From Streptomyces sp. 11x1 (GTDB lineage Bacteria; Actinomycetota; Actinomycetes; Streptomycetales; Streptomycetaceae): a DNA stretch of 64,000 nt. The position numbers and the translations under genes are program-made. The number at the start of each line of letters is the position of its first letter. Position 1 is the stretch's first letter. The notes beneath the pieces were generated by a model. It saw nothing but the letters and a program-made list of their open reading frames with translations. It made no database searches and was not told the origin of the DNA. The DNA lies in contig NZ_CP122458.1 of assembly GCF_032598905.1 (NCBI RefSeq), forward strand, positions 8,519,001 to 8,583,000, read 5' to 3'. Positions 1-64,000 of the stretch are shown piece by piece.

Positions 1-253
1 CGACCAGGGCCACCAGGTCGACGCCCGTCATCGCGAGGCGGATCTGCGCCTTCTCGACGGGCGGCCCCTGAAGGGTGTCGTGCACCTCGATCCGGCCCTC
101 CCGCATCCGGCCCACGAAGGTGACGTCGAGATCCTTGATGTGGCAGCTCACCGAACGGTCGAGGGCCGTCGCCTCGCGCACGTGTCCATCGGCGCCTGCC
201 ATGTTGTCCGAGAGCTTTTCGAGCGCGGCGCGGCACTCATCGATCGTTGCCAT
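1..253 (-). CDS. SCP2 sterol-binding-domain-like protein, 3' end beyond window
   Basis: A reverse-strand frame opens with ATG at 253 and stays open to the left edge (84 codons visible). The start reads MATIDECRAALEKL and continues with a stretch containing SCHIKDLDVTF, GRIEVHD and AQIRLAMTG, the pattern of the SCP2 lipid-binding fold, in which a conserved beta strand segment precedes 'lrltmsgddl'-type residues. Only the N-terminal two thirds is visible, so the C-terminal boundary is unknown. It is divergent from the small gene beginning at 296. SCP2-like proteins bind hydrophobic ligands, but the ligand cannot be inferred here. Confidence 0.75.
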   Translation of the reverse strand, partial: MATIDECRAALEKLSDNMAGADGHVREATALDRSVSCHIKDLDVTFVGRMREGRIEVHDTLQGPPVEKAQIRLAMTGVDLVALV

Positions 254-283
254 CGCGACCGACGGTACCCCAGAGCTTCGCGG

Positions 284-296
284 TAGCGTCTGGGCA
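284..296 (+). promoter_or_regulatory. Leaderless-type -10 element for the 296 gene
   Basis: TAGCGT at 284-289 fits the Streptomyces housekeeping -10 pattern TAGNNT and lies exactly six bases before the ATG at 296. Transcription would therefore begin at or next to the start codon, and no Shine-Dalgarno sequence is present. The -35 region is poorly conserved. Confidence 0.45.
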
Positions 297-601
297 TGAG
301 CGACTCTTTGCCCGAGGTCGTGGCGGAGGCGGACGCGGCGGTTCCGGTGCCGCCGGCCGAGGTCGGACCCGAGGACGACCCCGCCGCCCCGGCCCCGTTG
401 GACGTGCCCCGTACCGCCACCGGCCACCCCGAGGTCGACACGGCCCTCGACCGGCTGGCCGACGCCGACCACCTCGCCACCGACGGCCATGTGGAGGTGT
501 ACGAGGATGTACACGGGGGGCTGCGCGACGCGCTCACCGCGCTCGACGCCCGCCCGGGACCGCCGGTTCCCACCCGTCACCCGACCACCGCCCCTCAATG
601 A
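296..601 (+). CDS. Small conserved acidic hypothetical protein
   Basis: This 101-residue protein starts with ATG immediately after a -10-like TAGCGT. Residues 1-40 are rich in Ala, Val, Pro, Glu and Asp. The second half (GHPEVDTALDRLADAD, HVEVYEDVHGGL) looks like a short helical segment. Such a protein is commonly found directly upstream of tlyA in Streptomyces and is probably real, but no function is known to me. It has no signal peptide, membrane segment or catalytic motif. It ends 55 bases before tlyA on the same strand, so the two may be cotranscribed. Confidence 0.7.
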   Translation: MSDSLPEVVAEADAAVPVPPAEVGPEDDPAAPAPLDVPRTATGHPEVDTALDRLADADHLATDGHVEVYEDVHGGLRDALTALDARPGPPVPTRHPTTAPQ

Positions 602-656
602 GACCCTTCGGGTCACACCTATCGATCGCCTTACGAAAGCAGGAGCTGAACCGAAC

Positions 657-1472
657 GTGGCAGGAGTCGCACGCCGTCGTCTGGACGCCGAACTGGTCCG
701 GCGCAAGCTCGCGCGGTCGCGTGAGCACGCGAGCCAGCTGATCGCCGCCGGTCGGGTCACCGTCGGCAGGACCGTCGCGACCAAGTCCGCCACCCAGGTG
801 GAGACCGCCGCCGCGATCGTGGTCGTGAGCGACGACAGCGACCCCGAGTACGTGTCCCGGGGCGGCCACAAGCTCGCGGGCGCCCTTGAGGTCTTCGGCC
901 CGCAGGGGCTGGCCGTCGAGGGGCGGCGGGCGCTGGACGCCGGAGCCTCCACCGGCGGGTTCACCGACGTACTGCTGCGGGCCGGGGTCGCGCACGTCGT
1001 CGCCGTGGACGTGGGATACGGACAACTCGCCTGGACCTTGCAGAGCGATGAACGCGTCACCGTCAAGGACCGTACGAACGTACGCGAGTTGACGCTCGAA
1101 GCGATCGATGGGGAGCCTGTGGATCTTGTCGTGGGGGATTTGTCCTTCATCCCGCTCGGCCTGGTACTGCCCGCCCTGGTGCGGTGCGTGAAACCGGACG
1201 CCGATCTGGTGATGATGGTCAAGCCGCAGTTCGAGGTGGGGAAGGAGCGGCTGGGCAGTGGGGGAGTCGTACGGAGTCCGGAGCTGCGCGCCGAGGCGGT
1301 GCGCGAGGTGGCCCGGCGGGCCGGGGAACTGGGGCTCGGGGTGAAGGGTGTGACGGCCAGTCCGCTGCCCGGTCCCTCGGGCAATGTCGAATACTTTCTG
1401 TGGCTGCGTGCCGGGGCACCCGCGCTGGACCCGGCCGACGTCGACCGAGCAGTGGCGGAGGGGCCGCGGTGA
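657..1472 (+). CDS. tlyA: TlyA-family rRNA 2'-O-methyltransferase / hemolysin-like protein
   Basis: TlyA methylates 2'-hydroxyls of 16S and 23S rRNA cytidines at the subunit interface and determines capreomycin sensitivity in mycobacteria. The 271-residue product has the family layout: an N-terminal S4 RNA-binding domain (RRRLDAELVRRKLARSREHA, residues about 6-65), then VSRGGHKLAGAL and an FtsJ-like SAM fold (DAGASTGGFTDVLL near residue 100; VDLVVGDLSFI; MVKPQFEVGKE). The GTG at 657 was chosen because AGGAGC sits at 641-646 and the S4 domain begins directly afterwards; the open frame extends further upstream but as non-homologous sequence. The stop overlaps the nadK start by four bases, which implies translational coupling. 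Confidence 0.93.
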   Translation: MAGVARRRLDAELVRRKLARSREHASQLIAAGRVTVGRTVATKSATQVETAAAIVVVSDDSDPEYVSRGGHKLAGALEVFGPQGLAVEGRRALDAGASTGGFTDVLLRAGVAHVVAVDVGYGQLAWTLQSDERVTVKDRTNVRELTLEAIDGEPVDLVVGDLSFIPLGLVLPALVRCVKPDADLVMMVKPQFEVGKERLGSGGVVRSPELRAEAVREVARRAGELGLGVKGVTASPLPGPSGNVEYFLWLRAGAPALDPADVDRAVAEGPR

Positions 1473-2374
1473 CTCAGGACCGATCTCGAACTGTCTTCCT
1501 GCTCACCCACACCGGGCGGCCGGCGGCGATCCGCAGTGCCGAACTCGTCGTCAAGGGGCTGCTGCACCACGGCATCGTCGTGCGCGTCCTGGAGTACGAG
1601 GCCGAGGACATCCCGCTGCCGGAGGAGGTGGAGCTCGTCAAGGAGGCCACCCCGCAGTGCCTCGACGGGTGCGAGCTGCTCATCGTCCTCGGCGGTGACG
1701 GCACGCTGCTGCGCGGCGCCGAGTTCGCCCGCGCGTCCGGGGTGCCGATGCTCGGCGTCAACCTCGGCAGCGTCGGCTTCCTCGCGGAGGCCGAGCGGGA
1801 CGACCTCGACAAGGTCGTCGACCGCGTGGTGACCAAGTCCTACGAGGTCGAGGAGCGGATGACCGTCGATGTCGTCGTTCACCAGAACGGGGACATCGTC
1901 CACACGGACTGGGCGCTCAACGAGGCGGCCGTGCAGAAGGCCGGCGCCGAGAAGCTGCTCGAAGTCGTCCTGGAGATCGACGGGCGGCCGGTGACCGGGT
2001 TCGGGTGCGACGGCATCGTGCTGTCGACTCCGACGGGGTCGACGGCGTACGCGTTCTCGGCGGGCGGGCCCGTGGTGTGGCCCGAGGTCGAGGCGCTGCT
2101 GATGGTGCCGATCTCCGCGCACGCGCTGTTCGCCAAGCCGTTGGTGACGTCGCCGAACTCGGTGCTGGCGGTGGAGGTGCTGCCGCACATTCCGCCGGGC
2201 GTGCTGTGGTGCGACGGGCGGCGGACCGTCGAGCTGCCGCCGGGGGCGCGGGTGGAGGTGCGGCGGGGGGCTGTGCCGGTGCGGCTGGCTCGGTTGCACC
2301 ACGCGTCGTTCACGGATCGGCTGGTGGCGAAGTTCGCGCTGCCGGTTTCGGGGTGGCGGGGGGCTCGGCACTAG
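1469..2374 (+). CDS. nadK: NAD kinase
   Basis: NadK (PpnK) phosphorylates NAD to NADP. The 301-residue protein carries the family signature GGDGTLLRGAEF near residue 75, NLGSVGFLAE, the NE-containing segment WALNEAAVQK and the C-terminal GSTAYAFSAGGP active-site loop. The GTG at 1469 overlaps the tlyA stop (GTGA) and is preferred over the long upstream extension of the frame, which lies inside tlyA. tlyA, nadK and recN in this order are a conserved actinobacterial cluster. The last part of the gene is unusually rich in G-ending codons, but the frame is intact. Confidence 0.95.
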   Translation: MTQDRSRTVFLLTHTGRPAAIRSAELVVKGLLHHGIVVRVLEYEAEDIPLPEEVELVKEATPQCLDGCELLIVLGGDGTLLRGAEFARASGVPMLGVNLGSVGFLAEAERDDLDKVVDRVVTKSYEVEERMTVDVVVHQNGDIVHTDWALNEAAVQKAGAEKLLEVVLEIDGRPVTGFGCDGIVLSTPTGSTAYAFSAGGPVVWPEVEALLMVPISAHALFAKPLVTSPNSVLAVEVLPHIPPGVLWCDGRRTVELPPGARVEVRRGAVPVRLARLHHASFTDRLVAKFALPVSGWRGARH

Positions 2375-2534
2375 CACCATGTGGGGGAGGGCGGGGGCCG
2401 TCGGCGGCTGCTCGTTCGATGTGGGTGCTCGCGCGGTTCCCCGAGCCCCTTGGGGGCGCGCTGTAACCCCCGGGAGTGACATAGGTGCCGGGGGGCGTCG
2501 CGGTCGGCATCCTCGACCTCGTAAGGTCGTGTCC

Positions 2535-4274
2535 GTGTTGGAGGAGATGCGGATACGGTCGCTCGGAGTCATCGACGACGCTGTCGTCGAGTTGTCGCCC
2601 GGCTTCACCGCCGTGACGGGTGAGACGGGTGCGGGCAAGACCATGGTGGTCACCAGCCTCGGCCTGCTGCTCGGCGGGCGGGCGGACCCGGCGCTCGTGC
2701 GGATCGGTGCGAAGAGCGCCGTCGTGGAGGGCCGGATCGCCGTGCCCGAGGGCGCGGCGGCGGTGGTCCGGGCCGAGGAGGCCGGGGCCGAACTCGACGA
2801 CGGGGCGCTGCTGATCAGCCGTACCGTGTCCGCCGAGGGACGGTCCCGGGCACATCTGGGCGGGCGGTCCGTCCCCGTGGGCATGCTCGCCGAGCTGGCC
2901 GACGAACTCGTCGCCGTGCACGGGCAGACCGACCAGCAGGGGCTGCTGAAGCTGTCCCGGCAGCGGGCGGCGCTCGACCGGTACGCGGGCGACGCGGTGG
3001 CCGTACCGCTCACCAAGTACGGCGAGGCCTACCGGCGGCTGCGGGCCGTGACGACCGAACTCGACGAGATCGTCACCCGCGCGCGGGAGCGGGCCCAGGA
3101 AGCCGACATGCTGCGGTACGGCCTGGACGAGATCGCCGGCGTCGAACCCCGGGCCGGCGAGGACGTGGAACTGGCCGAGGAGGCCGAGCGGCTCGGGCAC
3201 GCGGAGGCGCTGGCCTCGGCGGCGACGGCCGCGCACGTCGCTCTCGCGGGCAATCCCGAGGACCCGGAGGGCGTGGACGCCACCACCCTCGTCGCGGGCG
3301 CGCACCGTGCGCTGGCGGCCGTGCGGTCGCACGACCCGGCGCTCTCCGTGCTTGCCGAGCGGATCGGGGAGGTCGGGATCCTGCTGGGCGACGTGGCCGG
3401 GGAGCTCGCCGGATACGCCGACGACCTGGACGCCGACCCGCTGCGGCTGGCGGCCGTCGAGGAGCGGCGGGCCGCGCTGACGGCGCTGACGCGGAAGTAC
3501 GGCCGGTACGGTGAGGACATCGCCTCGGTCCTGACGTGGGCCGAGGAGGGCGCCCAGCGGCTCACCGAACTCGACGGCGACGACGAGCGCATCGAGGAGC
3601 TGACCGCCGAGCGGGACGCGCTGCGGGCCGAGTTGGGTGGCCTCGCCCAGGCGTTGACGGACGCCCGTGCCGAGGCCGCCGAGCGGTTCGCCGCGGCCGT
3701 CACCGCCGAGCTGGCCTCGCTCGCCATGCCGCACGCGCGAGTGTCGTTCGAGATCCGACAGACGGACGACCCCGAGGGCGTCGAGGTGGGCGGGCGTACG
3801 GTCGCGTACGGACCCTCCGGCGCGGACGAGGTCGAGCTGCTGCTCGCGCCGCATCCGGGGGCGCCGCCGAGGCCCATCGCCAAGGGCGCGTCCGGTGGTG
3901 AGCTGTCGCGGGTGATGCTGGCCGTGGAGGTGGTGTTCGCGGGGACGGACCCCGTGCCGACGTATCTCTTCGACGAGGTCGACGCCGGTGTCGGCGGCAA
4001 GGCCGCGGTCGAGATCGGCCGACGGCTCGCTCGTCTCGCCAGATCGGCGCAGGTCGTGGTGGTCACGCACCTGCCGCAGGTGGCGGCCTTCGCGGACCGG
4101 CAGTTGCTGGTGGAGAAGACCAACGACGGTTCGGTGACCCGGTCCGGTGTGAAGGTCCTGGAGGGCGAGGAGCGGGTGCGCGAGCTGTCGCGCATGCTCG
4201 CCGGCCAGGAGGACTCGGAGACGGCCCGGGCCCACGCGGAGGAACTGCTGGCGGCGGCCCGCGCGGACGCCTAG
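2535..4274 (+). CDS. recN: DNA repair ATPase RecN
   Basis: RecN is an SMC-like ATPase for double-strand-break repair. The 579-residue frame shows the N-terminal motif MRIRSLGVIDDAVVEL, Walker A GETGAGKT (near residue 37), two long Glu/Arg/Ala-rich helical segments forming the coiled coil, the ABC signature KGASGGELSRVMLA, Walker B TYLFDEVDAGVGG and the late motif VVVTHLPQVAAFAD. Length is normal (about 550-580). I chose GTG 2535, with AAGG eight bases upstream; ATG 2547 would remove only four residues. No LexA-type dyad was seen in the 160 bases before it. Confidence 0.95.
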   Translation: MLEEMRIRSLGVIDDAVVELSPGFTAVTGETGAGKTMVVTSLGLLLGGRADPALVRIGAKSAVVEGRIAVPEGAAAVVRAEEAGAELDDGALLISRTVSAEGRSRAHLGGRSVPVGMLAELADELVAVHGQTDQQGLLKLSRQRAALDRYAGDAVAVPLTKYGEAYRRLRAVTTELDEIVTRARERAQEADMLRYGLDEIAGVEPRAGEDVELAEEAERLGHAEALASAATAAHVALAGNPEDPEGVDATTLVAGAHRALAAVRSHDPALSVLAERIGEVGILLGDVAGELAGYADDLDADPLRLAAVEERRAALTALTRKYGRYGEDIASVLTWAEEGAQRLTELDGDDERIEELTAERDALRAELGGLAQALTDARAEAAERFAAAVTAELASLAMPHARVSFEIRQTDDPEGVEVGGRTVAYGPSGADEVELLLAPHPGAPPRPIAKGASGGELSRVMLAVEVVFAGTDPVPTYLFDEVDAGVGGKAAVEIGRRLARLARSAQVVVVTHLPQVAAFADRQLLVEKTNDGSVTRSGVKVLEGEERVRELSRMLAGQEDSETARAHAEELLAAARADA

Positions 4275-4543
4275 GCGGGACGCGAGTCGTGTGGAGGGGC
4301 AACCTCGTGCGGGAGTTCACTCGTGTGGGTGACGCTGGGTCCGGGGTTGCCCGCCCCTCCGGCTCGTGCCCCGTCCGGCTGTCCCGGAACACCCTTGCGG
4401 CCTGGCATCCTTGGACAGGAACGACGTAGCGGGACGTGCTGCTTGGACCGTGCGGAAGCACCTCGTACGGTCCACCCCCACCGCGGGACCCTTCTGCACG
4501 TTCCTTCGTGACCGTCCGACCCCGAACCAGGAGCCCCGGCCAC

Positions 4544-5680
4544 GTGAGCCACGTGAGCAGCCACTCACCACACGGCCAGTCGCCGCTGCGGACCGTGCAA
4601 GTGCTCGGCGGCGGCAGCGCGGTGAGCAGCGCGCATGTGCGGTCGCTGGCCTCGGGGCTGGTCGCCAGGGGCGTGCGGGTCACCGTCTGCGCCCCCAGTG
4701 ACACGGACGGGCAGTACGACTTCACCGGCGTCGGCGCCCACCACGTCCATGTGCCCCGCAGCAGCGACCCCGCCTCGGTGGCCAGTCTGCGCGGCGCGTT
4801 CGCGGACGCCGACCTGGTGCACGCGCACGGACTTCACGCCGGCTTCCGCGCCACCCTCGCGCTCGGCCGGCGCACCACCCCGCTCGTCGTCACCCTGCAC
4901 AGGCGGTCGTACGCCGAGGGCGCGCGGGCGCATCTGCTGCGGCTGCTGGAGCGGCGGGTGGCCAAGGCCGCCGCCGTGGTGCTCGGCACCTCCCCCGACC
5001 TGGTCGACCGGGCCCGCAGCCGGGGCGCGCGCGACGCACGGCTCGCCGCCGTCGCACTGCCGGTGCCGCGCCCGGCCGTCCCCGGTGGGGATCCGGACCG
5101 GCCCGCGTCCAAGGTCAGGGCCGAACTGGGCGCCACGGAACGCCCGTTGCTCATGGCCGTCGGCACGCTCGACCGCCTGCGGGGGTACGACACCCTGCTC
5201 GACGCCGCCCGTCGGTGGCGAGGTCTCGACCCGGCGCCGCTGGTCGTCGTCGTGGGCGAGGGGCCGCTGCGGGGCACGCTGCAGCGGCGTATCGAGGACG
5301 AGGAGCTGCCCGTTCGGCTCGTCGGGCGGCGCGACGACGTCTCCGAACTGATCGCGGCGGCCGACCTCGCGCTGCTGGCCGGCGGTGCCGAGGGCCGCTC
5401 GGTCCTCGCTCAGGAGGCGCTCCACGCACGCGTGCCGCTGGTCGCCGCCGCCGTCGGATCGGTGCCCGATCTGGTCGGCGACGGCGCGGAACTCGTCCCG
5501 TACGGCGACGCCGAGGCGCTGGCCGGGGCCGTCGAGAGCCTCCTCGGCGACCCCGCCAGGTGCGAGGCGCTGCGGGAGCGCGGCACCCGGCAGGCGGCCA
5601 CCTGGCCGACCGAGGACGAGACGGTGGCCCAGGTGCTCAGTGTGTACGACGAGTTGACGCGGCTCAGGCCCCTGACCTGA
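4544..5680 (+). CDS. GT4-type glycosyltransferase
   Basis: The 378-residue protein has the two-Rossmann GT-B architecture. The N-terminal domain opens with TVQVLGGGSAVSSAHVRSLA and contains DADLVHAHGLHAG. The C-terminal domain has LMAVGTLDRLRGYDTLL, VVVGEGPLRGTL, VRLVGRRDDV and the donor-site segment AEGRSVLAQEALHARVPLVAA, where the family normally has an E-x7-E pair. GTG 4544 is selected because CCAGGAG lies ten bases upstream; a second in-frame GTG at 4553 is possible. Donor and acceptor are unknown. It is convergent with the PucR gene, 23 bases away. Confidence 0.85.
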   Translation: MSHVSSHSPHGQSPLRTVQVLGGGSAVSSAHVRSLASGLVARGVRVTVCAPSDTDGQYDFTGVGAHHVHVPRSSDPASVASLRGAFADADLVHAHGLHAGFRATLALGRRTTPLVVTLHRRSYAEGARAHLLRLLERRVAKAAAVVLGTSPDLVDRARSRGARDARLAAVALPVPRPAVPGGDPDRPASKVRAELGATERPLLMAVGTLDRLRGYDTLLDAARRWRGLDPAPLVVVVGEGPLRGTLQRRIEDEELPVRLVGRRDDVSELIAAADLALLAGGAEGRSVLAQEALHARVPLVAAAVGSVPDLVGDGAELVPYGDAEALAGAVESLLGDPARCEALRERGTRQAATWPTEDETVAQVLSVYDELTRLRPLT

Positions 5681-5703
5681 GGGCCGCGCGCGGGGGCAGG
5701 GCG

Positions 5704-7353
5704 TCAGCCGACGTGTCTGCGTGCCCGCAGGGCCAGGCTCAGGGCCAGCACCGCCTGGGGGTCGTCCAGATCGGTGCCGAGCAGTTCGCCGATCCGCGCG
5801 AGGCGGTTGTAGAGGGTCTGGCGGTTGAGATGCAGTTCGCGGGCGGTCTCCGCCTTGCGGCCCGCGTGCGCGAGATACGTCTCCAGGGTGGGCAGCAGCG
5901 AGGGCTTGGCCCGGTCGTCGTGGTCGCGCAGGGGGCCGATCGCGCGCTCCACGAAGGCGGCCAGGTCGGGGTGGTCGCGCAGCCGCCACAGCAGCAGGTC
6001 GATATCCAGGCGCCGGGCGTCGTACCAGGGACGGTCGGCCAGGCCCTGTGCGGCCGTCGCCGCCTCCGCCGCGTGCCTGAGGCCCGCCGAGGCGGCCGCC
6101 CAGCCGCCGGGCACCCCGACGACCACCACAGGGGGCCGCCCGCCCGGCCGCCGCATCCCGGCACGCTCCACGCCGGCCCGCAGCGCCGCCGCTGCCTTGT
6201 CGGCCACCGCGGTGCGCTCCGAATCCGCGCGCAGGGCCAGCAGCAGCGGTACACGGCCCTCGACGGGGCGCACGCCGAGCAGCGCGGGTACGCCCACGGA
6301 GGCCAGCTCCTCGGCCACCGCGCGGGCCAGGACGGCCCAGCCGCCGCCGGGGGAGAGGCCGTCGGCGAGCCGCATCACGACGGGCAGCAGGGGGCCGGAG
6401 CCCGGCTTGAAACCGAGGACGCGGGCCTGCGCGGGGGCGTCCTCGGCCTGGACGCGGCCCTCGGCGAGGTCGGTGAGGAAGTCGCCGCGCCCCCGCGCGG
6501 CCAGCTCCTCCTCCTGCCGGGCCTGCATCAGGACGACGGCGAGGATGCCGGCCGCGCGTTCGGCCGCCATCCGGTGGACGGGCGCCAGGGGGGCGAGGAC
6601 GGGCAGGAGGACCAGCCGGGCCCGTACCGCGCCGGTGCCGGGGCCGCCGCCCGGTACGTCGACGAGGGTCGACCCGGCTGGCGGATCGTCCTGGTGCCGG
6701 CCGCGCAGCCCCTCCCACACCTGGAGGGGATCGGTGTCCGCGGGCCCGCTCCCGGCGGCGTAGAGGAGCTGTCCGTCGGGGGTCTCCAGGAAGACCGGGT
6801 TGCCGCTGAAGTCGGCCAGGATGCCGAGGACCTGCGGGACCCCGCCCCCGCCGAGCAGGGCCTCGGTGCAGCGGCGGTGCACCTCCTCGGCCTGCTGGAG
6901 GAGCGCGTAGTGGCCGTTGACGATCTCGGTGTGGATCTCCTCGGTGACCGTCACGAAGGCCACCTCGCGGTGCAGTTGGACGAGCGGGAGCCCGGCCGAG
7001 CGCGCCGTCTCGACGAGGGCCGCCGGGAGCCGGGCGAAGCGCGGGCCCAGTTCGACCACCAGGGCCGAGATACCGCGTTCGGCGAGGGTCCGGACGAACG
7101 CGCGCTGGTCGGCGGGGCGGGTGCCGAGCCCGTACCCGGTGGTCAGCAGCAGCTCGCCGCCCTTGAGGAGCGAGGCGATGTTCGGGACCTCGCCCGCGTG
7201 CACCCAGCGCACGGTGCGGTGCAGCCGGTCGGCGCCCGCGAGGATCTCCGGCAGCCCACCGCGCAGTCCGGGCAGCTCCAGCGCCCGCCGGACGGTGATG
7301 CCGCCCTGCGCCTCACGGCCGTCACCTGGTTCGCGGCCTCCACGGGTGTCCAT
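5704..7353 (-). CDS. PucR-family transcriptional regulator
   Basis: The 549-residue product has an N-terminal PucR-type sensor domain (ITVRRALELPGLRGG, HAGEVPNIASLLKGGELLLTTG), a long central region with a GGDEF-like fold, and a C-terminal helix-turn-helix of the HTH_30 type (LETYLAHAGRKAETARELHL, NRQTLYNRLARIGELLG, residues about 480-530). PucR regulators control purine, urate or other nitrogen-compound catabolism. The gene starts 21 bases after the FAD oxidoreductase on the same strand, so the two probably form an operon, which suggests that the oxidoreductase substrate or product is the inducer. That link is inference. Confidence 0.9.
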   Translation of the reverse strand: MDTRGGREPGDGREAQGGITVRRALELPGLRGGLPEILAGADRLHRTVRWVHAGEVPNIASLLKGGELLLTTGYGLGTRPADQRAFVRTLAERGISALVVELGPRFARLPAALVETARSAGLPLVQLHREVAFVTVTEEIHTEIVNGHYALLQQAEEVHRRCTEALLGGGGVPQVLGILADFSGNPVFLETPDGQLLYAAGSGPADTDPLQVWEGLRGRHQDDPPAGSTLVDVPGGGPGTGAVRARLVLLPVLAPLAPVHRMAAERAAGILAVVLMQARQEEELAARGRGDFLTDLAEGRVQAEDAPAQARVLGFKPGSGPLLPVVMRLADGLSPGGGWAVLARAVAEELASVGVPALLGVRPVEGRVPLLLALRADSERTAVADKAAAALRAGVERAGMRRPGGRPPVVVVGVPGGWAAASAGLRHAAEAATAAQGLADRPWYDARRLDIDLLLWRLRDHPDLAAFVERAIGPLRDHDDRAKPSLLPTLETYLAHAGRKAETARELHLNRQTLYNRLARIGELLGTDLDDPQAVLALSLALRARRHVG

Positions 7354-7374
7354 GGAGCGGACGGTACCCGGTCG

Positions 7375-8757
7375 TCAGGCCGGTGGGATGTTGTGGTTGA
7401 AGCGGAAGACGTTGTCGGGGTCGTAGGCGGTCTTCACCGCCGTCAGCCGCCGGTAGTTGTCGATGCCGAGTCCGGCGACGACCCGGTCGGCGCCCTCGTC
7501 GCCGACGAAGTTGAGATAGACGTCGCCGGTGCTCCAGGGCCGGGCATCGGCGCGCACGTCCCGTACCCACCGTACGCACCGGTCGTCGTCCTCGGGGTCG
7601 GCCCAGACGCCGAAGGGATGCACGACCCAGGGGGAGTCCCGGTAGGGCACGGGGTAGTGGGCGGGGCCCTCCGGTATTGCGCCGGCGAGCGGGAAGAGCA
7701 CGTGCTGGGTGCCGGTCGGCACGGGCATCGACCAGGCGCGGTTGGCGAATACGTCCACCAGCTCGTCCGGCAGTCCGGTCAGGTACTCCGCCGACCAGTA
7801 GTTCCGCATCCCCGGCGGGTCGTCGATCATGCACTGCACATCGGCGTACGGCATCGCGCCGACGATCTCGGCCTCGTGCGGCATCGCCAGGAGCGGCTGG
7901 GCGACCTTGCGCATGTCGTCCTCGGTGCCCGCGTACGTCAGGAGGACCGCGCAGGTGAGCCCGCCGACCAGATGCTCGGGGACGAACTCCTCGGGCGGGG
8001 CGGTGAGATAGAGGACGCCGCCGCCTGCCTCCCGAGGACCGGTCTCGATGACGTCGCGGTACACGCGGATCACCTCGGGGCCGTGCTCGGGACGGTAGAG
8101 GAGCAGGGCGACGGCGAAGGCGGGCAGCTCGTGCAGCCGGAGGGTGAGCGCGGTGGCCACGCCGAAGTTCCCGCCGCCGCCGTGCAGCGCCCAGAACAGG
8201 TCCGGGTTCTCCTCGGAGTTCGCGCGGACGGTGTGTCCGTCGGCGGTCACCAGGTCGACGCCGAGCAGGTTGTCGACGGCGAGCCCGAAGGTGCGGTCCA
8301 GCCAGCCGCTGCCGCCGCCGAGGACGAAGCCGCCCACCCCCGTGGTCGAGGCGCGGCCGCCGGTGGTCGCGAGGCGGTGGGGCTCGGTGGCGCGGTCGAG
8401 GTGGCTCATGGTGGCGCCGCCCCCGACGCGTGCGGTCCTGGACGCGGGATCGACCGTGACCCCGTGCATCCGGCGGAGGTCGATGACGAGCCCGTTGTCG
8501 TTGAGTGCCATTCCGGCCACGCTGTGGCCGCCGCCGCGTACCGCGATCGGCAGGTCGAGGTCGCGGGCGAAGCGCACCGAACGGACGACGTCGGTCTCGT
8601 CGGCGCACTCCGCGATCACGGCCGGACGTCGGTCGATCATGGCGTTGAAGACCGTGCGGGCGTCGTCATAACCCGGGTCGTCCGGCGTGTACACCTCGCC
8701 GGTCAGATCCTCGCGCAGTGCGGCGAGGGCCGCCCGCGCCTTCGAGAGGGGAGCCAT
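7375..8757 (-). CDS. FAD-linked oxidoreductase of the berberine-bridge type
   Basis: This 460-residue enzyme has the PCMH FAD fold: FARDLDLPIAVRGGGHSVAG near residues 85-104 supplies the histidine that is typically 8-alpha-linked to FAD, and VGGFVLGGGSGWLDRTFGL follows. The C-terminus ends VKTAYDPDNVFRFNHNIPP, the BBE signature. The position that carries the second covalent cysteine in bicovalent members has no Cys here, so a single His attachment is predicted. Family members oxidise sugars, alkaloids or antibiotics intermediates. No secretion signal is present. The PucR gene follows directly, suggesting substrate-responsive control. Confidence 0.88.
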   Translation of the reverse strand: MAPLSKARAALAALREDLTGEVYTPDDPGYDDARTVFNAMIDRRPAVIAECADETDVVRSVRFARDLDLPIAVRGGGHSVAGMALNDNGLVIDLRRMHGVTVDPASRTARVGGGATMSHLDRATEPHRLATTGGRASTTGVGGFVLGGGSGWLDRTFGLAVDNLLGVDLVTADGHTVRANSEENPDLFWALHGGGGNFGVATALTLRLHELPAFAVALLLYRPEHGPEVIRVYRDVIETGPREAGGGVLYLTAPPEEFVPEHLVGGLTCAVLLTYAGTEDDMRKVAQPLLAMPHEAEIVGAMPYADVQCMIDDPPGMRNYWSAEYLTGLPDELVDVFANRAWSMPVPTGTQHVLFPLAGAIPEGPAHYPVPYRDSPWVVHPFGVWADPEDDDRCVRWVRDVRADARPWSTGDVYLNFVGDEGADRVVAGLGIDNYRRLTAVKTAYDPDNVFRFNHNIPPA

Positions 8758-9009
8758 GGTGAGCCGCCCCCTTTCGGTCGGGGGACAGGGCTCCTTCCAG
8801 GCTAGGCGGGGGCGGCGGACGGGGCCTGTTCGGGGCTCGTGCGCACCCGGCGGCGGGGCCGGAGACCGGGAGGCGGGTCGGCGCGAGCACGCGCACCGGT
8901 CCGCCGCCGTGCGCGCCGGACCGGAGGGCGCGCACGGCGGGCCGTACGGCCCCGGCGCTCGGCCTCCATGGGCCCAGACGCGCTCAGCCGCCGCACGCCT
9001 CGGACGCGG

Positions 9010-10812
9010 TCAGCCGCCGTACGCCCCCGACGCGGTCAGCCGCAGGGCCGTGTCGATGAGGGGGACGTGGCTGAACGCCTGCGGGAAGTTGCCGACCTGG
9101 CGCTTGAGCACCGGGTCCCACTCCTCGGCGAGGAGGCCCAGGTCGTTGCGGAGGGAGAGCAGCTTCTCGAAGAGCTTGCGGGCCTCGTCGACCCGGCCGA
9201 TCATCGCCAGGTCGTCGGCCATCCAGAACGAGCAGGCGAGGAACGCGCCCTCGTCGCCCGGCAGCCCGTCCACCCCCTCCTCCTCGCCGGAGGTCGGGTA
9301 GCGCAGGATGAAGCCGTCCGGGGTCGACAGCTCGCGCTGGATCGCCTCGATGGTGCCGATGACCCGCTTGTCGTCCGGCGGCAGGAAGCCCATCTGCGGG
9401 ATCAGCAGCAGCGAGGCGTCCAGTTCCTTCGAGCCGTACGACTGGGTGAAGGTGTTGCGCTCCTTGTCGTAACCCTTCTCACACACGTCCCGGTGGATGT
9501 CGTCGCGCAGCTCGCGCCACTTCTCCAGCGGGCCGTCCGCGTCACCGGACTCGATGAGCTTGATCGTCCGGTCCACCGCGACCCAGGCCATGACCTTGGA
9601 GTGCACGAAGTGGCGGCGCGGTCCGCGCACCTCCCAGATGCCCTCGTCCGGCTCGTCCCAGTGGTCCTCCAGGTAGCGGATCAGCTTCAGCTGGAGGAGC
9701 GAGGCGTAGTCGTTGCGGGCCAGCCCGGTCATGTGGGCCAGGTGCAGTGCCTCGGTGACCTCGCCGTAGACGTCCAGCTGGAGCTGGTGCGCGGCGCCGT
9801 TGCCGACCCGGACCGGCGCGGAGTTCTCGTACCCGGGCAGCCACTCCAGCTCGGCCTCGCCCAGCTCCCGCTCACCGGCGATGCCGTACATGATCTGCAG
9901 GTTCTCCGGGTCGCCGGCGACCGCGCGGAGCAGCCACTCGCGCCAGGCGCGGGCCTCGTCGCGGTAGCCGGTGCGCAGTAGCGAGGAGAGGGTGATGGCC
10001 GCGTCGCGGAGCCAGGTGTAGCGGTAGTCCCAGTTGCGGACGCCGCCGATGTGCTCCGGGAGGGAGGTCGTCGGGGCGGCGACGATGCCGCCGGTCGGGG
10101 CGTACGTCAGGGCCTTGAGCGTGATCAGCGAGCGGACCACGGCCTCGCGGTAGGGGCCGTGGTACGTGCACTGGTCCACCCAGTCGCGCCAGAACTCCTC
10201 CGTGGCCCGCAGCGAGGGCTCGGGCTCCGGCAGCGCCGGGGGCTGCTTGTGCGAGGGCTCCCAGGAGACCGTGAACGCGATCCGGTCGCCCGGTGTCACG
10301 GTGAAGTCGGCGTAGGTGGTCAGAGCCTTGCCGTAGGTCTCGCACTCGGTGTCGAACCACACCGAGTCCGGCCCGGCGACGGCGACCGTGCGCCCCTCGT
10401 GCTTGTGCACCCAGGGCACGACCCGGCCGTACGAGAAACGCATCCGCAGGGCCGAGCGCATCGGCACCCGGCCGCTGACGCCCTCCACGATGCGGATCAG
10501 CTGCGGGGCGCCGTCACGCGGCGGCATGAAGTCCGTCACACGGACCGTGCCGCGCGGGGTGTCCCACTCGGATTCCAGGATCAGCGAGTCGCCGCGGTAC
10601 CGGCGTCGGGAGGCCGTGGGCGGCTCGGCGTCGGCAGCGTGCGCGGGACCCAGTCTCCAGAACCCGTGTTCCTCGGTGCCGAGCAGTCCCGCGAAGACGG
10701 CGTGGGAGTCGAAGCGGGGCAGGCACAGCCAGTCGACCGTGCCGTCCCGGCAGACCAGCGCGGCGGTCTGCATGTCTCCGATGAGTGCGTAGTCTTCGAT
10801 GCGCCCGGCCAC
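9010..10812 (-). CDS. Glycoside hydrolase family 15 protein (trehalase/glucoamylase type)
   Basis: GH15 enzymes hydrolyse alpha-glucosides from the non-reducing end; in mycobacteria and streptomycetes this subgroup includes trehalases. The 600-residue protein starts GRIEDYALIGDMQTAALV and contains DGTVDWLCLPRFDS, RNWDYRYTWLRDAA, and the two catalytic-glutamate segments GDEGAFLACSFW and LLAEEWDP near the C-terminus. There is no signal peptide, so it is cytoplasmic. I place the start at the GTG ending at 10812, because GGAG lies six bases upstream of it. A GTG eight codons further upstream (10836) is an alternative with a weaker site. Confidence 0.9.
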   Translation of the reverse strand: MAGRIEDYALIGDMQTAALVCRDGTVDWLCLPRFDSHAVFAGLLGTEEHGFWRLGPAHAADAEPPTASRRRYRGDSLILESEWDTPRGTVRVTDFMPPRDGAPQLIRIVEGVSGRVPMRSALRMRFSYGRVVPWVHKHEGRTVAVAGPDSVWFDTECETYGKALTTYADFTVTPGDRIAFTVSWEPSHKQPPALPEPEPSLRATEEFWRDWVDQCTYHGPYREAVVRSLITLKALTYAPTGGIVAAPTTSLPEHIGGVRNWDYRYTWLRDAAITLSSLLRTGYRDEARAWREWLLRAVAGDPENLQIMYGIAGERELGEAELEWLPGYENSAPVRVGNGAAHQLQLDVYGEVTEALHLAHMTGLARNDYASLLQLKLIRYLEDHWDEPDEGIWEVRGPRRHFVHSKVMAWVAVDRTIKLIESGDADGPLEKWRELRDDIHRDVCEKGYDKERNTFTQSYGSKELDASLLLIPQMGFLPPDDKRVIGTIEAIQRELSTPDGFILRYPTSGEEEGVDGLPGDEGAFLACSFWMADDLAMIGRVDEARKLFEKLLSLRNDLGLLAEEWDPVLKRQVGNFPQAFSHVPLIDTALRLTASGAYGG

Positions 10813-11387
10813 GTGCAACTCCAGTCGAACGGCCACGTCGTCGCCCCCCGAGGGGCGGTCGCTGTGCGGTGTGCGGTCAAGGGACCCAAGGGATCGACAA
10901 AGGAACCATGTTTCCAGAGTGATCCAAGGGACGGTGTCATGCGATATCGCTCAACGATCCTCAACGCAAATGAGGCGATCGTTGCTCAACGCACTGACGA
11001 GCTCTCATGATTACCGGAGACGGGCGGGGGTGGTGCCGTCGCGCCGGCCGCGCTCGGCAGCGAGTGTCCGAAGAGGATACGACGCACCGGAGGGCTCCGC
11101 GTGCCGCTCCGGGCAACACGGGTGGGCCGAACGGGTGAGCTAATGGTGAAGGTCGGGCGGGATTCGCCGACAGTCGTGCGAGGTCCGTGTCGGCCCGTGC
11201 GCGGAGCGTGGCCGGAAGCGATCGTGTCCCGTCGCTGATACCCTGGTAGCCCGTGGACCGGTGGGCGCCCCAGTCGAAAACTCGCAAGAGGGACCCCCGA
11301 ACCGCAGCGAAGGCACCCCCGACGGATGAGCTCGGGCGGCGGCCGACCCGCACACCGAACCGCGACCACGGGAGCCCCCTCTTGGCC
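10813..11387. other. Noncoding interval between the GH15 gene and pyrG
   Basis: About 575 bases separate the two divergent genes. Open frames here lack start signals and homologous-looking sequence. The motif CTCAACG recurs three times near 10950-10995, and the part from 10900 to 11010 is less GC-rich than the surroundings, as expected for promoters. The segment near 11230-11260 (GATACCCTGGTAGCCC) may contain the pyrG promoter. I see no RNA gene. Confidence 0.4.
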
Positions 11388-13046
<1,659 letters not shown>

Positions 13047-13142
13047 ATCCGAGCGGCGCGAGAGCTGTACGGTGACCGGGGTGCGCGTCTTTCGGGATGT
13101 GTGCCCCGGTTTCTTTTTGCATGTGTGGGAGGGCGAGTCGAC

Positions 13143-13769
13143 ATGACGATCAAGGACACCGCCGAGGAGTGGGAGGTCCGGGCGAGCGAGACCCCGTTCG
13201 TCGGCAAGAAGACCTCCGTGCGCACGGACGACGTGGTCATGCCCGACGGGTCGGTCGTCCGCCGCGACTACCAGGTCCACCCCGGTTCCGTCGCCGTCCT
13301 CGCCGTCGACGACCAGGACCGGGTGCTGGTCATCCGCCAGTACCGCCACCCGGTCCGCGAGCGGCTCTGGGAGATCCCGGCGGGCCTCCTCGACGTGCCC
13401 GGCGAGAACCCGCTGCACGCCGCCCAGCGCGAGCTGTACGAGGAGGCGCACGTCAAGGCGGAGGAGTGGCGGGTGCTCACCGACGTCTACACCACGCCCG
13501 GCGGTTGCGACGAGGCGGTGCGGATCTTCCTGGCCCGGGATCTCTCCGAGGCCGAGGGGCACCGGTTCGAGGTGGAGGACGAGGAGGCCGACATGGAGTT
13601 GGCCCGGGTGCCGCTGGACGAGCTGGTGCGGGGGGTGCTCGCCGGGGAGCTGCACAACAACTGCCTTGTGGTGGGGGTGCTTTCGCTGGTGGCCGCGCGC
13701 GGTGGTGACGGGGTGGAGTCGCTGCGTGCGGCTGAGGCGCCGTGGCCTGCGCGGCCGTTCGAGGTCTAG
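13143..13769 (+). CDS. Nudix hydrolase, ADP-ribose pyrophosphatase type
   Basis: The 208-residue protein resembles the actinobacterial ADP-ribose pyrophosphatases that follow pyrG. It contains IRQYRHPVRERLWEIPAGLL and a Nudix box beginning GLLDVPGENPLHAAQRELYEE. Spacing between the first Gly and Glu is one residue longer than the canonical box, as in Mycobacterium ADP-ribose pyrophosphatase. The box ends EEAHV, so the usual Gly is His. TTPGGCDEAV and the acidic EDEEADMEL are also typical. GGAGGG nine bases upstream supports ATG 13143. The likely reaction is hydrolysis of ADP-ribose to AMP and ribose-5-phosphate. Confidence 0.88.
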   Translation: MTIKDTAEEWEVRASETPFVGKKTSVRTDDVVMPDGSVVRRDYQVHPGSVAVLAVDDQDRVLVIRQYRHPVRERLWEIPAGLLDVPGENPLHAAQRELYEEAHVKAEEWRVLTDVYTTPGGCDEAVRIFLARDLSEAEGHRFEVEDEEADMELARVPLDELVRGVLAGELHNNCLVVGVLSLVAARGGDGVESLRAAEAPWPARPFEV

Positions 13770-14046
13770 GGGCGATTCAGGTCGTGGGTGAGCCGCGGGT
13801 CCGTCGTGGCTTGTCGCGCCCACGCGGCGGAGCCTCATGTCGATACAGCCCCGCGCCCCTGAAAACCCAGGCTCGGCTCTCCTTCACGTTGCCCTCACCG
13901 CACCAGTCGTACGATCTGCTGATCCGATCGAGCGATCTCACCGCCCCGCTCCGCCCGGATCGTCGCAGAGCGTGAACTAGGCTCGGGAAGCGCCCGAACC
14001 GGAGTCCCGGCGGGCTTGCTCGTGCGGTGGGACGGGAGTGTGGCCC

Positions 14047-16146
14047 GTGGCGGATCAGGCGGTGGACCTCGGGGGCGCCCGGGTGTCCGGAACGGGGCGG
14101 CCCCCGGCTGTCGAGGCCGCCCCCACGGACAGTCAGTTCCTGGGCCGTGCAAGAGAGTTGAAGGAGCTTCGGGCCGACATCGACCGGGCCGGGCTCAACA
14201 CCCTCGCGGGCCGCAAGGCCCCCCACGCGCGCGTGCTGCTCGTCGCCGGCCGCCCCGGCTACGGCCGCACCGCGCTAGCCGAGGAACTCGTACGGCAGGT
14301 TACCGATGGTTACCCCGACGGGGTGCTGCGGACCCGGCTCACCGAGCCCGACGGCACTCGGGTCCCGGTCGAGCGCGCGGCGCGGGAACTGCTCGGGGAG
14401 CTGGGGCTGCCGGCGCCGGCCGGGGCCGACGAGGACGACCTCAGCGAGACATTGCGCGAGGCGCTGGCCGACCGCCGGGTGGTGCTCCTGCTCGACGACG
14501 CCGCCGACGCCGAGCAGGTCGACGCGCTGCTGCCGGACACCCCCGACTCCCTGGTCGTCGCGGTCTCCGGAGGGCCGCTGACCGGCATCTCCGACGTCCG
14601 CCCGTGCACCCTGGGCGGATTGGACACCAAGTCCGCCGTGGAGCTGCTGGAACGCTTCAGCGGCTCGGTGCGCATCACCGTGGACCCGTGCTCGGCCGAG
14701 GGGCTCGCCGAGGTGTGCGGGGCCCAGCCCGCCGCGCTGCGGCTCGCCGGGGGCTGGCTGGCCGCCCGGCCCTCCGCCGCCGTCTCCGACCTGGCCAAAC
14801 AGCTGCGCGCCGACGAGGACGACGGCCCGCCGCTCACCAGGATCTTCAAGCTGTCGTACGCCTCGCTGCCGACCACCGCCGCCCGGATGCTGCCCCTCCT
14901 CGCCCTGGCCCCCGCCGGCCTGGTCGATCCGCACGTCGCCTCCGGTCTCGCCGGCTGCTCGGTCGACACGGCACGCAGCACACTGGACGACCTCGCGGCC
15001 CTGGGTTTCCTGCACGAGGTGGACTCGCCGCTGCCGCAGTACGAGGTCCCCGGCTGTCTGCAGCCGCTGCTGCGGACACTCGCCGAGAGCCAGGAGCGGC
15101 CGGGCGAGCTGCAGCTGGCCCGCGCGCGAATGCTGGAGCGGACGGTACGGCTGCTGCAGTCCTGCCGTGCCATCACCGAGACCGACAGCCCGCTGGCCCG
15201 CGAGAAGCTCCTCGCGATGCCCAAGGCGCTGCGGTTCCCGACGCCCCGGGCCGCCGAGGAGTGGCTGCGCGTGCGCCGGCCCGCGCTGCTCGCCGCGGCC
15301 CGGCTCGCGGTCGCCGACGGCGAGCTGGACACCCTCGCCCGGCGTCTGATGTCCCAGCTCGTGCGGGCCCTGGTGGCGCACTTCGGTGCACAGGCCGCGG
15401 CCCCCGACCTGTACGACCTGCACGGGCTGGTCCTCGATGTCGCCGAGCGCCGTGCTCTGCCCCGGGAGCAGGCGGCCGCGCTGCTGAACCTCGGCGACCT
15501 GGACGCCCGGACCGGCCGTACGACGGCGGCACTGGCCCGCTACAGGGCCGCGCTCGACGCCGGACGCCGGGCGAACGACCCGTACGCGACCGGCCGCGCG
15601 ACGGAATCCGTAGGCGCCGCCCACCAGGAGCTGGAGGACTACGACCGGGCCGCGGACTGGTACGGCAGGGCGCTCGCCCAGCGGCTCGCCCGCGACGAGC
15701 GCGAGGACGCCGCCCGGCTGTACGGCCGGATCGCCGCCGTGCACACCTTCGCGGGCCGGTACGGCGAGGCGCTGCGCAACTGGAGCTCGGCGCTCACCGG
15801 CCACCGTCGGCTGGGCGATGTGGCCGGTCAGGCAAGGGCGTTGAGCGAGATGGCACGTGTCCAGGAGTACGCGGGCCGGCCCGAGGAGGCGCTGCGCACC
15901 TGCCAGGAGGCGGCGGAGTGGGCGCGGCGGGCCGACGACGTCCGGCTGCAGGCCGCGATCCAGCTGCGGATCGCCGACACCCTGGAGCGGCTCGGCGACC
16001 CCGCGGCGGCCCGGCTGCACCGGAGAGCCGCCGAGCGACTGCTCGACGACCTCGACGACGGGGTCCCGGCCCCCCAAACCCGCGAGATCGAGCCGGAACA
16101 AGGTGCTAACGCCTGCGAAATCCGTAGTACATCCGCGAAAGATTGA
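14047..16146 (+). CDS. STAND-type NTPase-like protein with C-terminal TPR repeats
   Basis: The 699-residue protein is organised as an AfsR/NB-ARC-like NTPase module followed by TPRs. Residues 31-80 read FLGRARELKELRADID then VLLVAGRPGYGRTALAEEL. The P-loop position (68-75) has Arg in place of the catalytic Lys. Walker B is VVLLLDDAAD (145-154). A winged-helix-like part includes FKLSYASLPTTAARML. From about residue 470 several TPR pairs follow (ALLNLGDLDARTGRTTAALA, ESVGAAHQELEDYDRAADWY). Unlike AfsR it lacks an N-terminal DNA-binding domain. GTG 14047 was picked because GGGAG lies eight bases upstream. Its role is unknown; a regulatory scaffold is the best guess. Confidence 0.8.
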   Translation: MADQAVDLGGARVSGTGRPPAVEAAPTDSQFLGRARELKELRADIDRAGLNTLAGRKAPHARVLLVAGRPGYGRTALAEELVRQVTDGYPDGVLRTRLTEPDGTRVPVERAARELLGELGLPAPAGADEDDLSETLREALADRRVVLLLDDAADAEQVDALLPDTPDSLVVAVSGGPLTGISDVRPCTLGGLDTKSAVELLERFSGSVRITVDPCSAEGLAEVCGAQPAALRLAGGWLAARPSAAVSDLAKQLRADEDDGPPLTRIFKLSYASLPTTAARMLPLLALAPAGLVDPHVASGLAGCSVDTARSTLDDLAALGFLHEVDSPLPQYEVPGCLQPLLRTLAESQERPGELQLARARMLERTVRLLQSCRAITETDSPLAREKLLAMPKALRFPTPRAAEEWLRVRRPALLAAARLAVADGELDTLARRLMSQLVRALVAHFGAQAAAPDLYDLHGLVLDVAERRALPREQAAALLNLGDLDARTGRTTAALARYRAALDAGRRANDPYATGRATESVGAAHQELEDYDRAADWYGRALAQRLARDEREDAARLYGRIAAVHTFAGRYGEALRNWSSALTGHRRLGDVAGQARALSEMARVQEYAGRPEEALRTCQEAAEWARRADDVRLQAAIQLRIADTLERLGDPAAARLHRRAAERLLDDLDDGVPAPQTREIEPEQGANACEIRSTSAKD

Positions 16147-16150
16147 TGCA

Positions 16151-16187
16151 TTGAAAGGCTAGACAGCGGGGATACCTTCATTAGACT
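16151..16187 (+). promoter_or_regulatory. Candidate overlapping promoters for ald
   Basis: TTGAAA (16151-16156) and TACCTT (16173-16178) are separated by 16 bases. A second pair, TAGACA (16160-16165) and TAGACT (16182-16187), has the same spacing. Both fit sigma-HrdB-like patterns loosely and would give a leader of about 130 bases before ald. Confidence 0.35.
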
Positions 16188-16321
16188 GGCTGCGCCGCCG
16201 GTTCTCCTGCGGTGTCTCCCGGTGCGCTCAGATGCGTACGGGTATGTCCTGCATTGCGTGGGCATGTTCCGCCTGTGCGTGCGAGCCCCCACACCCCTCC
16301 GAGCCAAGGACCGTGATCGAC

Positions 16322-17437
16322 GTGAAGGTCGGCATCCCCCGCGAGGTCAAGAACAACGAGTTCCGGGTGGCGATCACCCCCGCCGGTGTGCACGAGCTCG
16401 TGCGCCACGGCCACCAGGTCGTCATCGAGCAGGGCGCCGGAGTCGGCTCCTCGATCCCGGACGCCGAGTACGTCGCCGCCGGCGCCGAGATCCTGGCCAC
16501 GGCCGACGAGGTGTGGGCCGCGGCCGACCTGCTGCTCAAGGTCAAGGAACCGATCGCCGAGGAGTACCACCGCCTGCGCAAGGACCAGACGCTCTTCACC
16601 TACCTGCACCTGGCCGCCTCCAAGGAGTGCACGGACGCCCTCGTCGAGTCGGGCACGACCGCGATCGCGTACGAGACCGTCGAGCTGCCGAACCGCGCGC
16701 TGCCGCTGCTCGCGCCCATGTCCGAGGTCGCGGGCCGGCTCGCCCCCCAGGTCGGCGCGTACCACCTGATGCGGGCCAACGGCGGGCGCGGGGTTCTGCC
16801 CGGCGGTGTGCCGGGCGTGCTGGCCGGGCGGGCCGTCGTCATCGGCGGTGGCGTCTCGGGCTGGAACGCGGCGCAGATCGCCATCGGCATGGGTTTCCAT
16901 GTGACCCTGCTCGACAAGGACATCAACAAGCTCAAGGAAGCCGACAAGATCTTCGGCACGAGGATCCAGACCGTCGTCTCCAACGCCTTCGAGCTGGAGA
17001 AGGCCTGCCTGGAGGCCGACCTCGTCATCGGCGCCGTCCTCATCCCGGGCGCGAAGGCCCCGAAGCTGGTCACCAACGAGCTGGTGTCGCGGATGAAGCC
17101 GGGAAGTGTTCTTGTCGACATTGCGATCGACCAGGGCGGCTGCTTCGAGGACTCCCGGCCCACCACTCACGCGGAGCCGACCTTCCCGGTCCATGCGTCG
17201 GTCTTCTACTGCGTCGCCAACATGCCCGGCGCGGTGCCCAACACCTCGACCTACGCGCTGACCAACGCCACGCTGCCGTACATCGTGGAACTCGCCGACC
17301 ACGGCTGGGCCGAGGCCTCGCGCCGCGACCCGGCGCTGGCCCGGGGGCTCAACACCCATGAGGGCAGGGTCGTTTACCGCGAGGTGGCCGAGGCGCACGG
17401 CCTGGAGCACGTCGAGTTGGCGTCACTGCTCGGCTGA
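16322..17437 (+). CDS. ald: Alanine dehydrogenase
   Basis: Ald interconverts L-alanine and pyruvate plus ammonia with NAD. The 371-residue length equals that of Mycobacterium Ald. Visible signatures are [19 protein letters not shown] at the N-terminus, [22 protein letters not shown], the Rossmann segment [33 protein letters not shown] and the [20 protein letters not shown] signature near residue 300. GTG 16322 gives the family length and is 11 bases after AAGGA; GTG 16313 is in frame but too close to that site. A strong hairpin follows the stop. In Streptomyces ald precedes the second ParA gene, as here. Confidence 0.97.
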
Positions 17438-17505
17438 CCGGCTGTTTTTAAGTCACCTTTCGGTAAAAGGCGATACGTCAACACAGGTCGTCAACAGCAC
17501 CTTCC

Positions 17506-17536
17506 CGGCCGGATCTTGCCCGACAAGGTCCGGCCG
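17506..17536 (+). terminator. Hairpin terminator after ald
   Basis: Arms 17506-17518 (CGGCCGGATCTTG) and 17524-17536 pair over 13 bp with a single G-T pair, around a five-base loop. It lies 68 bases after the ald stop. There is no T-run, as is usual for Streptomyces terminators. Confidence 0.65.
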
Positions 17537-17797
17537 GATGTGTGTATGGTCACTTTGTGACACTCGCGCAACTCGCCTCGAACGTAACCGTTCGGATGTT
17601 TCGCGCATCGGTGAAACCTGCCGTGCGACGGCCCTACGCCCTTGACAGCCGCATGTTTCATTGCCGACACATCGGGCCGGGTCCGGCGGATTGTGTTGCT
17701 GCGGACCGCCGACACGCCATAGAGTCGCCAACCGTCGGCATGGTGCCACGCTGACCTATCTAGAAGTTTCCTGGTCACCAAGGAGGTAAGACGACTT
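17537..17797 (+). promoter_or_regulatory. Upstream region of the ParA operon with stacked dyads and a promoter
   Basis: The stretch from the ald stop to the ParA start (360 bases) contains no gene. After the terminator there are three dyads: GTCAC-TTT-GTGAC (17549-17561), CGAACG-TAAC-CGTTCG (17579-17594) and GTTTC-N10-GAAAC (17598-17617). A promoter-like pair TTGCTG (17696-17701) and TAGAGT (17720-17725), spaced 18 bases, lies about 70 bases before the GTG. A near-perfect ribosome binding site AGGAGG is at 17781-17786. The dyads are probable protein-binding sites, but the protein is unknown. Confidence 0.5.
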
Positions 17798-18976
17798 GTG
17801 AATGAGTCGACATTTACTCCCGGGGGTGGTCAACCAGGAATGCCTGCGCCGGTCTCGGGCCCCACGGGGTTCGCGGCTGTCGGCTCCGTCGCTGTCCGCA
17901 CCTTCGCAGCCCACCAGAGTCAGCAGCCAGCCGGCCCAACTCCGCCAGCACACCAGAGCATGGATGGCCAACACGTGAACGCCATGGCCGGCGACGGAAG
18001 TGGCGGGGTCCACAACCACTTCGCCGACTACGACGAGCTGCCCGACGGGCACTTCTACGACCCCGACGCCGAGTACGAGCCCGATCCGGAGTACGCGGCG
18101 ACGCTCGCGCCCGACGCGGCCCGTCAGCGCCGCGAGCGGATCGGTCCCACCGGTCGCCCGCTGCCCTACTTCCCGATCCCGGGCCCGCTGACCGACCATG
18201 GTCCCGCGAAGATCATCGCGATGTGCAACCAGAAGGGCGGCGTCGGCAAGACGACGTCGACCATCAACCTGGGTGCCGCGCTCGCGGAGTACGGCCGCCG
18301 GGTCCTGCTCGTCGACTTCGACCCGCAGGGCGCCCTCTCGGTGGGCCTCGGGGTGAACCCGATGGAGCTCGACCTCACGGTCTACAACCTGCTCATGGAG
18401 CGGGGCATGTCGGCCGACGAGGTGCTGCTGAAGACGGCGGTCCCCAACATGGACCTGCTGCCGAGCAACATCGACCTGTCCGCGGCCGAGGTCCAGCTCG
18501 TCTCCGAGGTCGCGCGCGAGTCGACGCTCCAGCGCGCCCTGAAGCCGCTCATGGCCGACTACGACTACATCGTGATCGACTGTCAGCCCTCGCTCGGCCT
18601 GCTCACGGTCAACGCGTTGACCGCCGCGCACAAGGTGATAGTGCCTCTGGAGTGTGAGTTCTTCGCTCTCCGTGGTGTCGCGCTGCTGACCGAGACCATC
18701 GAGAAGGTCCAGGAGCGGCTCAACCCCGAGCTGGAGCTCGACGGCATCCTCGCCACGATGTACGACTCGCGCACCGTGCACAGCCGTGAGGTTCTCGCGC
18801 GGGTCGTCGAGGCGTTCGACGACCACGTCTACCACACGGTCATCGGGCGCACGGTCCGGTTCCCGGAGACCACGGTCGCCGGTGAGCCGATCACCACGTA
18901 CGCCTCCAACTCCGTCGGCGCCGCCGCCTACCGTCAGCTCGCCAGGGAGGTGCTCGCCCGGTGTCACGCCGAGTGA
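17798..18976 (+). CDS. ParA-family ATPase (second chromosomal ParA of Streptomyces)
   Basis: ParA/Soj ATPases move DNA or protein cargo along the nucleoid. The 392-residue protein has a 140-residue Gly/Pro/His and acidic N-terminal extension without recognisable domain, then the deviant Walker A CNQKGGVGKTTSTINLG (residues about 143-159), VLLVDFDPQGALSVGLG, DYIVIDCQPSLGLLTVNAL and EFFALRGVALLTETIEKV. It is not the oriC-linked ParA, because no ParB follows; instead it heads an operon with a small basic protein, scpA and scpB. AGGAGG is 11 bases before GTG 17798. The context suggests a role with the SMC complex. Confidence 0.93.
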   Translation: MNESTFTPGGGQPGMPAPVSGPTGFAAVGSVAVRTFAAHQSQQPAGPTPPAHQSMDGQHVNAMAGDGSGGVHNHFADYDELPDGHFYDPDAEYEPDPEYAATLAPDAARQRRERIGPTGRPLPYFPIPGPLTDHGPAKIIAMCNQKGGVGKTTSTINLGAALAEYGRRVLLVDFDPQGALSVGLGVNPMELDLTVYNLLMERGMSADEVLLKTAVPNMDLLPSNIDLSAAEVQLVSEVARESTLQRALKPLMADYDYIVIDCQPSLGLLTVNALTAAHKVIVPLECEFFALRGVALLTETIEKVQERLNPELELDGILATMYDSRTVHSREVLARVVEAFDDHVYHTVIGRTVRFPETTVAGEPITTYASNSVGAAAYRQLAREVLARCHAE

Positions 18977-19533
18977 GTCTGCCGGGGGCCGACGAACTCT
19001 TCCGTACGACAGGGGGAATGGCGCTGCAGCCGTCCACTCCCCGGCGGGGGGCCAACGGAGAAGCCCGTGTGCCCGCTCCCGCCGGGGAGAGCGACGGGGC
19101 CGCCGGCGCGGAGGACGCGCCGCCGTCCGTGCCCGTGCAGGGCGGTGACGGCGAGGGGTCCGAGCATGTCGCCGCCGACGCCGAGTCCGACGGCGAACAG
19201 CCGCGCAGCCGTGGCGCCGCGGCGGGGGCCGAGCGGGCTGCCGCCGGGCGGCAGCCGAAGCCGCAGGAAGGTTCTGCCGCGGCGCCCCGCAAGCGGGGGC
19301 GGGCCTCCGGGCGCCGGCCCAGCGGCCGGGAGCGGCACGACGAGAAGATCACCGTGTATGTCTCCGCCGAGGAGCTCATGGATCTCGAACACGCGCGGCT
19401 GGTGCTGCGTGGGGAGCATGGGCTGGCGGTCGACCGGGGGCGGATCGTGCGGGAGGCCGTCGCCGTGGTGCTGGCGGATCTGGAGTCCCGTGGAGACGCG
19501 AGCATCCTCGTACGTCGGCTGCGGGGGCGGTAG
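18961..19533 (+). CDS. Small basic protein with RHH-like C-terminus; candidate ParA partner
   Basis: This 190-residue protein overlaps the ParA gene by 16 bases (GGGAGG ten bases before GTG 18961; a second GTG at 18973 would overlap by four). Residues 1-125 are disordered-looking, rich in Gly, Ala, Glu and finally Arg/Lys (APRKRGRASGRRPSGRERH). Residues 128-175 read EKITVYVSAEELMDLEHARL then LAVDRGRIVREAVAVVLADL, a beta strand and two helices arranged as in ribbon-helix-helix DNA-binding domains. I infer a DNA-binding partner for the adjacent ParA, in the manner of plasmid ParA/RHH pairs. No family name is known to me. Confidence 0.75.
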   Translation: MSRRVSLPGADELFRTTGGMALQPSTPRRGANGEARVPAPAGESDGAAGAEDAPPSVPVQGGDGEGSEHVAADAESDGEQPRSRGAAAGAERAAAGRQPKPQEGSAAAPRKRGRASGRRPSGRERHDEKITVYVSAEELMDLEHARLVLRGEHGLAVDRGRIVREAVAVVLADLESRGDASILVRRLRGR

Positions 19534-19536
19534 GGG

Positions 19537-19551
19537 TAGCCTGCCAGGGCT

Positions 19552-19552
<1 letters not shown>
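19537..19552 (+). promoter_or_regulatory. Possible internal leaderless promoter before scpA
   Basis: TAGCCT at 19537-19542 lies nine bases before ATG 19552, and the gene has no convincing Shine-Dalgarno sequence. It could allow transcription of scpA independent of ParA, producing a near-leaderless message. No good -35 element was seen. Confidence 0.3.
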
Positions 19553-21431
<1,879 letters not shown>

Positions 21432-21435
<4 letters not shown>

Positions 21436-22097
21436 GCGAGGAGACGCCCGAGGGGGCGACCGGGGCGCCCGCGGGGTCGCGTACCGTCGCCGACCTCGGT
21501 CTCAAGCCCGCCCTGGAGGCCGTCCTCATGGTCGTGGACGAGCCCGCGACGGCCGAGCACCTGAGCAAGATCCTGGAGCGGCCGAAGCGGCAGATCTCCA
21601 AGGCGCTGCGTGAGCTGGCCGACGAGTACGCGCTCCAGGGGCGCGGCTTCGAGCTGCGGCTGATCGCCGGGGGCTGGCGGTTCTACACCCGGCCCGAGTA
21701 CGCCGCCGCCGTCGAGCGGTTCGTGCTCGACGGGCAGCAGGCCCGGCTGACCCAGGCCGCGCTGGAGACGCTGGCCGTGGTCGCGTACCGGCAGCCGGTG
21801 AGCCGGAGCAGGGTCTCGGCCGTACGAGGGGTCAACTGCGACGGGGTCATGCGCACCCTGCTGCAGCGGGGTCTGGTCGAGGAGGCGGGCGCGGAACCCG
21901 AAACAGGTGCGATCCTGTACAGGACGACGAACTACTTCCTGGAGCGGATGGGCCTGCGCGGTCTGGACGAGCTCCCGGAGCTCGCGCCCTTCCTCCCGGA
22001 GGCGGAGGCGATCGAGGCCGAGACCCAGGAAGCCGTACCGTCGTTCGATCCGGATGCTCCGGATTCCGAGGACACAGACGACAAGACGGAACTTTGA
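21432..22097 (+). CDS. scpB: Segregation and condensation protein ScpB
   Basis: ScpB dimers bind the ScpA kleisin and complete the SMC-ScpAB complex. The 221-residue protein has two winged-helix domains: [21 protein letters not shown] and [18 protein letters not shown], then [40 protein letters not shown] and the C-terminal [20 protein letters not shown]. Residues after about 195 form an acidic tail. ATG 21432 overlaps the scpA stop by four bases, and the scpB stop overlaps the rluB ATG by one base, so the whole cluster is translationally coupled. Confidence 0.95.
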
Positions 22098-23245
22098 TGC
22101 GAAGCAGCAGCGGCAGGAACAGCAGCGGAAACAACGGCGGGAGCCGTGGTGGCAACAGCGGCGGCCGCGGCGGAAGCGGTGGTGCACGCGGCGGGAGCGG
22201 TGGTGGCGGCGGGGGCCGTGGCAACTACCGCGGTGCGGGGAACGACCGCGACGACAGGCAGGGCGGTCGGCCGAAGAAGCCCCGCCCCGAGGAGCGCCGT
22301 TACGACGTGGGCCCCGGCGGCTCCCCGGACGGTCCCAAGTCCGGGCGCGGCGCCTCGGCGCGCGGCGGGGCCAAGGGCGGACCGAAGCAGTCCCAGCAGC
22401 AGCGCGGGCGGTGGGCCCCGGCGACCTCGCGCGAGTACGACGCGCGCGCCGAGGAGCGCAACCGGGAGCGCTACGCGGGCAAGAAGGACGTCAAGCTGCC
22501 CAAGACCTTCCCGGGCGCCGAGCAGGAGGGCGAGCGGCTGCAGAAGGTCCTCGCGCGCGCGGGCTACGGCTCGCGGCGGGCCTGCGAGGAGCTGATCGAG
22601 CAGGCGCGGGTCGAGGTCAACGGCGAGATCGTCCTGGAGCAGGGCAAGCGCGTCGACCCGGAGAAGGACGAGGTCAAGGTCGACGGTCTGACCGTGGCCA
22701 CGCAGTCGTACCAGTTCTTCGCGCTGAACAAGCCCGCCGGAGTCGTCTCCACCATGGAGGACCCCGAGGGCCGGCAGTGCCTCGGCGACTACGTGACCAA
22801 CCGTGAGACGCGGCTGTTCCACGTCGGTCGGCTCGACACCGAGACCGAGGGCGTCATCCTGCTCACCAACCACGGCGAGCTGGCGCACCGGCTGACCCAC
22901 CCCAAGTACGGCGTCAAGAAGACGTACGTCGCGCACATCGTGGGCCCGATCCCGCGCGACCTGGGCAAGCAGCTCAAGGACGGTATCCAGCTGGAGGACG
23001 GGTACGCGCGTGCGGACCACTTCCGCGTGGTGCAGCAGACCGGCAAGAACTACCTCGTGGAGGTCACCCTCCACGAGGGACGCAAGCACATCGTGCGCCG
23101 GATGCTGGCCGAGGCCGGCTTCCCCGTCGACAAGCTCGTCCGCACCGCCTTCGGGCCGATCTCCCTCGGCGACCAGAAGTCCGGCTGGCTGCGCCGGCTG
23201 TCGAACACCGAGGTCGGGATGCTGATGCAGGAGGTCGACCTGTAG
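22097..23245 (+). CDS. rluB: 23S rRNA pseudouridine synthase RluB-type with Gly-rich N-terminus
   Basis: The 382-residue enzyme isomerises uridine in 23S rRNA. The C-terminal 240 residues carry an S4 domain (LQKVLARAGYGSRRACEELI) and a RsuA/RluB-type catalytic domain with FFALNKPAGVVSTMEDPEG, the nucleophile Asp in HVGRLDTETEGVILLTNHG (residue about 247), KTYVAHIVG and HEGRKHIVRRMLAEAG. The first 110 residues are Gly/Arg/Ser-rich with RGG-like clusters, likely an unstructured RNA-binding tail. It is the last gene of the ParA-scp operon. The 23-bp sequence around the stop codon is duplicated in tandem just downstream. Confidence 0.95.
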   Translation: MRSSSGRNSSGNNGGSRGGNSGGRGGSGGARGGSGGGGGGRGNYRGAGNDRDDRQGGRPKKPRPEERRYDVGPGGSPDGPKSGRGASARGGAKGGPKQSQQQRGRWAPATSREYDARAEERNRERYAGKKDVKLPKTFPGAEQEGERLQKVLARAGYGSRRACEELIEQARVEVNGEIVLEQGKRVDPEKDEVKVDGLTVATQSYQFFALNKPAGVVSTMEDPEGRQCLGDYVTNRETRLFHVGRLDTETEGVILLTNHGELAHRLTHPKYGVKKTYVAHIVGPIPRDLGKQLKDGIQLEDGYARADHFRVVQQTGKNYLVEVTLHEGRKHIVRRMLAEAGFPVDKLVRTAFGPISLGDQKSGWLRRLSNTEVGMLMQEVDL

Positions 23246-23317
23246 GTCGTGGAGCCTTCGGGCTGTAGGTCATGGAGCCTTCGGGCTCAGCCGCGTGCGC
23301 GCGGCGCGTTCGAGCAC

Positions 23318-23351
23318 GAGCCGGCCCCGGGTTTGCTGTCGGGGCCGGCTC
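23318..23351 (+). terminator. Terminator hairpin after rluB
   Basis: A perfect 12-bp stem (23318-23329 GAGCCGGCCCCG with 23340-23351) encloses a ten-base loop, followed by TTTGCC. It lies about 75 bases after the rluB stop and separates that operon from the Nudix regulator gene. Confidence 0.8.
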
Positions 23352-23411
23352 TTTGCCGTTCCCGGCGCCGCCCTTGACCCCGTTCTTGGCGTTCCTTTCC
23401 TCGTAAAGGGG

Positions 23412-23441
23412 TTGTGCGCCCGGCGCGCGCGGCTTTATAGT
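23412..23441 (+). promoter_or_regulatory. Promoter of the Nudix-regulator cassette
   Basis: TTGTGC (23412-23417) and TATAGT (23436-23441) are spaced 18 bases. The -10 element lies inside a dyad, so a bound regulator would block initiation. The transcript would start near 23448, close to an AAGGAGG ribosome binding site at 23471-23477. Confidence 0.6.
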
Positions 23442-23471
23442 CGTCATGACTATTAGTCACGGTGACCATTA
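23437..23471 (+). promoter_or_regulatory. Tandem operator-like dyads
   Basis: The pattern TAGTC-N4-TGAC-YATTA occurs twice in direct repeat: TAGTCGTCATGACTATTA at 23438-23455 and TAGTCACGGTGACCATTA at 23454-23471, a period of 16 bases. Each copy has internal dyad symmetry (ATAGTC-N5-GACTAT at 23437-23453; GTCAC-G-GTGAC at 23456-23466). The position over the -10 and start region is that of a repressor operator, most simply for the Nudix regulator encoded just downstream. Confidence 0.65.
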
Positions 23472-23485
23472 AGGAGGCGACGGGC

Positions 23486-24211
23486 ATGACCTCACCCGAG
23501 GGCTACGACAAATACGCCTTCGAACCCTTCGCCGTCACCGTCGACCTGGCCGTCTTCACCGTCCGCGCGGGCACCCTCCAGGTGCTGCTCGTCGAGCGCG
23601 GCCAGGAGCCGTACGCGGGCCGCTGGGCGCTGCCCGGCGGGTTCGTGCTGCCGGACGAGTCCGCGGAGGAGGCCGCCTGGCGGGAACTCGCCGAGGAGAC
23701 CGGCCTCAAGGACGACTCCGGGCTCCACCTGGAGCAGTTGCGGACGTACAGCGAGCCCGGCAGGGATCCCAGGATGCGGGTCGTCACCGTCGCGTTCGCC
23801 GCGCTGCTCCCGGACCCGCCCGTCCCGCACGGCGGAGGCGACGCCGTACAGGCCCAGTGGCTGCGCTTCAACGCCGTCGGGCCGCTCGCCTTCGACCACG
23901 ACCGCATCCTCGCCGACGCCCACGAACGCGTCGGCGCCAAGCTCGAATACACCTGTCTCGCCACCTCCTTCTGCCCGCCCGAGTTCACCCTCGGCGAGCT
24001 GCGGCAGGTCTACGAGACCGTGTGGGGCACACCGCTCGACCGGCCCAACTTCCGGCGCAAGGTGCTGGCCACGCCGGGCTTCGTCGAACAGGTGCCCGGC
24101 GCCGCCCGCCTGACCGGCGGTCGCGGCAAGCCCGCCGCGCTGTACCGCGCGGGTGGGGCCACCGCCCTGCACCCGCCGCTGCTGCGACCCACCACGGAAG
24201 GACGGTCCTGA
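23486..24211 (+). CDS. NrtR-like Nudix-domain transcriptional regulator
   Basis: The 241-residue protein pairs a Nudix domain (residues 1-150) with a C-terminal winged helix, as in NrtR regulators, which sense ADP-ribose and control NAD metabolism. The opening YDKYAFEPFAVTVDLAVFTV is typical of that group. The Nudix box (GGFVLPDESAEEAAWRELAE then ETGL, residues 51-74) has every catalytic residue, so hydrolysis is possible. The C-terminal part includes SFCPPEFTLGELRQVYETVW and LDRPNFRRKVLA, the predicted DNA-binding domain. AAGGAGG is eight bases before ATG 23486. The stop overlaps the next ATG by one base. Autoregulation through the tandem dyads upstream is inferred. Confidence 0.85.
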   Translation: MTSPEGYDKYAFEPFAVTVDLAVFTVRAGTLQVLLVERGQEPYAGRWALPGGFVLPDESAEEAAWRELAEETGLKDDSGLHLEQLRTYSEPGRDPRMRVVTVAFAALLPDPPVPHGGGDAVQAQWLRFNAVGPLAFDHDRILADAHERVGAKLEYTCLATSFCPPEFTLGELRQVYETVWGTPLDRPNFRRKVLATPGFVEQVPGAARLTGGRGKPAALYRAGGATALHPPLLRPTTEGRS

Positions 24212-25233
24212 TGACCATGACGCTCCGCACGAAGCGCTCCGCCACCGGCTCCCTGATCGGACTCGCCCTCGGAGACGCCCTCGGCTTCCCGACGGAGTTC
24301 AACGACGTCCCGTCGATCCTCGCCAAGTGCGGCCCCTGGCGGAAGATGGGGCTGCCGAAGCCGGCTATCGTCACCGACGACACCCAGATGACGCTGGCCC
24401 TGGGGCACGGGCTGCGGGCCGCCATGGACCGGGGATCGCTCGGCCCCGACGCCCTGGTGCGCGCCGTCCGCAAGGAGTTCGTGGACTGGTCCCGCTCCCC
24501 GGAGAACAACCGCGCCCCCGGCAACACCTGCCTGGTCGCCTGCGACCTCCTCGCCGTCGAGCGCCACCCCTGGCAGTTCGCCAGCCAGATCCACTCCAAG
24601 GGCTGCGGCGCCAACATGCGGGTCGCCCCGCTCGGCCTGATCGGCCCGCTCAGCGACGAACAGCGCGCGGGCGCCGCCCAGTTGCAGGCCGCCCTCACCC
24701 ACGGCCACCCCACCGCGCTCGCCGCCTCCGACCTCACCGCCCACGCGATACGGCTGCTCTCCCAGGGCGCCGAACCGATGGGGCTGATCGGCCGGCTGCG
24801 CTCGTACGCGTACGAGAACCGCTCCCGCTACCACGCACGCTGGCTCGGCGACCTGTGGACCTACAGCCAGGACCCCTCGCCCGAGCACTACATCGCGCGG
24901 GGCTGGGACGACTGCCTGGAGGCCCTGGACCGGGTGCAGGCGGCCCTGCGGCTGCCGTCGCCCGAGACCGACCCCTGCCTGGCCACGGGCGAGGGCTGGA
25001 TCGCCGAGGAGGCCCTCGCGACCGGGCTGCTGTGCTTCCTGCTCTTCGTCGACGAGCCCGTCACCGCGCTGCGCCGCGCCGCCTGCACCTCGGGCGACTC
25101 CGACTCCATCGCCTGCCTCGCCGGTGCCTTCGCGGGCGCCTACCACGGCCCGGACGTCTGGCCCGCCGAGTGGGCCGACCGGATCGAGTACCAGGGCGAC
25201 CTCGTCTCGCTGGGAGCCCTCTGGGACGCTTGA
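24211..25233 (+). CDS. ADP-ribosylglycohydrolase family protein (DraG-like)
   Basis: The family removes ADP-ribose from proteins, nucleic acids or small molecules using a binuclear metal site. The 340-residue protein shows the metal-ligand motifs GLALGDALGFPTEF (residues 17-30), IVTDDTQMTLAL (53-64) and CTSGDSDSIACLAGAFAGA (about 292-309), plus GNTCLVA and NMRVAPLGL in the middle. All metal-binding acidic residues expected for DraG/ARH folds are present, so an active hydrolase is likely. GGAAGGA lies eight bases before ATG 24211. Its tight coupling with an ADP-ribose-type sensor on one side and an RlaP-like gene on the other suggests that its substrate is an ADP-ribosylated intermediate; this is inference. 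Confidence 0.9.
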   Translation: MTMTLRTKRSATGSLIGLALGDALGFPTEFNDVPSILAKCGPWRKMGLPKPAIVTDDTQMTLALGHGLRAAMDRGSLGPDALVRAVRKEFVDWSRSPENNRAPGNTCLVACDLLAVERHPWQFASQIHSKGCGANMRVAPLGLIGPLSDEQRAGAAQLQAALTHGHPTALAASDLTAHAIRLLSQGAEPMGLIGRLRSYAYENRSRYHARWLGDLWTYSQDPSPEHYIARGWDDCLEALDRVQAALRLPSPETDPCLATGEGWIAEEALATGLLCFLLFVDEPVTALRRAACTSGDSDSIACLAGAFAGAYHGPDVWPAEWADRIEYQGDLVSLGALWDA

Positions 25234-25236
25234 GGG

Positions 25237-26010
25237 ATGACCGACGCGCTCACCGACGCCCTCGACATCGACCTGGCCCCCGTGGTCGCCGAACAGCCCG
25301 ACCAGGTGCTGTTCGCGACCGTCTCCGGCGCCCACCTGTACGGCTTCCCGTCGCGTGACTCGGACGTGGACCTGCGCGGTGTGCACCTGCTGCCCACGGC
25401 CGAACTGGTCGGGCTGCGGGAGCCGGAGGAGACCCGGTCGCGGATGTGGGACCGGGACGGCGTCGAGATGGACCTCGTCACGCACGACCTGCGCAAGTTC
25501 GCCCGGCTGATGCTGCGCCGCAACGGCTATGTGCTGGAGCAGCTGCTCTCCCCGCTCGTCGTGCACACCGGCGAGGCGCACCGCGAACTGATCGCGCTCG
25601 CCCCCGGGGTCCTCACCCGGCACCACGCCCACCACTACCGGGGGTTCGCCATCACTCAGTGGCGGCTCTTCGAGAAGACCGGCGAACTCAAGCCGCTGCT
25701 CTACACGTTCCGTGTGCTGCTCACCGGCATCCACCTCATGCGCAGCGGCGAGGTGCAGGCCCATCTGCCCACCCTGGTGCCGCAGGTGGACGAGGCGCCC
25801 CGCTATCTGCCGGACCTCGTCGCGGCGAAGGCGGACCTGGAGCACGGCAAGGCCGACGTCGACCGGGAGCGCGTGGCGGAGGACGTCGAGCGGCTCCAAG
25901 AGGTGCTGGAACAGGAGCAGGCGCTTTCGGCGCTCCCGGAGAGCCCGTCCGCGTACGACGCCCTGCACGATTTCGTCGTCCGGGTCCGCGTGGACGGTGT
26001 GAAGGGCTGA
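25237..26010 (+). CDS. RlaP-family (PF10127-like) nucleotidyltransferase, copy 1
   Basis: This 257-residue protein resembles DNA-polymerase-beta-type nucleotidyltransferases of the RlaP group, named for association with RNA ligases. The signature region VSGAHLYGFPSRDSDVDLRG (residues 29-48) has the three acidic positions Asp41, Asp43 and Asp45; the residue that is usually Ser in the G-S pair is Ala32. A helical C-terminal part contains MLRRNGYVLEQLLSPLVV, FAITQWRLFEKTGELKPLLY and the terminal AYDALHDFVVRVRV. It starts three bases after the glycohydrolase stop. Substrate is unknown: addition of nucleotides to RNA or protein is conceivable. Confidence 0.85.
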   Translation: MTDALTDALDIDLAPVVAEQPDQVLFATVSGAHLYGFPSRDSDVDLRGVHLLPTAELVGLREPEETRSRMWDRDGVEMDLVTHDLRKFARLMLRRNGYVLEQLLSPLVVHTGEAHRELIALAPGVLTRHHAHHYRGFAITQWRLFEKTGELKPLLYTFRVLLTGIHLMRSGEVQAHLPTLVPQVDEAPRYLPDLVAAKADLEHGKADVDRERVAEDVERLQEVLEQEQALSALPESPSAYDALHDFVVRVRVDGVKG

Positions 26011-26076
26011 GCCGGCTGCGGGGTCCGGGCCGGTTCCGCGGGCCGAGCCCGTTCCGGGGGTCTGGGGTGATTCCAG

Positions 26077-26104
26077 GGCCCGGGCCGGTCGCTACGCCCG
26101 GGCC
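26077..26104. terminator. Hairpin between the two convergent RlaP-like genes
   Basis: GGCCCGGGC at 26077-26085 pairs perfectly with 26096-26104 around a ten-base loop. It covers the stop codon of the reverse gene (26092-26094) and lies 67 bases after the forward gene, so it can serve both directions. Confidence 0.55.
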
Positions 26105-26832
26105 GTTCCCCAGGTTTTGACCGGCGCCGAGGTCGGGCGGGCGCGCAGGGCCGACGCGTGCCGGGTGCGTACGACGAAGTCCTCGACCCGGGCCCGGTCC
26201 GGCTCCGCCGGCAGCGGGCTGCGGTGCACCGCCTCCTCGGCCTCCGTCGCCAGCCGGGCCATCCAGGACTCGACCTGGGGCCACGCCACCTCGCCGTGCT
26301 TCACCGCCAGCAGAGGCTCGCGCTGATCGCCCACGTCGACGGTGAGCGTGCCCGTGCGCAGCAGATCGCGGCAGCTCATCAGGAGGCGGAGGAGATGCAT
26401 GGCGTGCTTCCAGCGCGGGGCGCCGTGCGTACGGATGTCGGCGTCGAGCTTCTTGCGCTGGCCGAGGGCGTAGCGGGCGAAGGTCTCATGGGTCTGCCGG
26501 GACAGGAACGCCCCGCGCAGCGCGAGCAGTTCCCGGCCGGTGGCGTCGACGTGCTCCACCAGGGGGGAGTGCAGGCACTCCAGGATGTTCGGGTTGGCGC
26601 GCAGGGCCAGACTGCAGAAGCGCTCCAGCTCCCAGCCGAACTGCTCCTCCGCGGGACCCTCCACATGGGTCGGCGGCTTCTCGAAGCGCCAGAACAGCTC
26701 GGTCGGGGCCAGGAAGACGCCCCGCCGGTCGGTGTCGCTGTCGTCCGTCGCGAGACCGAAGGCCCGCGACCCCATCACACAGGCGTAGATCGTGTGATCA
26801 CGGACCAGGCTGTGCGGGTGCGGGGGCTGCAT
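26092..26832 (-). CDS. RlaP-family (PF10127-like) nucleotidyltransferase, copy 2
   Basis: The 246-residue protein faces copy 1 and is a clear paralog in architecture. Its signature ACVMGSRAFGLATDDSDTDR (residues 17-36) includes the intact Gly21-Ser22 pair and acidic Asp31, Asp33, Asp35. Later segments LERFCSLALRANPNILECLH, LFRR-free helical HAMHLLRLLMSCRDLLRTG and ARVEDFVVRTRH parallel copy 1. Because this copy has the canonical Ser while copy 1 does not, the two may have diverged in activity. The start is ATG ending at 26832. It runs toward copy 1 and away from the Rieske gene promoter. Confidence 0.86.
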   Translation of the reverse strand: MQPPHPHSLVRDHTIYACVMGSRAFGLATDDSDTDRRGVFLAPTELFWRFEKPPTHVEGPAEEQFGWELERFCSLALRANPNILECLHSPLVEHVDATGRELLALRGAFLSRQTHETFARYALGQRKKLDADIRTHGAPRWKHAMHLLRLLMSCRDLLRTGTLTVDVGDQREPLLAVKHGEVAWPQVESWMARLATEAEEAVHRSPLPAEPDRARVEDFVVRTRHASALRARPTSAPVKTWGTARA

Positions 26833-26854
26833 GCCCGGGAGCGTACGTGGTGGC

Positions 26855-27283
26855 TCAGACCGACTGAATCGAATTTCCCGAGACCTCGATCTCCTCGGCG
26901 GGCAGGGGCTGGGTGGCCGGGCCCCGCACCACCGCGCCGTCCGTGATCTTGAACTTGCTGCCGTGGCAGGCGCAGTCGATCGTCCCGTCCGAGACGCTGC
27001 TGACGATGCAGCCCTGGTGCGTGCAGACCGCCGAGAAGGCCTTGAACTCGCCCTCCTGCGGCTGCGTCACGACGATCTTCCGATCCTTGAAGATCCTGCC
27101 GCCGCCCACCGGGATGTCGGCCGTGGTGGCCAGCTCCTCATCGCCACCGCCCGTGCCCGCGTCCCCGGGTGAGGTCTCCTCCTGGGAACCGCCGTCGCTG
27201 TCGCCGCCGCACCCCACCAGGAGCGCCGCCGTGCCTGCCGCGCCGGTCGTGAGCACCGTGCGCCGCGTCGAACCCATCGCCAT
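26855..27283 (-). CDS. Rieske [2Fe-2S] lipoprotein with twin-arginine signal
   Basis: The 142-residue protein starts with a short Tat-type signal (MGSTRRTVLTTGAAGTAALL) ending in a lipobox LVGC with Cys25, so it is predicted to be exported folded and lipid-anchored. After a Gly/Asp-rich linker the Rieske fold contains both cluster-binding pairs, VCTHQGC and CACHGSKF. The ATG ending at 27283 has GGAG seven bases upstream; the frame extends further upstream without homology. It is a stand-alone electron-transfer protein with no oxygenase or bc1 subunits nearby, so its partner is unknown. Confidence 0.9.
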   Translation of the reverse strand: MAMGSTRRTVLTTGAAGTAALLVGCGGDSDGGSQEETSPGDAGTGGGDEELATTADIPVGGGRIFKDRKIVVTQPQEGEFKAFSAVCTHQGCIVSSVSDGTIDCACHGSKFKITDGAVVRGPATQPLPAEEIEVSGNSIQSV

Positions 27284-27517
27284 GTCGTCGCTCCGAACGT
27301 GCGGAAGAACCCAACCCAGGAGAGAGTGCCACAAAACGTGCGACTCGCATGTCTGGTGGCCCACGGCATTCGGGACAGTCGTTCCGCCGCCGGCCTTCCC
27401 CCCCCGCGGGCGTCTCGGCAGGCGGGCGCCGCGCACCGGCCGGGGGCGGCCTGACTAGGCTGGTCGTACAACGAGCCGGCCAACGAGTCGGCATGTACAT
27501 CAGCGAGGAGCAGAGTC

Positions 27518-27880
27518 GTGGCGGTACGAGCGGTCCGGGGCGCCGTCCAGCTCGAACGGGACGAGGCGGGGCACATGGACGAGCAGGTGGGCGAACTGCT
27601 CACCGCGGTCCTGGAGCGCAACGGGCTCGGTCCGGACGACCTGATCAGCATCTGGTTCACGGCCACCCCCGACCTGCACAGCGACTTCCCGGCCGCCGCG
27701 GCGCGCAAGCTCGGCATCGTCGAGGTCCCCCTGATCTGCGCGCAGGAACTGGACATCGAGGGCGCCATGCCCCGGGTCGTACGGATCCTCGCGCACATCG
27801 AGTCCGACCGGCCGCGCTCCGAGATCGCGCACGTCTACCTGGGCGCCGCGGCCGCGCTCCGCAAGGACATCGCCCAGTGA
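27518..27880 (+). CDS. aroH: Monofunctional chorismate mutase, AroH class
   Basis: AroH-class mutases convert chorismate to prephenate. The 120-residue size and sequence are typical: VRAVRGAVQLERDEAGHMDE at the N-terminus, LISIWFTATPDLHSDFPAAA, VPLICAQELDIEGAMPRVVR and the closing HVYLGAAAALRKD with the Arg/Lys active-site residues. The GTG at 27518 has an AGGAG-like site at about 27506. The stop overlaps the tyrA GTG by four bases (GTGA), so the two consecutive steps toward tyrosine are coupled. Confidence 0.95.
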   Translation: MAVRAVRGAVQLERDEAGHMDEQVGELLTAVLERNGLGPDDLISIWFTATPDLHSDFPAAAARKLGIVEVPLICAQELDIEGAMPRVVRILAHIESDRPRSEIAHVYLGAAAALRKDIAQ

Positions 27881-28962
27881 GAACCGCACTCGTCATCGGC
27901 ACCGGGCTGATCGGCACCTCCGCCGCCCTCGCCCTCGCCCAGCGCGGGGTGGTCGTCCACCTCGCCGACCACGACCCGGAGCAGGCCCGTACGGCCGCCG
28001 CGCTCGGCGCCGGCAGCGACGAGGCGCCAAGCGGTCCGGTCGATCTCGCGATCGTCGCCGCCCCGCCCGCGCACGTGGCCGTGACCCTCGCCGACGCCAT
28101 GCGCCGAGGGCTCGCGCGCGGCTACCTCGACGTGGCCTCCGTGAAGGGCGGCCCCCGCCGGGAGTTGGAGGCGCTGGGCCTCGACCTCTCCTGCTACATC
28201 GGCACCCACCCCATGTCGGGCCGCGAGAAGTCGGGGCCGCTGGCCGCAACCGGCGACCTCTTCGAGGGCCGGCCCTGGGTGCTCACCCCGACCCGGGACA
28301 CCGACACCGAGGTCCTGAACCTCGCCCTGGAGCTGGTCTCGCACTGTCGGGCCGTCCCGGTCGTCATGGACGCGGACGCCCATGACCGAGCCGTGGCCCT
28401 GGTCTCGCACATGCCGCACCTGGTGTCGAGCCTGGTCGCCGCGCGGCTGGAGCACGCCGAGGAGTCGGCCGTACGGCTGTGTGGGCAGGGCATCCGGGAC
28501 GTGACCCGGATCGCCGCCTCCGACCCCGGCATGTGGATCGACATCCTCTCCGCCAACCCCGGCCCGGTGGCCGACCTCCTCGCCGATGTCTCCGCCGACC
28601 TCGACGAGACCGTCCAGGCACTGCGCGCCCTCCAGGCATCCGACGAGGCCAAGCGCCGCGAGGGCGTCACCGGCATCGAGGACGTCCTGCGCCGCGGCAA
28701 CGCCGGCCAGATCCGCGTCCCCGGCAAGCACGGGTCCGCTCCGCGGCGCTACGAGGTGGTGGCGGTCCTGATCGACGACCAGCCGGGCCAGCTGGCCCGC
28801 ATCTTCGCCGACGCGGGCGCCGCCGGCGTCAACATCGAGGACGTCCGCATCGAGCACGCGACCGGGCAGCAGGCGGGTCTGGTGCAGCTGCTGGTGGAGC
28901 CGAAGGCGGCGGTGGTGCTGACGGGGGCCTTGCGGGAGCGGGGTTGGGCGATCCGGCAGTAG
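27877..28962 (+). CDS. tyrA: Prephenate dehydrogenase with C-terminal ACT domain
   Basis: TyrA oxidatively decarboxylates prephenate toward tyrosine. The 361-residue protein begins with an NAD-binding motif ALVIGTGLIGTSAALAL (residues 4-20), followed by LDVASVKGGP, YIGTHPMSGREKSG and the helical dimerisation domain with VALVSHMPHLVSSLVA and GQGIRDVTRIAASDP. From about residue 285 an ACT regulatory domain follows (YEVVAVLIDDQPGQLARIF, GVNIEDVRIEHA), implying feedback control by an aromatic amino acid. The last 105 bases are copied downstream in a broken form. Confidence 0.95.
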   Translation: MRTALVIGTGLIGTSAALALAQRGVVVHLADHDPEQARTAAALGAGSDEAPSGPVDLAIVAAPPAHVAVTLADAMRRGLARGYLDVASVKGGPRRELEALGLDLSCYIGTHPMSGREKSGPLAATGDLFEGRPWVLTPTRDTDTEVLNLALELVSHCRAVPVVMDADAHDRAVALVSHMPHLVSSLVAARLEHAEESAVRLCGQGIRDVTRIAASDPGMWIDILSANPGPVADLLADVSADLDETVQALRALQASDEAKRREGVTGIEDVLRRGNAGQIRVPGKHGSAPRRYEVVAVLIDDQPGQLARIFADAGAAGVNIEDVRIEHATGQQAGLVQLLVEPKAAVVLTGALRERGWAIRQ

Positions 28963-29064
28963 CGGGGGTGCGTGGGGTCGGTGGTCGGAGGCCGCCGCAG
29001 CCGTCCCGATGCCCGGGAGGCGTCTTGGCGCCGAGTGGTGTGAGGGCGGCGTCGGGGAGGGGTC

Positions 29065-29181
29065 GTGCGCATCGAGCACGCGACCGGGCAGCAGGCGGGT
29101 CTGGTGCAGCTGCTGGTGGAGCCGAAGGCGGCGGTGGTGCTGACGGGGGCCTTGCGGGAGCGGGGTTGGGCGCTTCGGTAG
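29065..29181 (+). pseudogene. Duplicated tail of tyrA (ACT domain end)
   Basis: Bases 29068-29172 are identical to 28846-28950, the last 105 bases of tyrA, displaced by 222 bases; identity stops three codons before the stop in both copies. In the copy, a GTG at 29065 preceded by GGGGAGG keeps the frame open for 38 codons to TAG at 29179-29181. Only the final strand and helix of an ACT domain would be made, so this is a partial duplication. Whether it is translated is unknown. Confidence 0.9.
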
Positions 29182-29525
29182 TAGGAGCGGGCGTGCTGTG
29201 TGGCGTGGCCCAGGGGTCTTCTCGCCCCCGCCGCCCCTACCCCGTCCCATCCCCGGGGTGCGCCCCGGATCCCCGTCGAGGGCTGTGCCCCCGTGCCCCC
29301 TTTCGGCCTGGACGGGCTCGTCCTCGAACGCCGGACGGCTGAAGGGTCGGCGGGGGGGCCGGGAGTGCGGTGGGACGGTGGAAGAGGGTGTTGCGTGACG
29401 GTGGCCGCAGGGGCGGTGGGAGCGCCGTCGAAGCGGCGGCCGGATGGGGTACGGGCAACCAGTACCCTTGTCCGGGGCGCTTTCCGTCCCGCCCCACCAT
29501 CTCGGACCAGGAAAGGTGCTCCCCA
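29182..29525. other. Noncoding interval before cmk with a Streptomyces dispersed element
   Basis: No gene is visible. Around 29308-29345 the sequence GGCCTGGACGGGCTCGTCCT and CTCGAACGCCGGACGGCTGA resembles an intergenic element repeated widely in Streptomyces chromosomes. The cmk promoter is probably near 29455-29500. Confidence 0.4.
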
Positions 29526-30203
29526 GTGGAACGCGCCACAGTGATCGTTGCCATCGACGGCCCCTCCGGCACGGGCAAGTCGAGCACCTCGAAGGCCGTG
29601 GCCGCGCAGCTCGGGCTGAGCTACCTGGACACGGGCGCCCAGTACCGGGCGATCACGTGGTGGATGGTCAACAACGGCATCGACATAGACGACCCCTCGG
29701 CGATCGCCGCCGTGGCGGGCAAGCCGGAGATCATCTCGGGGACCGACCCGTCCGGGCCGACCATCACCGTCGACGGCACGGACGTCGCCGGGCCGATCCG
29801 CACCCAGGAGGTCACCTCCAAGGTCAGCGCGGTGAGCGCCGTCCCCGAGGTACGGGCCCGGATCACCGAGCTGCAGCGCTCCATCGCGTCGGGCGCCGAG
29901 AAAGGCATCGTCGTCGAGGGCCGGGACATCGGCACGACCGTCCTGCCGGACGCCGACCTGAAGATCTTCCTCACAGCTTCCCCGGAGGCCCGCGCGGCCC
30001 GCCGCAGCGGCGAGCTGAAGGGCTCCGACGTGCAGGCGACCCGCGAGGCGCTCCTCAAGCGGGACGCGGCCGACTCCAGCCGCAAGACCTCCCCGCTCGC
30101 CAAGGCCGACGACGCGGTCGAGGTGGACACCTCCGACCTCACCCTCCAGCAGGTCATCGAGTGCGTGGTGACCCTCGTCGAGGAGAAGCGGGCCGGGAAG
30201 TGA
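29526..30203 (+). CDS. cmk: Cytidylate kinase
   Basis: Cmk phosphorylates CMP and dCMP. The 225-residue protein has the P-loop AIDGPSGTGKSSTSKAVA (residues 9-26), YLDTGAQYRAITWW, the NMP-binding VVEGRDIGTTVLPDADLKIF and the lid LTASPEARAARR. GTG 29526 follows AGGAAAGG. The stop overlaps the plsC GTG by four bases. cmk, an acyltransferase and der in this order form a conserved actinobacterial operon. Confidence 0.96.
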   Translation: MERATVIVAIDGPSGTGKSSTSKAVAAQLGLSYLDTGAQYRAITWWMVNNGIDIDDPSAIAAVAGKPEIISGTDPSGPTITVDGTDVAGPIRTQEVTSKVSAVSAVPEVRARITELQRSIASGAEKGIVVEGRDIGTTVLPDADLKIFLTASPEARAARRSGELKGSDVQATREALLKRDAADSSRKTSPLAKADDAVEVDTSDLTLQQVIECVVTLVEEKRAGK

Positions 30204-30910
30204 GCGGGGCGTCGACGGACCGGGGGGCCTCGGCCGGGGCTGCCTCCGCCGGGAACCCCGCGGCCGCGGCGCCCTCCTTGCGCGGTGCCGAGGTCGGCCG
30301 GCGCATCGGCGTCGGCCTGATGTACGGCTTGTGGAAGCCGCGGGTGCTGGGCGCCTGGCGGGTCCCCACGGCCGGCCCGGTCATCCTCGCGGTCAACCAC
30401 TCCCACAACATCGACGGCCCGATGGTCATGGGTGTGGCGCCCCGCCCGACGCACTTCCTGATCAAGAAGGAGGCGTTCATCGGTCCCCTCGACCCCTTCC
30501 TGCTCGGCATCGGGCAGGTCAAGGTGGACCGGTCGACCGCCGACCGCACCGCCATCACCCAGGCGCTCGCCGTCCTGGCGGGCGGCGGTGTGCTGGGCAT
30601 CTTTCCGGAGGGCACCCGGGGCGAGGGCGACTTCGCCTCGCTGCGCGCCGGGCTCTCCTACTTCGCCGTGCGCAGCGGAGCGCCGATCGTCCCGGTAGCC
30701 GTCCTGGGAAGCACCGAGCGGCGCGGACGGTTGGTCAAGGGGCTGCCCCCGCTGCGCTCGCGCGTCGACGTCGTCTTCGGCGACCCGTTCGAGGCGGGCG
30801 ACGGCACCGGGCGGCGGACCCGCAAGGCACTGGACGAGGCGACCGTGCGCATCCAGAAGCAGCTGGGCGCGCACCTGGACAACGCCCGGCGGCTCACCGG
30901 CCGCCGGTAA
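30200..30910 (+). CDS. 1-acyl-sn-glycerol-3-phosphate acyltransferase family protein
   Basis: The 236-residue protein has the PlsC signature motifs in order: NHSHNIDG (His67 and Asp72 form the H-x4-D catalytic dyad), a substrate-binding GIGQVKVDRS, FPEGTRGEG at about 135-143 and VPVAVLG. An Ala/Gly-rich 30-residue N-terminal segment precedes RRIGVGLMYGLWKPRVLGA. Such enzymes make phosphatidic acid at the membrane. The gene overlaps cmk by four bases. A membrane-associated segment is likely, but no clear transmembrane helix is present. Confidence 0.93.
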   Translation: MSGASTDRGASAGAASAGNPAAAAPSLRGAEVGRRIGVGLMYGLWKPRVLGAWRVPTAGPVILAVNHSHNIDGPMVMGVAPRPTHFLIKKEAFIGPLDPFLLGIGQVKVDRSTADRTAITQALAVLAGGGVLGIFPEGTRGEGDFASLRAGLSYFAVRSGAPIVPVAVLGSTERRGRLVKGLPPLRSRVDVVFGDPFEAGDGTGRRTRKALDEATVRIQKQLGAHLDNARRLTGRR

Positions 30911-31017
30911 AACGCCGGGCGTCCGATCGGGCGCTGGGCGACACTGAGTAGTGGATCAGCCGGTCCAAGGCCGGGTGCTCCACCGATCACCACGATGAAC
31001 TACGAGGTACGGACTTC

Positions 31018-32478
31018 ATGAACGACCACTTTCCCTCCGAGCACGAGCACGGAGAGCTTGGCGACGCCGAGTACGCGGAGTTCATGGAGCTCGCCGCGGA
31101 AGAGGGCTTCGACGTCGAGGACGTCGAGGGCGCGATCGAGGAGGCGGGCCACGGCCCGCTGCCCGTCCTCGCCGTCGTCGGCCGCCCGAACGTGGGCAAG
31201 TCGACCCTGGTGAACCGCATCATCGGCCGCCGTGAGGCGGTCGTCGAGGACAAGCCCGGCGTCACCCGCGACCGTGTCACCTACGAGGCCGAGTGGGCGG
31301 GCCGCCGCTTCAAGGTCGTCGACACCGGCGGTTGGGAGCAGGACGTCCTCGGCATCGACGCCTCCGTCGCCGCCCAGGCCGAGTACGCCATCGAGGCCGC
31401 CGACGCGGTCGTCTTCGTCGTCGACGCCAAGGTCGGTGTCACCGACACCGACGAGGCCGTCGTCCGGCTGCTCCGCAAGGCCAAGAAGCCCGTGGTCCTC
31501 TGTGCCAACAAGGTCGACGGCCCGAGCGGCGAGGCCGATGCGACCGCTCTGTGGTCCCTCGGCATCGGCGAGCCGCACCCGGTCTCCTCGCTGCACGGCC
31601 GTGGCACCGGCGACATGCTGGACGCCGTCCTGGAGGCCCTGCCGGAGGCACCCGCGCAGAGCTTCGGCACGGCCGTCGGCGGTCCTCGCCGTATCGCCCT
31701 GATCGGCCGTCCGAACGTCGGCAAGTCCTCGCTCCTCAACAAGGTGGCGAACGAGGAGCGCGTCGTCGTCAACGAGCTCGCGGGCACCACCCGTGACCCG
31801 GTCGACGAGCTGATCGAACTCGGCGGCGTCACCTGGAAGTTCGTCGACACCGCCGGCATCCGCAAGCGCGTCCACCTCCAGCAGGGCGCCGACTACTACG
31901 CCTCGCTGCGCACCGCGGCCGCCGTGGAGAAGGCGGAGGTGGCGGTCATCCTCATCGACGCCTCCGAGTCCATCTCCGTGCAGGACCAGCGCATCGTCAC
32001 GATGGCCGTCGAGGCCGGCCGCGCGATGGTCATCGCCTACAACAAATGGGACACCCTCGACGAGGAGCGCCGCTACTACTTGGAGCGGGAGATCGAGACC
32101 GAGTTCGGTCAGGTCGCCTGGGCGCCCCGGGTCAACGTCTCGGCGCGGACCGGCCGGCACATGGAGAAGCTGGTCCCCGCGATCGAGACGGCCCTCGCCG
32201 GCTGGGAGACCCGTGTCCCGACGGGCCGGCTGAACGCCTTCCTCGGCGAGCTGGTCGCCGCCCACCCGCACCCGATCCGGGGCGGCAAGCAGCCCCGCAT
32301 CCTCTTCGGCACCCAGGCCGGCACCAAGCCCCCGCGCTTCGTCCTCTTCGCCTCCGGGTTCATCGAGGCGGGCTACCGCCGCTTCATCGAGCGGCGTCTG
32401 CGCGAGGAGTTCGGCTTCGAGGGCACCCCGATCCACATCTCGGTGCGGGTGCGTGAGAAGCGCGGCAAGAAGAAGTAG
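31018..32478 (+). CDS. der: Double-GTPase ribosome assembly factor Der (EngA)
   Basis: Der has two consecutive Era-like GTPase domains and a KH-like C-terminal domain and acts in 50S assembly. The 486-residue product begins with an acidic 45-residue extension ([20 protein letters not shown]) typical of actinobacteria. G1 motifs GRPNVGKST and GRPNVGKSS lie near residues 55 and 230; DTGGWEQD and DTAGIRKR are the two switch II segments, and NKVDG and NKWD the two G4 motifs. The end, [20 protein letters not shown], is characteristic. A very strong terminator follows. Confidence 0.97.
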
Positions 32479-32513
32479 GCAGCGGCACGAAGAAGTGGGC
32501 AGCGGTCCCACGG

Positions 32514-32559
32514 CACGAGGAGGCGGCCACCCTGATGTCCGGGTGGCCGCCTCCTCGTG
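32514..32559. terminator. Strong bidirectional terminator after der
   Basis: A perfect 19-bp inverted repeat (32514-32532 with 32541-32559, starting CACGAGGAGGCGGCCACCC) encloses an eight-base loop. It stands between der and a convergent reverse-strand gene and can terminate both. Confidence 0.92.
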
Positions 32560-32573
32560 TGCTGCGCTCCGCT

Positions 32574-33041
32574 TCAAAGACCTCGGCGTGGGCCCGGGGG
32601 CAGCGGCGACGGGATGTGGTGCATCCCGGTGTGTCCGGTGGGGATCCGCCCCACGGGCTGCCACACGGCGGTCGTCGTGGTCGTGTGACCGGGCTGGGGC
32701 TCGCGCTGGGTGGCGAGATGGCCTGCGGCGTGCCGGGCCCCGTACGAGCCGGAGACGTACGACCCGGTGGCGCACTGGCCGCCGGAGCCGTGCGTCAGGC
32801 TCCCGAAACCCGTGAACCCCAGCTCCTCCTCCCCGTGCCGGTCGCCCGGCAGGGTCCGGTAGGTCCTGACCCACTCCGCGTAGAGCGAGTCGTAGATGGG
32901 CGTGGCCGATGGCCCGCCCGACGAATCCTGAGTCGGCCGCATGGACGGGATCGACTGATAGGACTGGCGGCGAGGTACGTCGTATGCGTGCACGTCTGTG
33001 CCAACGACCCCACGGGAGAAGAGATGCGCCCCCTCAACCAT
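32574..33041 (-). CDS. Conserved Streptomyces hypothetical protein
   Basis: The 155-residue frame contains a distinctive block MRPTQDSSGGPSATPIYDSL then YAEWVRTYRTLPGDRHGEEE, which I recognise as typical of small uncharacterised Streptomyces proteins beginning with a disordered leader and TPIYDSL. The C-terminus is rich in Gly, Thr, His and Pro. ATG 33041 has GGAGG four bases upstream; starts at 32993 or 32942 are alternatives without a good site. No domain, signal or membrane segment is seen. It converges on der across the strong terminator. Confidence 0.72.
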   Translation of the reverse strand: MVEGAHLFSRGVVGTDVHAYDVPRRQSYQSIPSMRPTQDSSGGPSATPIYDSLYAEWVRTYRTLPGDRHGEEELGFTGFGSLTHGSGGQCATGSYVSGSYGARHAAGHLATQREPQPGHTTTTTAVWQPVGRIPTGHTGMHHIPSPLPPGPRRGL

Positions 33042-33058
33042 TCAGCCTCCGGTCAGGG

Positions 33059-33102
33059 AAGCGCCCTGAAGGGGCGCGGGGAACTGCGCGACAGGCCCCC
33101 CG
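33059..33102. repeat. Streptomyces dispersed intergenic element
   Basis: The stretch contains AGGGGCGCGGGGAACTGCGC. The reverse complement of the same core occurs at about 57893-57912, and similar cores are at 2430-2460 and 13850-13860. It lies between two reverse-strand genes. Confidence 0.6.
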
Positions 33103-33168
33103 ACTCGCAGCCGACTGATCAGCCGCATTGCTACGGCGGGTTGTCTCACGGCTCGCCGAGCGGAGCGA

Positions 33169-33939
33169 TCACGTACCGGCCAGCGGCAGCGTCGCCGCCA
33201 CCAACTTCCCGTTCGCCGCGGCCTTGTCGAGCGCGTCCCGCAGCAGGTCCTCCCGCGGCTGCCGCCCGATGGAACCCACCGGTGCCGCGAACATCAGCAC
33301 CTGCTGGTGCTTGTTCGCGGCCGCCCGCCAGGCGTCGGCGACCTGCAGCGCCTGATGGGCCTGCCACCACGCGACCGGCGAACCACCGGCGGTACCCGGC
33401 TGCAGGATGGCGTGCAGCTGTCCCATGGCGAGCAGCACGGACCAGCCGTGCAGCACGGGGGGCACGGAGTCGATCTGGGGGAGCGGCATGAAGCCCTGCT
33501 CGATGAGCAGCGGCAGGAAGTCGTCGCCCGCGCCGGTCGTGCCCGGGCGTGCGATGGGGGCGGTCGGCTCGACGACGAGCGCCGGGTGCAACTCGCCGCT
33601 GAGCAGGATCAGTCCGCTGGTGACACCGAGCACGGCCTGCTCGGGCGCGGCCTGGACCGGGTTGTCCCCGGCGATGGAACGGGCGGCGCCCTGCAGCTGC
33701 TCCTCGGTGACCTGGACGACCTGGGAGGGCAGACAGGTGGCGTGGGCGAAGGCGAGCACGGCTGTCTCGTCGCCGACGAAGAGGACGGTGCTGGTGCGCT
33801 CCTGCTCGGAGTCGCCGGGGGTGCGGCACGACGTGCAGTCGTAGCCGCCGGGGGCGTTCTCTCCGGCGAGCAGCCGGTCGGCTTCTACGTCGCCGATCTC
33901 GGCGCGTACCTCGTCGCTGACGTCGAGCATGCGCGGCAC
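33169..33939 (-). CDS. Conserved hypothetical cytoplasmic protein with CxxC motif
   Basis: The 256-residue product opens with MLDVSDEVRAEIGDVEADRL and a single YDCTSCRTPG near residue 40, then alternating strands and helices: TVLFVGDETAVLAFAHATCL, AVLGVTSGLILLSGELHPAL, DFLPLLIEQGFMPLPQIDSV. It has no membrane segment. GTG ending at 33939 has GAGGAG about six bases upstream and is preferred over the distal frame start. Proteins like this are widespread in Streptomyces but I know of no function. The compact CxxC with two aromatic/Gly neighbours could bind zinc. Confidence 0.75.
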   Translation of the reverse strand: MPRMLDVSDEVRAEIGDVEADRLLAGENAPGGYDCTSCRTPGDSEQERTSTVLFVGDETAVLAFAHATCLPSQVVQVTEEQLQGAARSIAGDNPVQAAPEQAVLGVTSGLILLSGELHPALVVEPTAPIARPGTTGAGDDFLPLLIEQGFMPLPQIDSVPPVLHGWSVLLAMGQLHAILQPGTAGGSPVAWWQAHQALQVADAWRAAANKHQQVLMFAAPVGSIGRQPREDLLRDALDKAAANGKLVAATLPLAGT

Positions 33940-35143
<1,204 letters not shown>

Positions 35144-35223
35144 CCGCTGAGCCCTGTCGGCCGAGCCTGCCCTGTCGGCCGAGTCCTGTCGGCTGAGCGC
35201 CGCCGGCTGACCGCCGTGCGGCG

Positions 35224-35865
35224 TCAGGGCAGTTCGGTCGCCTCCCCGCCGAACGCCAGTGCCCCGCGCCGGAGTTCGTACACGAGGACGCCCGGTACCG
35301 CGCGCAGCCCCGGCGGCAGGCGCTGCTCGGCCACGATCACGCAGGCGTCGAGGCCGCCCAGCAGCTCGTACGTGCGGGCCGCGACCGTGGGTGACATGCC
35401 CTGGGCGGGTTCGTCGACGAGCACCACACGCGCCCGGGCCGACAGGACCCGGGAGAGGGCGAGCATCCGCTGCTCGCCGCCGGAGAGGGTGCCCGCGCGA
35501 CGGGGGAGCAGGGCTTCGAGCTCCGGGTAGGCGCGCAGGGCGTCGGAGAGGTCGGGCTCGGTGAGTTCGAGGTTCTCGCGCACGGTGAGCGAGCCGAAGA
35601 CGGCCCGTCGTTCCGGTACGAGGACCAGGCCCCGCCGGGCCCGCTCGTACGCGGGTGTCCTGGTGATGTCGGCACCGTCCCACACCACGGCACCCGCGGA
35701 GAGCGGGACCGTCCCGGCGAGCGCCCGCAACGCGGTCGTACGACCGGAGCCGTTGCGGCCGAGCAGCACGGTGAGGCCGGGGCCCGGGGCGGCGAGGGTG
35801 AGCCCGTGCAGGACCTCCAGCGGGCCGTAGCGGACGCGGGCGCGGCGGAGGGAGACGAGGGTCAT
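35224..35865 (-). CDS. LivF-type ABC ATPase with altered Walker A
   Basis: The second ATPase of a branched-chain amino-acid-type importer. The 213-residue protein is slightly short for LivF (about 235). It contains Walker A LLGRNGSGRTTALRAL, where Arg42 replaces the catalytic Lys, the signature LSGGEQRMLALSR, Walker B RVVLVDEPAQGMSP and a divergent C-terminus. The ATG overlaps the stop of the upstream fusion gene by four bases. The Lys to Arg change may weaken ATP hydrolysis; the partner ATPase domain in the fusion has a normal Walker A. Confidence 0.9.
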   Translation of the reverse strand: MTLVSLRRARVRYGPLEVLHGLTLAAPGPGLTVLLGRNGSGRTTALRALAGTVPLSAGAVVWDGADITRTPAYERARRGLVLVPERRAVFGSLTVRENLELTEPDLSDALRAYPELEALLPRRAGTLSGGEQRMLALSRVLSARARVVLVDEPAQGMSPTVAARTYELLGGLDACVIVAEQRLPPGLRAVPGVLVYELRRGALAFGGEATELP

Positions 35866-38675
35866 CGTCCGGCCTCCGGGGCGAGGACGTGGTCGGCCGG
35901 GCCGGAGGTGACGATCCGGCCCGCCGCCATGACGTGGACGACGTCCGCGAGTTCCATGACGAGGTCGAGGTCGTGCTCGACGACGAGCAGGGCCGTGCCG
36001 TCGTCGGCGAGGGCGCGCAGGACGCGGGCGAGGGAGGCCACCTCGGCCGAGTCGAGGCCGGCGGCGGGCTCGTCGAGCAGCAGCACGCGGGGGCTGCCGG
36101 CGAGCGCACGCGCCAGCTCGACCCGTCGCAGCGTGCCGGTCGGCAGCCCGGCCGCCGGTGCCGTCCGCACCGCCCCGTCCAGCCCGAACAGGCGCAACGC
36201 CCGCTCCACGGCCCCGGGATCGGCGACCCTCCCCTGCTCGGCGCCCACGCGTACGTTGTCCGCCACGCTCAACGACGGGAAGACCGCGAGCTGTTGGAAC
36301 GTCCGAGCGATGCCGAGGCGGGTACGGGCGTGCGCGGGCAGCCGGGTGATGTCCCGCTCGCCGAGTCTCACCCGCCCGCTGTCCGGCCGCAGCGTGCCGG
36401 CGAGACAGTGGAAGAGGGTGCTCTTCCCGGCACCGTTGGGACCCACGACCGCGCTGACCCGCCCCGGCAGGACGTCGAGGTCGACGCCGTCGAGCGCGGT
36501 GAACTCGCCGTAGCGGAGCCGGAGCCGGCGGGCTCGGAGGGAGGGAGCGGGGGAGGCGGCGGGACGGGAGGGACGCGGGGCGTGACCGATGGGGGTGCGG
36601 GCGGCCTGGGCGGGACCGCGCCGACCGAGGGCAGCAGGGAGGGGAGGGGCGCCCGCGCGACCGCCGGGCGTGTGGCCGGTGCCCGTGCAGGTGTCGGCGG
36701 TGCCCGCGTTGGCGGTGCCCGCGTCGGCCCCGGGCGGCTGGTGCGCGGCACCGGACGGCTCCCCGCCGCGGCCCACGGGGCGTGCCCCAACCACCAGCCC
36801 CCTCCGCCGTACCCCGGCCGCCGCCCCCGCACGCACCCGATCCCGAGCGCGCAGCCCCGTCGCGGTGAGCGCGCGTCTCCCCGGCCGCAGGCGGGCGAAC
36901 CCGTCCCGCACCGCCTCGTACGGGCCGCCGGGGAAGCGGCCGACCAGGACGGCCAGGACGCCGATGACCGCGACGGCCACGCCGCCCTCGGTGCCCGCGT
37001 CCAGACCGACCAGCAGGGCGGCCGCCGCGAGGGCGCCGAGGGAACTGTCGGCCCCGAGGACGACGACCGCGGCGAACCAGAGGAGGCTGCGGACGGGGTC
37101 GTAGGCGACGGGGTCGAAGGCGCGGACCCCCATCGCGAGCATGCCGCCGCCGAGCGCGGCGAGGGCGGCGCCCGCGACGAACGCCGTGAGTTTCAGCGAC
37201 GGGACGCGCACGCCCGCCGCCGACGCGCCCGGCTCGTGGTCCCGCACGGCGGCGAGCGCTCTGCCCGTGCGGCCCCGGCGCAGGGCGTGGGTGGCGAGCA
37301 GGGCGAGGCAGAGGAGGCCCAACTCCAGGACGTAGTAGGCGCGGTCTCCCTCGAAGCCCGGGGGCCGGGAGACCGTGAGGCCCGAGGTCGCGTACGGCTG
37401 GGCGAAGACGAAGCGGCTCACGCCGACGCCCACGGCGAACGTGGCCAGTGCCAGCGCCAGGCCGTGACGGCGGATGGCGGGCCGGCCGGTGAGCAGGCCG
37501 AGGGGGGCCACCAGGAGGACGGCCACCAGGAGCGCGGCCGGTTCGGGCAGGCCGGGGAGGAACGGGAAACGGCCGGCCGCGAGGAGGGCCGTGAACAGGG
37601 CGCCCAGACCCGCGTAGGCCGCCTGGCCCAGGGAGATCTGGCCGCCTCGGCCCGTCACCACCACCAGGGAGAGCAGGACCACGCCCAGCGCCGGCACCTG
37701 GACGGCCGTGTGCAGGTCCTGGCCCGCGAAGCCCAGCGGGATCAGGAACAGCAGGAGCGCCACGAGCCACGCGGCGGCGGGTGGGCCGCCCCGCACGGTC
37801 GCCGTGCGGGGCAGCGCGTCGCGATCGCCCACCCCCGGCAGGACCAGGGCCGCCACGAGGAGGGCGACCACGAAGAGGTTGGCGCCCACGGCCTGGAGCA
37901 ACGGCTCCGCCCAGCCCGAGGGATGGAACCGGGTCAGCTGGGCCTGCGCGACCGCGACGCCCAGCGCGACCAGCACGGCCACCGGCAGGCTCCGCATCCG
38001 GGCGGCGACCGCCACGGCCACCACCTCCATCACCAGCAGCGGCATGCCGTACGGGTCGAGGCGTACGTACGGCGCCAGCAGGACGCCCGTCAGGCCCGCC
38101 GTGAAGGAGCCGAACGCCCAGCCCGCGGCGGCGACCCGGTCCGCGTCGATGCCGCCGAGCACGGCGAGGGAGCGGTCGTCGACGACGGCCCGCAGCTCCC
38201 GGCCGAACCGCGTCCAGCGGGTGAGCGCCCCCACGGCCGCCGCGACAGTGAGCGCCACGGCCAGCTGGCCCCACGGATCGGCGGAGATCAGCGTCGGCGC
38301 GTCGTCCCGCGCGCCCAGCCCCCACAGCAGCGCGGTCACGCCGACGAGGAGGACGAAGACGCCGATGGACGCGACGAGGGTGCGCGCCGGGTCACCGCCG
38401 AGCACGGCGAGCGGGCGGAAGACGAGGCGTTCCAGGACCAGACCGATCGAGGGGGCCACGACCAGCAGGGTCACCGCCGCGGCCGGCCACAGGGGCCATC
38501 CCCACTCCACGGTGAACTGGCGCAGCAGATACGCGCACACCACGGCGATCGCCCCGTGCGCGAAGTTGAGCACGCCGGTGGCCCGGTAGGTCACGATCAG
38601 GCCGATCCCGGTGAGGGCCGCCGCGCTGCCGACCGACAGCCCCGCCAGCGTGAGGTCGTACGTCAGCGACGCCAT
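35862..38675 (-). CDS. Fused LivH-LivM-LivG ABC permease/ATPase
   Basis: One 937-residue chain carries three subunits that are usually separate. Residues 1-290: LivH permease (ASLTYDLTLAGLSVGSAAAL, YRATGVLNFAHGAIA). About 300-600: LivM permease (GRGGQISLGQAAYAGLGALF, RRHGLALALATFAVG, VRDHEPGASAAGVRV). A 100-residue Gly/Ala/Thr/Pro linker follows. About 705-937: LivG ATPase with VVGPNGAGKSTLFHCLAG, FQQLAVFPSLSVADNVR and VLLLDEPAAGLDS; the signature loop is replaced by GTLRRVELARALA, lacking the canonical LSGGQ. ATG ending 38675 has GGAGG upstream. The substrate-binding protein is the divergent gene at 39845. Confidence 0.93.
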   Translation of the reverse strand: MASLTYDLTLAGLSVGSAAALTGIGLIVTYRATGVLNFAHGAIAVVCAYLLRQFTVEWGWPLWPAAAVTLLVVAPSIGLVLERLVFRPLAVLGGDPARTLVASIGVFVLLVGVTALLWGLGARDDAPTLISADPWGQLAVALTVAAAVGALTRWTRFGRELRAVVDDRSLAVLGGIDADRVAAAGWAFGSFTAGLTGVLLAPYVRLDPYGMPLLVMEVVAVAVAARMRSLPVAVLVALGVAVAQAQLTRFHPSGWAEPLLQAVGANLFVVALLVAALVLPGVGDRDALPRTATVRGGPPAAAWLVALLLFLIPLGFAGQDLHTAVQVPALGVVLLSLVVVTGRGGQISLGQAAYAGLGALFTALLAAGRFPFLPGLPEPAALLVAVLLVAPLGLLTGRPAIRRHGLALALATFAVGVGVSRFVFAQPYATSGLTVSRPPGFEGDRAYYVLELGLLCLALLATHALRRGRTGRALAAVRDHEPGASAAGVRVPSLKLTAFVAGAALAALGGGMLAMGVRAFDPVAYDPVRSLLWFAAVVVLGADSSLGALAAAALLVGLDAGTEGGVAVAVIGVLAVLVGRFPGGPYEAVRDGFARLRPGRRALTATGLRARDRVRAGAAAGVRRRGLVVGARPVGRGGEPSGAAHQPPGADAGTANAGTADTCTGTGHTPGGRAGAPPLPAALGRRGPAQAARTPIGHAPRPSRPAASPAPSLRARRLRLRYGEFTALDGVDLDVLPGRVSAVVGPNGAGKSTLFHCLAGTLRPDSGRVRLGERDITRLPAHARTRLGIARTFQQLAVFPSLSVADNVRVGAEQGRVADPGAVERALRLFGLDGAVRTAPAAGLPTGTLRRVELARALAGSPRVLLLDEPAAGLDSAEVASLARVLRALADDGTALLVVEHDLDLVMELADVVHVMAAGRIVTSGPADHVLAPEAGR

Positions 38676-39169
38676 CAGCCCTCCGCGGAGTCGCCCCGGG
38701 AGGGTGCCTCGCAGATCGGGCACGGTCGCAGGGCGCCGCTCGTCAGCACCCGGGAGTCCGCCGGGACCGCCTCCGCCTTCCCGGCCACCAGCGGGCAGTC
38801 GGCGCGGTGCCAGAGCGTGCCGCCCGGCACCATCAGCAGGGTGCCGCTGGTGGCGAGGGGGCCGGCCGGAGCCCGCGCGGACCCGTCGTCGTCGGGCTCG
38901 GCGGCGACCAGGAGGCCGTACAACTCCTCGACCCGCGAGGCGGCCTGGGCGTTGCCTCCGTGCGAGAGGAGGACCGCGCCCGCGACGATCAGCGCGGCGC
39001 CGGGGACCGTGCAGGACGCCAGATACGGGAGCTGCCGTTCGGCGAAGCGCTCACCGGAGACGCCGTACCAGCCGACGACGCACAGCACCGCGCCGCCGGC
39101 GAGCGCGGCCCAGCCGGCCCAGAGGACGGGGTGGGCGGTCCGTGGTCGGGCTGTCCGCATCCGGGGCAT
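38675..39169 (-). CDS. Membrane protein with CxxC-type metal-binding C-terminus
   Basis: The 164-residue protein has two hydrophobic helices (VLWAGWAALAGGAVLCVVGW and SCTVPGAALIVAGAVLLS). The C-terminal domain ends GTLWHRADCPLVAGKAEAV and ALRPCPICEAP, a W-H-x3-C ... C-P-x-C arrangement resembling the small zinc-binding Ada/nuclease-tail module. It directly precedes the transporter fusion gene and overlaps it by one base (TGATG), so they are cotranscribed. It may be a regulatory or assembly partner for the importer. ATG 39169 has GGGAG five bases upstream. Confidence 0.78.
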   Translation of the reverse strand: MPRMRTARPRTAHPVLWAGWAALAGGAVLCVVGWYGVSGERFAERQLPYLASCTVPGAALIVAGAVLLSHGGNAQAASRVEELYGLLVAAEPDDDGSARAPAGPLATSGTLLMVPGGTLWHRADCPLVAGKAEAVPADSRVLTSGALRPCPICEAPSRGDSAEG

Positions 39170-39291
39170 CCGGGCTCCCACACGTCGTGTGTCTGTCCAT
39201 CGCAGCCGATGGCTTGCACTATGCCTTCTGCAAGCTGACCCTGAAAGAACCGGGCGCATGCCGCCCGGACCGACACCCGGTGGTGAGCCAG

Positions 39292-39870
39292 ATGGTTCTC
39301 GGGAGCGACCTCAGGCGGGCGAACGGACGCGGATCCGGGGCGGCGGGACGGGGAACGGCCCTGGCGGCCGCCCTGGTCCTCCTCCTCGCCCCGGCCCTCG
39401 CGGCGTGCAGCGACGACAGCGGTGGCGGCGGTGGCAGCGCCCCGCCGACCCCCACGGTGGAACGGACGGCGAGCGAACCCGCCGAGGAGACCACGAGCGC
39501 GAGCGGACCCGCGGACCCGGCGGCGGCCGAGAAGGAGATCAAGAAGAACTGGAAGGCGTTCTTCGACCCGGGCACCTCGACGGAGGAGAAGCAGGCCGTT
39601 CTGGAGAACGGCGAGAAGATGGGCCCGGTCCTCGCGGCGTTCAGCGGTGACGAGCGGGGCGGGCAGGTCGAGGCGGAGGTCAAGAAGGTCGAGTTCACCT
39701 CCGCGACCGGCGCCGACGTCACGTACACCCTGCTGCTGGAGGGCGCCACGGCGCTGCCGGACGCGGCGGGCACGGCCGTCGAGCAGGACGGCACCTGGAA
39801 GGTGTCCGTCAAGACCCTGTGCGGGCTGGTCGCGCTGAGCGGCAATGCGACACCGGGCCCGGGCTGCTGA
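39292..39870 (+). CDS. Lipoprotein with MTB12-like C-terminal domain
   Basis: The 192-residue product has a lipoprotein signal ending LAAC (Cys about 39), a Gly/Thr/Pro linker and a globular domain (residues 80-190) similar in pattern to the mycobacterial secreted antigen MTB12: NWKAFFDPGTSTEEKQAVLE, FTSATGADVTYTLLL, DGTWKVSVKTLCGLVAL. The function of this fold is unknown; it is exported. ATG 39292 was chosen, though GTG 39283 is also in frame. It overlaps the next gene by 26 bases, suggesting that both proteins act together at the cell surface. Confidence 0.82.
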   Translation: MVLGSDLRRANGRGSGAAGRGTALAAALVLLLAPALAACSDDSGGGGGSAPPTPTVERTASEPAEETTSASGPADPAAAEKEIKKNWKAFFDPGTSTEEKQAVLENGEKMGPVLAAFSGDERGGQVEAEVKKVEFTSATGADVTYTLLLEGATALPDAAGTAVEQDGTWKVSVKTLCGLVALSGNATPGPGC

Positions 39871-41137
39871 GACGGCCGCCGCCGGCCTGCTGCTCCTGCT
39901 GGCCACGGCCTGCGGCAGCCGGCTCCCGGAGAGCGACTTCGAGCGGGGGAGCGCCACGTCCGCCCCGTCGAGCCGTGAGCCGCTGCGCGTCGGGATCATC
40001 ACCAGCGTCACCAGCCCGGTCGGCGGCACGGCGTTCACCGGGCCGCGCGACGGCGCGAAGGCCTGGTTCGCCGCGCTCAACGCGCGCGGCGGCATCGACG
40101 GCCGCCGCGTCGAGGTGCGGGAGTGCGACGACGGGGGCAGCGGTGTCGGCAACAACGAGTGCGTGCACCGGCTCGTCGAGGAGGACGGAGTGGTGGCGCT
40201 GGTCGCCACCACCGCCCTCGACTACGCGGGCGCCGCCCGGGTCGCACGCGCGCGCGTGCCGGACATCGGGGGCCAGCCCATCGGACCGGCGTACGACACG
40301 TACCCGTATCTGTACAGCGTCTACGGCAGCCTCGCGCCCCGGGACGGCACGACCGGCTGGGACGGGAAGCAGTACGGCGGCACCGAGGTCTACCGCTATT
40401 TCAAGCGTGAGCACGGCGCCCGCACCGCCGCCGTCGTCTCCTACAACCAGTCGGCGTCGGCCGCCTACGCCCGTCTGATCGTCCAGGGGTTGAAGGCCGA
40501 GGGGTACCAAGTGGTCACCGAGCAGGTCGACTTCGCGCTGCCCAACTTCCGGGCGGCCGCCGCCGACATCAAGGAGCGGGGCGCCGACCTGGTCTTCGAC
40601 GCCATCGACGGCCACGGCAACGCCCGGCTCTGCCAGGCGATGGACGAGGTGGGGGCCGAGGCCACCGCCAAGGTCACCAACGTCCAGAACTGGACCTCCG
40701 CGGTCGCCGAGGAGTACAAGGACGCCCCGCGCTGCCGCAACGCCCTGTGGGCCACCGGCTCCAGCCGCAACCACGCGGACGTCGGCGACCCGGCCGTACG
40801 GGAGTTCCAGGACGCGACGAAGGACCTGAAGACGCACTCCCAGTGGCAGTTGGAGGGCTGGGCTGCCGCGATGTGGTTCACGGACGCGGCGAGATCGTGC
40901 GCGGGGAGCGCGGAGGGCGTCACCCGCGCGTGCGTCGACCGGTTCATGAACCGCGACGAGCCCTACAGCGCCGACGGGCTGCTCGTCCCCGTCCGTTTCG
41001 AGCGGCTCGCCGAGCCGCCGACGACGCGCCGGACCTGTGTGTCGGTGGCCCGCTGGCGGGACGGCGAGGGGTGGGTGAGCCAGGGCGACATGAACGACAC
41101 CTGCTTCGACGTTCCCCAACTTCCCTACAGCCCCTGA
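39845..41137 (+). CDS. ABC transporter substrate-binding lipoprotein, LivJ type
   Basis: A 430-residue Peripla_BP_6-type binding protein with a lipoprotein signal (LLLLLATAC, Cys about 23). The mature part begins LRVGIITSVTSPVGGTAFTG and shows typical elements: GARTAAVVSYNQSASAAYAR, GADLVFDAIDGHGNARLC, DAPRCRNALWATG and a final disulfide-prone Cys-rich end (CVSVARWRDGEGWVSQGDMN). It lies divergently from the LivHMG/LivF genes and is the likely binding subunit. Ligand specificity is unknown. It begins inside the preceding lipoprotein gene. Confidence 0.9.
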   Translation: MRHRARAAETAAAGLLLLLATACGSRLPESDFERGSATSAPSSREPLRVGIITSVTSPVGGTAFTGPRDGAKAWFAALNARGGIDGRRVEVRECDDGGSGVGNNECVHRLVEEDGVVALVATTALDYAGAARVARARVPDIGGQPIGPAYDTYPYLYSVYGSLAPRDGTTGWDGKQYGGTEVYRYFKREHGARTAAVVSYNQSASAAYARLIVQGLKAEGYQVVTEQVDFALPNFRAAAADIKERGADLVFDAIDGHGNARLCQAMDEVGAEATAKVTNVQNWTSAVAEEYKDAPRCRNALWATGSSRNHADVGDPAVREFQDATKDLKTHSQWQLEGWAAAMWFTDAARSCAGSAEGVTRACVDRFMNRDEPYSADGLLVPVRFERLAEPPTTRRTCVSVARWRDGEGWVSQGDMNDTCFDVPQLPYSP

Positions 41138-41182
41138 TGCGTGATGAGGCGAACGGGTTGCCTCTTCCGGCTATCGATCGGA

Positions 41183-41223
41183 CAACCGTTCAAAAACAAG
41201 TTGATGATGACGTCCAACCGTTC
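41183..41223. repeat. Direct repeat pair upstream of a glycosyltransferase gene
   Basis: CAACCGTTC is present at 41183-41191 and 41215-41223. The 32-base spacing is about three helical turns, so both copies lie on one DNA face. They are about 90-120 bases before ATG 41310. Confidence 0.5.
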
Positions 41224-41309
41224 CCGGGGAGGCCGGGTCTAACCGTACGGCGCTGGACCAGCAGCACCATTGACGGATGACCAGGTAAAGCAGGGGGTTC
41301 GGGGGACGC

Positions 41310-42569
41310 ATGCACATTTCTTTCCTGATACACAACGCGTACGGGATCGGGGGAACGATCCGCACGACGTACAACCTGGCGAACACCCTGGCCGAACAGC
41401 ACGACGTGGAGATCGTCTCCGTCTTCCGCCACCGTGACGAGCCGGTGTTCGACGTCGATCCGCGGGTGCGGCTGCGCGGGCTCGTCGACATCCGGGAGGG
41501 CGGCGCCGACGAGGGCCACGCCGACCTGGACCGCCCCGCCAAGGCCTTCCCGCGCGCCGAGGGCCGCTACGGGCAGTACAGCGTCATGACCGACCGGCGC
41601 ATCGCCGAGCACCTCGCCTCGGTCGACGCCGACGTCCTGGTCGGCACCCGGCCCGGACTGAACGTGCACATGGCGAAGCAGGCCCGTCGTGGCCCCATCC
41701 GCGTCGGCCAGGAACACCTCACGCTCGACAGTCACTCACCGGCCCTGCGCGCCACCCTGCGCGGCGTCTACCCGAGGCTCGACGCCCTCACCACGACCAC
41801 CGAGGCCGACGCGCGCGCCTACGGCTCGAAGATGCGGCTGCCCGGCGTCCGCGTCCAGGCCGTGCCCAACCCGGTGCCCGCACCCGGCATCGACCCGGCG
41901 GACGGCACCGGCAAGTGGGTCGTCGCCGCCGGACGGCTCGCCCCGGTCAAGCGGTACGACCTGCTGATCAAGGCCTTCGACAAGGTGTGCGAGGAGCGGC
42001 CCGACTGGCGCCTCAGGATCTACGGCGGCGGCAAGCAGAAGGACAAACTCCGCGCCCTCGTCGACAAGTTGGGCCTCTACAACCACGTCTACCTGATGGG
42101 TCCCGCCAACCCCATCGAGCCCGAGTGGGCCAAGGGCTCCGTCGCCGCCGTCACCTCCAGCCTGGAGTCGTTCGGCATGACGATCGTCGAGGCCATGCGC
42201 TGCGGGCTCCCGGTGGTCTCCACCAACTGCCCGCACGGCCCCGGCGAGATCATCGACGACGGCGTCGACGGCCGCCTGGTCAAGGTCGGCAGCGTCAAGG
42301 CCATCGCCGACGGTCTCCTGGAGCTCATCAACGACGACGACCGGCGTCAGCAGATGGCGCACGCCGCGCTCAAGGACTCCGAGCGCTTCGACCCGTCCCG
42401 TATCGCCGAGCGTTACGAGACGCTCTTCGGCGACCTCGTCGCCCGCGGCGGTGCCTCCTCGGCGGGCCGGATGCGCGGCTCACTGCACCGCACCCGTGGC
42501 GCTCTGCTCGGTGGGGCGTACGCCGTTCGGGATGCCGGACGCGCCCTCAAGAAGGGGCGCACCGCATGA
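41310..42569 (+). CDS. GT4-family glycosyltransferase
   Basis: The 419-residue protein is a GT-B transferase: HISFLIHNAYGIGGTIRTTY at the N-terminus, a acceptor domain with DALTTTTEADARAYGS, and the donor domain with VVAAGRLAPVKRYDLLIKAF, LRIYGGGKQKDKLRAL, VYLMGPANPIEPEW and the E-x7-E-type SSLESFGMTIVEAMRCGLPV. A basic C-terminal tail follows residue 385. It is followed by a companion gene with overlapping ATGATGA. This pair, with a small regulator downstream, is a recurring Streptomyces arrangement probably for surface polysaccharide or glycoprotein work; the product is unknown. Confidence 0.9.
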   Translation: MHISFLIHNAYGIGGTIRTTYNLANTLAEQHDVEIVSVFRHRDEPVFDVDPRVRLRGLVDIREGGADEGHADLDRPAKAFPRAEGRYGQYSVMTDRRIAEHLASVDADVLVGTRPGLNVHMAKQARRGPIRVGQEHLTLDSHSPALRATLRGVYPRLDALTTTTEADARAYGSKMRLPGVRVQAVPNPVPAPGIDPADGTGKWVVAAGRLAPVKRYDLLIKAFDKVCEERPDWRLRIYGGGKQKDKLRALVDKLGLYNHVYLMGPANPIEPEWAKGSVAAVTSSLESFGMTIVEAMRCGLPVVSTNCPHGPGEIIDDGVDGRLVKVGSVKAIADGLLELINDDDRRQQMAHAALKDSERFDPSRIAERYETLFGDLVARGGASSAGRMRGSLHRTRGALLGGAYAVRDAGRALKKGRTA

Positions 42570-43405
42570 TGACGCTGGCTCCGCAGCCGCCCACGCACAG
42601 CGACGACCAGGAGGACAGGGCCACGACCCGCCGCACCGACTGCGTGGCCGACTTCGCGGGCGGCCTGACCTTCGAGGTCCCCGACCACACTGCGTCCGGC
42701 CCCGCCCAGCTGCTCCTCGTCCGTCGCGACGACGACCAGCGGGTGCGGCTGCCCCTCACCCCGGCCGGCGACGGCCGGCTGAGGGCCGCGCTGCCGAGCA
42801 GCGTGCACGTCCCCGAGGGCTTGTGGGACGTCTACCTGGAGGCGGCCGAGGGCGAGCCCCGGCGCCTGGCCCCGGGCGTCAACGACCTGCGCTCCCTCGT
42901 CGACCGCGCACCGGCCGCCTCGGCGGAGGGGATCGTCGTCCGCATTCCGTACGGCACCAAGCACGGCAACCTCAGCATCCGCAGCTGGGAGCGCTCCCCG
43001 CACGCCGAGGCCGGCGCACTGCACATCGGCGACGGACGTCTGGAGGTGACCGCCCGGCTGTACGGCACCGAGGCCACGGCCGACGGGTACGCCGAGCTCA
43101 CCGACCAGAACGGCGTGCTGGCCGCCGTACGGACCGACCTCACCGCGCACGACGACCGGGGAGAGGTCCGCTTCACCGTGACCTACGGCGACCTGCGCCC
43201 CGGCCACTGGGACCTGTGGCTACGGCCCCGGGGCGGGGACGGCCCGAAGGCGCGCGTCGCACGGCTGCTCGACGACGTCGTCGACAAGCACCCGGTCTTC
43301 GTCTACCCCAGGACCCGTGCCGAGTCGGCGCAGGGCCCGGTGGAGGGCGAGCCGTACTACACGGCCCGCAACGACCTCTCCGTGACGGTCGTCGCCGCCC
43401 CGTGA
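42566..43405 (+). CDS. Conserved hypothetical companion of the glycosyltransferase
   Basis: The 279-residue protein has a beta-rich pattern with repeated strand modules (AQLLLVRRDDDQRVRLPLTP, LRAALPSSVHVPEGLWDVYL, GEVRFTVTYGDLRPGHWDLW), suggesting two immunoglobulin-like or jelly-roll domains. No catalytic motif or signal peptide is evident. The ATG at 42566 overlaps the upstream stop, so it is made with the transferase. Related genes are sometimes labelled transferase, but I see no transferase motif. It could be an accessory binding protein. Confidence 0.78.
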   Translation: MMTLAPQPPTHSDDQEDRATTRRTDCVADFAGGLTFEVPDHTASGPAQLLLVRRDDDQRVRLPLTPAGDGRLRAALPSSVHVPEGLWDVYLEAAEGEPRRLAPGVNDLRSLVDRAPAASAEGIVVRIPYGTKHGNLSIRSWERSPHAEAGALHIGDGRLEVTARLYGTEATADGYAELTDQNGVLAAVRTDLTAHDDRGEVRFTVTYGDLRPGHWDLWLRPRGGDGPKARVARLLDDVVDKHPVFVYPRTRAESAQGPVEGEPYYTARNDLSVTVVAAP

Positions 43406-43410
43406 AACCG

Positions 43411-43449
43411 GCCGGCGGTCGAGGACACTCCCTGTCCTCGACCGCTGGC
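43411..43449 (+). promoter_or_regulatory. Long dyad covering the promoter of the WYL regulator
   Basis: Arms 43411-43427 (GCCGGCGGTCGAGGACA) and 43433-43449 pair over 17 bp with one G-T pair around a five-base loop. CAGACT at 43449-43454 is a -10-like element seven bases before ATG 43462. The dyad therefore overlaps the -35 to -10 region and also follows the previous gene by five bases, so it can act as operator, terminator or both. Confidence 0.65.
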
Positions 43450-43461
43450 AGACTCGCCCCC

Positions 43462-44472
43462 ATGTTGGAGACATCGGCACGGCTCCTGAGGCTGCTCTCG
43501 CTGCTGCAGGCCCACCGCGAATGGTCCGGCCCGGAACTCGCCGACCGGCTCGGCGTCACCGCGCGCACGGTCCGCAGGGACGTCGACCGGCTGCGCGAAC
43601 TGGGCTACCCGGTCAACGCCAGCCCCGGCACCGGCGGCGGCTACCAACTCGGCGCCGGCGCCGAACTGCCGCCGCTGCTCCTCGACGACGAGGAAGCGGT
43701 CGCGGTGGCCGTCGGGCTGCGCTCGGCCGCCGGCCAGGGCATCGACGGCATCGGCGAGTCCTCCGTACGCGCCCTCGCCAAGCTCGAACAGGTGCTGCCG
43801 AGCCGGCTGCGCCGCAGGGTGGGCGCCCTGAACGCCTTCACCGTCCCGCTGATGCGCGGCCCGCAGCTCTCCGCCGTCGACCCGGCGGTCCTCACCGAGC
43901 TCGCGAACGCCTGCCGGGACGCCGAGCGGCTGCGGTTCGAGTACCGCGACCACGGGGGCACCGCCACCCGCCGGACCGTCGAGCCGCACCGTCTGGTGTG
44001 CACCGAGCGCCGCTGGTACCTGGTCGCCTGGGACGTCGACCGCGCCGACTGGCGCACCTTCCGCGTCGACCGCGTCACGCCCAAGCCGCCCCACGGGCCG
44101 CGCTTCCCGCCCCGCGAGCCACCGGCCGAGGACCTCGCCGCGTACGTCTCCAAAGGCGTCTCCCGGGGCGCGTACGCCTCGCAGGCCGTCGTACGGCTGC
44201 TGGTGCCCCTCCACGAGGCCGCCGAGCGGATCTCGCCCTCGGCGGGCACCCTGGAGCCCTACGACGAGCACAGCTGTCTGCTGCGCACCGGTGCCCCCAG
44301 CCTCGACGTGATGGCCATCCACGTGATGATGACCGGCGTCGACTTCGAGGTCGTCGAACCGGAGGGGCTGACCGAGACCGTCAGGACCCTTCGGGACCGC
44401 CTGTCGGCCGCTCTTGACCGAACCGGGGGTGCGGTGTCCGCTCCTGGCCCCTCCGGGTCTGCGGCGGGGTGA
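43462..44472 (+). CDS. WYL-domain transcriptional regulator
   Basis: The 336-residue protein has an N-terminal winged helix ([40 protein letters not shown]) and a WYL ligand domain with [40 protein letters not shown]; the conserved W-Y-L triad is visible. A WCX-like C-terminal part ends near residue 310, then a Pro/Ser tail. WYL proteins often sense nucleic-acid or small-molecule ligands. There is no Shine-Dalgarno sequence, but a -10 motif lies seven bases before the ATG, implying a leaderless message. The end overlaps the ctaD end by 92 bases on the other strand. Confidence 0.9.
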
Positions 44473-46111
44473 TCGCCGCGAACCTCGGATGGTGCAGGTC
44501 GAACGCCGGGGACTCGGAACGCACCCGGGGCAGCGTCACGAAGTTGTGGCGCGGCGGCGGACACGAGGTCGCCCACTCCAGCGACCGGCCGTAGCCCCAC
44601 GGGTCGTCCACGTCGACCTTCACGCCGTACCGGGAGGTCTTCCAGACGTTGTAGAGGAACGGCAGCGTGGACAGGCCCAGCAGGAAGGAGCCGATCGTCG
44701 AGACCGTGTTGAGGGCCGTGAACCCGTCGGCGGCCAGATAGTCCGCGTACCGCCGGGGCATGCCCTCGGCGCCCAGCCAGTGCTGCACCAGGAACGTGGT
44801 GTGGAACCCGACGAAGAGTGTCCAGAACTGGATCTTGCCGAGCCGTTCGTCGAGCAGCTTCCCGGTGAACTTCGGCCACCAGAAGGAGAACCCCGCGAAG
44901 GTGGCGAAGACGACCGTGCCGAAGACGACGTAGTGGAAGTGCGCGACCACGAAGTACGAGTCGGTGACGTGGAAGTCCATGGGCGGCGAGGCCAGGATGA
45001 CCCCGGTCAGCCCGCCGAGGAGGAACGACACCAGGAAGCCGGTCGCCCACAGCATCGGTGTCTCGAAGGACAGCGAGCCCTTCAGCATCGTCCCCGTCCA
45101 GTTGAAGAACTTCACCCCCGTCGGCACGGCGATCAGGAAGCTCATGAACGAGAAGAACGGCAGCAGCACCGCGCCCGTGGCGAACATGTGGTGCGCCCAC
45201 ACCACCACCGACAGCCCGGTGATCGCCATCGTCGCCCCGACCAGCGTCAGATAGCCGAAGATCGGCTTGCGGCTGAAGACCGGGATGATCTCAGTGATGA
45301 TCCCGAAGAAGGGCAGGGCGATGATGTAGACCTCCGGGTGCCCGAAGAACCAGAAGAGGTGCTGCCACAGCAGCGCGCCGCCGTTGGCCGCGTCGAAGAC
45401 CTGCGAGCCGAACCGCCGGTCCGCCTCCAGGACCAGCAACGCGGCGGCGAGCACCGGGAACGCCATCAGGATCAGGATCGACGTGAACAGCGTGTTCCAG
45501 GTGAAGATCGGCATCCGGAACATCGTCATCCCGGGGGCACGCATCCCGATGATCGTGGTCAGGAAGTTCACCGCGCCGAGGATCGTCCCGAACCCGGACA
45601 GCGCCAGCCCCATGATCCACATGTCGGCCCCGATCCCCGGCGACCGTTCCGCGCTGTTCAGCGGCGCGTAGGCGAACCACCCGAAGTCGGCGGGCCCCGT
45701 GGGCACCAGCAGCGAGCCCAGCACGATCAGTCCGCCGAACAGGAACAGCCAGTACGACAGCATGTTCAGCCGGGGGAAGGCGACATCGGGCGCACCGATC
45801 TGGAGCGGCATGATCTCGTTGGCGAACCCGGCGAAGGTCGGGGTCGCGAAGAGCAGCAGCATGATCGTGCCGTGCAGGGTGAACAACTGGTTGAACTGCT
45901 CGTTGTCCACGATCTGGGTGCCCGGCCGGGCCAGCTCGGCACGCATCACCAGCGCCATCAGACCGGCCGCCAGGAAGAACAGGAAGGACGTCACCAGGTA
46001 GAGGTGGCCGATCTTCTTGTGGTCGGTCGTGGTCAGCCAGTCGACCACCAGCCGCCCCGGCGTCTTCGCCCCCGCGGGTCGCGCCGGCGCCTGTGCGGTC
46101 TCGGTCCCCAT
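44381..46111 (-). CDS. ctaD: Cytochrome c oxidase subunit I
   Basis: CtaD is the catalytic subunit of the aa3 oxidase. The 576-residue protein has 12 transmembrane helices and all hallmark residues: [16 protein letters not shown] with a heme a ligand His, [11 protein letters not shown] (CuB His and the cross-linked Tyr), [10 protein letters not shown] (CuB His pair) and [12 protein letters not shown] (heme ligands). The start with AAGGGG six bases upstream is preferred over the longer frame. The C-terminal tail is long and hydrophilic and overlaps the convergent WYL gene. No ctaC, ctaE or ctaF is nearby, so this is a stand-alone copy, probably a second ctaD of the genome. Confidence 0.95.
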
Positions 46112-46495
46112 CGCTCGCCCCTTCGCTGCCGCGTCCTGGGCCCGTGATGCACGCACGCCATGATGCGCGTGCCCCGGTCGCTCCGACAGGGGGCGTACGG
46201 CGGAAGTGTGTGGGAACCGTGTATTTCCCATGAGGTGGGGGCTTCCGGGAGCCGTCCGGGAATCGGTGGGAAAAGGCTGGACATGCACCGGACACACACG
46301 GCCCCGGACATGCTTTCCGACGGGCTATTCGCGATGGTGTCGAAGCGCCCGGGAATTACGTTCGACAGCACGCGGTAGGCGTAAGGAACCGCTCGTACGT
46401 GTGACTGCGTTGGGCCGAAACGGGTGTCGTGGTTCTGTGACAGAAGCGTGACTGCGGGGGGACAGCGGGGCCCCGGGCCGCCTACCGTGGCGGTC
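46112..46495. other. Divergent regulatory interval upstream of ctaD
   Basis: No gene is seen. TGGGAA (46211-46216) and TTCCCA (46225-46230) form a dyad with eight-base spacer, about 100 bases upstream of ctaD. TACCGT at 46483-46488 lies seven bases before ATG 46496 and may be the -10 of a leaderless message for the small gene. Confidence 0.4.
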
Positions 46496-46711
46496 ATGGC
46501 ACCCTTTCCCACCCCTTCCGAAGAGCCCCGGGACGACCCCGACGCCTACGTCGGTCTGGAGGCGTCGCAGGCCGAGCGCCGCGCCGCCGACCGCGGCTGG
46601 TCCACGGTCAGAAAGCTGCCGCCGGGCGCGATCATCACCATGGAGTACCGCTTCGGCCGACTGAACCTGGAGGTCGAGGAGGGCCGGGTGAAGCGAGCCT
46701 GGAAGGGCTGA
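46496..46711 (+). CDS. Small protease-inhibitor-like protein (I78 family)
   Basis: The 71-residue protein reads ASQAERRAADRGWSTVRKLP, then PGAIITMEYRFGRLNLEVEE and a last R-V-K-R segment. This is the pattern of I78/potato-inhibitor-I-like small proteins, in which a buried Trp/Arg core supports an exposed inhibitory loop around the PPGAIIT segment. There is no signal peptide, so a cytoplasmic role is expected. A -10 element next to the ATG suggests leaderless translation. A perfect hairpin follows. Confidence 0.75.
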   Translation: MAPFPTPSEEPRDDPDAYVGLEASQAERRAADRGWSTVRKLPPGAIITMEYRFGRLNLEVEEGRVKRAWKG

Positions 46712-46734
46712 ACCCGAGCGTCAGGCCGAGGACG

Positions 46735-46772
46735 GGCGAAGGCCCGGCTCCCCTCGGAGCCGGGCCTTCGCC
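46735..46772. terminator. Bidirectional terminator
   Basis: A perfect 16-bp stem (46735-46750 GGCGAAGGCCCGGCTC with 46757-46772) has a six-base loop. It separates the small I78-like gene from the convergent PAP2 gene. Confidence 0.9.
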
Positions 46773-46815
46773 GTGCGGGGCATGGGCTGTGCGTACCGGG
46801 TCCCGCTGTCTCGTG

Positions 46816-47853
46816 TCAGCCGCCCGCGACCGGTCGGGCCGAGGCCGCGTTGCGGCCCACCCGGTCCGCGTGGGGCGGCCGCCGGGTGCCGAGCGGAGTC
46901 ACCGGGGTCCGCTCCGACCTGGTCAGATGTGGGCCGGGGGCCAGATGCAGCGGCACGATCGGGGGATGGGCGGCACGGGCCGCGATGCCGGTCTCCCGGG
47001 CGCTCGCCGGCTCCTCGGTGGACGCCCGCAGCGGGGCCGGGCCCACGGCGGGCGTCGGCGCGGACACCGGGGCGGGTGCCGGGGCGGGTGTCGCACGACG
47101 GTCGCGCCAGGTGTCCCGCAGCGAGAAGAGCCACACCTCGGCGCGGGCGATCAGCGGCTCGAACCAGGGCAGCGCCAGCATGATCAGCAGGCCGGCCGCC
47201 CAGCCCAGCAGGACGTCGCTCAACCAGTGCGTACCGAGGTAGACGGTGGTGAGACCGACGCCGAGCGAGATCACGGCGGACAGCGCCGACAGCCAGCGCC
47301 TGGCTCTCGGCGTGGACGCCAGATAGGCCAGGATGCCCCAGGTCACCACGGCGTTGGCGGTGTGTCCCGAAGGAAATATGTCGCCGCCCAGCCACATCTC
47401 GTTGGAGCCGATCTCGGTGGCGTAGTGCGGGCCGAGCCGGCCCATGCCCAGCTTGGCGGCGCCGACGGTGATGTTGAGCAGCAGCAGCGAGACGCCGAGC
47501 GCGAGCATCGGCCGCAGGGTGTGCTGTCTCCAGGAGCGCCAGCCCAGCCAAGCGGCGACCATCACGGCGGTGGGGCCGCGCTGGCCCAGGACGACGTAGT
47601 AGTCCAGGAAGGCATGGATCTGCTGCCACTGCTGGTACGGCCGGAAGAACATGATCTGCCAGTCGAGCCGGACCAGCCAGGAGGTGACGACGACGGCCCA
47701 CACGATGGCGACGTAGAAGGCCAGGGTGGAGGCGAACAGCACCACCCGGTGGCGGGTCATCACCGGTACATCGATGTGGGCCGGTCGTTCCGGCTCACGG
47801 TCCAGCCTGGAGAGGACCCGGTCCAGACGGGTCGGCTTTAGTTCGGTACGCAC
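46816..47853 (-). CDS. PAP2-family membrane phosphatase
   Basis: The 345-residue protein has about six transmembrane helices and the PAP2 catalytic segments. Motif 1 is KLGMGRLGP, where the usual final Arg of K-x6-R-P is Gly; motif 2 is FPSGHTANAV with Ser-Gly-His; motif 3 is VYLGTHWLSD with catalytic His and Asp but without the standard S-R pair. Related actinobacterial proteins share this variant. Dephosphorylation of a lipid phosphate or undecaprenyl-type carrier is likely. The C-terminal 110 residues are Pro/Ala-rich and probably cytoplasmic and disordered. Confidence 0.88.
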   Translation of the reverse strand: MRTELKPTRLDRVLSRLDREPERPAHIDVPVMTRHRVVLFASTLAFYVAIVWAVVVTSWLVRLDWQIMFFRPYQQWQQIHAFLDYYVVLGQRGPTAVMVAAWLGWRSWRQHTLRPMLALGVSLLLLNITVGAAKLGMGRLGPHYATEIGSNEMWLGGDIFPSGHTANAVVTWGILAYLASTPRARRWLSALSAVISLGVGLTTVYLGTHWLSDVLLGWAAGLLIMLALPWFEPLIARAEVWLFSLRDTWRDRRATPAPAPAPVSAPTPAVGPAPLRASTEEPASARETGIAARAAHPPIVPLHLAPGPHLTRSERTPVTPLGTRRPPHADRVGRNAASARPVAGG

Positions 47854-48081
47854 TCAATCGACGTTACAGCGAGTGAGCTCCGACGCGGCGTGAATCACCG
47901 GCTTTGTGATGACGCCGTGATGTGGGATTCCTCTCAGAATGATGTTTATTTCTGCCGAATGGCGAATCGTTGCGCCACTCGGCCTTCAATTCCATGGCCC
48001 AATACTGAGCAGTCGTTTTGCGGCGCTTTTGAATTCGTTCACCGATTGCTCGCGCGGAATTACCCGTCCGCTCGCCGTCCG
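47854..48081. other. AT-richer spacer upstream of the PAP2 gene
   Basis: The interval has markedly lower GC than its flanks (GAATGATGTTTATTTC, TTTTGAATTCGTTC). Open frames within it lack coding character. It probably holds the PAP2 promoter and the terminator of the reverse mannosyltransferase gene. Confidence 0.5.
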
Positions 48082-49299
48082 TCACGGCGGACCGGAGCCA
48101 TTCAGCCAGAACGCCCCGTAGACGGCCGACACCGCCGCGACGCCCCCGAGGATCGCCGCTGACCTGGAGGTACGCGCGTCGGCGAGAGCGCGCGCGAGAG
48201 GCAGCAGCAGGGGGAAGGCCGGCATCAGCAGCCGGGGCTTCGAGCCGAAGTAGCTCGACGCGCACAGCGCCAGCGCGGTGACGACCCCCGCGTAGACCAG
48301 CAGCGGGAGCGGCTGCCCCTGACGTACACAGACCGCGTACAGCCAAATGATCAACGCCACTCCGATGATCAGCGCGACCCCCGCCAGGGCCGACGGGAAC
48401 GACGTGAACTTGTCGGCGACGAAACGGGCGAAGGCGTAGCCGCCGTCGAAGCCGTTGCGCCACCCCGCCTGCACGTCCAGGTAGCCGAGCGGGCCCCCGC
48501 CCGTGCGGTGGCCGACCCACAGGACGTACCCGAGGGCACCCAGAGGCGCGAGGAGCATCCCGGGGGCGCGCACCCCTGGACGAGCGCTTCCTGATGATTC
48601 GGTACTCCGGTTTCGTACGAACGGGGGAGTGGGGCCGGGGTCCCCGGCGCGCGGGAGGGTGCGTCGGCGCTCCTCCACGTACGACGCGATCGCCGCCGCC
48701 CACACCGCCGCCACCACCGCGAGCCCCACCGGGCGGGTCAGCCCGGCGAGCGCCGCGAGGACGCCCGCCGTCACCCAGCGGCCGGTGAGGACGGCGTACA
48801 GCGACCATGCGGCCAGCGCGGTGAACAGGGACTCCGTGTACGCCATCGACTGCACGACGCCGACCGGCAGCACCGCCCACAGCAGCACCGCGCACACACC
48901 GACCCGGCGCCCGTACACCCGGTCCGCGACCGCGAAGATCCCCCAGGCAGCGGCGAGCGAGGCGAGGGTGCCGACGGCGAGACCGGCGTGGGCGTACGAC
49001 AGCGGGGTCACCGCGGACACCGCCCGCTCCAGCCAGGGCAGCAGCGGGAAGAAGGCCAGGTTCGAGTGGACGTCGCCGTTCGGCAGCCGCACCTCGTAGC
49101 CGTACCCGAGCTCGGCGACGCGGGTGTACCAGAGCGAGTCCCAGCGGGCCGACAGCAGCGTCAGGGCGCTCTTGTCGCGTGCCGCGCTCCAGACGGCGAG
49201 GACGACGAGGCCCAGGGCGCGCACGGCCGCGTACCCGAGAAGCGCGGGGGCGGCCCGCCTCAGGAGGGGCGCCGCCGGGCGCGTGGCTAGATCGGTCAC
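48082..49299 (-). CDS. PIG-V-like membrane glycosyltransferase (GT-C)
   Basis: The 405-residue integral membrane protein has about ten hydrophobic helices and an early extracytoplasmic Asp-containing loop (LLSARWDSLWYTRVAELGYG, residues about 48-67), the D-x-W-Y pattern of PIG-V/GT-C mannosyltransferases that use polyprenyl-phosphate sugars. AYTESLFTALAAWSLYAVL and LAGLTRPVGLAVV are further family-like segments. It probably mannosylates a lipid or surface protein on the outer side of the membrane. The start is GTG at 49299; the ribosome binding site is weak. Confidence 0.83.
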   Translation of the reverse strand: MTDLATRPAAPLLRRAAPALLGYAAVRALGLVVLAVWSAARDKSALTLLSARWDSLWYTRVAELGYGYEVRLPNGDVHSNLAFFPLLPWLERAVSAVTPLSYAHAGLAVGTLASLAAAWGIFAVADRVYGRRVGVCAVLLWAVLPVGVVQSMAYTESLFTALAAWSLYAVLTGRWVTAGVLAALAGLTRPVGLAVVAAVWAAAIASYVEERRRTLPRAGDPGPTPPFVRNRSTESSGSARPGVRAPGMLLAPLGALGYVLWVGHRTGGGPLGYLDVQAGWRNGFDGGYAFARFVADKFTSFPSALAGVALIIGVALIIWLYAVCVRQGQPLPLLVYAGVVTALALCASSYFGSKPRLLMPAFPLLLPLARALADARTSRSAAILGGVAAVSAVYGAFWLNGSGPP

Positions 49300-49624
49300 G
49301 CGCTCGATTATCGACGGTGCCAGGAACCGGCCGGGACGCCGTCACGTGGTGGTCCGTGATGGACCGTGACCGAGGGACCACGGACGAGTGATGAAGGAGC
49401 CCTGGAGGACCCGTGGGCGGCCCGGGGCGTGGCGTATGCCACACGTCACATGAGGGTTCCATGAGACACCCACCACGTTCCGCCGGCGGGAACTCGCGTA
49501 CGCTGACGGCTCGCTCGCCTTTCGTTGCGCGGGCCCGGGACCCCGCTCCGCCCGGGCCGTGACCACCGGGGAGTCCCCGCCCCGCCGGTTCCGCCGAACG
49601 CGAGAGCATCTGGGAGGTACGTAC
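49300..49624 (+). promoter_or_regulatory. Upstream region of the MFS exporter
   Basis: This divergent interval contains several dyads: GGTCC-GTGAT-GGACC (about 49351-49365), GTGGTCC ... GGACCAC around 49348-49381, and GTGGC-GTAT-GCCAC at 49429-49442. Together they look like operator sites for a repressor of the exporter, such as a TetR type, although no regulator gene is adjacent. No gene is present. Confidence 0.4.
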
Positions 49625-51235
49625 ATGTCCGGGACACCCACGGCCGTTTCGCGACGCCGTCGGGGCACCGGGGCCGGTGCAAACCGCTGGGTCGTCCTCG
49701 TCGTCCTCTGCGTCAGCCTGCTGCTCGTCGCCGTCGACGCCACCGTGCTGCACGTGGCGGTGCCCGCGGTCACCGAGGACATCAAGCCGAGCGCCATGGA
49801 GCTGCTCTGGATCGTCGATGTCTACCCGCTGGTCTGCGCCTCGCTGCTGATCCTCTTCGGCACGCTCGGCGACCGGGTCGGCCGCAGACGGATCCTCCTC
49901 CTCGGCTACGCCCTCTTCGGCGTCGCCTCCGCCCTCGCCGCCTTCGCGGACACCCCGCACGTGCTGATCGCGGCCCGCGCCCTGCTCGGCGGCGGCGGCG
50001 CGATGATCATGCCCGCGACGCTGTCGATCCTGCGGCAGGTCTTCCCCGACCGCCGCGAACGGGCGCTCGCGATCGGCGTCTGGAGCGCGGTCGCCGCCGT
50101 GGGCGCGGCCGTCGGACCCCTTCTCGGCGGCTTCCTGCTGGAACACTTCCGGTGGGGTTCGGTCTTCCTCGTCAACATCCCGCTGATGCTGGTCAGTCTG
50201 CCGATCGGACGGCTGTTGCTGCCCGAGTCGACGGGCGACCGCGACGGCCCCTGGGACGTGATCGGCGCCCTGATGGCCGCGCTCGGGCTCTTCGGCGTCG
50301 TCCTCGGCGTCAAGCGGCTCGGCGGCGGCCACCCGCCGTTCGACCCGGGCACCGCGCTCGCCCTCCTCGGCGGCGCCGCCCTGCTGATCGTGTTCGTGCG
50401 ACGGCAGCGGCGCCGGAGGCATCCGCTGGTCGACCTGCGGATGTTTGCGCGGCCCGCGTTCAGCACCTCCGTCGGCTGCATCGTCCTCGCCATGCTCGCG
50501 CTGGTGGGACTCGAACTGATCGCCGCGCAGTATCTGCAGCTGGTCCTCGGCCTGTCCCCGCTGGAGACGGGGCTGCGCCTGCTGCCGCTGACCGTCGCCG
50601 CGATGGCCGCGGGGCTCGTCGGCTCCCACATGCTGCACCGCTTCGGACCCCGCCGCATGGTGTCCCTCGGCTTCTGCCTCACCGCCTTCGCGGTCGTCCT
50701 GCTGACCGCGATGGGACGCCACGACAACGCGGGGCTGCTGCTCGCCGGGTTCGTGCTGCTGGGCTTCGGCCTGGAGACGACCCTGTTCGGGGCGTACGAG
50801 TCGATGCTGAGCGAGGCGCCCGCGTCCTCGGCGGGCGGGGCGGCGGCGATCGGTGAGACCTCCTACCAACTGGGCGCCGGAATCGGGATCGCACTCCTCG
50901 GCAGTGTGATGAACGCGGCGTACGCGCCCGGACTGTCGTCCGTGCCGGGGGTGCCCAGCTCAGCCTCCCACGCCGCCGGGCACTCGCTGGGCGAGGCGTA
51001 CGAGGTCGCCGACCGGCTGGGCGGGCCCTCGGGTGAGGCCCTGCGGCACGCCGCCCGCGACTCCTTCGTCCACGGGCTGCACGTGACACTGCTGGTGAGC
51101 GCCGCGCTGCTCGTCCTCGGCGCGGTGATGGCCCTGCGGCTGCCCCGGGGCATGGAGTGCGGGAAATCCGCGGAGGTGCCGGGGCAGCGGGAGGCGAAGC
51201 CGGCTGCGCCCGTACGCGCGGAGTCGATGCGCTGA
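49625..51235 (+). CDS. MFS drug-exporter-type transporter, DHA2 (14-TMS)
   Basis: The 536-residue protein has 14 predicted transmembrane helices and DHA2 motifs: LLLVAVDATVLHVAVPAV (motif D1 region), GTLGDRVGRRRILLLGYALF (motif A), GPLLGGFLLEHFRWGSVFLV (motif C with G-P-x-L-G-G). It is close to the QacA/SmvA group that exports cationic drugs and dyes. GGGAGG is seven bases before ATG 49625. A Gly/Ala/Ser extracellular loop near residues 435-480 is typical. Substrate is unknown. Confidence 0.92.
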   Translation: MSGTPTAVSRRRRGTGAGANRWVVLVVLCVSLLLVAVDATVLHVAVPAVTEDIKPSAMELLWIVDVYPLVCASLLILFGTLGDRVGRRRILLLGYALFGVASALAAFADTPHVLIAARALLGGGGAMIMPATLSILRQVFPDRRERALAIGVWSAVAAVGAAVGPLLGGFLLEHFRWGSVFLVNIPLMLVSLPIGRLLLPESTGDRDGPWDVIGALMAALGLFGVVLGVKRLGGGHPPFDPGTALALLGGAALLIVFVRRQRRRRHPLVDLRMFARPAFSTSVGCIVLAMLALVGLELIAAQYLQLVLGLSPLETGLRLLPLTVAAMAAGLVGSHMLHRFGPRRMVSLGFCLTAFAVVLLTAMGRHDNAGLLLAGFVLLGFGLETTLFGAYESMLSEAPASSAGGAAAIGETSYQLGAGIGIALLGSVMNAAYAPGLSSVPGVPSSASHAAGHSLGEAYEVADRLGGPSGEALRHAARDSFVHGLHVTLLVSAALLVLGAVMALRLPRGMECGKSAEVPGQREAKPAAPVRAESMR

Positions 51236-51296
51236 GTCGCGTCCGGCACCCTCTGCCGATGCTGGGTGGGCCGCGCATGCGGACGGGTACGGTGGT

Positions 51297-51307
51297 TAGC
51301 GTCGCTA
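51297..51307 (+). promoter_or_regulatory. Palindrome overlapping the -10 of the acyl-CoA dehydrogenase gene
   Basis: TAGCG-T-CGCTA at 51297-51307 is a perfect dyad; TAGCGT within it can be the -10 element. A CCGGAGGTG ribosome binding site follows 12 bases later. A repressor binding here would control the catabolic gene. Confidence 0.5.
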
Positions 51308-51330
51308 GTTTTTGAGCCGGAGGTGCACCC

Positions 51331-52500
51331 ATGAGCTTCGACCCCGCCGATCTCCTCGGCCTCGACGATCTGCTCGACCCCGAGGAACTCGCCGTGCGGG
51401 ACACCGTGCGCAGCTGGGCAGGGGACCGGGTGCTGCCGTACGTGGCCGAATGGTACGAGCGGGGGGAACTGCCGGAGATCCGGGGGCTGGCGCGGGAGTT
51501 GGGGGCGATCGGCGCCCTCGGGATGTCGCTGGAGGGCTACGGGTGCGCGGGGGCGAGCGCCGTGCAGTACGGGCTCGCCTGTCTGGAGCTGGAGGCCGCG
51601 GACTCGGGGATCCGCTCGCTCGTCTCCGTGCAGGGGTCGCTCGCGATGTACGCGATCCACCGGTTCGGCAGCGAGGAGCAGAAGCGGACCTGGCTGCCGC
51701 GCATGGCCTCCGGTGAGGTCATCGGCTGCTTCGGGCTGACCGAGCCCGACCACGGCTCCGATCCGGCGTCGATGCGTACCTACGCCAAGCGGGACGGCTC
51801 CGACTGGGTCCTCGACGGGCGGAAGATGTGGATCACCAACGGGTCCGTCGCCGGGGTCGCCGTGGTGTGGGCGCGGACCGAGGAGGGTGTGCGGGGTTTC
51901 GTCGTGCCCACCGACACGGCCGGGTTCTCCGCGCCGGAGATCAAGCACAAGTGGTCCCTGCGCGCGTCGGTCACCAGTGAACTCGTCCTGGACGGCGTGC
52001 GGTTGCCCGCTGGTGCCGTGCTGCCGGAGGTGACGGGGCTGAAGGGCCCGCTGAGTTGTCTCTCGCACGCCCGCTACGGAATCGTGTGGGGCTCGATGGG
52101 CGCCGCGCGATCCTGTTTCGAGTCGGCCGTCGAATATGCGAAGACGCGGGAGCAGTTCGGGAAGCCGATCGGGGCGTTCCAGCTCACCCAGGCCAAACTC
52201 GCCGATATGGCGGTCGAGTTGCACAAGGGGATTCTGCTCGCCCACCATCTGGGGCGGCGGATGGACGCGGGACGGCTCCGTCCCGAGCAGATCAGCTTCG
52301 GCAAGCTGAACAACGTACGCGAGGCGATCGAGATCTGCCGTACCGCCCGGACGATTCTCGGCGCGAACGGGATCTCCCTGGAGTACCCGATCATGCGGCA
52401 CGCGACGAATCTCGAGTCCGTGCTCACCTACGAGGGCACCGTCGAGATGCACCAACTGGTGCTGGGCAAGGCGCTCACCGGACTCGACGCCTTCCGGTGA
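51331..52500 (+). CDS. Acyl-CoA dehydrogenase, glutaryl-CoA-dehydrogenase-like
   Basis: The 389-residue flavoenzyme has the three-domain fold: N-terminal helices, GCFGLTEPDHGSDPASMRT and KMWITNGSVAGVAVVWART in the beta domain, and the C-terminal ALTG-ending domain. The closing segment LTYEGTVEMHQLVLGKALTG places the catalytic Glu in YEGT, as in glutaryl-CoA dehydrogenase. It probably acts on a dicarboxylic or branched acyl-CoA in amino-acid catabolism. It is convergent with the sflA gene, 53 bases away. Confidence 0.9.
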   Translation: MSFDPADLLGLDDLLDPEELAVRDTVRSWAGDRVLPYVAEWYERGELPEIRGLARELGAIGALGMSLEGYGCAGASAVQYGLACLELEAADSGIRSLVSVQGSLAMYAIHRFGSEEQKRTWLPRMASGEVIGCFGLTEPDHGSDPASMRTYAKRDGSDWVLDGRKMWITNGSVAGVAVVWARTEEGVRGFVVPTDTAGFSAPEIKHKWSLRASVTSELVLDGVRLPAGAVLPEVTGLKGPLSCLSHARYGIVWGSMGAARSCFESAVEYAKTREQFGKPIGAFQLTQAKLADMAVELHKGILLAHHLGRRMDAGRLRPEQISFGKLNNVREAIEICRTARTILGANGISLEYPIMRHATNLESVLTYEGTVEMHQLVLGKALTGLDAFR

Positions 52501-52553
52501 GCCGCGTCCGGTGACCCGGGCACCGCAAGGACGGGCCGGCGAGCGGCCCTGCC

Positions 52554-52997
52554 TCAGCTCTGGTTGAAGAAGCCGTCCACCGGACGGCTCGCGACCTCGC
52601 CGCTGACGATCTCCGTGTCGGCGGGGGTCAGCAGGAACACACGGTTCGACACGCGCTCGATCGACCCGCGCAGACCGAAGATCAGGCCGGCCGCGAAGTC
52701 GACGACACGCTTGGCGTCGGCGGGCTCCATGTTCGTGAGGTTCATGATGACCGGGACGCCGTCCCGGAAGAGCTCGCCGATGTGCCGGGCGTCACGGAAG
52801 CTGTCCGGCGTGACCGTACCGATCCGGCGGCCGTGCTCCTGCGCGGACTCGGACGCGACCTTGACACGAGGGTCGGTGACCCAGGCCTCGCCGGAGCCGG
52901 ACTCCCGCTCATCGGCGTAGTCGTCGTCGTAGTAACGCTCGTCATCGTTGTCGTCGACGAGGCCAAGCCAGGCACTCGCCTTGCGCACCGATCCCAT
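52554..52997 (-). CDS. sflA: SepF-like cell division protein SflA
   Basis: Streptomyces has SepF and two SepF-like proteins; the S. coelicolor paralog SflA lies in an equivalent neighbourhood. The 147-residue product has an acidic N-terminal linker ([19 protein letters not shown]) and a C-terminal SepF core: [60 protein letters not shown]. SepF binds FtsZ and the membrane; the N-terminal amphipathic helix is weak here ([14 protein letters not shown]). SflA proteins are reported to affect septation in Streptomyces hyphae. A GAGGAGG site is before ATG 52997. Confidence 0.9.
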
Positions 52998-53300
52998 GGA
53001 CGCCTCCTCTCGCAGCGGTCTTTCGTGCTTTCCGCATCCCTATCGTCGTCCATGATGCGGATGTCTCGCCAAGTGGATAGACGCCGCACGGGGGTTTCGT
53101 GACGGTACTGGTGCAGAACGAATTCGTCGAGAGTCCATGTGCCCCAAGGGCTCCGCTGTACACACCTGCTGACAGGGAGTGAAATAATATTGTTCGCGGT
53201 GTCTGGGTGAGTCCTGCTGCGTCCGGGTGAACGTTCCGGCGGCTACGATGCGGCGACGCCGACGGGCGCGCGAAGGCGCCGGGAGACACGGGGGAGTGTC
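52998..53300. other. Divergent interval between sflA and the DUF5685-like gene
   Basis: A conspicuous AT patch with the palindrome AATAATATT (53183-53191) stands out from the GC-rich surroundings. TACGAT at 53244-53249 is a possible -10 for the rightward gene. No gene is seen. Confidence 0.4.
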
Positions 53301-54551
53301 GTGTTCGGAATCGTGAGGCCCTGTAGCCATCGGCTGGGCGAGGGGCTGCGGACGCAATGGATGGCGCATCTGTGCGGGCTCTGCCTCGCACTGCGCGGAG
53401 ACCATGGACAGTTCGCTCGGATCGTCACCAATTACGACGGTTTGCTGGTCTCGGTTCTGACGGAGGCTCAGGCCGAGCGCACCACCGACCGGCGGCGTAC
53501 CGCCGGACCCTGTCCGCTGCGCGGGATGCGCACCGCCTCCGTGGCGCGGGGTGAGGGCGCGCGGCTCGCCGCCGCCGTCTCGCTGGTGCTCGCCTCGGCC
53601 AAGGTCCGTGACCATGTCGCCGATGGGGATGGACTGCTCGCGCGCAAGCCGGTGGCGCACGCCGCGCGCCGGATCGCGACCAACTGGGGGCGCGCGGGGG
53701 CGCGTACGGCAGCGGACATCGGGTTCGACACGGCGGTGCTGGTCGACTCCGTGGACCGGCAGCTCGGGATCGAGGCGCTCGTCGGCCCCGGCACCCCGCT
53801 GCTGACGGTCACCGAACCGACCGAGACGGCGACCGCGGCGGCGTTCGCGCACACCGCGATCCTGGCCGGACGGCCGGGCAACGCCGAACCGCTCGCCGAG
53901 GCCGGACGCCTCTTCGGGCGGCTCGCCCATCTGCTGGACGCGGTGGAGGACCGGGCCGCCGACGCCGCCGCCGGCGCGTGGAACCCGCTGACCGCCACCG
54001 GCACCTCCCTCACCGAGGCCCGAAGGCTCGCCGACGACGCCCTGCACGGCATCCGCCTCGCCCTGCGCGAGGCCGAGTTCGTCGACGGCAAGCTCGCCCA
54101 TCTGCTCCTGGTGCACGAGCTGCGCAGGTCGGTGGACCGGGCGTTCGGGGCCGTGCCGACGTGCTCCGCGCATCGGCCGGGCGGGGCGCACCAGCAGGGC
54201 GGGGCGGTGCCGGGCAATCCGTACGCGGGCGGCGCCGGTGCCCCCTATGCCGGGGGCGGGGGCAATCCGTACGCGGGGGACGGCGGGCATCCGTATGCCG
54301 GTGGTGGTGGGAATCCGTTCGGCGGAGGTGGCGCGGGCCCCGGCGGTGGCGGGGGTGGTGGGCCGGCGCCCCAGCCACCGAGGCGGCGGGGCTTCTGGGC
54401 GGGGTGCGGGATGTTCACGCTGCTGTGCTGCACCTGCCAGATGTGTTGTGCGAAGGAGTACGAGGGTCCCTGGTCCCGGAAGAAGCGCGAAGGCATCTGC
54501 CGGGACTGCGACTGCTGTGACGCGTGCGAGTGCTGTGGCTGTGACTGCTGA
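53301..54551 (+). CDS. DUF5685-like protein with repeat linker and cysteine-rich tail
   Basis: The 416-residue protein opens MFGIVRPCSHRLGEGLRTQW then HLCGLCLALRGDHGQFARIV, a C-G-L-C motif and following helices that match a widespread uncharacterised helical family (DUF5685-like). Residues about 295-350 are Gly/Pro-rich with four NPYAGG/PYAGG-type repeats. The last 50 residues contain 15 cysteines (GCGMFTLLCCTCQMCC, then CRDCDCCDACECCGCDC). GGGGGAG is just before GTG 53301. The CGLC plus Cys tail suggest metal or redox chemistry, perhaps at a membrane; function is unknown. Confidence 0.85.
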   Translation: MFGIVRPCSHRLGEGLRTQWMAHLCGLCLALRGDHGQFARIVTNYDGLLVSVLTEAQAERTTDRRRTAGPCPLRGMRTASVARGEGARLAAAVSLVLASAKVRDHVADGDGLLARKPVAHAARRIATNWGRAGARTAADIGFDTAVLVDSVDRQLGIEALVGPGTPLLTVTEPTETATAAAFAHTAILAGRPGNAEPLAEAGRLFGRLAHLLDAVEDRAADAAAGAWNPLTATGTSLTEARRLADDALHGIRLALREAEFVDGKLAHLLLVHELRRSVDRAFGAVPTCSAHRPGGAHQQGGAVPGNPYAGGAGAPYAGGGGNPYAGDGGHPYAGGGGNPFGGGGAGPGGGGGGGPAPQPPRRRGFWAGCGMFTLLCCTCQMCCAKEYEGPWSRKKREGICRDCDCCDACECCGCDC

Positions 54552-54601
54552 GAGGGCAGCCGCGCGGGACCGGTAAAGAGGGGAACGCGAGGGGAGGCGG
54601 T

Positions 54602-55317
54602 CGTGGCGGCGCTCGACCGGGTCAGCCGGGGGCGGGCCGGGTGGTGGATCGAGGCGCCGGGGCGCGGATGACATGGAGGAGGAGAGCGGGCTGGTGAAGA
54701 CGTGTCACGTCGGCTCCGGGGGTGCCGCGGATGCCGCGGATGCCGAGGGTCCTGGGGTCCCGGCACAGCGGGCTTCGACGTGGGGCGCGCCGCCGCAGGG
54801 GCAGCCCGTGCGGGATCGTCGACGCGACCGAGGCGGAGAGTCGTGGGGCCGCCGCCCGCTACGCGGACGTGGCACTTCTGCGGCTCGCCGACCCGGCCCA
54901 CGCCCACGCCGTACGGACGGAGCTGCGGGACGGGGCGGCCGGGGCCGGGCGGGACCCCGGCGAGCTGCGGGTGCTGGTGAGTCTGCGCGTGGATCTCGGT
55001 GGCGGGGAGCACGCGGCCGAGCCGGGCCACGGCGGGGGAGGGCCGCGCCGGACCACGGACGGTCCGCCTGTACCGGGGCGGCCCCGTCGCCCTCGCCGAG
55101 CTCATCGCCGACTGGGCACCGGGCCGGGGCCACGGACGGGTTCCATCTCGTGCCCGTCGAGCCGCGCCGTGACCTGGAGCGACTCGTCAACGGGACGGTG
55201 GTGCTGCTCCAGCACCGTGGACTGTTCCGCACCTTCTCCCCGGGCAGCACGCTGCGCGAGCACCTGGGCCTCGCCCGGCCCGCCCACCGGCACGTCGTGG
55301 CAGGGGGAGCGTCATGA
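54602..55317 (+). pseudogene. Decayed luciferase-like monooxygenase gene
   Basis: Pieces of one flavin-dependent (LLM) monooxygenase are spread over three frames. From 54605 AALDRVSRGRAGWW, near 54790 PPQGQPVR then, after a frameshift, IVDATEAESRGAAARYADVA, near 55088 LAELIADWAPGRG, and in another frame from 55135 DGFHLVPVEPRRDLERLV, LLQHRGLFRTFSPGSTLREH and LGLARPAHRHVVAGG to TGA 55315. At least three frameshifts occur and the N-terminal half is missing. The natural end overlaps an ATG of a second, also truncated, copy. Confidence 0.85.
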
Positions 55318-55375
55318 CGGACGGCCGACGCATGCGGCTCGCCAAGTGGGTCCGTGATCAGGGGGGCTTGCAGGT
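55314..55375 (+). pseudogene. Remnant N-terminus of a second LLM monooxygenase
   Basis: ATG 55314 overlaps the stop of the previous pseudogene (ATGA), as in intact tandem LLM pairs. The reading begins MTDGRRMRLAKWV, which resembles the N-terminus of NtaA/SnaA-type monooxygenases, but the similarity stops within about 20 residues. The interpretation as a broken second gene is inference. Confidence 0.4.
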
Positions 55376-55906
55376 CATGGATCGGGGGCCGGTCCCCTCC
55401 CGTGGCATTCGGGCAGCCGCGCGGCCATGTGTCCGGGCGGTCCGGCGGGGGGCGATCCGCCGTCCCGGAACCCCGGGTGGCGGAACCGAGCGGCTGAACG
55501 GCCCAACCCATCAGTTCCGGACACCCCCGGGCGGTGGACCCGGGTACTCCGACCGGGCGCCTCGGGCGGTGGCCTCCACCGCGGCCGACGATAGTGGTGA
55601 TCAACGCTTCCGGGCCCTGCGGCCTGCTCCGACGACCCGTCAGCCGATCCCTCCGGGAGCCGACAAGGATTCACATAGAACCCGTACATATGGCCTGGTG
55701 GGATCAACTGGCATGGAGGGCGCGCCGGTTGGGTTCCGAGAGGCCGAAAGGCACCCTTGCGTGGGTCGGCGGTACGGCCGAATACTTCCCCCCAGCGCCT
55801 TGTCAGGGGCACGGCGTGTCCGGAATCCGGACCGATGCCCCTGATCTGCGCCTCACGGGCCCCGACCCCACGCGGGCCCCCGACTTCCCTTTGGAGGGAA
55901 CGAACA
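55376..55906. other. Noncoding interval before the first protease
   Basis: The 530 bases after the broken monooxygenase pair contain no convincing gene or terminator. TTCACATAGAACC near 55671 and ACATATGG near 55685 are AT-richer spots that may include the protease promoter; TTTGGAGGGA at 55889-55899 is its ribosome binding site. Confidence 0.4.
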
Positions 55907-56809
55907 GTGAGGATCAAGCGCACGACCCCCCGCAGCGGCATAGCGAGACGGACCCGGCTGATCGCCGTGACCGCCGGACTCGCGGCCGCAGCCGCCGTCA
56001 CGGTCCCCACCGCCAACGCGGCAGGCACCCAGACGTTCAGCGCCTCCGAGCTCAAGAGCGCCAGCTCATCGGTGCTCAAGGCCGATGTCCCGGGCACCGC
56101 CTGGGCGATCGACCCGGCGACGGACAGGCTCGTCGTCACCATCGACAGCACCGTCTCCCAGGGCGAGCTCGCGAAGATCAAGAAGGCGGCGGGCGAGAAC
56201 GCCGACGCCCTGACGATCAAGCGGACCCCGGGCAAGTTCAACAAGTTGATCAAGGGCGGCGACGCCATCTATGCGAGTAGCTGGCGCTGCTCCCTGGGCT
56301 TCAACGTCCGCAGCGGGAGTACGTACTACTTCGTGACCGCCGGTCACTGCACCGACGGCGCGGGCACCTGGTACTCCAACTCCGGCCGCACCACGGTCCT
56401 CGGCCCGACCGCCGGGTCGAGCTTCCCGATCAACGACTACGGTCTCGTGCGCTACAGCAACACGTCCATCGCCAAGGACGGCACGGCGGGCAACGTGGAC
56501 ATCACCAGCGCGGCCACCCCGAGCGTGGGCACGAACGTCATTCGCACCGGCTCCACCACCGGTACCCGCACCGGACGCGTGACCGCTCTCAACGCGACCG
56601 TGAACTACGGCGGCGGCGACATCGTCTACGGCATGATCCAGACCACGGTCTGTGCCGAGCCCGGCGACTCCGGCGGCCCGCTCTACGGCAGCAACGGTGT
56701 GGCGTACGGTCTGACCTCCGGCGGCAGCGGCAACTGCAGCTCCGGCGGCACGACCTTCTTCCAGCCGGTCACCGAGGCCCTGAGCGCCTACGGCGTCTCG
56801 GTCTACTAG
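55907..56809 (+). CDS. Secreted streptogrisin-type serine protease (S1), short propeptide
   Basis: The 300-residue preproprotein has a Sec signal ([20 protein letters not shown], cleavage after about residue 40 ANA), a short propeptide with [20 protein letters not shown], and a chymotrypsin-like domain beginning about residue 116 ([15 protein letters not shown]). The triad is visible: His in FVTAGHC, Asp in NDYGLVRY and Ser in [13 protein letters not shown]. It resembles Streptomyces griseus proteases A/B. GGAGG precedes GTG 55907. A perfect terminator follows. The similar gene at 58289 has a larger propeptide. Confidence 0.95.
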
Positions 56810-56896
56810 GCCGGCAGACCGGCGGATCGACAGGCTGAACGGAGCCGGCGCTCTTCCGCCCGGCGCCGACCCCCCACCCAGCCGCAGTCGGCAGCA

Positions 56897-56933
56897 GGCG
56901 AGCCCTCGCACACATGGTGTGCGGGGGCTCGCC
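56897..56933 (+). terminator. Terminator after the first protease
   Basis: A 17-bp stem (56897-56913 with 56917-56933) has a single T-G pair and a three-base loop, ATG. It is 88 bases after the protease stop, about 70 bases before the SPFH gene, and ends in CTCGTTC. Confidence 0.88.
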
Positions 56934-57007
56934 CTCGTTCCGGCGGCGGGGTTACCGTCGACCTGTACTCCCTCTCATACGCCCACTTCGGACCCTGGGG
57001 GGCCGTG

Positions 57008-57847
57008 ATGGTCGAGGAGCTGGTGACGGCGGGGGTGGCCCTCGCGTCCGTCGGCGCGGTCTATGTGATGTCGGCGGCCCGGGTCGTGAAGCAGTACGAG
57101 CGGGGGGTGGTCTTCCGGCTCGGCCGGCTGAGGCCACAGGTGCGGGAGCCCGGCTTCACGATGATCGTGCCGTTCGTCGACCGGCTCCAGAAGGTCAACC
57201 TGCAGATCGTCACGATGCCGGTGCCTGCGCAGGAGGGCATCACCCGTGACAACGTCACCGTGCGGGTGGACGCCGTCGTGTACTTCAAGGTGACTTCGGC
57301 GGCGGACGCGATCGTGCGCGTGGAGGACTACCGTTTCGCCGTCTCCCAGATGGCGCAGACCTCGCTCAGGTCCATCATCGGCAAGAGCGAGCTGGACGAT
57401 CTGCTCTCCAATAGGGAGAAGCTCAACCAGGGGCTGGAGCTGATGATCGACAGCCCGGCGGTCGAGTGGGGCGTCACCATCGACCGGGTCGAGATCAAGG
57501 ACGTCTCGCTGCCCGAGACCATGAAGCGGTCCATGGCGCGGCAGGCCGAGGCCGACCGGGAACGGCGGGCGCGGGTCATCAACGCCGACGCGGAGTTGCA
57601 GGCGTCCAAGAAGCTGGCGGAGGCGGCCCAGCAGATGTCCGAGCAGCCTGCCGCGCTGCAACTGCGGCTGCTGCAGACGGTGGTGGCGGTGGCCGCCGAG
57701 AAGAACTCCACGCTCGTCCTGCCGTTCCCGGTGGAGTTGCTGCGGTTCCTGGAGCGGGCGCAGGTGGCTCCGCCGGTGCAGGGGACGCCGACGGTTCAGG
57801 GGGCGACGGGTGGGCCTGGGGTGTCGGAGCCGCCGGTCGTGCCGTAG
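57008..57847 (+). CDS. SPFH/band-7 (slipin-type) membrane protein
   Basis: The 279-residue stomatin-like protein has an N-terminal hydrophobic helix (ELVTAGVALASVGAVYVM) and the SPFH core: RVVKQYERGVVFRLGRLRPQ, PGFTMIVPFVDRLQKVNLQI, VRVDAVVYFKVTSAADAIVR, GKSELDDLLSNREKLNQGLE and IDRVEIKDVSLPETMKRSMA. SPFH proteins organise membrane microdomains and protease complexes. It stands between two secreted proteases but faces no obvious NfeD partner. ATG 57008 was chosen; GTG 57005 just before it is possible. GGGGGG precedes both. Confidence 0.9.
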   Translation: MVEELVTAGVALASVGAVYVMSAARVVKQYERGVVFRLGRLRPQVREPGFTMIVPFVDRLQKVNLQIVTMPVPAQEGITRDNVTVRVDAVVYFKVTSAADAIVRVEDYRFAVSQMAQTSLRSIIGKSELDDLLSNREKLNQGLELMIDSPAVEWGVTIDRVEIKDVSLPETMKRSMARQAEADRERRARVINADAELQASKKLAEAAQQMSEQPAALQLRLLQTVVAVAAEKNSTLVLPFPVELLRFLERAQVAPPVQGTPTVQGATGGPGVSEPPVVP

Positions 57848-57912
57848 GGAGTGGGGCGGTTGGGGGGCGGCCGCGGGTCGGTGGGGGTTCTCGCGCAGTT
57901 CCCCGCGCCCCT

Positions 57913-57942
57913 GAAAAGCAGGGGCTTCGCCCCGTGCTTTTC
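57913..57942 (+). terminator. Terminator after the SPFH gene
   Basis: GAAAAGCA (57913-57920) and GGGGC (57921-57925) pair with GCCCC (57929-57933) and TGCTTTTC (57935-57942), leaving a one-base bulge and a TTC loop. The preceding segment GCGCAGTTCCCCGCGCCCCT is the dispersed Streptomyces element. Confidence 0.75.
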
Positions 57943-58288
57943 GTCGGCCCACGCGAGAAGCCCCCTCCAGCTGTAGATGATTTTCAGCCAGGACTAGACC
58001 TCACCCGTTGTGGACGAGGTCGTTGCTTCGCGTGTTTGCAGTGCGAATTCCTGTGACCGGCAGGTGGGGCGTTACCGGACGGTAATGACATACGGGGCGT
58101 GCGCCCTCGGTGCGCGCTCGGCCAGAAGTCGACCTTGTGTGCTCCCTGTGCGCCTAGGAATAGTTGTCGCCGCACAGTTGGCATGGACGCGGCGTTTTTA
58201 CCGTCTGCTGCCTCCTTGCCCGTACACCTTCCGGCCGAGCGGGGCCCCCACGCCCTTCTCGGTCAACCCCCCCACAGGAGGACGCGAG
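57943..58288. other. Upstream region of the second protease
   Basis: No gene is seen in this 346-base stretch. The part between 58010 and 58160 is somewhat AT-richer and presumably holds the promoter; I could not fix -35 and -10 elements with confidence. AGGAGG at 58276-58281 is the ribosome binding site of the TTG start. Confidence 0.4.
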
Positions 58289-59368
58289 TTGAAGCACCGA
58301 CGCATACTCAGGCGCCGTGCCGTCGTGACGGGTGCGGGTATCGCCGCGCTGGTCGCCGCGGGAGTGACCTTCCAGACTGCGAACGCGAGTGAGACCGCAC
58401 CGACCCCCGAGCCGAAAGCGCTGTCCATCGCGGCGGCCGGAAAGCTCGCCCTGACCCTCGACGCGGACCTCGGCGCCGACGCGGCCGGCACGTACTACGA
58501 CGCGAAGAGCAAGCTCCTCGTCGTGAACGTGCTCGACGAGGCCGCCGCCGAGACCGTCGAGGCGGCCGGCGCCAAGGCCCGCATCGTGGAGAACTCCCTC
58601 GCCGAGCTGAAGAGCGCCCGGACGACCCTCAAGGCGGACGCCACCATCCCCGGTACCGCCTGGGTCACCGACCCGACCACCAACAAGGTCGTCGTCACCG
58701 CGGACCGCACCGTCTCCAAGGCCGAACTGGCGAGACTCGCCAAGGTCGTCGACGGTCTCGGGGCCAAGGCGGAACTCAAGCGCACCAAGGGCGAGTACAA
58801 GCCCTTCGTCGCGGGCGGCGACGCCATCACCGGCGGCAGCGGCCGCTGCTCCCTCGGCTTCAACGTGGTCAAGGGCGGCGAGCCGTTCTTCCTGACGGCC
58901 GGTCACTGCACCGAGGGCATCTCCACCTGGTCGGCCGGCGGCCAGGTCATCGGCGAGAACGCGGACTCCAGCTTCCCGGGCGACGACTACGGCCTGGTGA
59001 AGTACACCGCCGAGGTCGACCACCCCAGCGAGGTCAACCTCTACAACGGCTCCACTCAGGCCGTCTCCGGGGCCGCCGAGGCGACCGTGGGCATGAAGGT
59101 CACCCGCAGCGGCTCGACCACGCAGGTCCACAGCGGCACGGTCACCGGCCTCGACGCCACCGTGAACTACGGCAACGGCGACATCGTCAACGGCCTCGTC
59201 CAGACCGACGTCTGCGCCGAGCCCGGCGACAGCGGCGGCTCGCTCTTCTCGGGGGACAAGGCCATCGGCCTCACCTCCGGCGGCAGCGGCGACTGCACCT
59301 CGGGCGGCGAGACGTTCTTCCAGCCCGTCACCGAGGCGCTCTCGGCGACCGGCACGCAGATCGGCTGA
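58289..59368 (+). CDS. Secreted streptogrisin-type serine protease (S1), long propeptide
   Basis: A 359-residue preproprotein starting with TTG, seven bases after AGGAGG. A Sec signal ([20 protein letters not shown]) is followed by a propeptide of about 130 residues with [20 protein letters not shown] and [15 protein letters not shown], like the folding prodomains of alpha-lytic-type proteases. The catalytic domain has RCSLGFNVV, His in FLTAGHC, Asp in GDDYGLVKY and Ser in [12 protein letters not shown]. The domain end [13 protein letters not shown] is shared with the other protease. The two genes flank an SPFH gene; duplication of an ancestor is likely. Confidence 0.95.
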
Positions 59369-59370
59369 CA

Positions 59371-59404
59371 GCCGGTCAGCTGATCGGCCGATCAGTCAAC
59401 CGGC
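59371..59404. terminator. Cruciform-like bidirectional terminator
   Basis: GCCGGT (59371-59376) pairs with ACCGGC (59399-59404), enclosing the perfect palindrome CTGATCGGCCGATCAG (59380-59395). It lies between the converging protease and membrane-protein genes and covers the latter's stop codon. Confidence 0.75.
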
Positions 59405-60463
59405 CGCCGGTTTCTTTTTCAGAGCCGCCATCACCACGGTGATGGCGGCCCCCGCCACTGCCCAGGCGGAGAGCACCAGCAGCGGGCCGGTGACGTCGTT
59501 GCTCTCGTAGTACGCGATCGAGCGGGCCACCCAGACGCCCGCTCCCGGTGGCAGTGCCGGGCCGATCGCCGCCCAGAACGGCGGGAGCAGCGGCGGCGGC
59601 AGCGCGCCGCCCGCGCTCGGGTTGCCCGCGACCACCACCAGCAGGACGGCCACGCCGATGCCGGCGATCCCGAAGACGCACTGGAGCGCCAGGGTGGCCG
59701 CGCCCACCGCGAAGACGACCAGCGCACCCAGCCCCCACAGCGCCGCCACGCTGCCCGGCAGGGCGCCCAGGACGGGGCCGGCGATGACCGCGCCGCCGAG
59801 CCCGCCGACGATCGCGAACAGGGCCAGGGCGCACAGCCGGATGATCCCGCGCCGGATGTTGGTGGGCCGTGCCCCGGCGCTCATCGCCAGCGCCGACGCG
59901 CACAGATAGCCGCCCACGCACCAGCCCACGACCAGGTAGAAGGACGTGAGCCCGCTTGCGTCCCCGAGGTCGGCCGGGGCCACGTCCACCGTTCGCACCG
60001 TGCGACCCTCGGACCGCTCCAGCGCGGTGACCAGAGTGGTCAGGGCGTTGGCCAGGGTGCGCCCGCCGCCGGAGGCGACCAGCAGGGTGTCGGTGGTGCC
60101 GGCCGGGTCGATCAGCAGGGCGCCGTCGATCTCCCGGTCCATGATCTGCTCGCGCGCCGCCGCCCGGTCGGCCACCGTCCGCGGGTCCAGCGGCTCGCCC
60201 GGCAGGCCCTCCAGCCGGGCCACCGCCTGCTCGGCCGCCGCCCGTGGCGCGACCACACCGAACGGCACGTCCCTGAGCTTCGGGTGGTGCAGTGCCCCCA
60301 CGTACGAGGCGATGAAGAGCAGCTGCAGGGCGAGCACCCCGACGACGAGCAGGGTGGCCCGTGGGGTGACCCCGTCCTTGAGCTCGCCGAGGAAGGACCT
60401 GGGGGCGGGGTCGGTGCCGGTGGCGGTGCCGGGGCCGGGGCCGGGTGCGGCCGTCTGTGTCAT
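59396..60463 (-). CDS. Integral membrane protein of the ABC-2/Pip-like type
   Basis: The 355-residue protein has one N-terminal helix (RATLLVVGVLALQLLFIASY), a large extracytoplasmic domain (residues 60-170) with DRAAAREQIMDREIDGALLI, and five C-terminal helices. This resembles the YhgE/Pip and DUF3533-like group and ABC-2-type permeases without an ATPase partner. A TM cluster with GLTSFYLVVGWCVGGYLCAS is characteristic. No function is assigned; such proteins are often linked to export or phage adsorption. The divergent neighbour is the DnaE2 gene. Confidence 0.82.
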   Translation of the reverse strand: MTQTAAPGPGPGTATGTDPAPRSFLGELKDGVTPRATLLVVGVLALQLLFIASYVGALHHPKLRDVPFGVVAPRAAAEQAVARLEGLPGEPLDPRTVADRAAAREQIMDREIDGALLIDPAGTTDTLLVASGGGRTLANALTTLVTALERSEGRTVRTVDVAPADLGDASGLTSFYLVVGWCVGGYLCASALAMSAGARPTNIRRGIIRLCALALFAIVGGLGGAVIAGPVLGALPGSVAALWGLGALVVFAVGAATLALQCVFGIAGIGVAVLLVVVAGNPSAGGALPPPLLPPFWAAIGPALPPGAGVWVARSIAYYESNDVTGPLLVLSAWAVAGAAITVVMAALKKKPAAG

Positions 60464-60566
60464 GTCCCCACGGTCGGAGCCGGGTGGTGTTTGCGCAGGT
60501 GGGGCGGGGCCGAACGGTTGTCGTACAGAAGTTCGAAAAGTGGTCTATGGTGGAGGCGAGGGGGCT

Positions 60567-60582
60567 GTGAACTGATGTTCGA
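60567..60582 (+). promoter_or_regulatory. Candidate LexA (SOS) box upstream of dnaE2
   Basis: GTGAACTGATGTTCGA matches the actinobacterial LexA consensus TCGAAC-N4-GTTCGA at 10 of 12 arm positions, with the GAAC-N4-GTTC core intact. It lies 57 bases before the GTG at 60639. Confidence 0.7.
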
Positions 60583-60638
60583 GCCGAGTGGCTGATCGAG
60601 TGGCTGAGCGACTGGTGGGTCGAGTGCGGGAGGTGCGT

Positions 60639-63600
60639 GTGCCGGGGTTCACGCATCTGCACACCGTCTCCGGGTTCTCCCTGCGGTACGGGGCCTCGCA
60701 CCCGGAGCGGCTGGCCGAGCGCGCCTCCGAACGGGGCATGGACGCCCTCGCGCTCACCGACCGGGACACCCTCGCGGGCGCCGTCCGGTTCGCCAAGGCC
60801 TGCGCCGGGGCCGGGGTCCGCCCGCTGTTCGGGGTGGAGCTGGCGGTGGGGGCGCCCGCTCCTTCCGGACGGCAGGCGCGGCGACGGGCCCCCGTGCGAG
60901 GCGGCGCCTTCCTCGACGAGTCGACCCCCCGGGTGACGTTCCTCGCCCGGGAGGGGGCCAAGGGCTGGGCCGAGCTGTGCAGAATCGTTTCGGCGGCGCA
61001 TGCGGGCGGTGGTCCGGAGGGGAACAGGAGCGAGGTCCCGCCCCTGCTGCCCTGGTCGGAGTGCGCCGCCGAGGGCCTGACCGTGCTCCTCGGCCCCGCC
61101 TCGGACGTGGGGCGGGCACTGGCCGCGGGGCGCCCCGACCGCGCCGCGAAGCTCCTGCTGCCCTGGCGGGAGACGTACGGCGACGCCCTGCGCCTCGAAG
61201 CGATGTGGCACGGCCGCGAGGGCACCGGCCCCGGCTCGCTGCGGCTGGCCGCCCGGACCGTCGGCTTCGCCGCGGAGCAGCGGGTACGGCCCGTGCTCAG
61301 CAACGCTGTCCGGTACACCGACCCCGGCATGGGCCCGGTCGCCGACGTGCTGGACGCGGCCCGGCGGCTCGTCCCCGTCGACCCCCGGGGCGAACTGGAC
61401 TCCGGCGAGGCCTGGCTCAAGGGCGCGGACGCCATGCTGGGCGTCGCCGAGCGGGTCGTGGAGGCCGCCGGGTACCGCCGCGACACCGCGTACCGACTGC
61501 TGGAGCAGACCCGGGCCACGGCCGCCGAGTGCCTGGTCGACCCGGAGGACGATCTCGGCCTCGGTACCGTCCACTTCCCCGAACCGCACCTCGTCGGCGC
61601 GGGCCGCCGCACCGCCCAGCGGGTGCTGGCCTCGCGGGCGGCGGCCGGGATGGTGCGGCACGGCTACGCCACCCGGCGCGCATACTGGGAGCGGATGCAC
61701 CGGGAGCTGGACGTCATCGCCCACCACGGCTTCGCCTCCTACTTCCTGACGGTCGCCCAGGTCGTCGACGACGTACGGAAGATGGGGATCCGGGTCGCCG
61801 CACGCGGCTCCGGCGCGGGCTCCCTGGTGAACCACCTGCTGGACATCGCGCACGCCGATCCCGTCGAACACGGTCTGCTGATGGAGCGGTTCCTGTCCAA
61901 ACGGCGGGTCGTGCTGCCCGACATCGACATCGACGTGGAGTCCGCGCGCCGTCTGGAGGTCTACCGCGCGATCATCGACCGCTTCGGCACCGAGCGGGTC
62001 GCGACCGTCGCGATGCCCGAGACCTACCGCGTCCGCCACGCCGTCCGGGACGTGGGGGCGGCCCTCTCCCTGGACCCCGCCGACATCGACCGGATCGCCA
62101 AGTCCTTCCCGCACATCAGGGCCCGGGACGCGCGGGCGGCGCTCGAAGAGCTGCCCGAACTCAGGCAGTTGGCGGGGGAGAAGGAGAAGTACGGCCGACT
62201 GTGGGAGCTGGTCGAGGCGTTGGACGCCCTCCCGCGCGGAGTCGCCATGCACCCGTGCGGGGTGCTCCTCTCCGACGCGTCCCTGCTGAGCCGTACGCCG
62301 GTGATGCCGACCAGCGGTGAGGGGTTGCCCATGTCCCAGTTCGACAAGGACGACGTCGAGGACCTCGGGCTGCTCAAGCTCGACGTGCTGGGGGTGCGGA
62401 TGCAGTCGGCGATGGCACACGCGGTGGCGGAGGTGGCGCGGGCGACGGGGGAGCGGGTCGACCTGGACGCGCTCGACTTCGAACGGGGCGCGGGCGACCC
62501 GGCGACGTACGAACTCATCCGCTCCACCGAGACCTTGGGCTGCTTCCAGATCGAGTCGCCCGGCCAGCGGGACCTGGTGGGGCGGCTCCAGCCGGCCACC
62601 TTCCACGACCTCGTGGTGGACATCTCGCTGTTCCGGCCGGGGCCGGTCGCCGCCGACATGGTGCGGCCGTTCATCGCGGCCCGGCACGGGCGGGCGCCGG
62701 TCCGCTACCCGCACGAGGATCTGGCGGAGCCGCTGCGGGAGACGTACGGCGTGGTCGTCTTCCACGAGCAGGTCATCGACATCGTGCACCGCATGACCGG
62801 CTGCGGCCGGGACGAGGCCGACCGGGTGCGACGCGGGCTGTCGGACCCCGAGTCGCAGGGGCGGATCCGGGTCTGGTTCGCGCAGCACGCGGCGGCGAGG
62901 GGGTACGACGCCGAGACGATTCGGCGGACCTGGGAGATCGTGGAGGCCTTCGGGTCGTACGGTTTCTGCAAGGCGCACGCGGTGGCCTTCGCGGTGCCGA
63001 CGTACCAGTCGGCATGGCTGAAGACGCATCATCCGGCGGCCTTCTACACCGGGCTGCTCACCCACGATCCCGGGATGTACCCCAAGCGCCTGCTGCTGGC
63101 GGACGCGCGGCGGCGCGGGGTGCCGATCCTGCCGGTGGACGTGAACCGGTCCGCGGTCGCTCACCGTATCGAACTGGTGTCCGATTCAAAGGAGTCGGGG
63201 AAGGCGGAGGAGGCCGAGGGGACGCGGGGGCCGAAGGGCCCGGCCGGGGAGAAGGTATGGGGGATCCGGCTCGCGCTCTCCGACGTGCACGGCATCAGCG
63301 AGGCCGAGGCGGCGCGGATCGCGGACGGGCAGCCCTACGCCTCGCTGCTGGACTTCTGGGAGCGGGCGCGGCCGAGCCGACCGCTGGCTCAAAGGCTCGC
63401 CCAGGTCGGCGCGTTGGACGCGTTCGGCGCCAACCGGCGTGACCTGCAACTGCACCTGACCGAGCTGCACCGGGGCGGCCGGGGCGCGGGCGGCGGCCAG
63501 CTCCCGTTGTCCGGCGGGCGGCGGACCGCCTCGGCCGGCCTGCCGGACCTGTCCTCCGCCGAGCGGCTCAGCGCCGAACTGGGCGTGCTGTCGATGGACG

Positions 63601-64000
63601 TCTCCCGCAACCTGATGGACGACCAGCGGGCGTTCCTCGACGAACTCGGCGTGGTGTCGGCGCGGCGGCTGCGCACGGCGCGGCACGGCGAGACGGTGCT
63701 GGTCGCGGGCGCCAAGGCGGCGACCCAGACCCCGCCGATCCGCTCCGGCAAGCGGGTCGTCTTCACCACCCTCGACGACGGCACCGGCCTGGTCGACCTC
63801 GCCTTCTTCGACGACTCCCACGACACCTGCGCCCACACCGTCTTCCACTCCTGGCTGCTGCTGGTGCGCGGAGTGGTGCAGCGGCGCGGACCGCGCAGCC
63901 TCAGCGTGGTGGGCGCCGCCGCCTGGAACCTCGCCGAACTGGTGGAGCTGCGGCGCGAGGGCGGCCTCGACGCGGTGGCACCTCGGCTGGCGGAGCCGGA
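60639..64000 (+). CDS. dnaE2: DnaE2-type error-prone DNA polymerase III alpha subunit, 3' end beyond window
   Basis: The frame starts with GTG 60639 (GGGAGG five bases upstream) and runs off the right edge after 1120 codons. The N-terminal PHP domain reads FTHLHTVSGFSLRYGASHPE; the palm has VARGSGAGSLVNHLLD and the catalytic LPDIDIDVES; later HPCGVLLS, GVVVFHEQVIDIVHRMTG and the C-terminal OB-type VFTTLDDGTGLVDLAFF. This fits DnaE2 (ImuC), the damage-inducible error-prone polymerase that works with ImuA'/ImuB. The SOS-box-like site upstream supports damage induction. Neither partner lies within the window. Confidence 0.92.
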   Translation, partial: MPGFTHLHTVSGFSLRYGASHPERLAERASERGMDALALTDRDTLAGAVRFAKACAGAGVRPLFGVELAVGAPAPSGRQARRRAPVRGGAFLDESTPRVTFLAREGAKGWAELCRIVSAAHAGGGPEGNRSEVPPLLPWSECAAEGLTVLLGPASDVGRALAAGRPDRAAKLLLPWRETYGDALRLEAMWHGREGTGPGSLRLAARTVGFAAEQRVRPVLSNAVRYTDPGMGPVADVLDAARRLVPVDPRGELDSGEAWLKGADAMLGVAERVVEAAGYRRDTAYRLLEQTRATAAECLVDPEDDLGLGTVHFPEPHLVGAGRRTAQRVLASRAAAGMVRHGYATRRAYWERMHRELDVIAHHGFASYFLTVAQVVDDVRKMGIRVAARGSGAGSLVNHLLDIAHADPVEHGLLMERFLSKRRVVLPDIDIDVESARRLEVYRAIIDRFGTERVATVAMPETYRVRHAVRDVGAALSLDPADIDRIAKSFPHIRARDARAALEELPELRQLAGEKEKYGRLWELVEALDALPRGVAMHPCGVLLSDASLLSRTPVMPTSGEGLPMSQFDKDDVEDLGLLKLDVLGVRMQSAMAHAVAEVARATGERVDLDALDFERGAGDPATYELIRSTETLGCFQIESPGQRDLVGRLQPATFHDLVVDISLFRPGPVAADMVRPFIAARHGRAPVRYPHEDLAEPLRETYGVVVFHEQVIDIVHRMTGCGRDEADRVRRGLSDPESQGRIRVWFAQHAAARGYDAETIRRTWEIVEAFGSYGFCKAHAVAFAVPTYQSAWLKTHHPAAFYTGLLTHDPGMYPKRLLLADARRRGVPILPVDVNRSAVAHRIELVSDSKESGKAEEAEGTRGPKGPAGEKVWGIRLALSDVHGISEAEAARIADGQPYASLLDFWERARPSRPLAQRLAQVGALDAFGANRRDLQLHLTELHRGGRGAGGGQLPLSGGRRTASAGLPDLSSAERLSAELGVLSMDVSRNLMDDQRAFLDELGVVSARRLRTARHGETVLVAGAKAATQTPPIRSGKRVVFTTLDDGTGLVDLAFFDDSHDTCAHTVFHSWLLLVRGVVQRRGPRSLSVVGAAAWNLAELVELRREGGLDAVAPRLAEP

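Follow-up and report, generated by a model that had tools for sequence, protein, structure and literature searches.

An NrtR-type Nudix gene, an ADP-ribosylglycohydrolase gene and two RlaP nucleotidyltransferase genes in a conserved chromosomal slot of Streptomyces resemble a trimmed NAD-recovery operon

Within a 64,000-nucleotide stretch of the Streptomyces sp. 11x1 chromosome (contig NZ_CP122458.1, positions 8,519,001 to 8,583,000; hereafter the window), genes for an NrtR-type Nudix protein, a DraG/ARH-type ADP-ribosylglycohydrolase (ARH) and two PF10127 nucleotidyltransferases (RlaP1 and RlaP2) are present at 23462-26832 with intact motifs, as an earlier sequence-only reading had proposed. 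Orthologous sets recur in one and the same chromosomal slot across the genus instead of being randomly linked, indicating that this gene set is more than a chance assembly. Because the operon of some relatives also carries genes for rebuilding NAD, the locus resembles a trimmed operon for NAD recovery more than an RNA-repair kit minus its ligase. Specifically, our preferred reading, to which we assign a probability of roughly 0.48, is a trimmed form of an NrtR-type-controlled operon for NAD recovery and de-ADP-ribosylation, the genes of which are probably switched on while NAD is consumed.

The slot has a conserved upstream border in an rluB-type pseudouridine synthase gene (22094..23245, + strand; PF00849 plus S4; gene-caller start at 22307), and is bordered downstream by the chorismate mutase gene aroH (27518..27880, + strand; TIGR01796 above cut-off). 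Between these borders, the genes for the Nudix protein (23462..24211), ARH (24211..25233) and RlaP1 (25237..26010) follow each other on the + strand and are probably co-transcribed, with the Nudix stop and ARH start having one base in common (TGATG) and with a gap of 3 nt between ARH and RlaP1. Four overlapping genes had been described earlier, and this holds for the Nudix and ARH genes; no other pair overlaps, and RlaP2 (26092..26832, – strand) is convergent to RlaP1 at a distance of 81 nt. Given this orientation, and its start 22 nt behind an upstream gene on the same strand for a Rieske [2Fe-2S] protein (26855..27283, – strand; PF00355; start by gene caller), RlaP2 is probably co-transcribed with the latter.

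The Nudix gene product scored above the curated Pfam cut-offs for both the Nudix domain (PF00293, 76.9 bits) and the NrtR winged helix (PF21906, 57.2 bits), yielding the N-terminal Nudix plus C-terminal winged helix arrangement of NrtR regulators. Moreover, its Nudix box (GX5EX7REUXEEXGU) is unbroken in 41 of 41 full-length orthologues (the motif counts for the Nudix, ARH and RlaP sets omit twelve partial or broken copies). The NCBIfam NtrR equivalog NF050029 was not reached (130 bits versus a cut-off of 400), and the protein is therefore of the NrtR kind but not this equivalog. Its best solved relatives are 5bs6 (AraR) and 3gz5, the latter of which we take to be SoNrtR. Translation more likely starts at ATG 23486, behind the AAGGAGG at 23471-23477, than at GTG 23462.

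A feature absent from the earlier reading is a palindrome, TTTATAGTC-N5-GACTAT, that overlies the –10 box ahead of the operon. In the window, this putative operator 1 (TTTATAGTC-N5-GACTATTAG; 23434..23456, + strand) covers the –10-like TATAGT (23436-23441), from which an 18-nt spacer separates a –35-like element assigned by resemblance alone (TTGTGC; 23412..23417, + strand), and is followed by a second tandem copy (operator 2, TAGTC-N5-GACCA; 23454..23468, + strand), with tandem copies being found in several relatives as well. The palindrome was present at 48 of the 51 ARH-bearing loci versus 0/51 in reversed and 0/51 in downstream control stretches, which matches the conserved palindrome in its own promoter that is expected of an NrtR regulator and to which binding is predicted. 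Searching the window's own genome revealed one further place within 2 mismatches (at 5172702), which may be due to chance because the backwards control likewise gave one match, while a looser pattern matched 7 times in the window versus a mean of 5.4 in shuffles, and thus without excess. The case for a putative operator is therefore one of conservation and not of frequency in the window or genome.

Ten ARH loci had no local Nudix gene, and the putative operator was kept in 8 of these, where its sequence is more similar to the site of the other NrtR-type gene in the same genome. Such Nudix-less loci constitute a natural experiment, in which the altered operator predicts that control is handed over to the other NrtR-type gene.

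Equally absent from the earlier reading are nadR and pnuC, which were found in 20 and 19 of the 54 slots, respectively, where they head an operon ordered pnuC-nadR-nrtR-ARH-rlaP1. Gaps of –4 nt separate PnuC from NadR in 18/19, NadR from Nudix in 17/20 and Nudix from ARH in 32/41 cases, and the operator precedes nadR/pnuC in all 20 nadR-bearing slots, lying 1.2-1.9 kb upstream of the Nudix start as called. At the genome level, nadR occurred in 22 of 61 genomes, with 20 copies located in the slot and 1 (in genome G024) beside another NrtR-type gene. No nadR match was obtained at E 1e-20 in the window's own genome, and the 80 named RlaP1 loci closest to its own were all devoid of pnuC and nadR (0/80), so that the evidence for a link to NAD salvage comes from another part of the genus. 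Only 3 changes of the NadR state occurred on the tree. Of the 20 nadR-bearing slots 12 had an intact RlaP1, as did 16 of the 34 lacking nadR, and the 2-3 independent pairs displayed no trend; RlaP1 is not tied to nadR. The extra genes of the slots fell into 21 clusters, representatives of 20 of which were scanned (3 without Pfam match), the 21st being an RlaP1 remnant.

The ARH product matched PF03747 at 217.5 bits, above the curated cut-off, with DraG (2woe) as its best solved relative, and residues G21, D22, P27, E29, D56, D57, T58, G295, D296, S297 and D298 were unchanged in 51/51 sequences, in agreement with the DraG-like glycohydrolase with all metal motifs that had been predicted. Likewise, the proposed tie between an NrtR-type (ADP-ribose-type) sensor-repressor and an ADP-ribosyl hydrolase gene is supported. 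Both NCBIfam equivalogs were missed (DraG TIGR02662, 69.6 bits versus 337; Tri1 NF041672, 60.7 versus 490): the protein shares the fold family of DraG and Tri1 and is neither equivalog. PF03747 and its metal motifs are common to DraG/ARH glycohydrolases at large, although the window differs in that no DraT-like partner, nor any other ADP-ribosyltransferase, was seen in the slot. A full-length orthologous ARH was missing from 3 of the 30 RlaP1 genomes, and the co-occurrence of RlaP1 with ARH fell short of significance (P = 0.059).

With PF10127 scores of 178.4 (RlaP1) and 125.9 bits (RlaP2) versus a cut-off of 23, and with their active-site carboxylates kept, both RlaPs are true members of this family rather than unrelated proteins with unrelated active sites. 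Pol-beta nucleotidyltransferases carry a Gly-Ser motif and three Asp carboxylates. The D-x-D is found in both proteins; RlaP1, which has a helical C-terminal domain, retains D43/D45/D79 and has Gly-Ala replacing Gly-Ser (each in 31/31), while RlaP2 retains D33/D35 (50/50) and has Glu63 replacing the third Asp (50/50), in the column of RlaP1 Asp79. A sequence search of solved structures returned no credible RlaP relative, Foldseek by itself gave no match for RlaP2 at E 0.001 or better, and identity to the Hailong nucleotidyltransferase HalB was 10-12%. An HEPN RNase-like reading of R159 to H166 in RlaP1 is not claimed, as this arginine is unchanged throughout the family alignment and might have a role in binding the nucleotide.

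RlaP2 was present in 29 of the 30 genomes with RlaP1 versus 19 of the 31 without (Fisher P = 0.0011), and on the tree the two never changed in opposite directions in independent pairs (median P = 0.06 in the tree-corrected test). RlaP1 itself was often lost or broken (19 changes on the tree) and is hence dispensable. Genome G035 (locus L088) has RlaP2 and RlaP1, in this order and overlapping by 4 nt, outside the slot, where the pair is divergent to an ARH gene from a different subfamily. The latter subfamily is present in 88 of 199 genomes, and among 30 loci fetched with 1.5 kb flanks an RlaP lay beside it in G035 only; it was therefore rejected as a common RlaP partner, and the G035 relinkage is a single case.

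According to the NAD-recovery reading, the Nudix protein would occupy the operator that covers the –10 box and repress the operon. When ADP-ribosyltransferases or NADases consume NAD, rising ADP-ribose would release the repressor, by analogy with the mycobacterial NrtR that is described to come off its DNA with ADP-ribose (PMC6800001), and cleavage of ADP-ribose by the intact Nudix box might make the switch self-resetting. The derepressed operon would then supply ARH and RlaP1, with ARH presumably taking ADP-ribosyl groups off modified molecules, and in some relatives PnuC would import nicotinamide riboside and NadR rebuild NAD from the same operon. RlaP1 and RlaP2, the latter from a probably separate transcript, would transfer a nucleotide, the likeliest recipient being the end of a nucleic acid or a nucleotide-like compound that the same attack has damaged or set free. 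We regard it as a long shot that the pair constitutes a two-protein nucleotidyltransferase acting on ADP-ribose, NAD or another NAD-derived nucleotide, or a maker of a short oligonucleotide signal such as HalB makes, and hence a Pol-beta-fold step in NAD recovery after an ADP-ribosylation attack; if true, the RNA-repair name RlaP misleads for this clade. With NrtR regulons (e.g. that of M. smegmatis NrtR, with nadABC) the locus shares the Nudix plus winged helix protein, the palindrome in its own promoter and, in some relatives, pnuC/nadR, whereas ARH and RlaP in the operon set it apart. Moreover, the window's operator differs from the mycobacterial GTTTTCGA-N7-TCGAAAAC, and its Nudix box is intact, whereas that of M. 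smegmatis NrtR is described as having three changes and no detected activity.

The sequence-only reading had instead suggested a reduced or altered RNA-repair module without its ligase. With a ligase in trans, ARH would clear ADP-ribose from RNA or DNA ends, the RlaPs would re-add lost nucleotides and an RtcB or RNA ligase would seal. The lack of a ligase was borne out within the window's slot, yet the same genome holds RtcB (sought in this genome only) and two PF09414 matches away from the slot, which would suit sealing in trans. RNA-end repair is indeed a possible role of RlaP, since in the actinobacterium G084 (locus L117) an RlaP gene lies directly behind hen1 and pnkp. In addition, the RlaP distribution in jumbo phages is reported to mirror that of RNA ligases (PMC7824862), and SCO5809 of S. 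coelicolor, an ARH other than the window's, is reported to act on ADP-ribosylated RNA (PMC11833690). However, no ligase, kinase or end-healing family was present among the window's slot genes or the scanned representatives of the other slots' extra genes, and hen1 and pnkp are missing from the window's slot while the same Pfam search detected both in G084. Genomes with RlaP1 also held no significant surplus of PF09414 ligases (14/30 versus 9/31 without RlaP1, P = 0.19; scored at >50 bits, with matches of 22-48 bits set aside because in our judgement many may be DNA ligases), so that RlaP is associated with RNA ligases neither among scanned slot genes nor, to a significant degree, at the genome level. 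The window's RlaPs share PF10127 and the D-x-D with the RNA-repair RlaP of G084, but differ from it in having no linked ligase, Pnkp or Hen1, in being two paralogues and in the Gly-Ala of RlaP1 and third-carboxylate Glu of RlaP2. Furthermore, both RlaP1 (mean pI 5.67, mean charge –10.7) and ARH are acidic, with RlaP2 near neutral (–1.1), although the acidity of RlaP1 argues weakly against RNA. With the linkage in relatives (though not in the window's genome) pointing to NAD salvage, the claim of a ligase-less repair module is not supported, and end repair appears unlikely.

We consider it quite improbable that the locus is an ARG-centred defence against phages or toxins, in which the Nudix protein would sense ADP-ribose released by an invader's modification, ARH would reverse the latter and the RlaPs would be variable accessory effectors. 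The ARG-centred systems of a 2022 survey (PMC9503650), which are predicted to counter viral ADP-ribosylation, do share an actinobacterial ARG/ARH, a Nudix-HTH repressor and the lack of a linked ADP-ribosyltransferase. Their frequent, though not universal, phosphatase, chaperone, ARPP and REase nuclease partners were not seen among the scanned genes of window-type slots, however, the survey's main text does not contain the word RlaP, and the slot is fixed between core genes. PADLOC, moreover, has no model for ARH or the RlaPs and gave one weak match (26.7 bits) for the Nudix protein. Ordinary NAD turnover, with ARH and the Nudix protein recycling free ADP-ribosyl compounds and the RlaPs being loosely attached aminoglycoside-nucleotidyltransferase-type enzymes of unrelated role, is very doubtful, as RlaP1 tracks RlaP2 and as the pair in G035 again adjoins an ARH, albeit in one case.

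The NrtR-type, ARH/DraG and PF10127 families are already known, and their combination with two RlaPs is a variant; no study of this operon was found in the open-licence literature, although it may have been described elsewhere. Judging from gene order, the window's ARH is presumably the orthologue of S. coelicolor SCO1766. The latter appears in the literature as a DraG homologue not yet characterised (PMC5087735, PMC9411070), in an organism whose ADP-ribosyl hydrolases are reported to far outnumber its known transferases (PMC9411070). The locus bears on the question of what calls these surplus hydrolases into action, as it joins an uncharacterised DraG homologue to an NrtR-type repressor and an RlaP pair and, within a part of Streptomyces, to the rebuilding of NAD.

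RlaP outside Streptomyces was surveyed in 13 genomes, from which 12 loci were fetched and neighbours scanned in some. At three loci (L118, L119 and L121), large open reading frames adjoining RlaP lacked any Pfam match and were taken for probable wrong-frame artefacts of high G+C. In genome G109 (locus L115), which was excluded from the linkage counts, an ARH gene lies ~5 kb from RlaP.

The four genes proposed in the sequence-only reading are real and rightly named: an NrtR-type Nudix regulator (23462-24211, + strand), a DraG/ARH-type ADP-ribosylglycohydrolase (ARH; 24211-25233, +), RlaP1 (25237-26010, +) and RlaP2 (26092-26832, −) carry Nudix plus NrtR winged-helix, ADP_ribosyl_GH and two RlaP domains, respectively, all above the Pfam cut-offs. 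Because the Nudix protein reached only 130 bits against the NCBIfam NtrR equivalog (cut-off 400) and ARH 69.6 bits against the DraG equivalog (cut-off 337), they are of the NtrR and DraG kinds but belong to neither equivalog. Within the window, a single base is shared by the stop codon of Nudix and the start codon of ARH (TGATG), RlaP1 follows ARH after 3 nt, and the convergent RlaP2 starts 22 nt downstream of the Rieske gene. From these junctions and the orientation of RlaP2, Nudix-ARH-RlaP1 seems to be transcribed as a unit and RlaP2 to belong to a separate transcript. Elsewhere in the window, an scpA-like frame (19552-20700; start called at 20704) begins with long low-complexity Glu/Pro/Arg-rich repeats followed by an ScpA-like part.

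A profile search found PF10127 in 54 of 61 Streptomyces genomes and in 21 of 296 Actinomycetota genomes, eight of the latter being Streptomyces. Orthologous ARH was present in 50/61 Streptomyces genomes (two partial), and most fetched loci had the cassette between rluB and Rieske/aroH/tyrA. Coding layouts as N (Nudix), A (ARH), > (RlaP1), < (RlaP2) and - (Nudix missing), 23 genomes had NA>< (two with only an RlaP1 remnant, one with a broken RlaP2), one NA>>< (RlaP1 split), 10 NA<, five -A><, three -A<, four NA and four -A, while 11 had no ARH. The closest named RlaP1 proteins and loci belonged to Streptomyces of the S. scabiei group; 80 named loci, picked by RlaP1 likeness and with flanks of at most 4 kb, contained ARH in 78, Nudix in 65, RlaP2 in 79, and pnuC or nadR in none.

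Genes were called in 54 slots, of which 51 came from loci of the 61 genomes and three from additional genomes. Two genes that the sequence-only reading had missed recurred in the stretch from rluB to Nudix: PnuC (19/54; PF04973 202 bits, TIGR01528 103 bits and above cut-off) and a NadR-like protein (20/54; TIGR01526 182 bits, below the cut-off of 341; AAA_28 99.5 bits). With script-chosen starts, gaps of −4 nt separated PnuC-NadR in 18/19, NadR-Nudix in 17/20 and Nudix-ARH in 32/41 cases. Among the 61 genomes, nadR occurred in 22, namely 20 times in the slot, once beside another NrtR-type gene (G024) and once elsewhere (G043), with no match at E 1e-20 in the window's own genome. The G024 locus, a second nadR next to an NrtR-type gene, lies outside the slot (G024:C23:82783-84536). 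RlaP1 does not follow nadR, being intact in 12/20 slots with nadR versus 16/34 without. On a quick 49-locus tree, state changes numbered 3 for NadR, 5 for Nudix, 2 for ARH, 19 for RlaP1 and 8 for RlaP2; as its root was not inferred, the tree does not distinguish gains from losses, and a "trimmed" operon is therefore our own reading.

Upstream of the operon, a palindrome, TTTATAGTC-N5-GACTATWAA, overlaps a -10-like TATAGT. Requiring a palindrome match with at least 6/10 flank letters, a candidate operator was found in 48/51 ARH-bearing loci and in 0/51 reversed and 0/51 equal-length downstream stretches. Of the three loci without it, L063 and L080 lack a local Nudix gene and L082 lies at a contig edge. 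Each of the 20 loci with nadR had the operator 1.2-1.9 kb upstream of where the Nudix gene was called to start, in a position heading the longer operon. An A preceded GTC in 37 of the 40 loci that have a Nudix gene of their own and in none of the 8 that lack one, which had T or C there, and the site at the genome's other, presumably housekeeping, NrtR-type gene reads TTTATC-GTC-N5-GAC-GACTAT (three genomes); operators without a local repressor thus resemble that site. Given the common ancestry of the loci, none of these operator counts is independent. The fourth region checked, around the second NrtR-type gene of G025, had no such site. Within two mismatches, the window's own genome held one other operator-like place (G000:C1:5172702-5172720; L161, L243), which may be chance, as the backwards control also gave one.

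In our best reading, NAD consumption would raise ADP-ribose and thereby lift the Nudix repressor, and the derepressed operon would reverse ADP-ribosylation and, in its full form, also rebuild NAD from nicotinamide riboside. For ligand and direction of control we infer likeness to M. smegmatis NrtR, whose DNA binding is disrupted by ADP-ribose (PMC6800001). The intact Nudix box suggests that the repressor may destroy its own inducer as well; the box is also intact in the other NrtR-type protein in 3/4 regions looked at and so is not unique to the cassette.

The cassette ARH presumably corresponds to S. coelicolor SCO1766. Two papers list SCO1766 as an uncharacterised DraG homologue (PMC5087735, PMC9411070). 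The closest published idea is the prediction, in a 2022 survey, of ARG-centred systems with Nudix repressors (PMC9503650), the word "RlaP" being absent from its main text. The NrtR regulon paper may already note, for Streptomyces, a linkage of the Nudix regulator with ARH or with pnuC-nadR.

RlaP1, intact in 30/61 genomes, goes with RlaP2, which was present in 29/30 genomes with RlaP1 versus 19/31 without (P = 0.0011), the lone exception (G028) having a broken RlaP2. Full-length ARH was present in 27/30 genomes with RlaP1 versus 21/31 without (P = 0.059), and ARH in 42/48 with RlaP2 versus 6/13 without (P = 0.0036). Over 12 independent tree pairs, RlaP2 went the same way as RlaP1 in about five and the opposite way in none (median P = 0.06). 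Outside the slot, G035 has an RlaP2-RlaP1 pair whose genes overlap by 4 nt and are oriented divergently from an ARH of a different subfamily; among 30 loci fetched for that ARH, only this one has RlaP. Partial or in-place broken copies of RlaP1 (L062, L066, L083, L096, L101, L127) and RlaP2 (L076, L082, L096, L129) suggest repeated decay.

The RNA-repair tie invoked for the ligase-less cassette is borne out for the RlaP family elsewhere, in a hen1-pnkp-RlaP row of the non-Streptomyces actinobacterium G084 (L117, 5318-10250), where the pnkp stop and RlaP start overlap by one base (TGATG). In the slots, Pfam found no ligase or end-healing family when representatives were scanned for 20 of the 21 clusters of extra genes (three without a Pfam match; the 21st an RlaP1 remnant), and PF09414 presence did not track RlaP1 across genomes. 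As the window's own genome encodes RtcB and two PF09414 matches, a ligase acting in trans is possible. Phages, too, have distant RlaP1 relatives (<60% identity), present in 93 records that include phages of Streptomyces and Gordonia.
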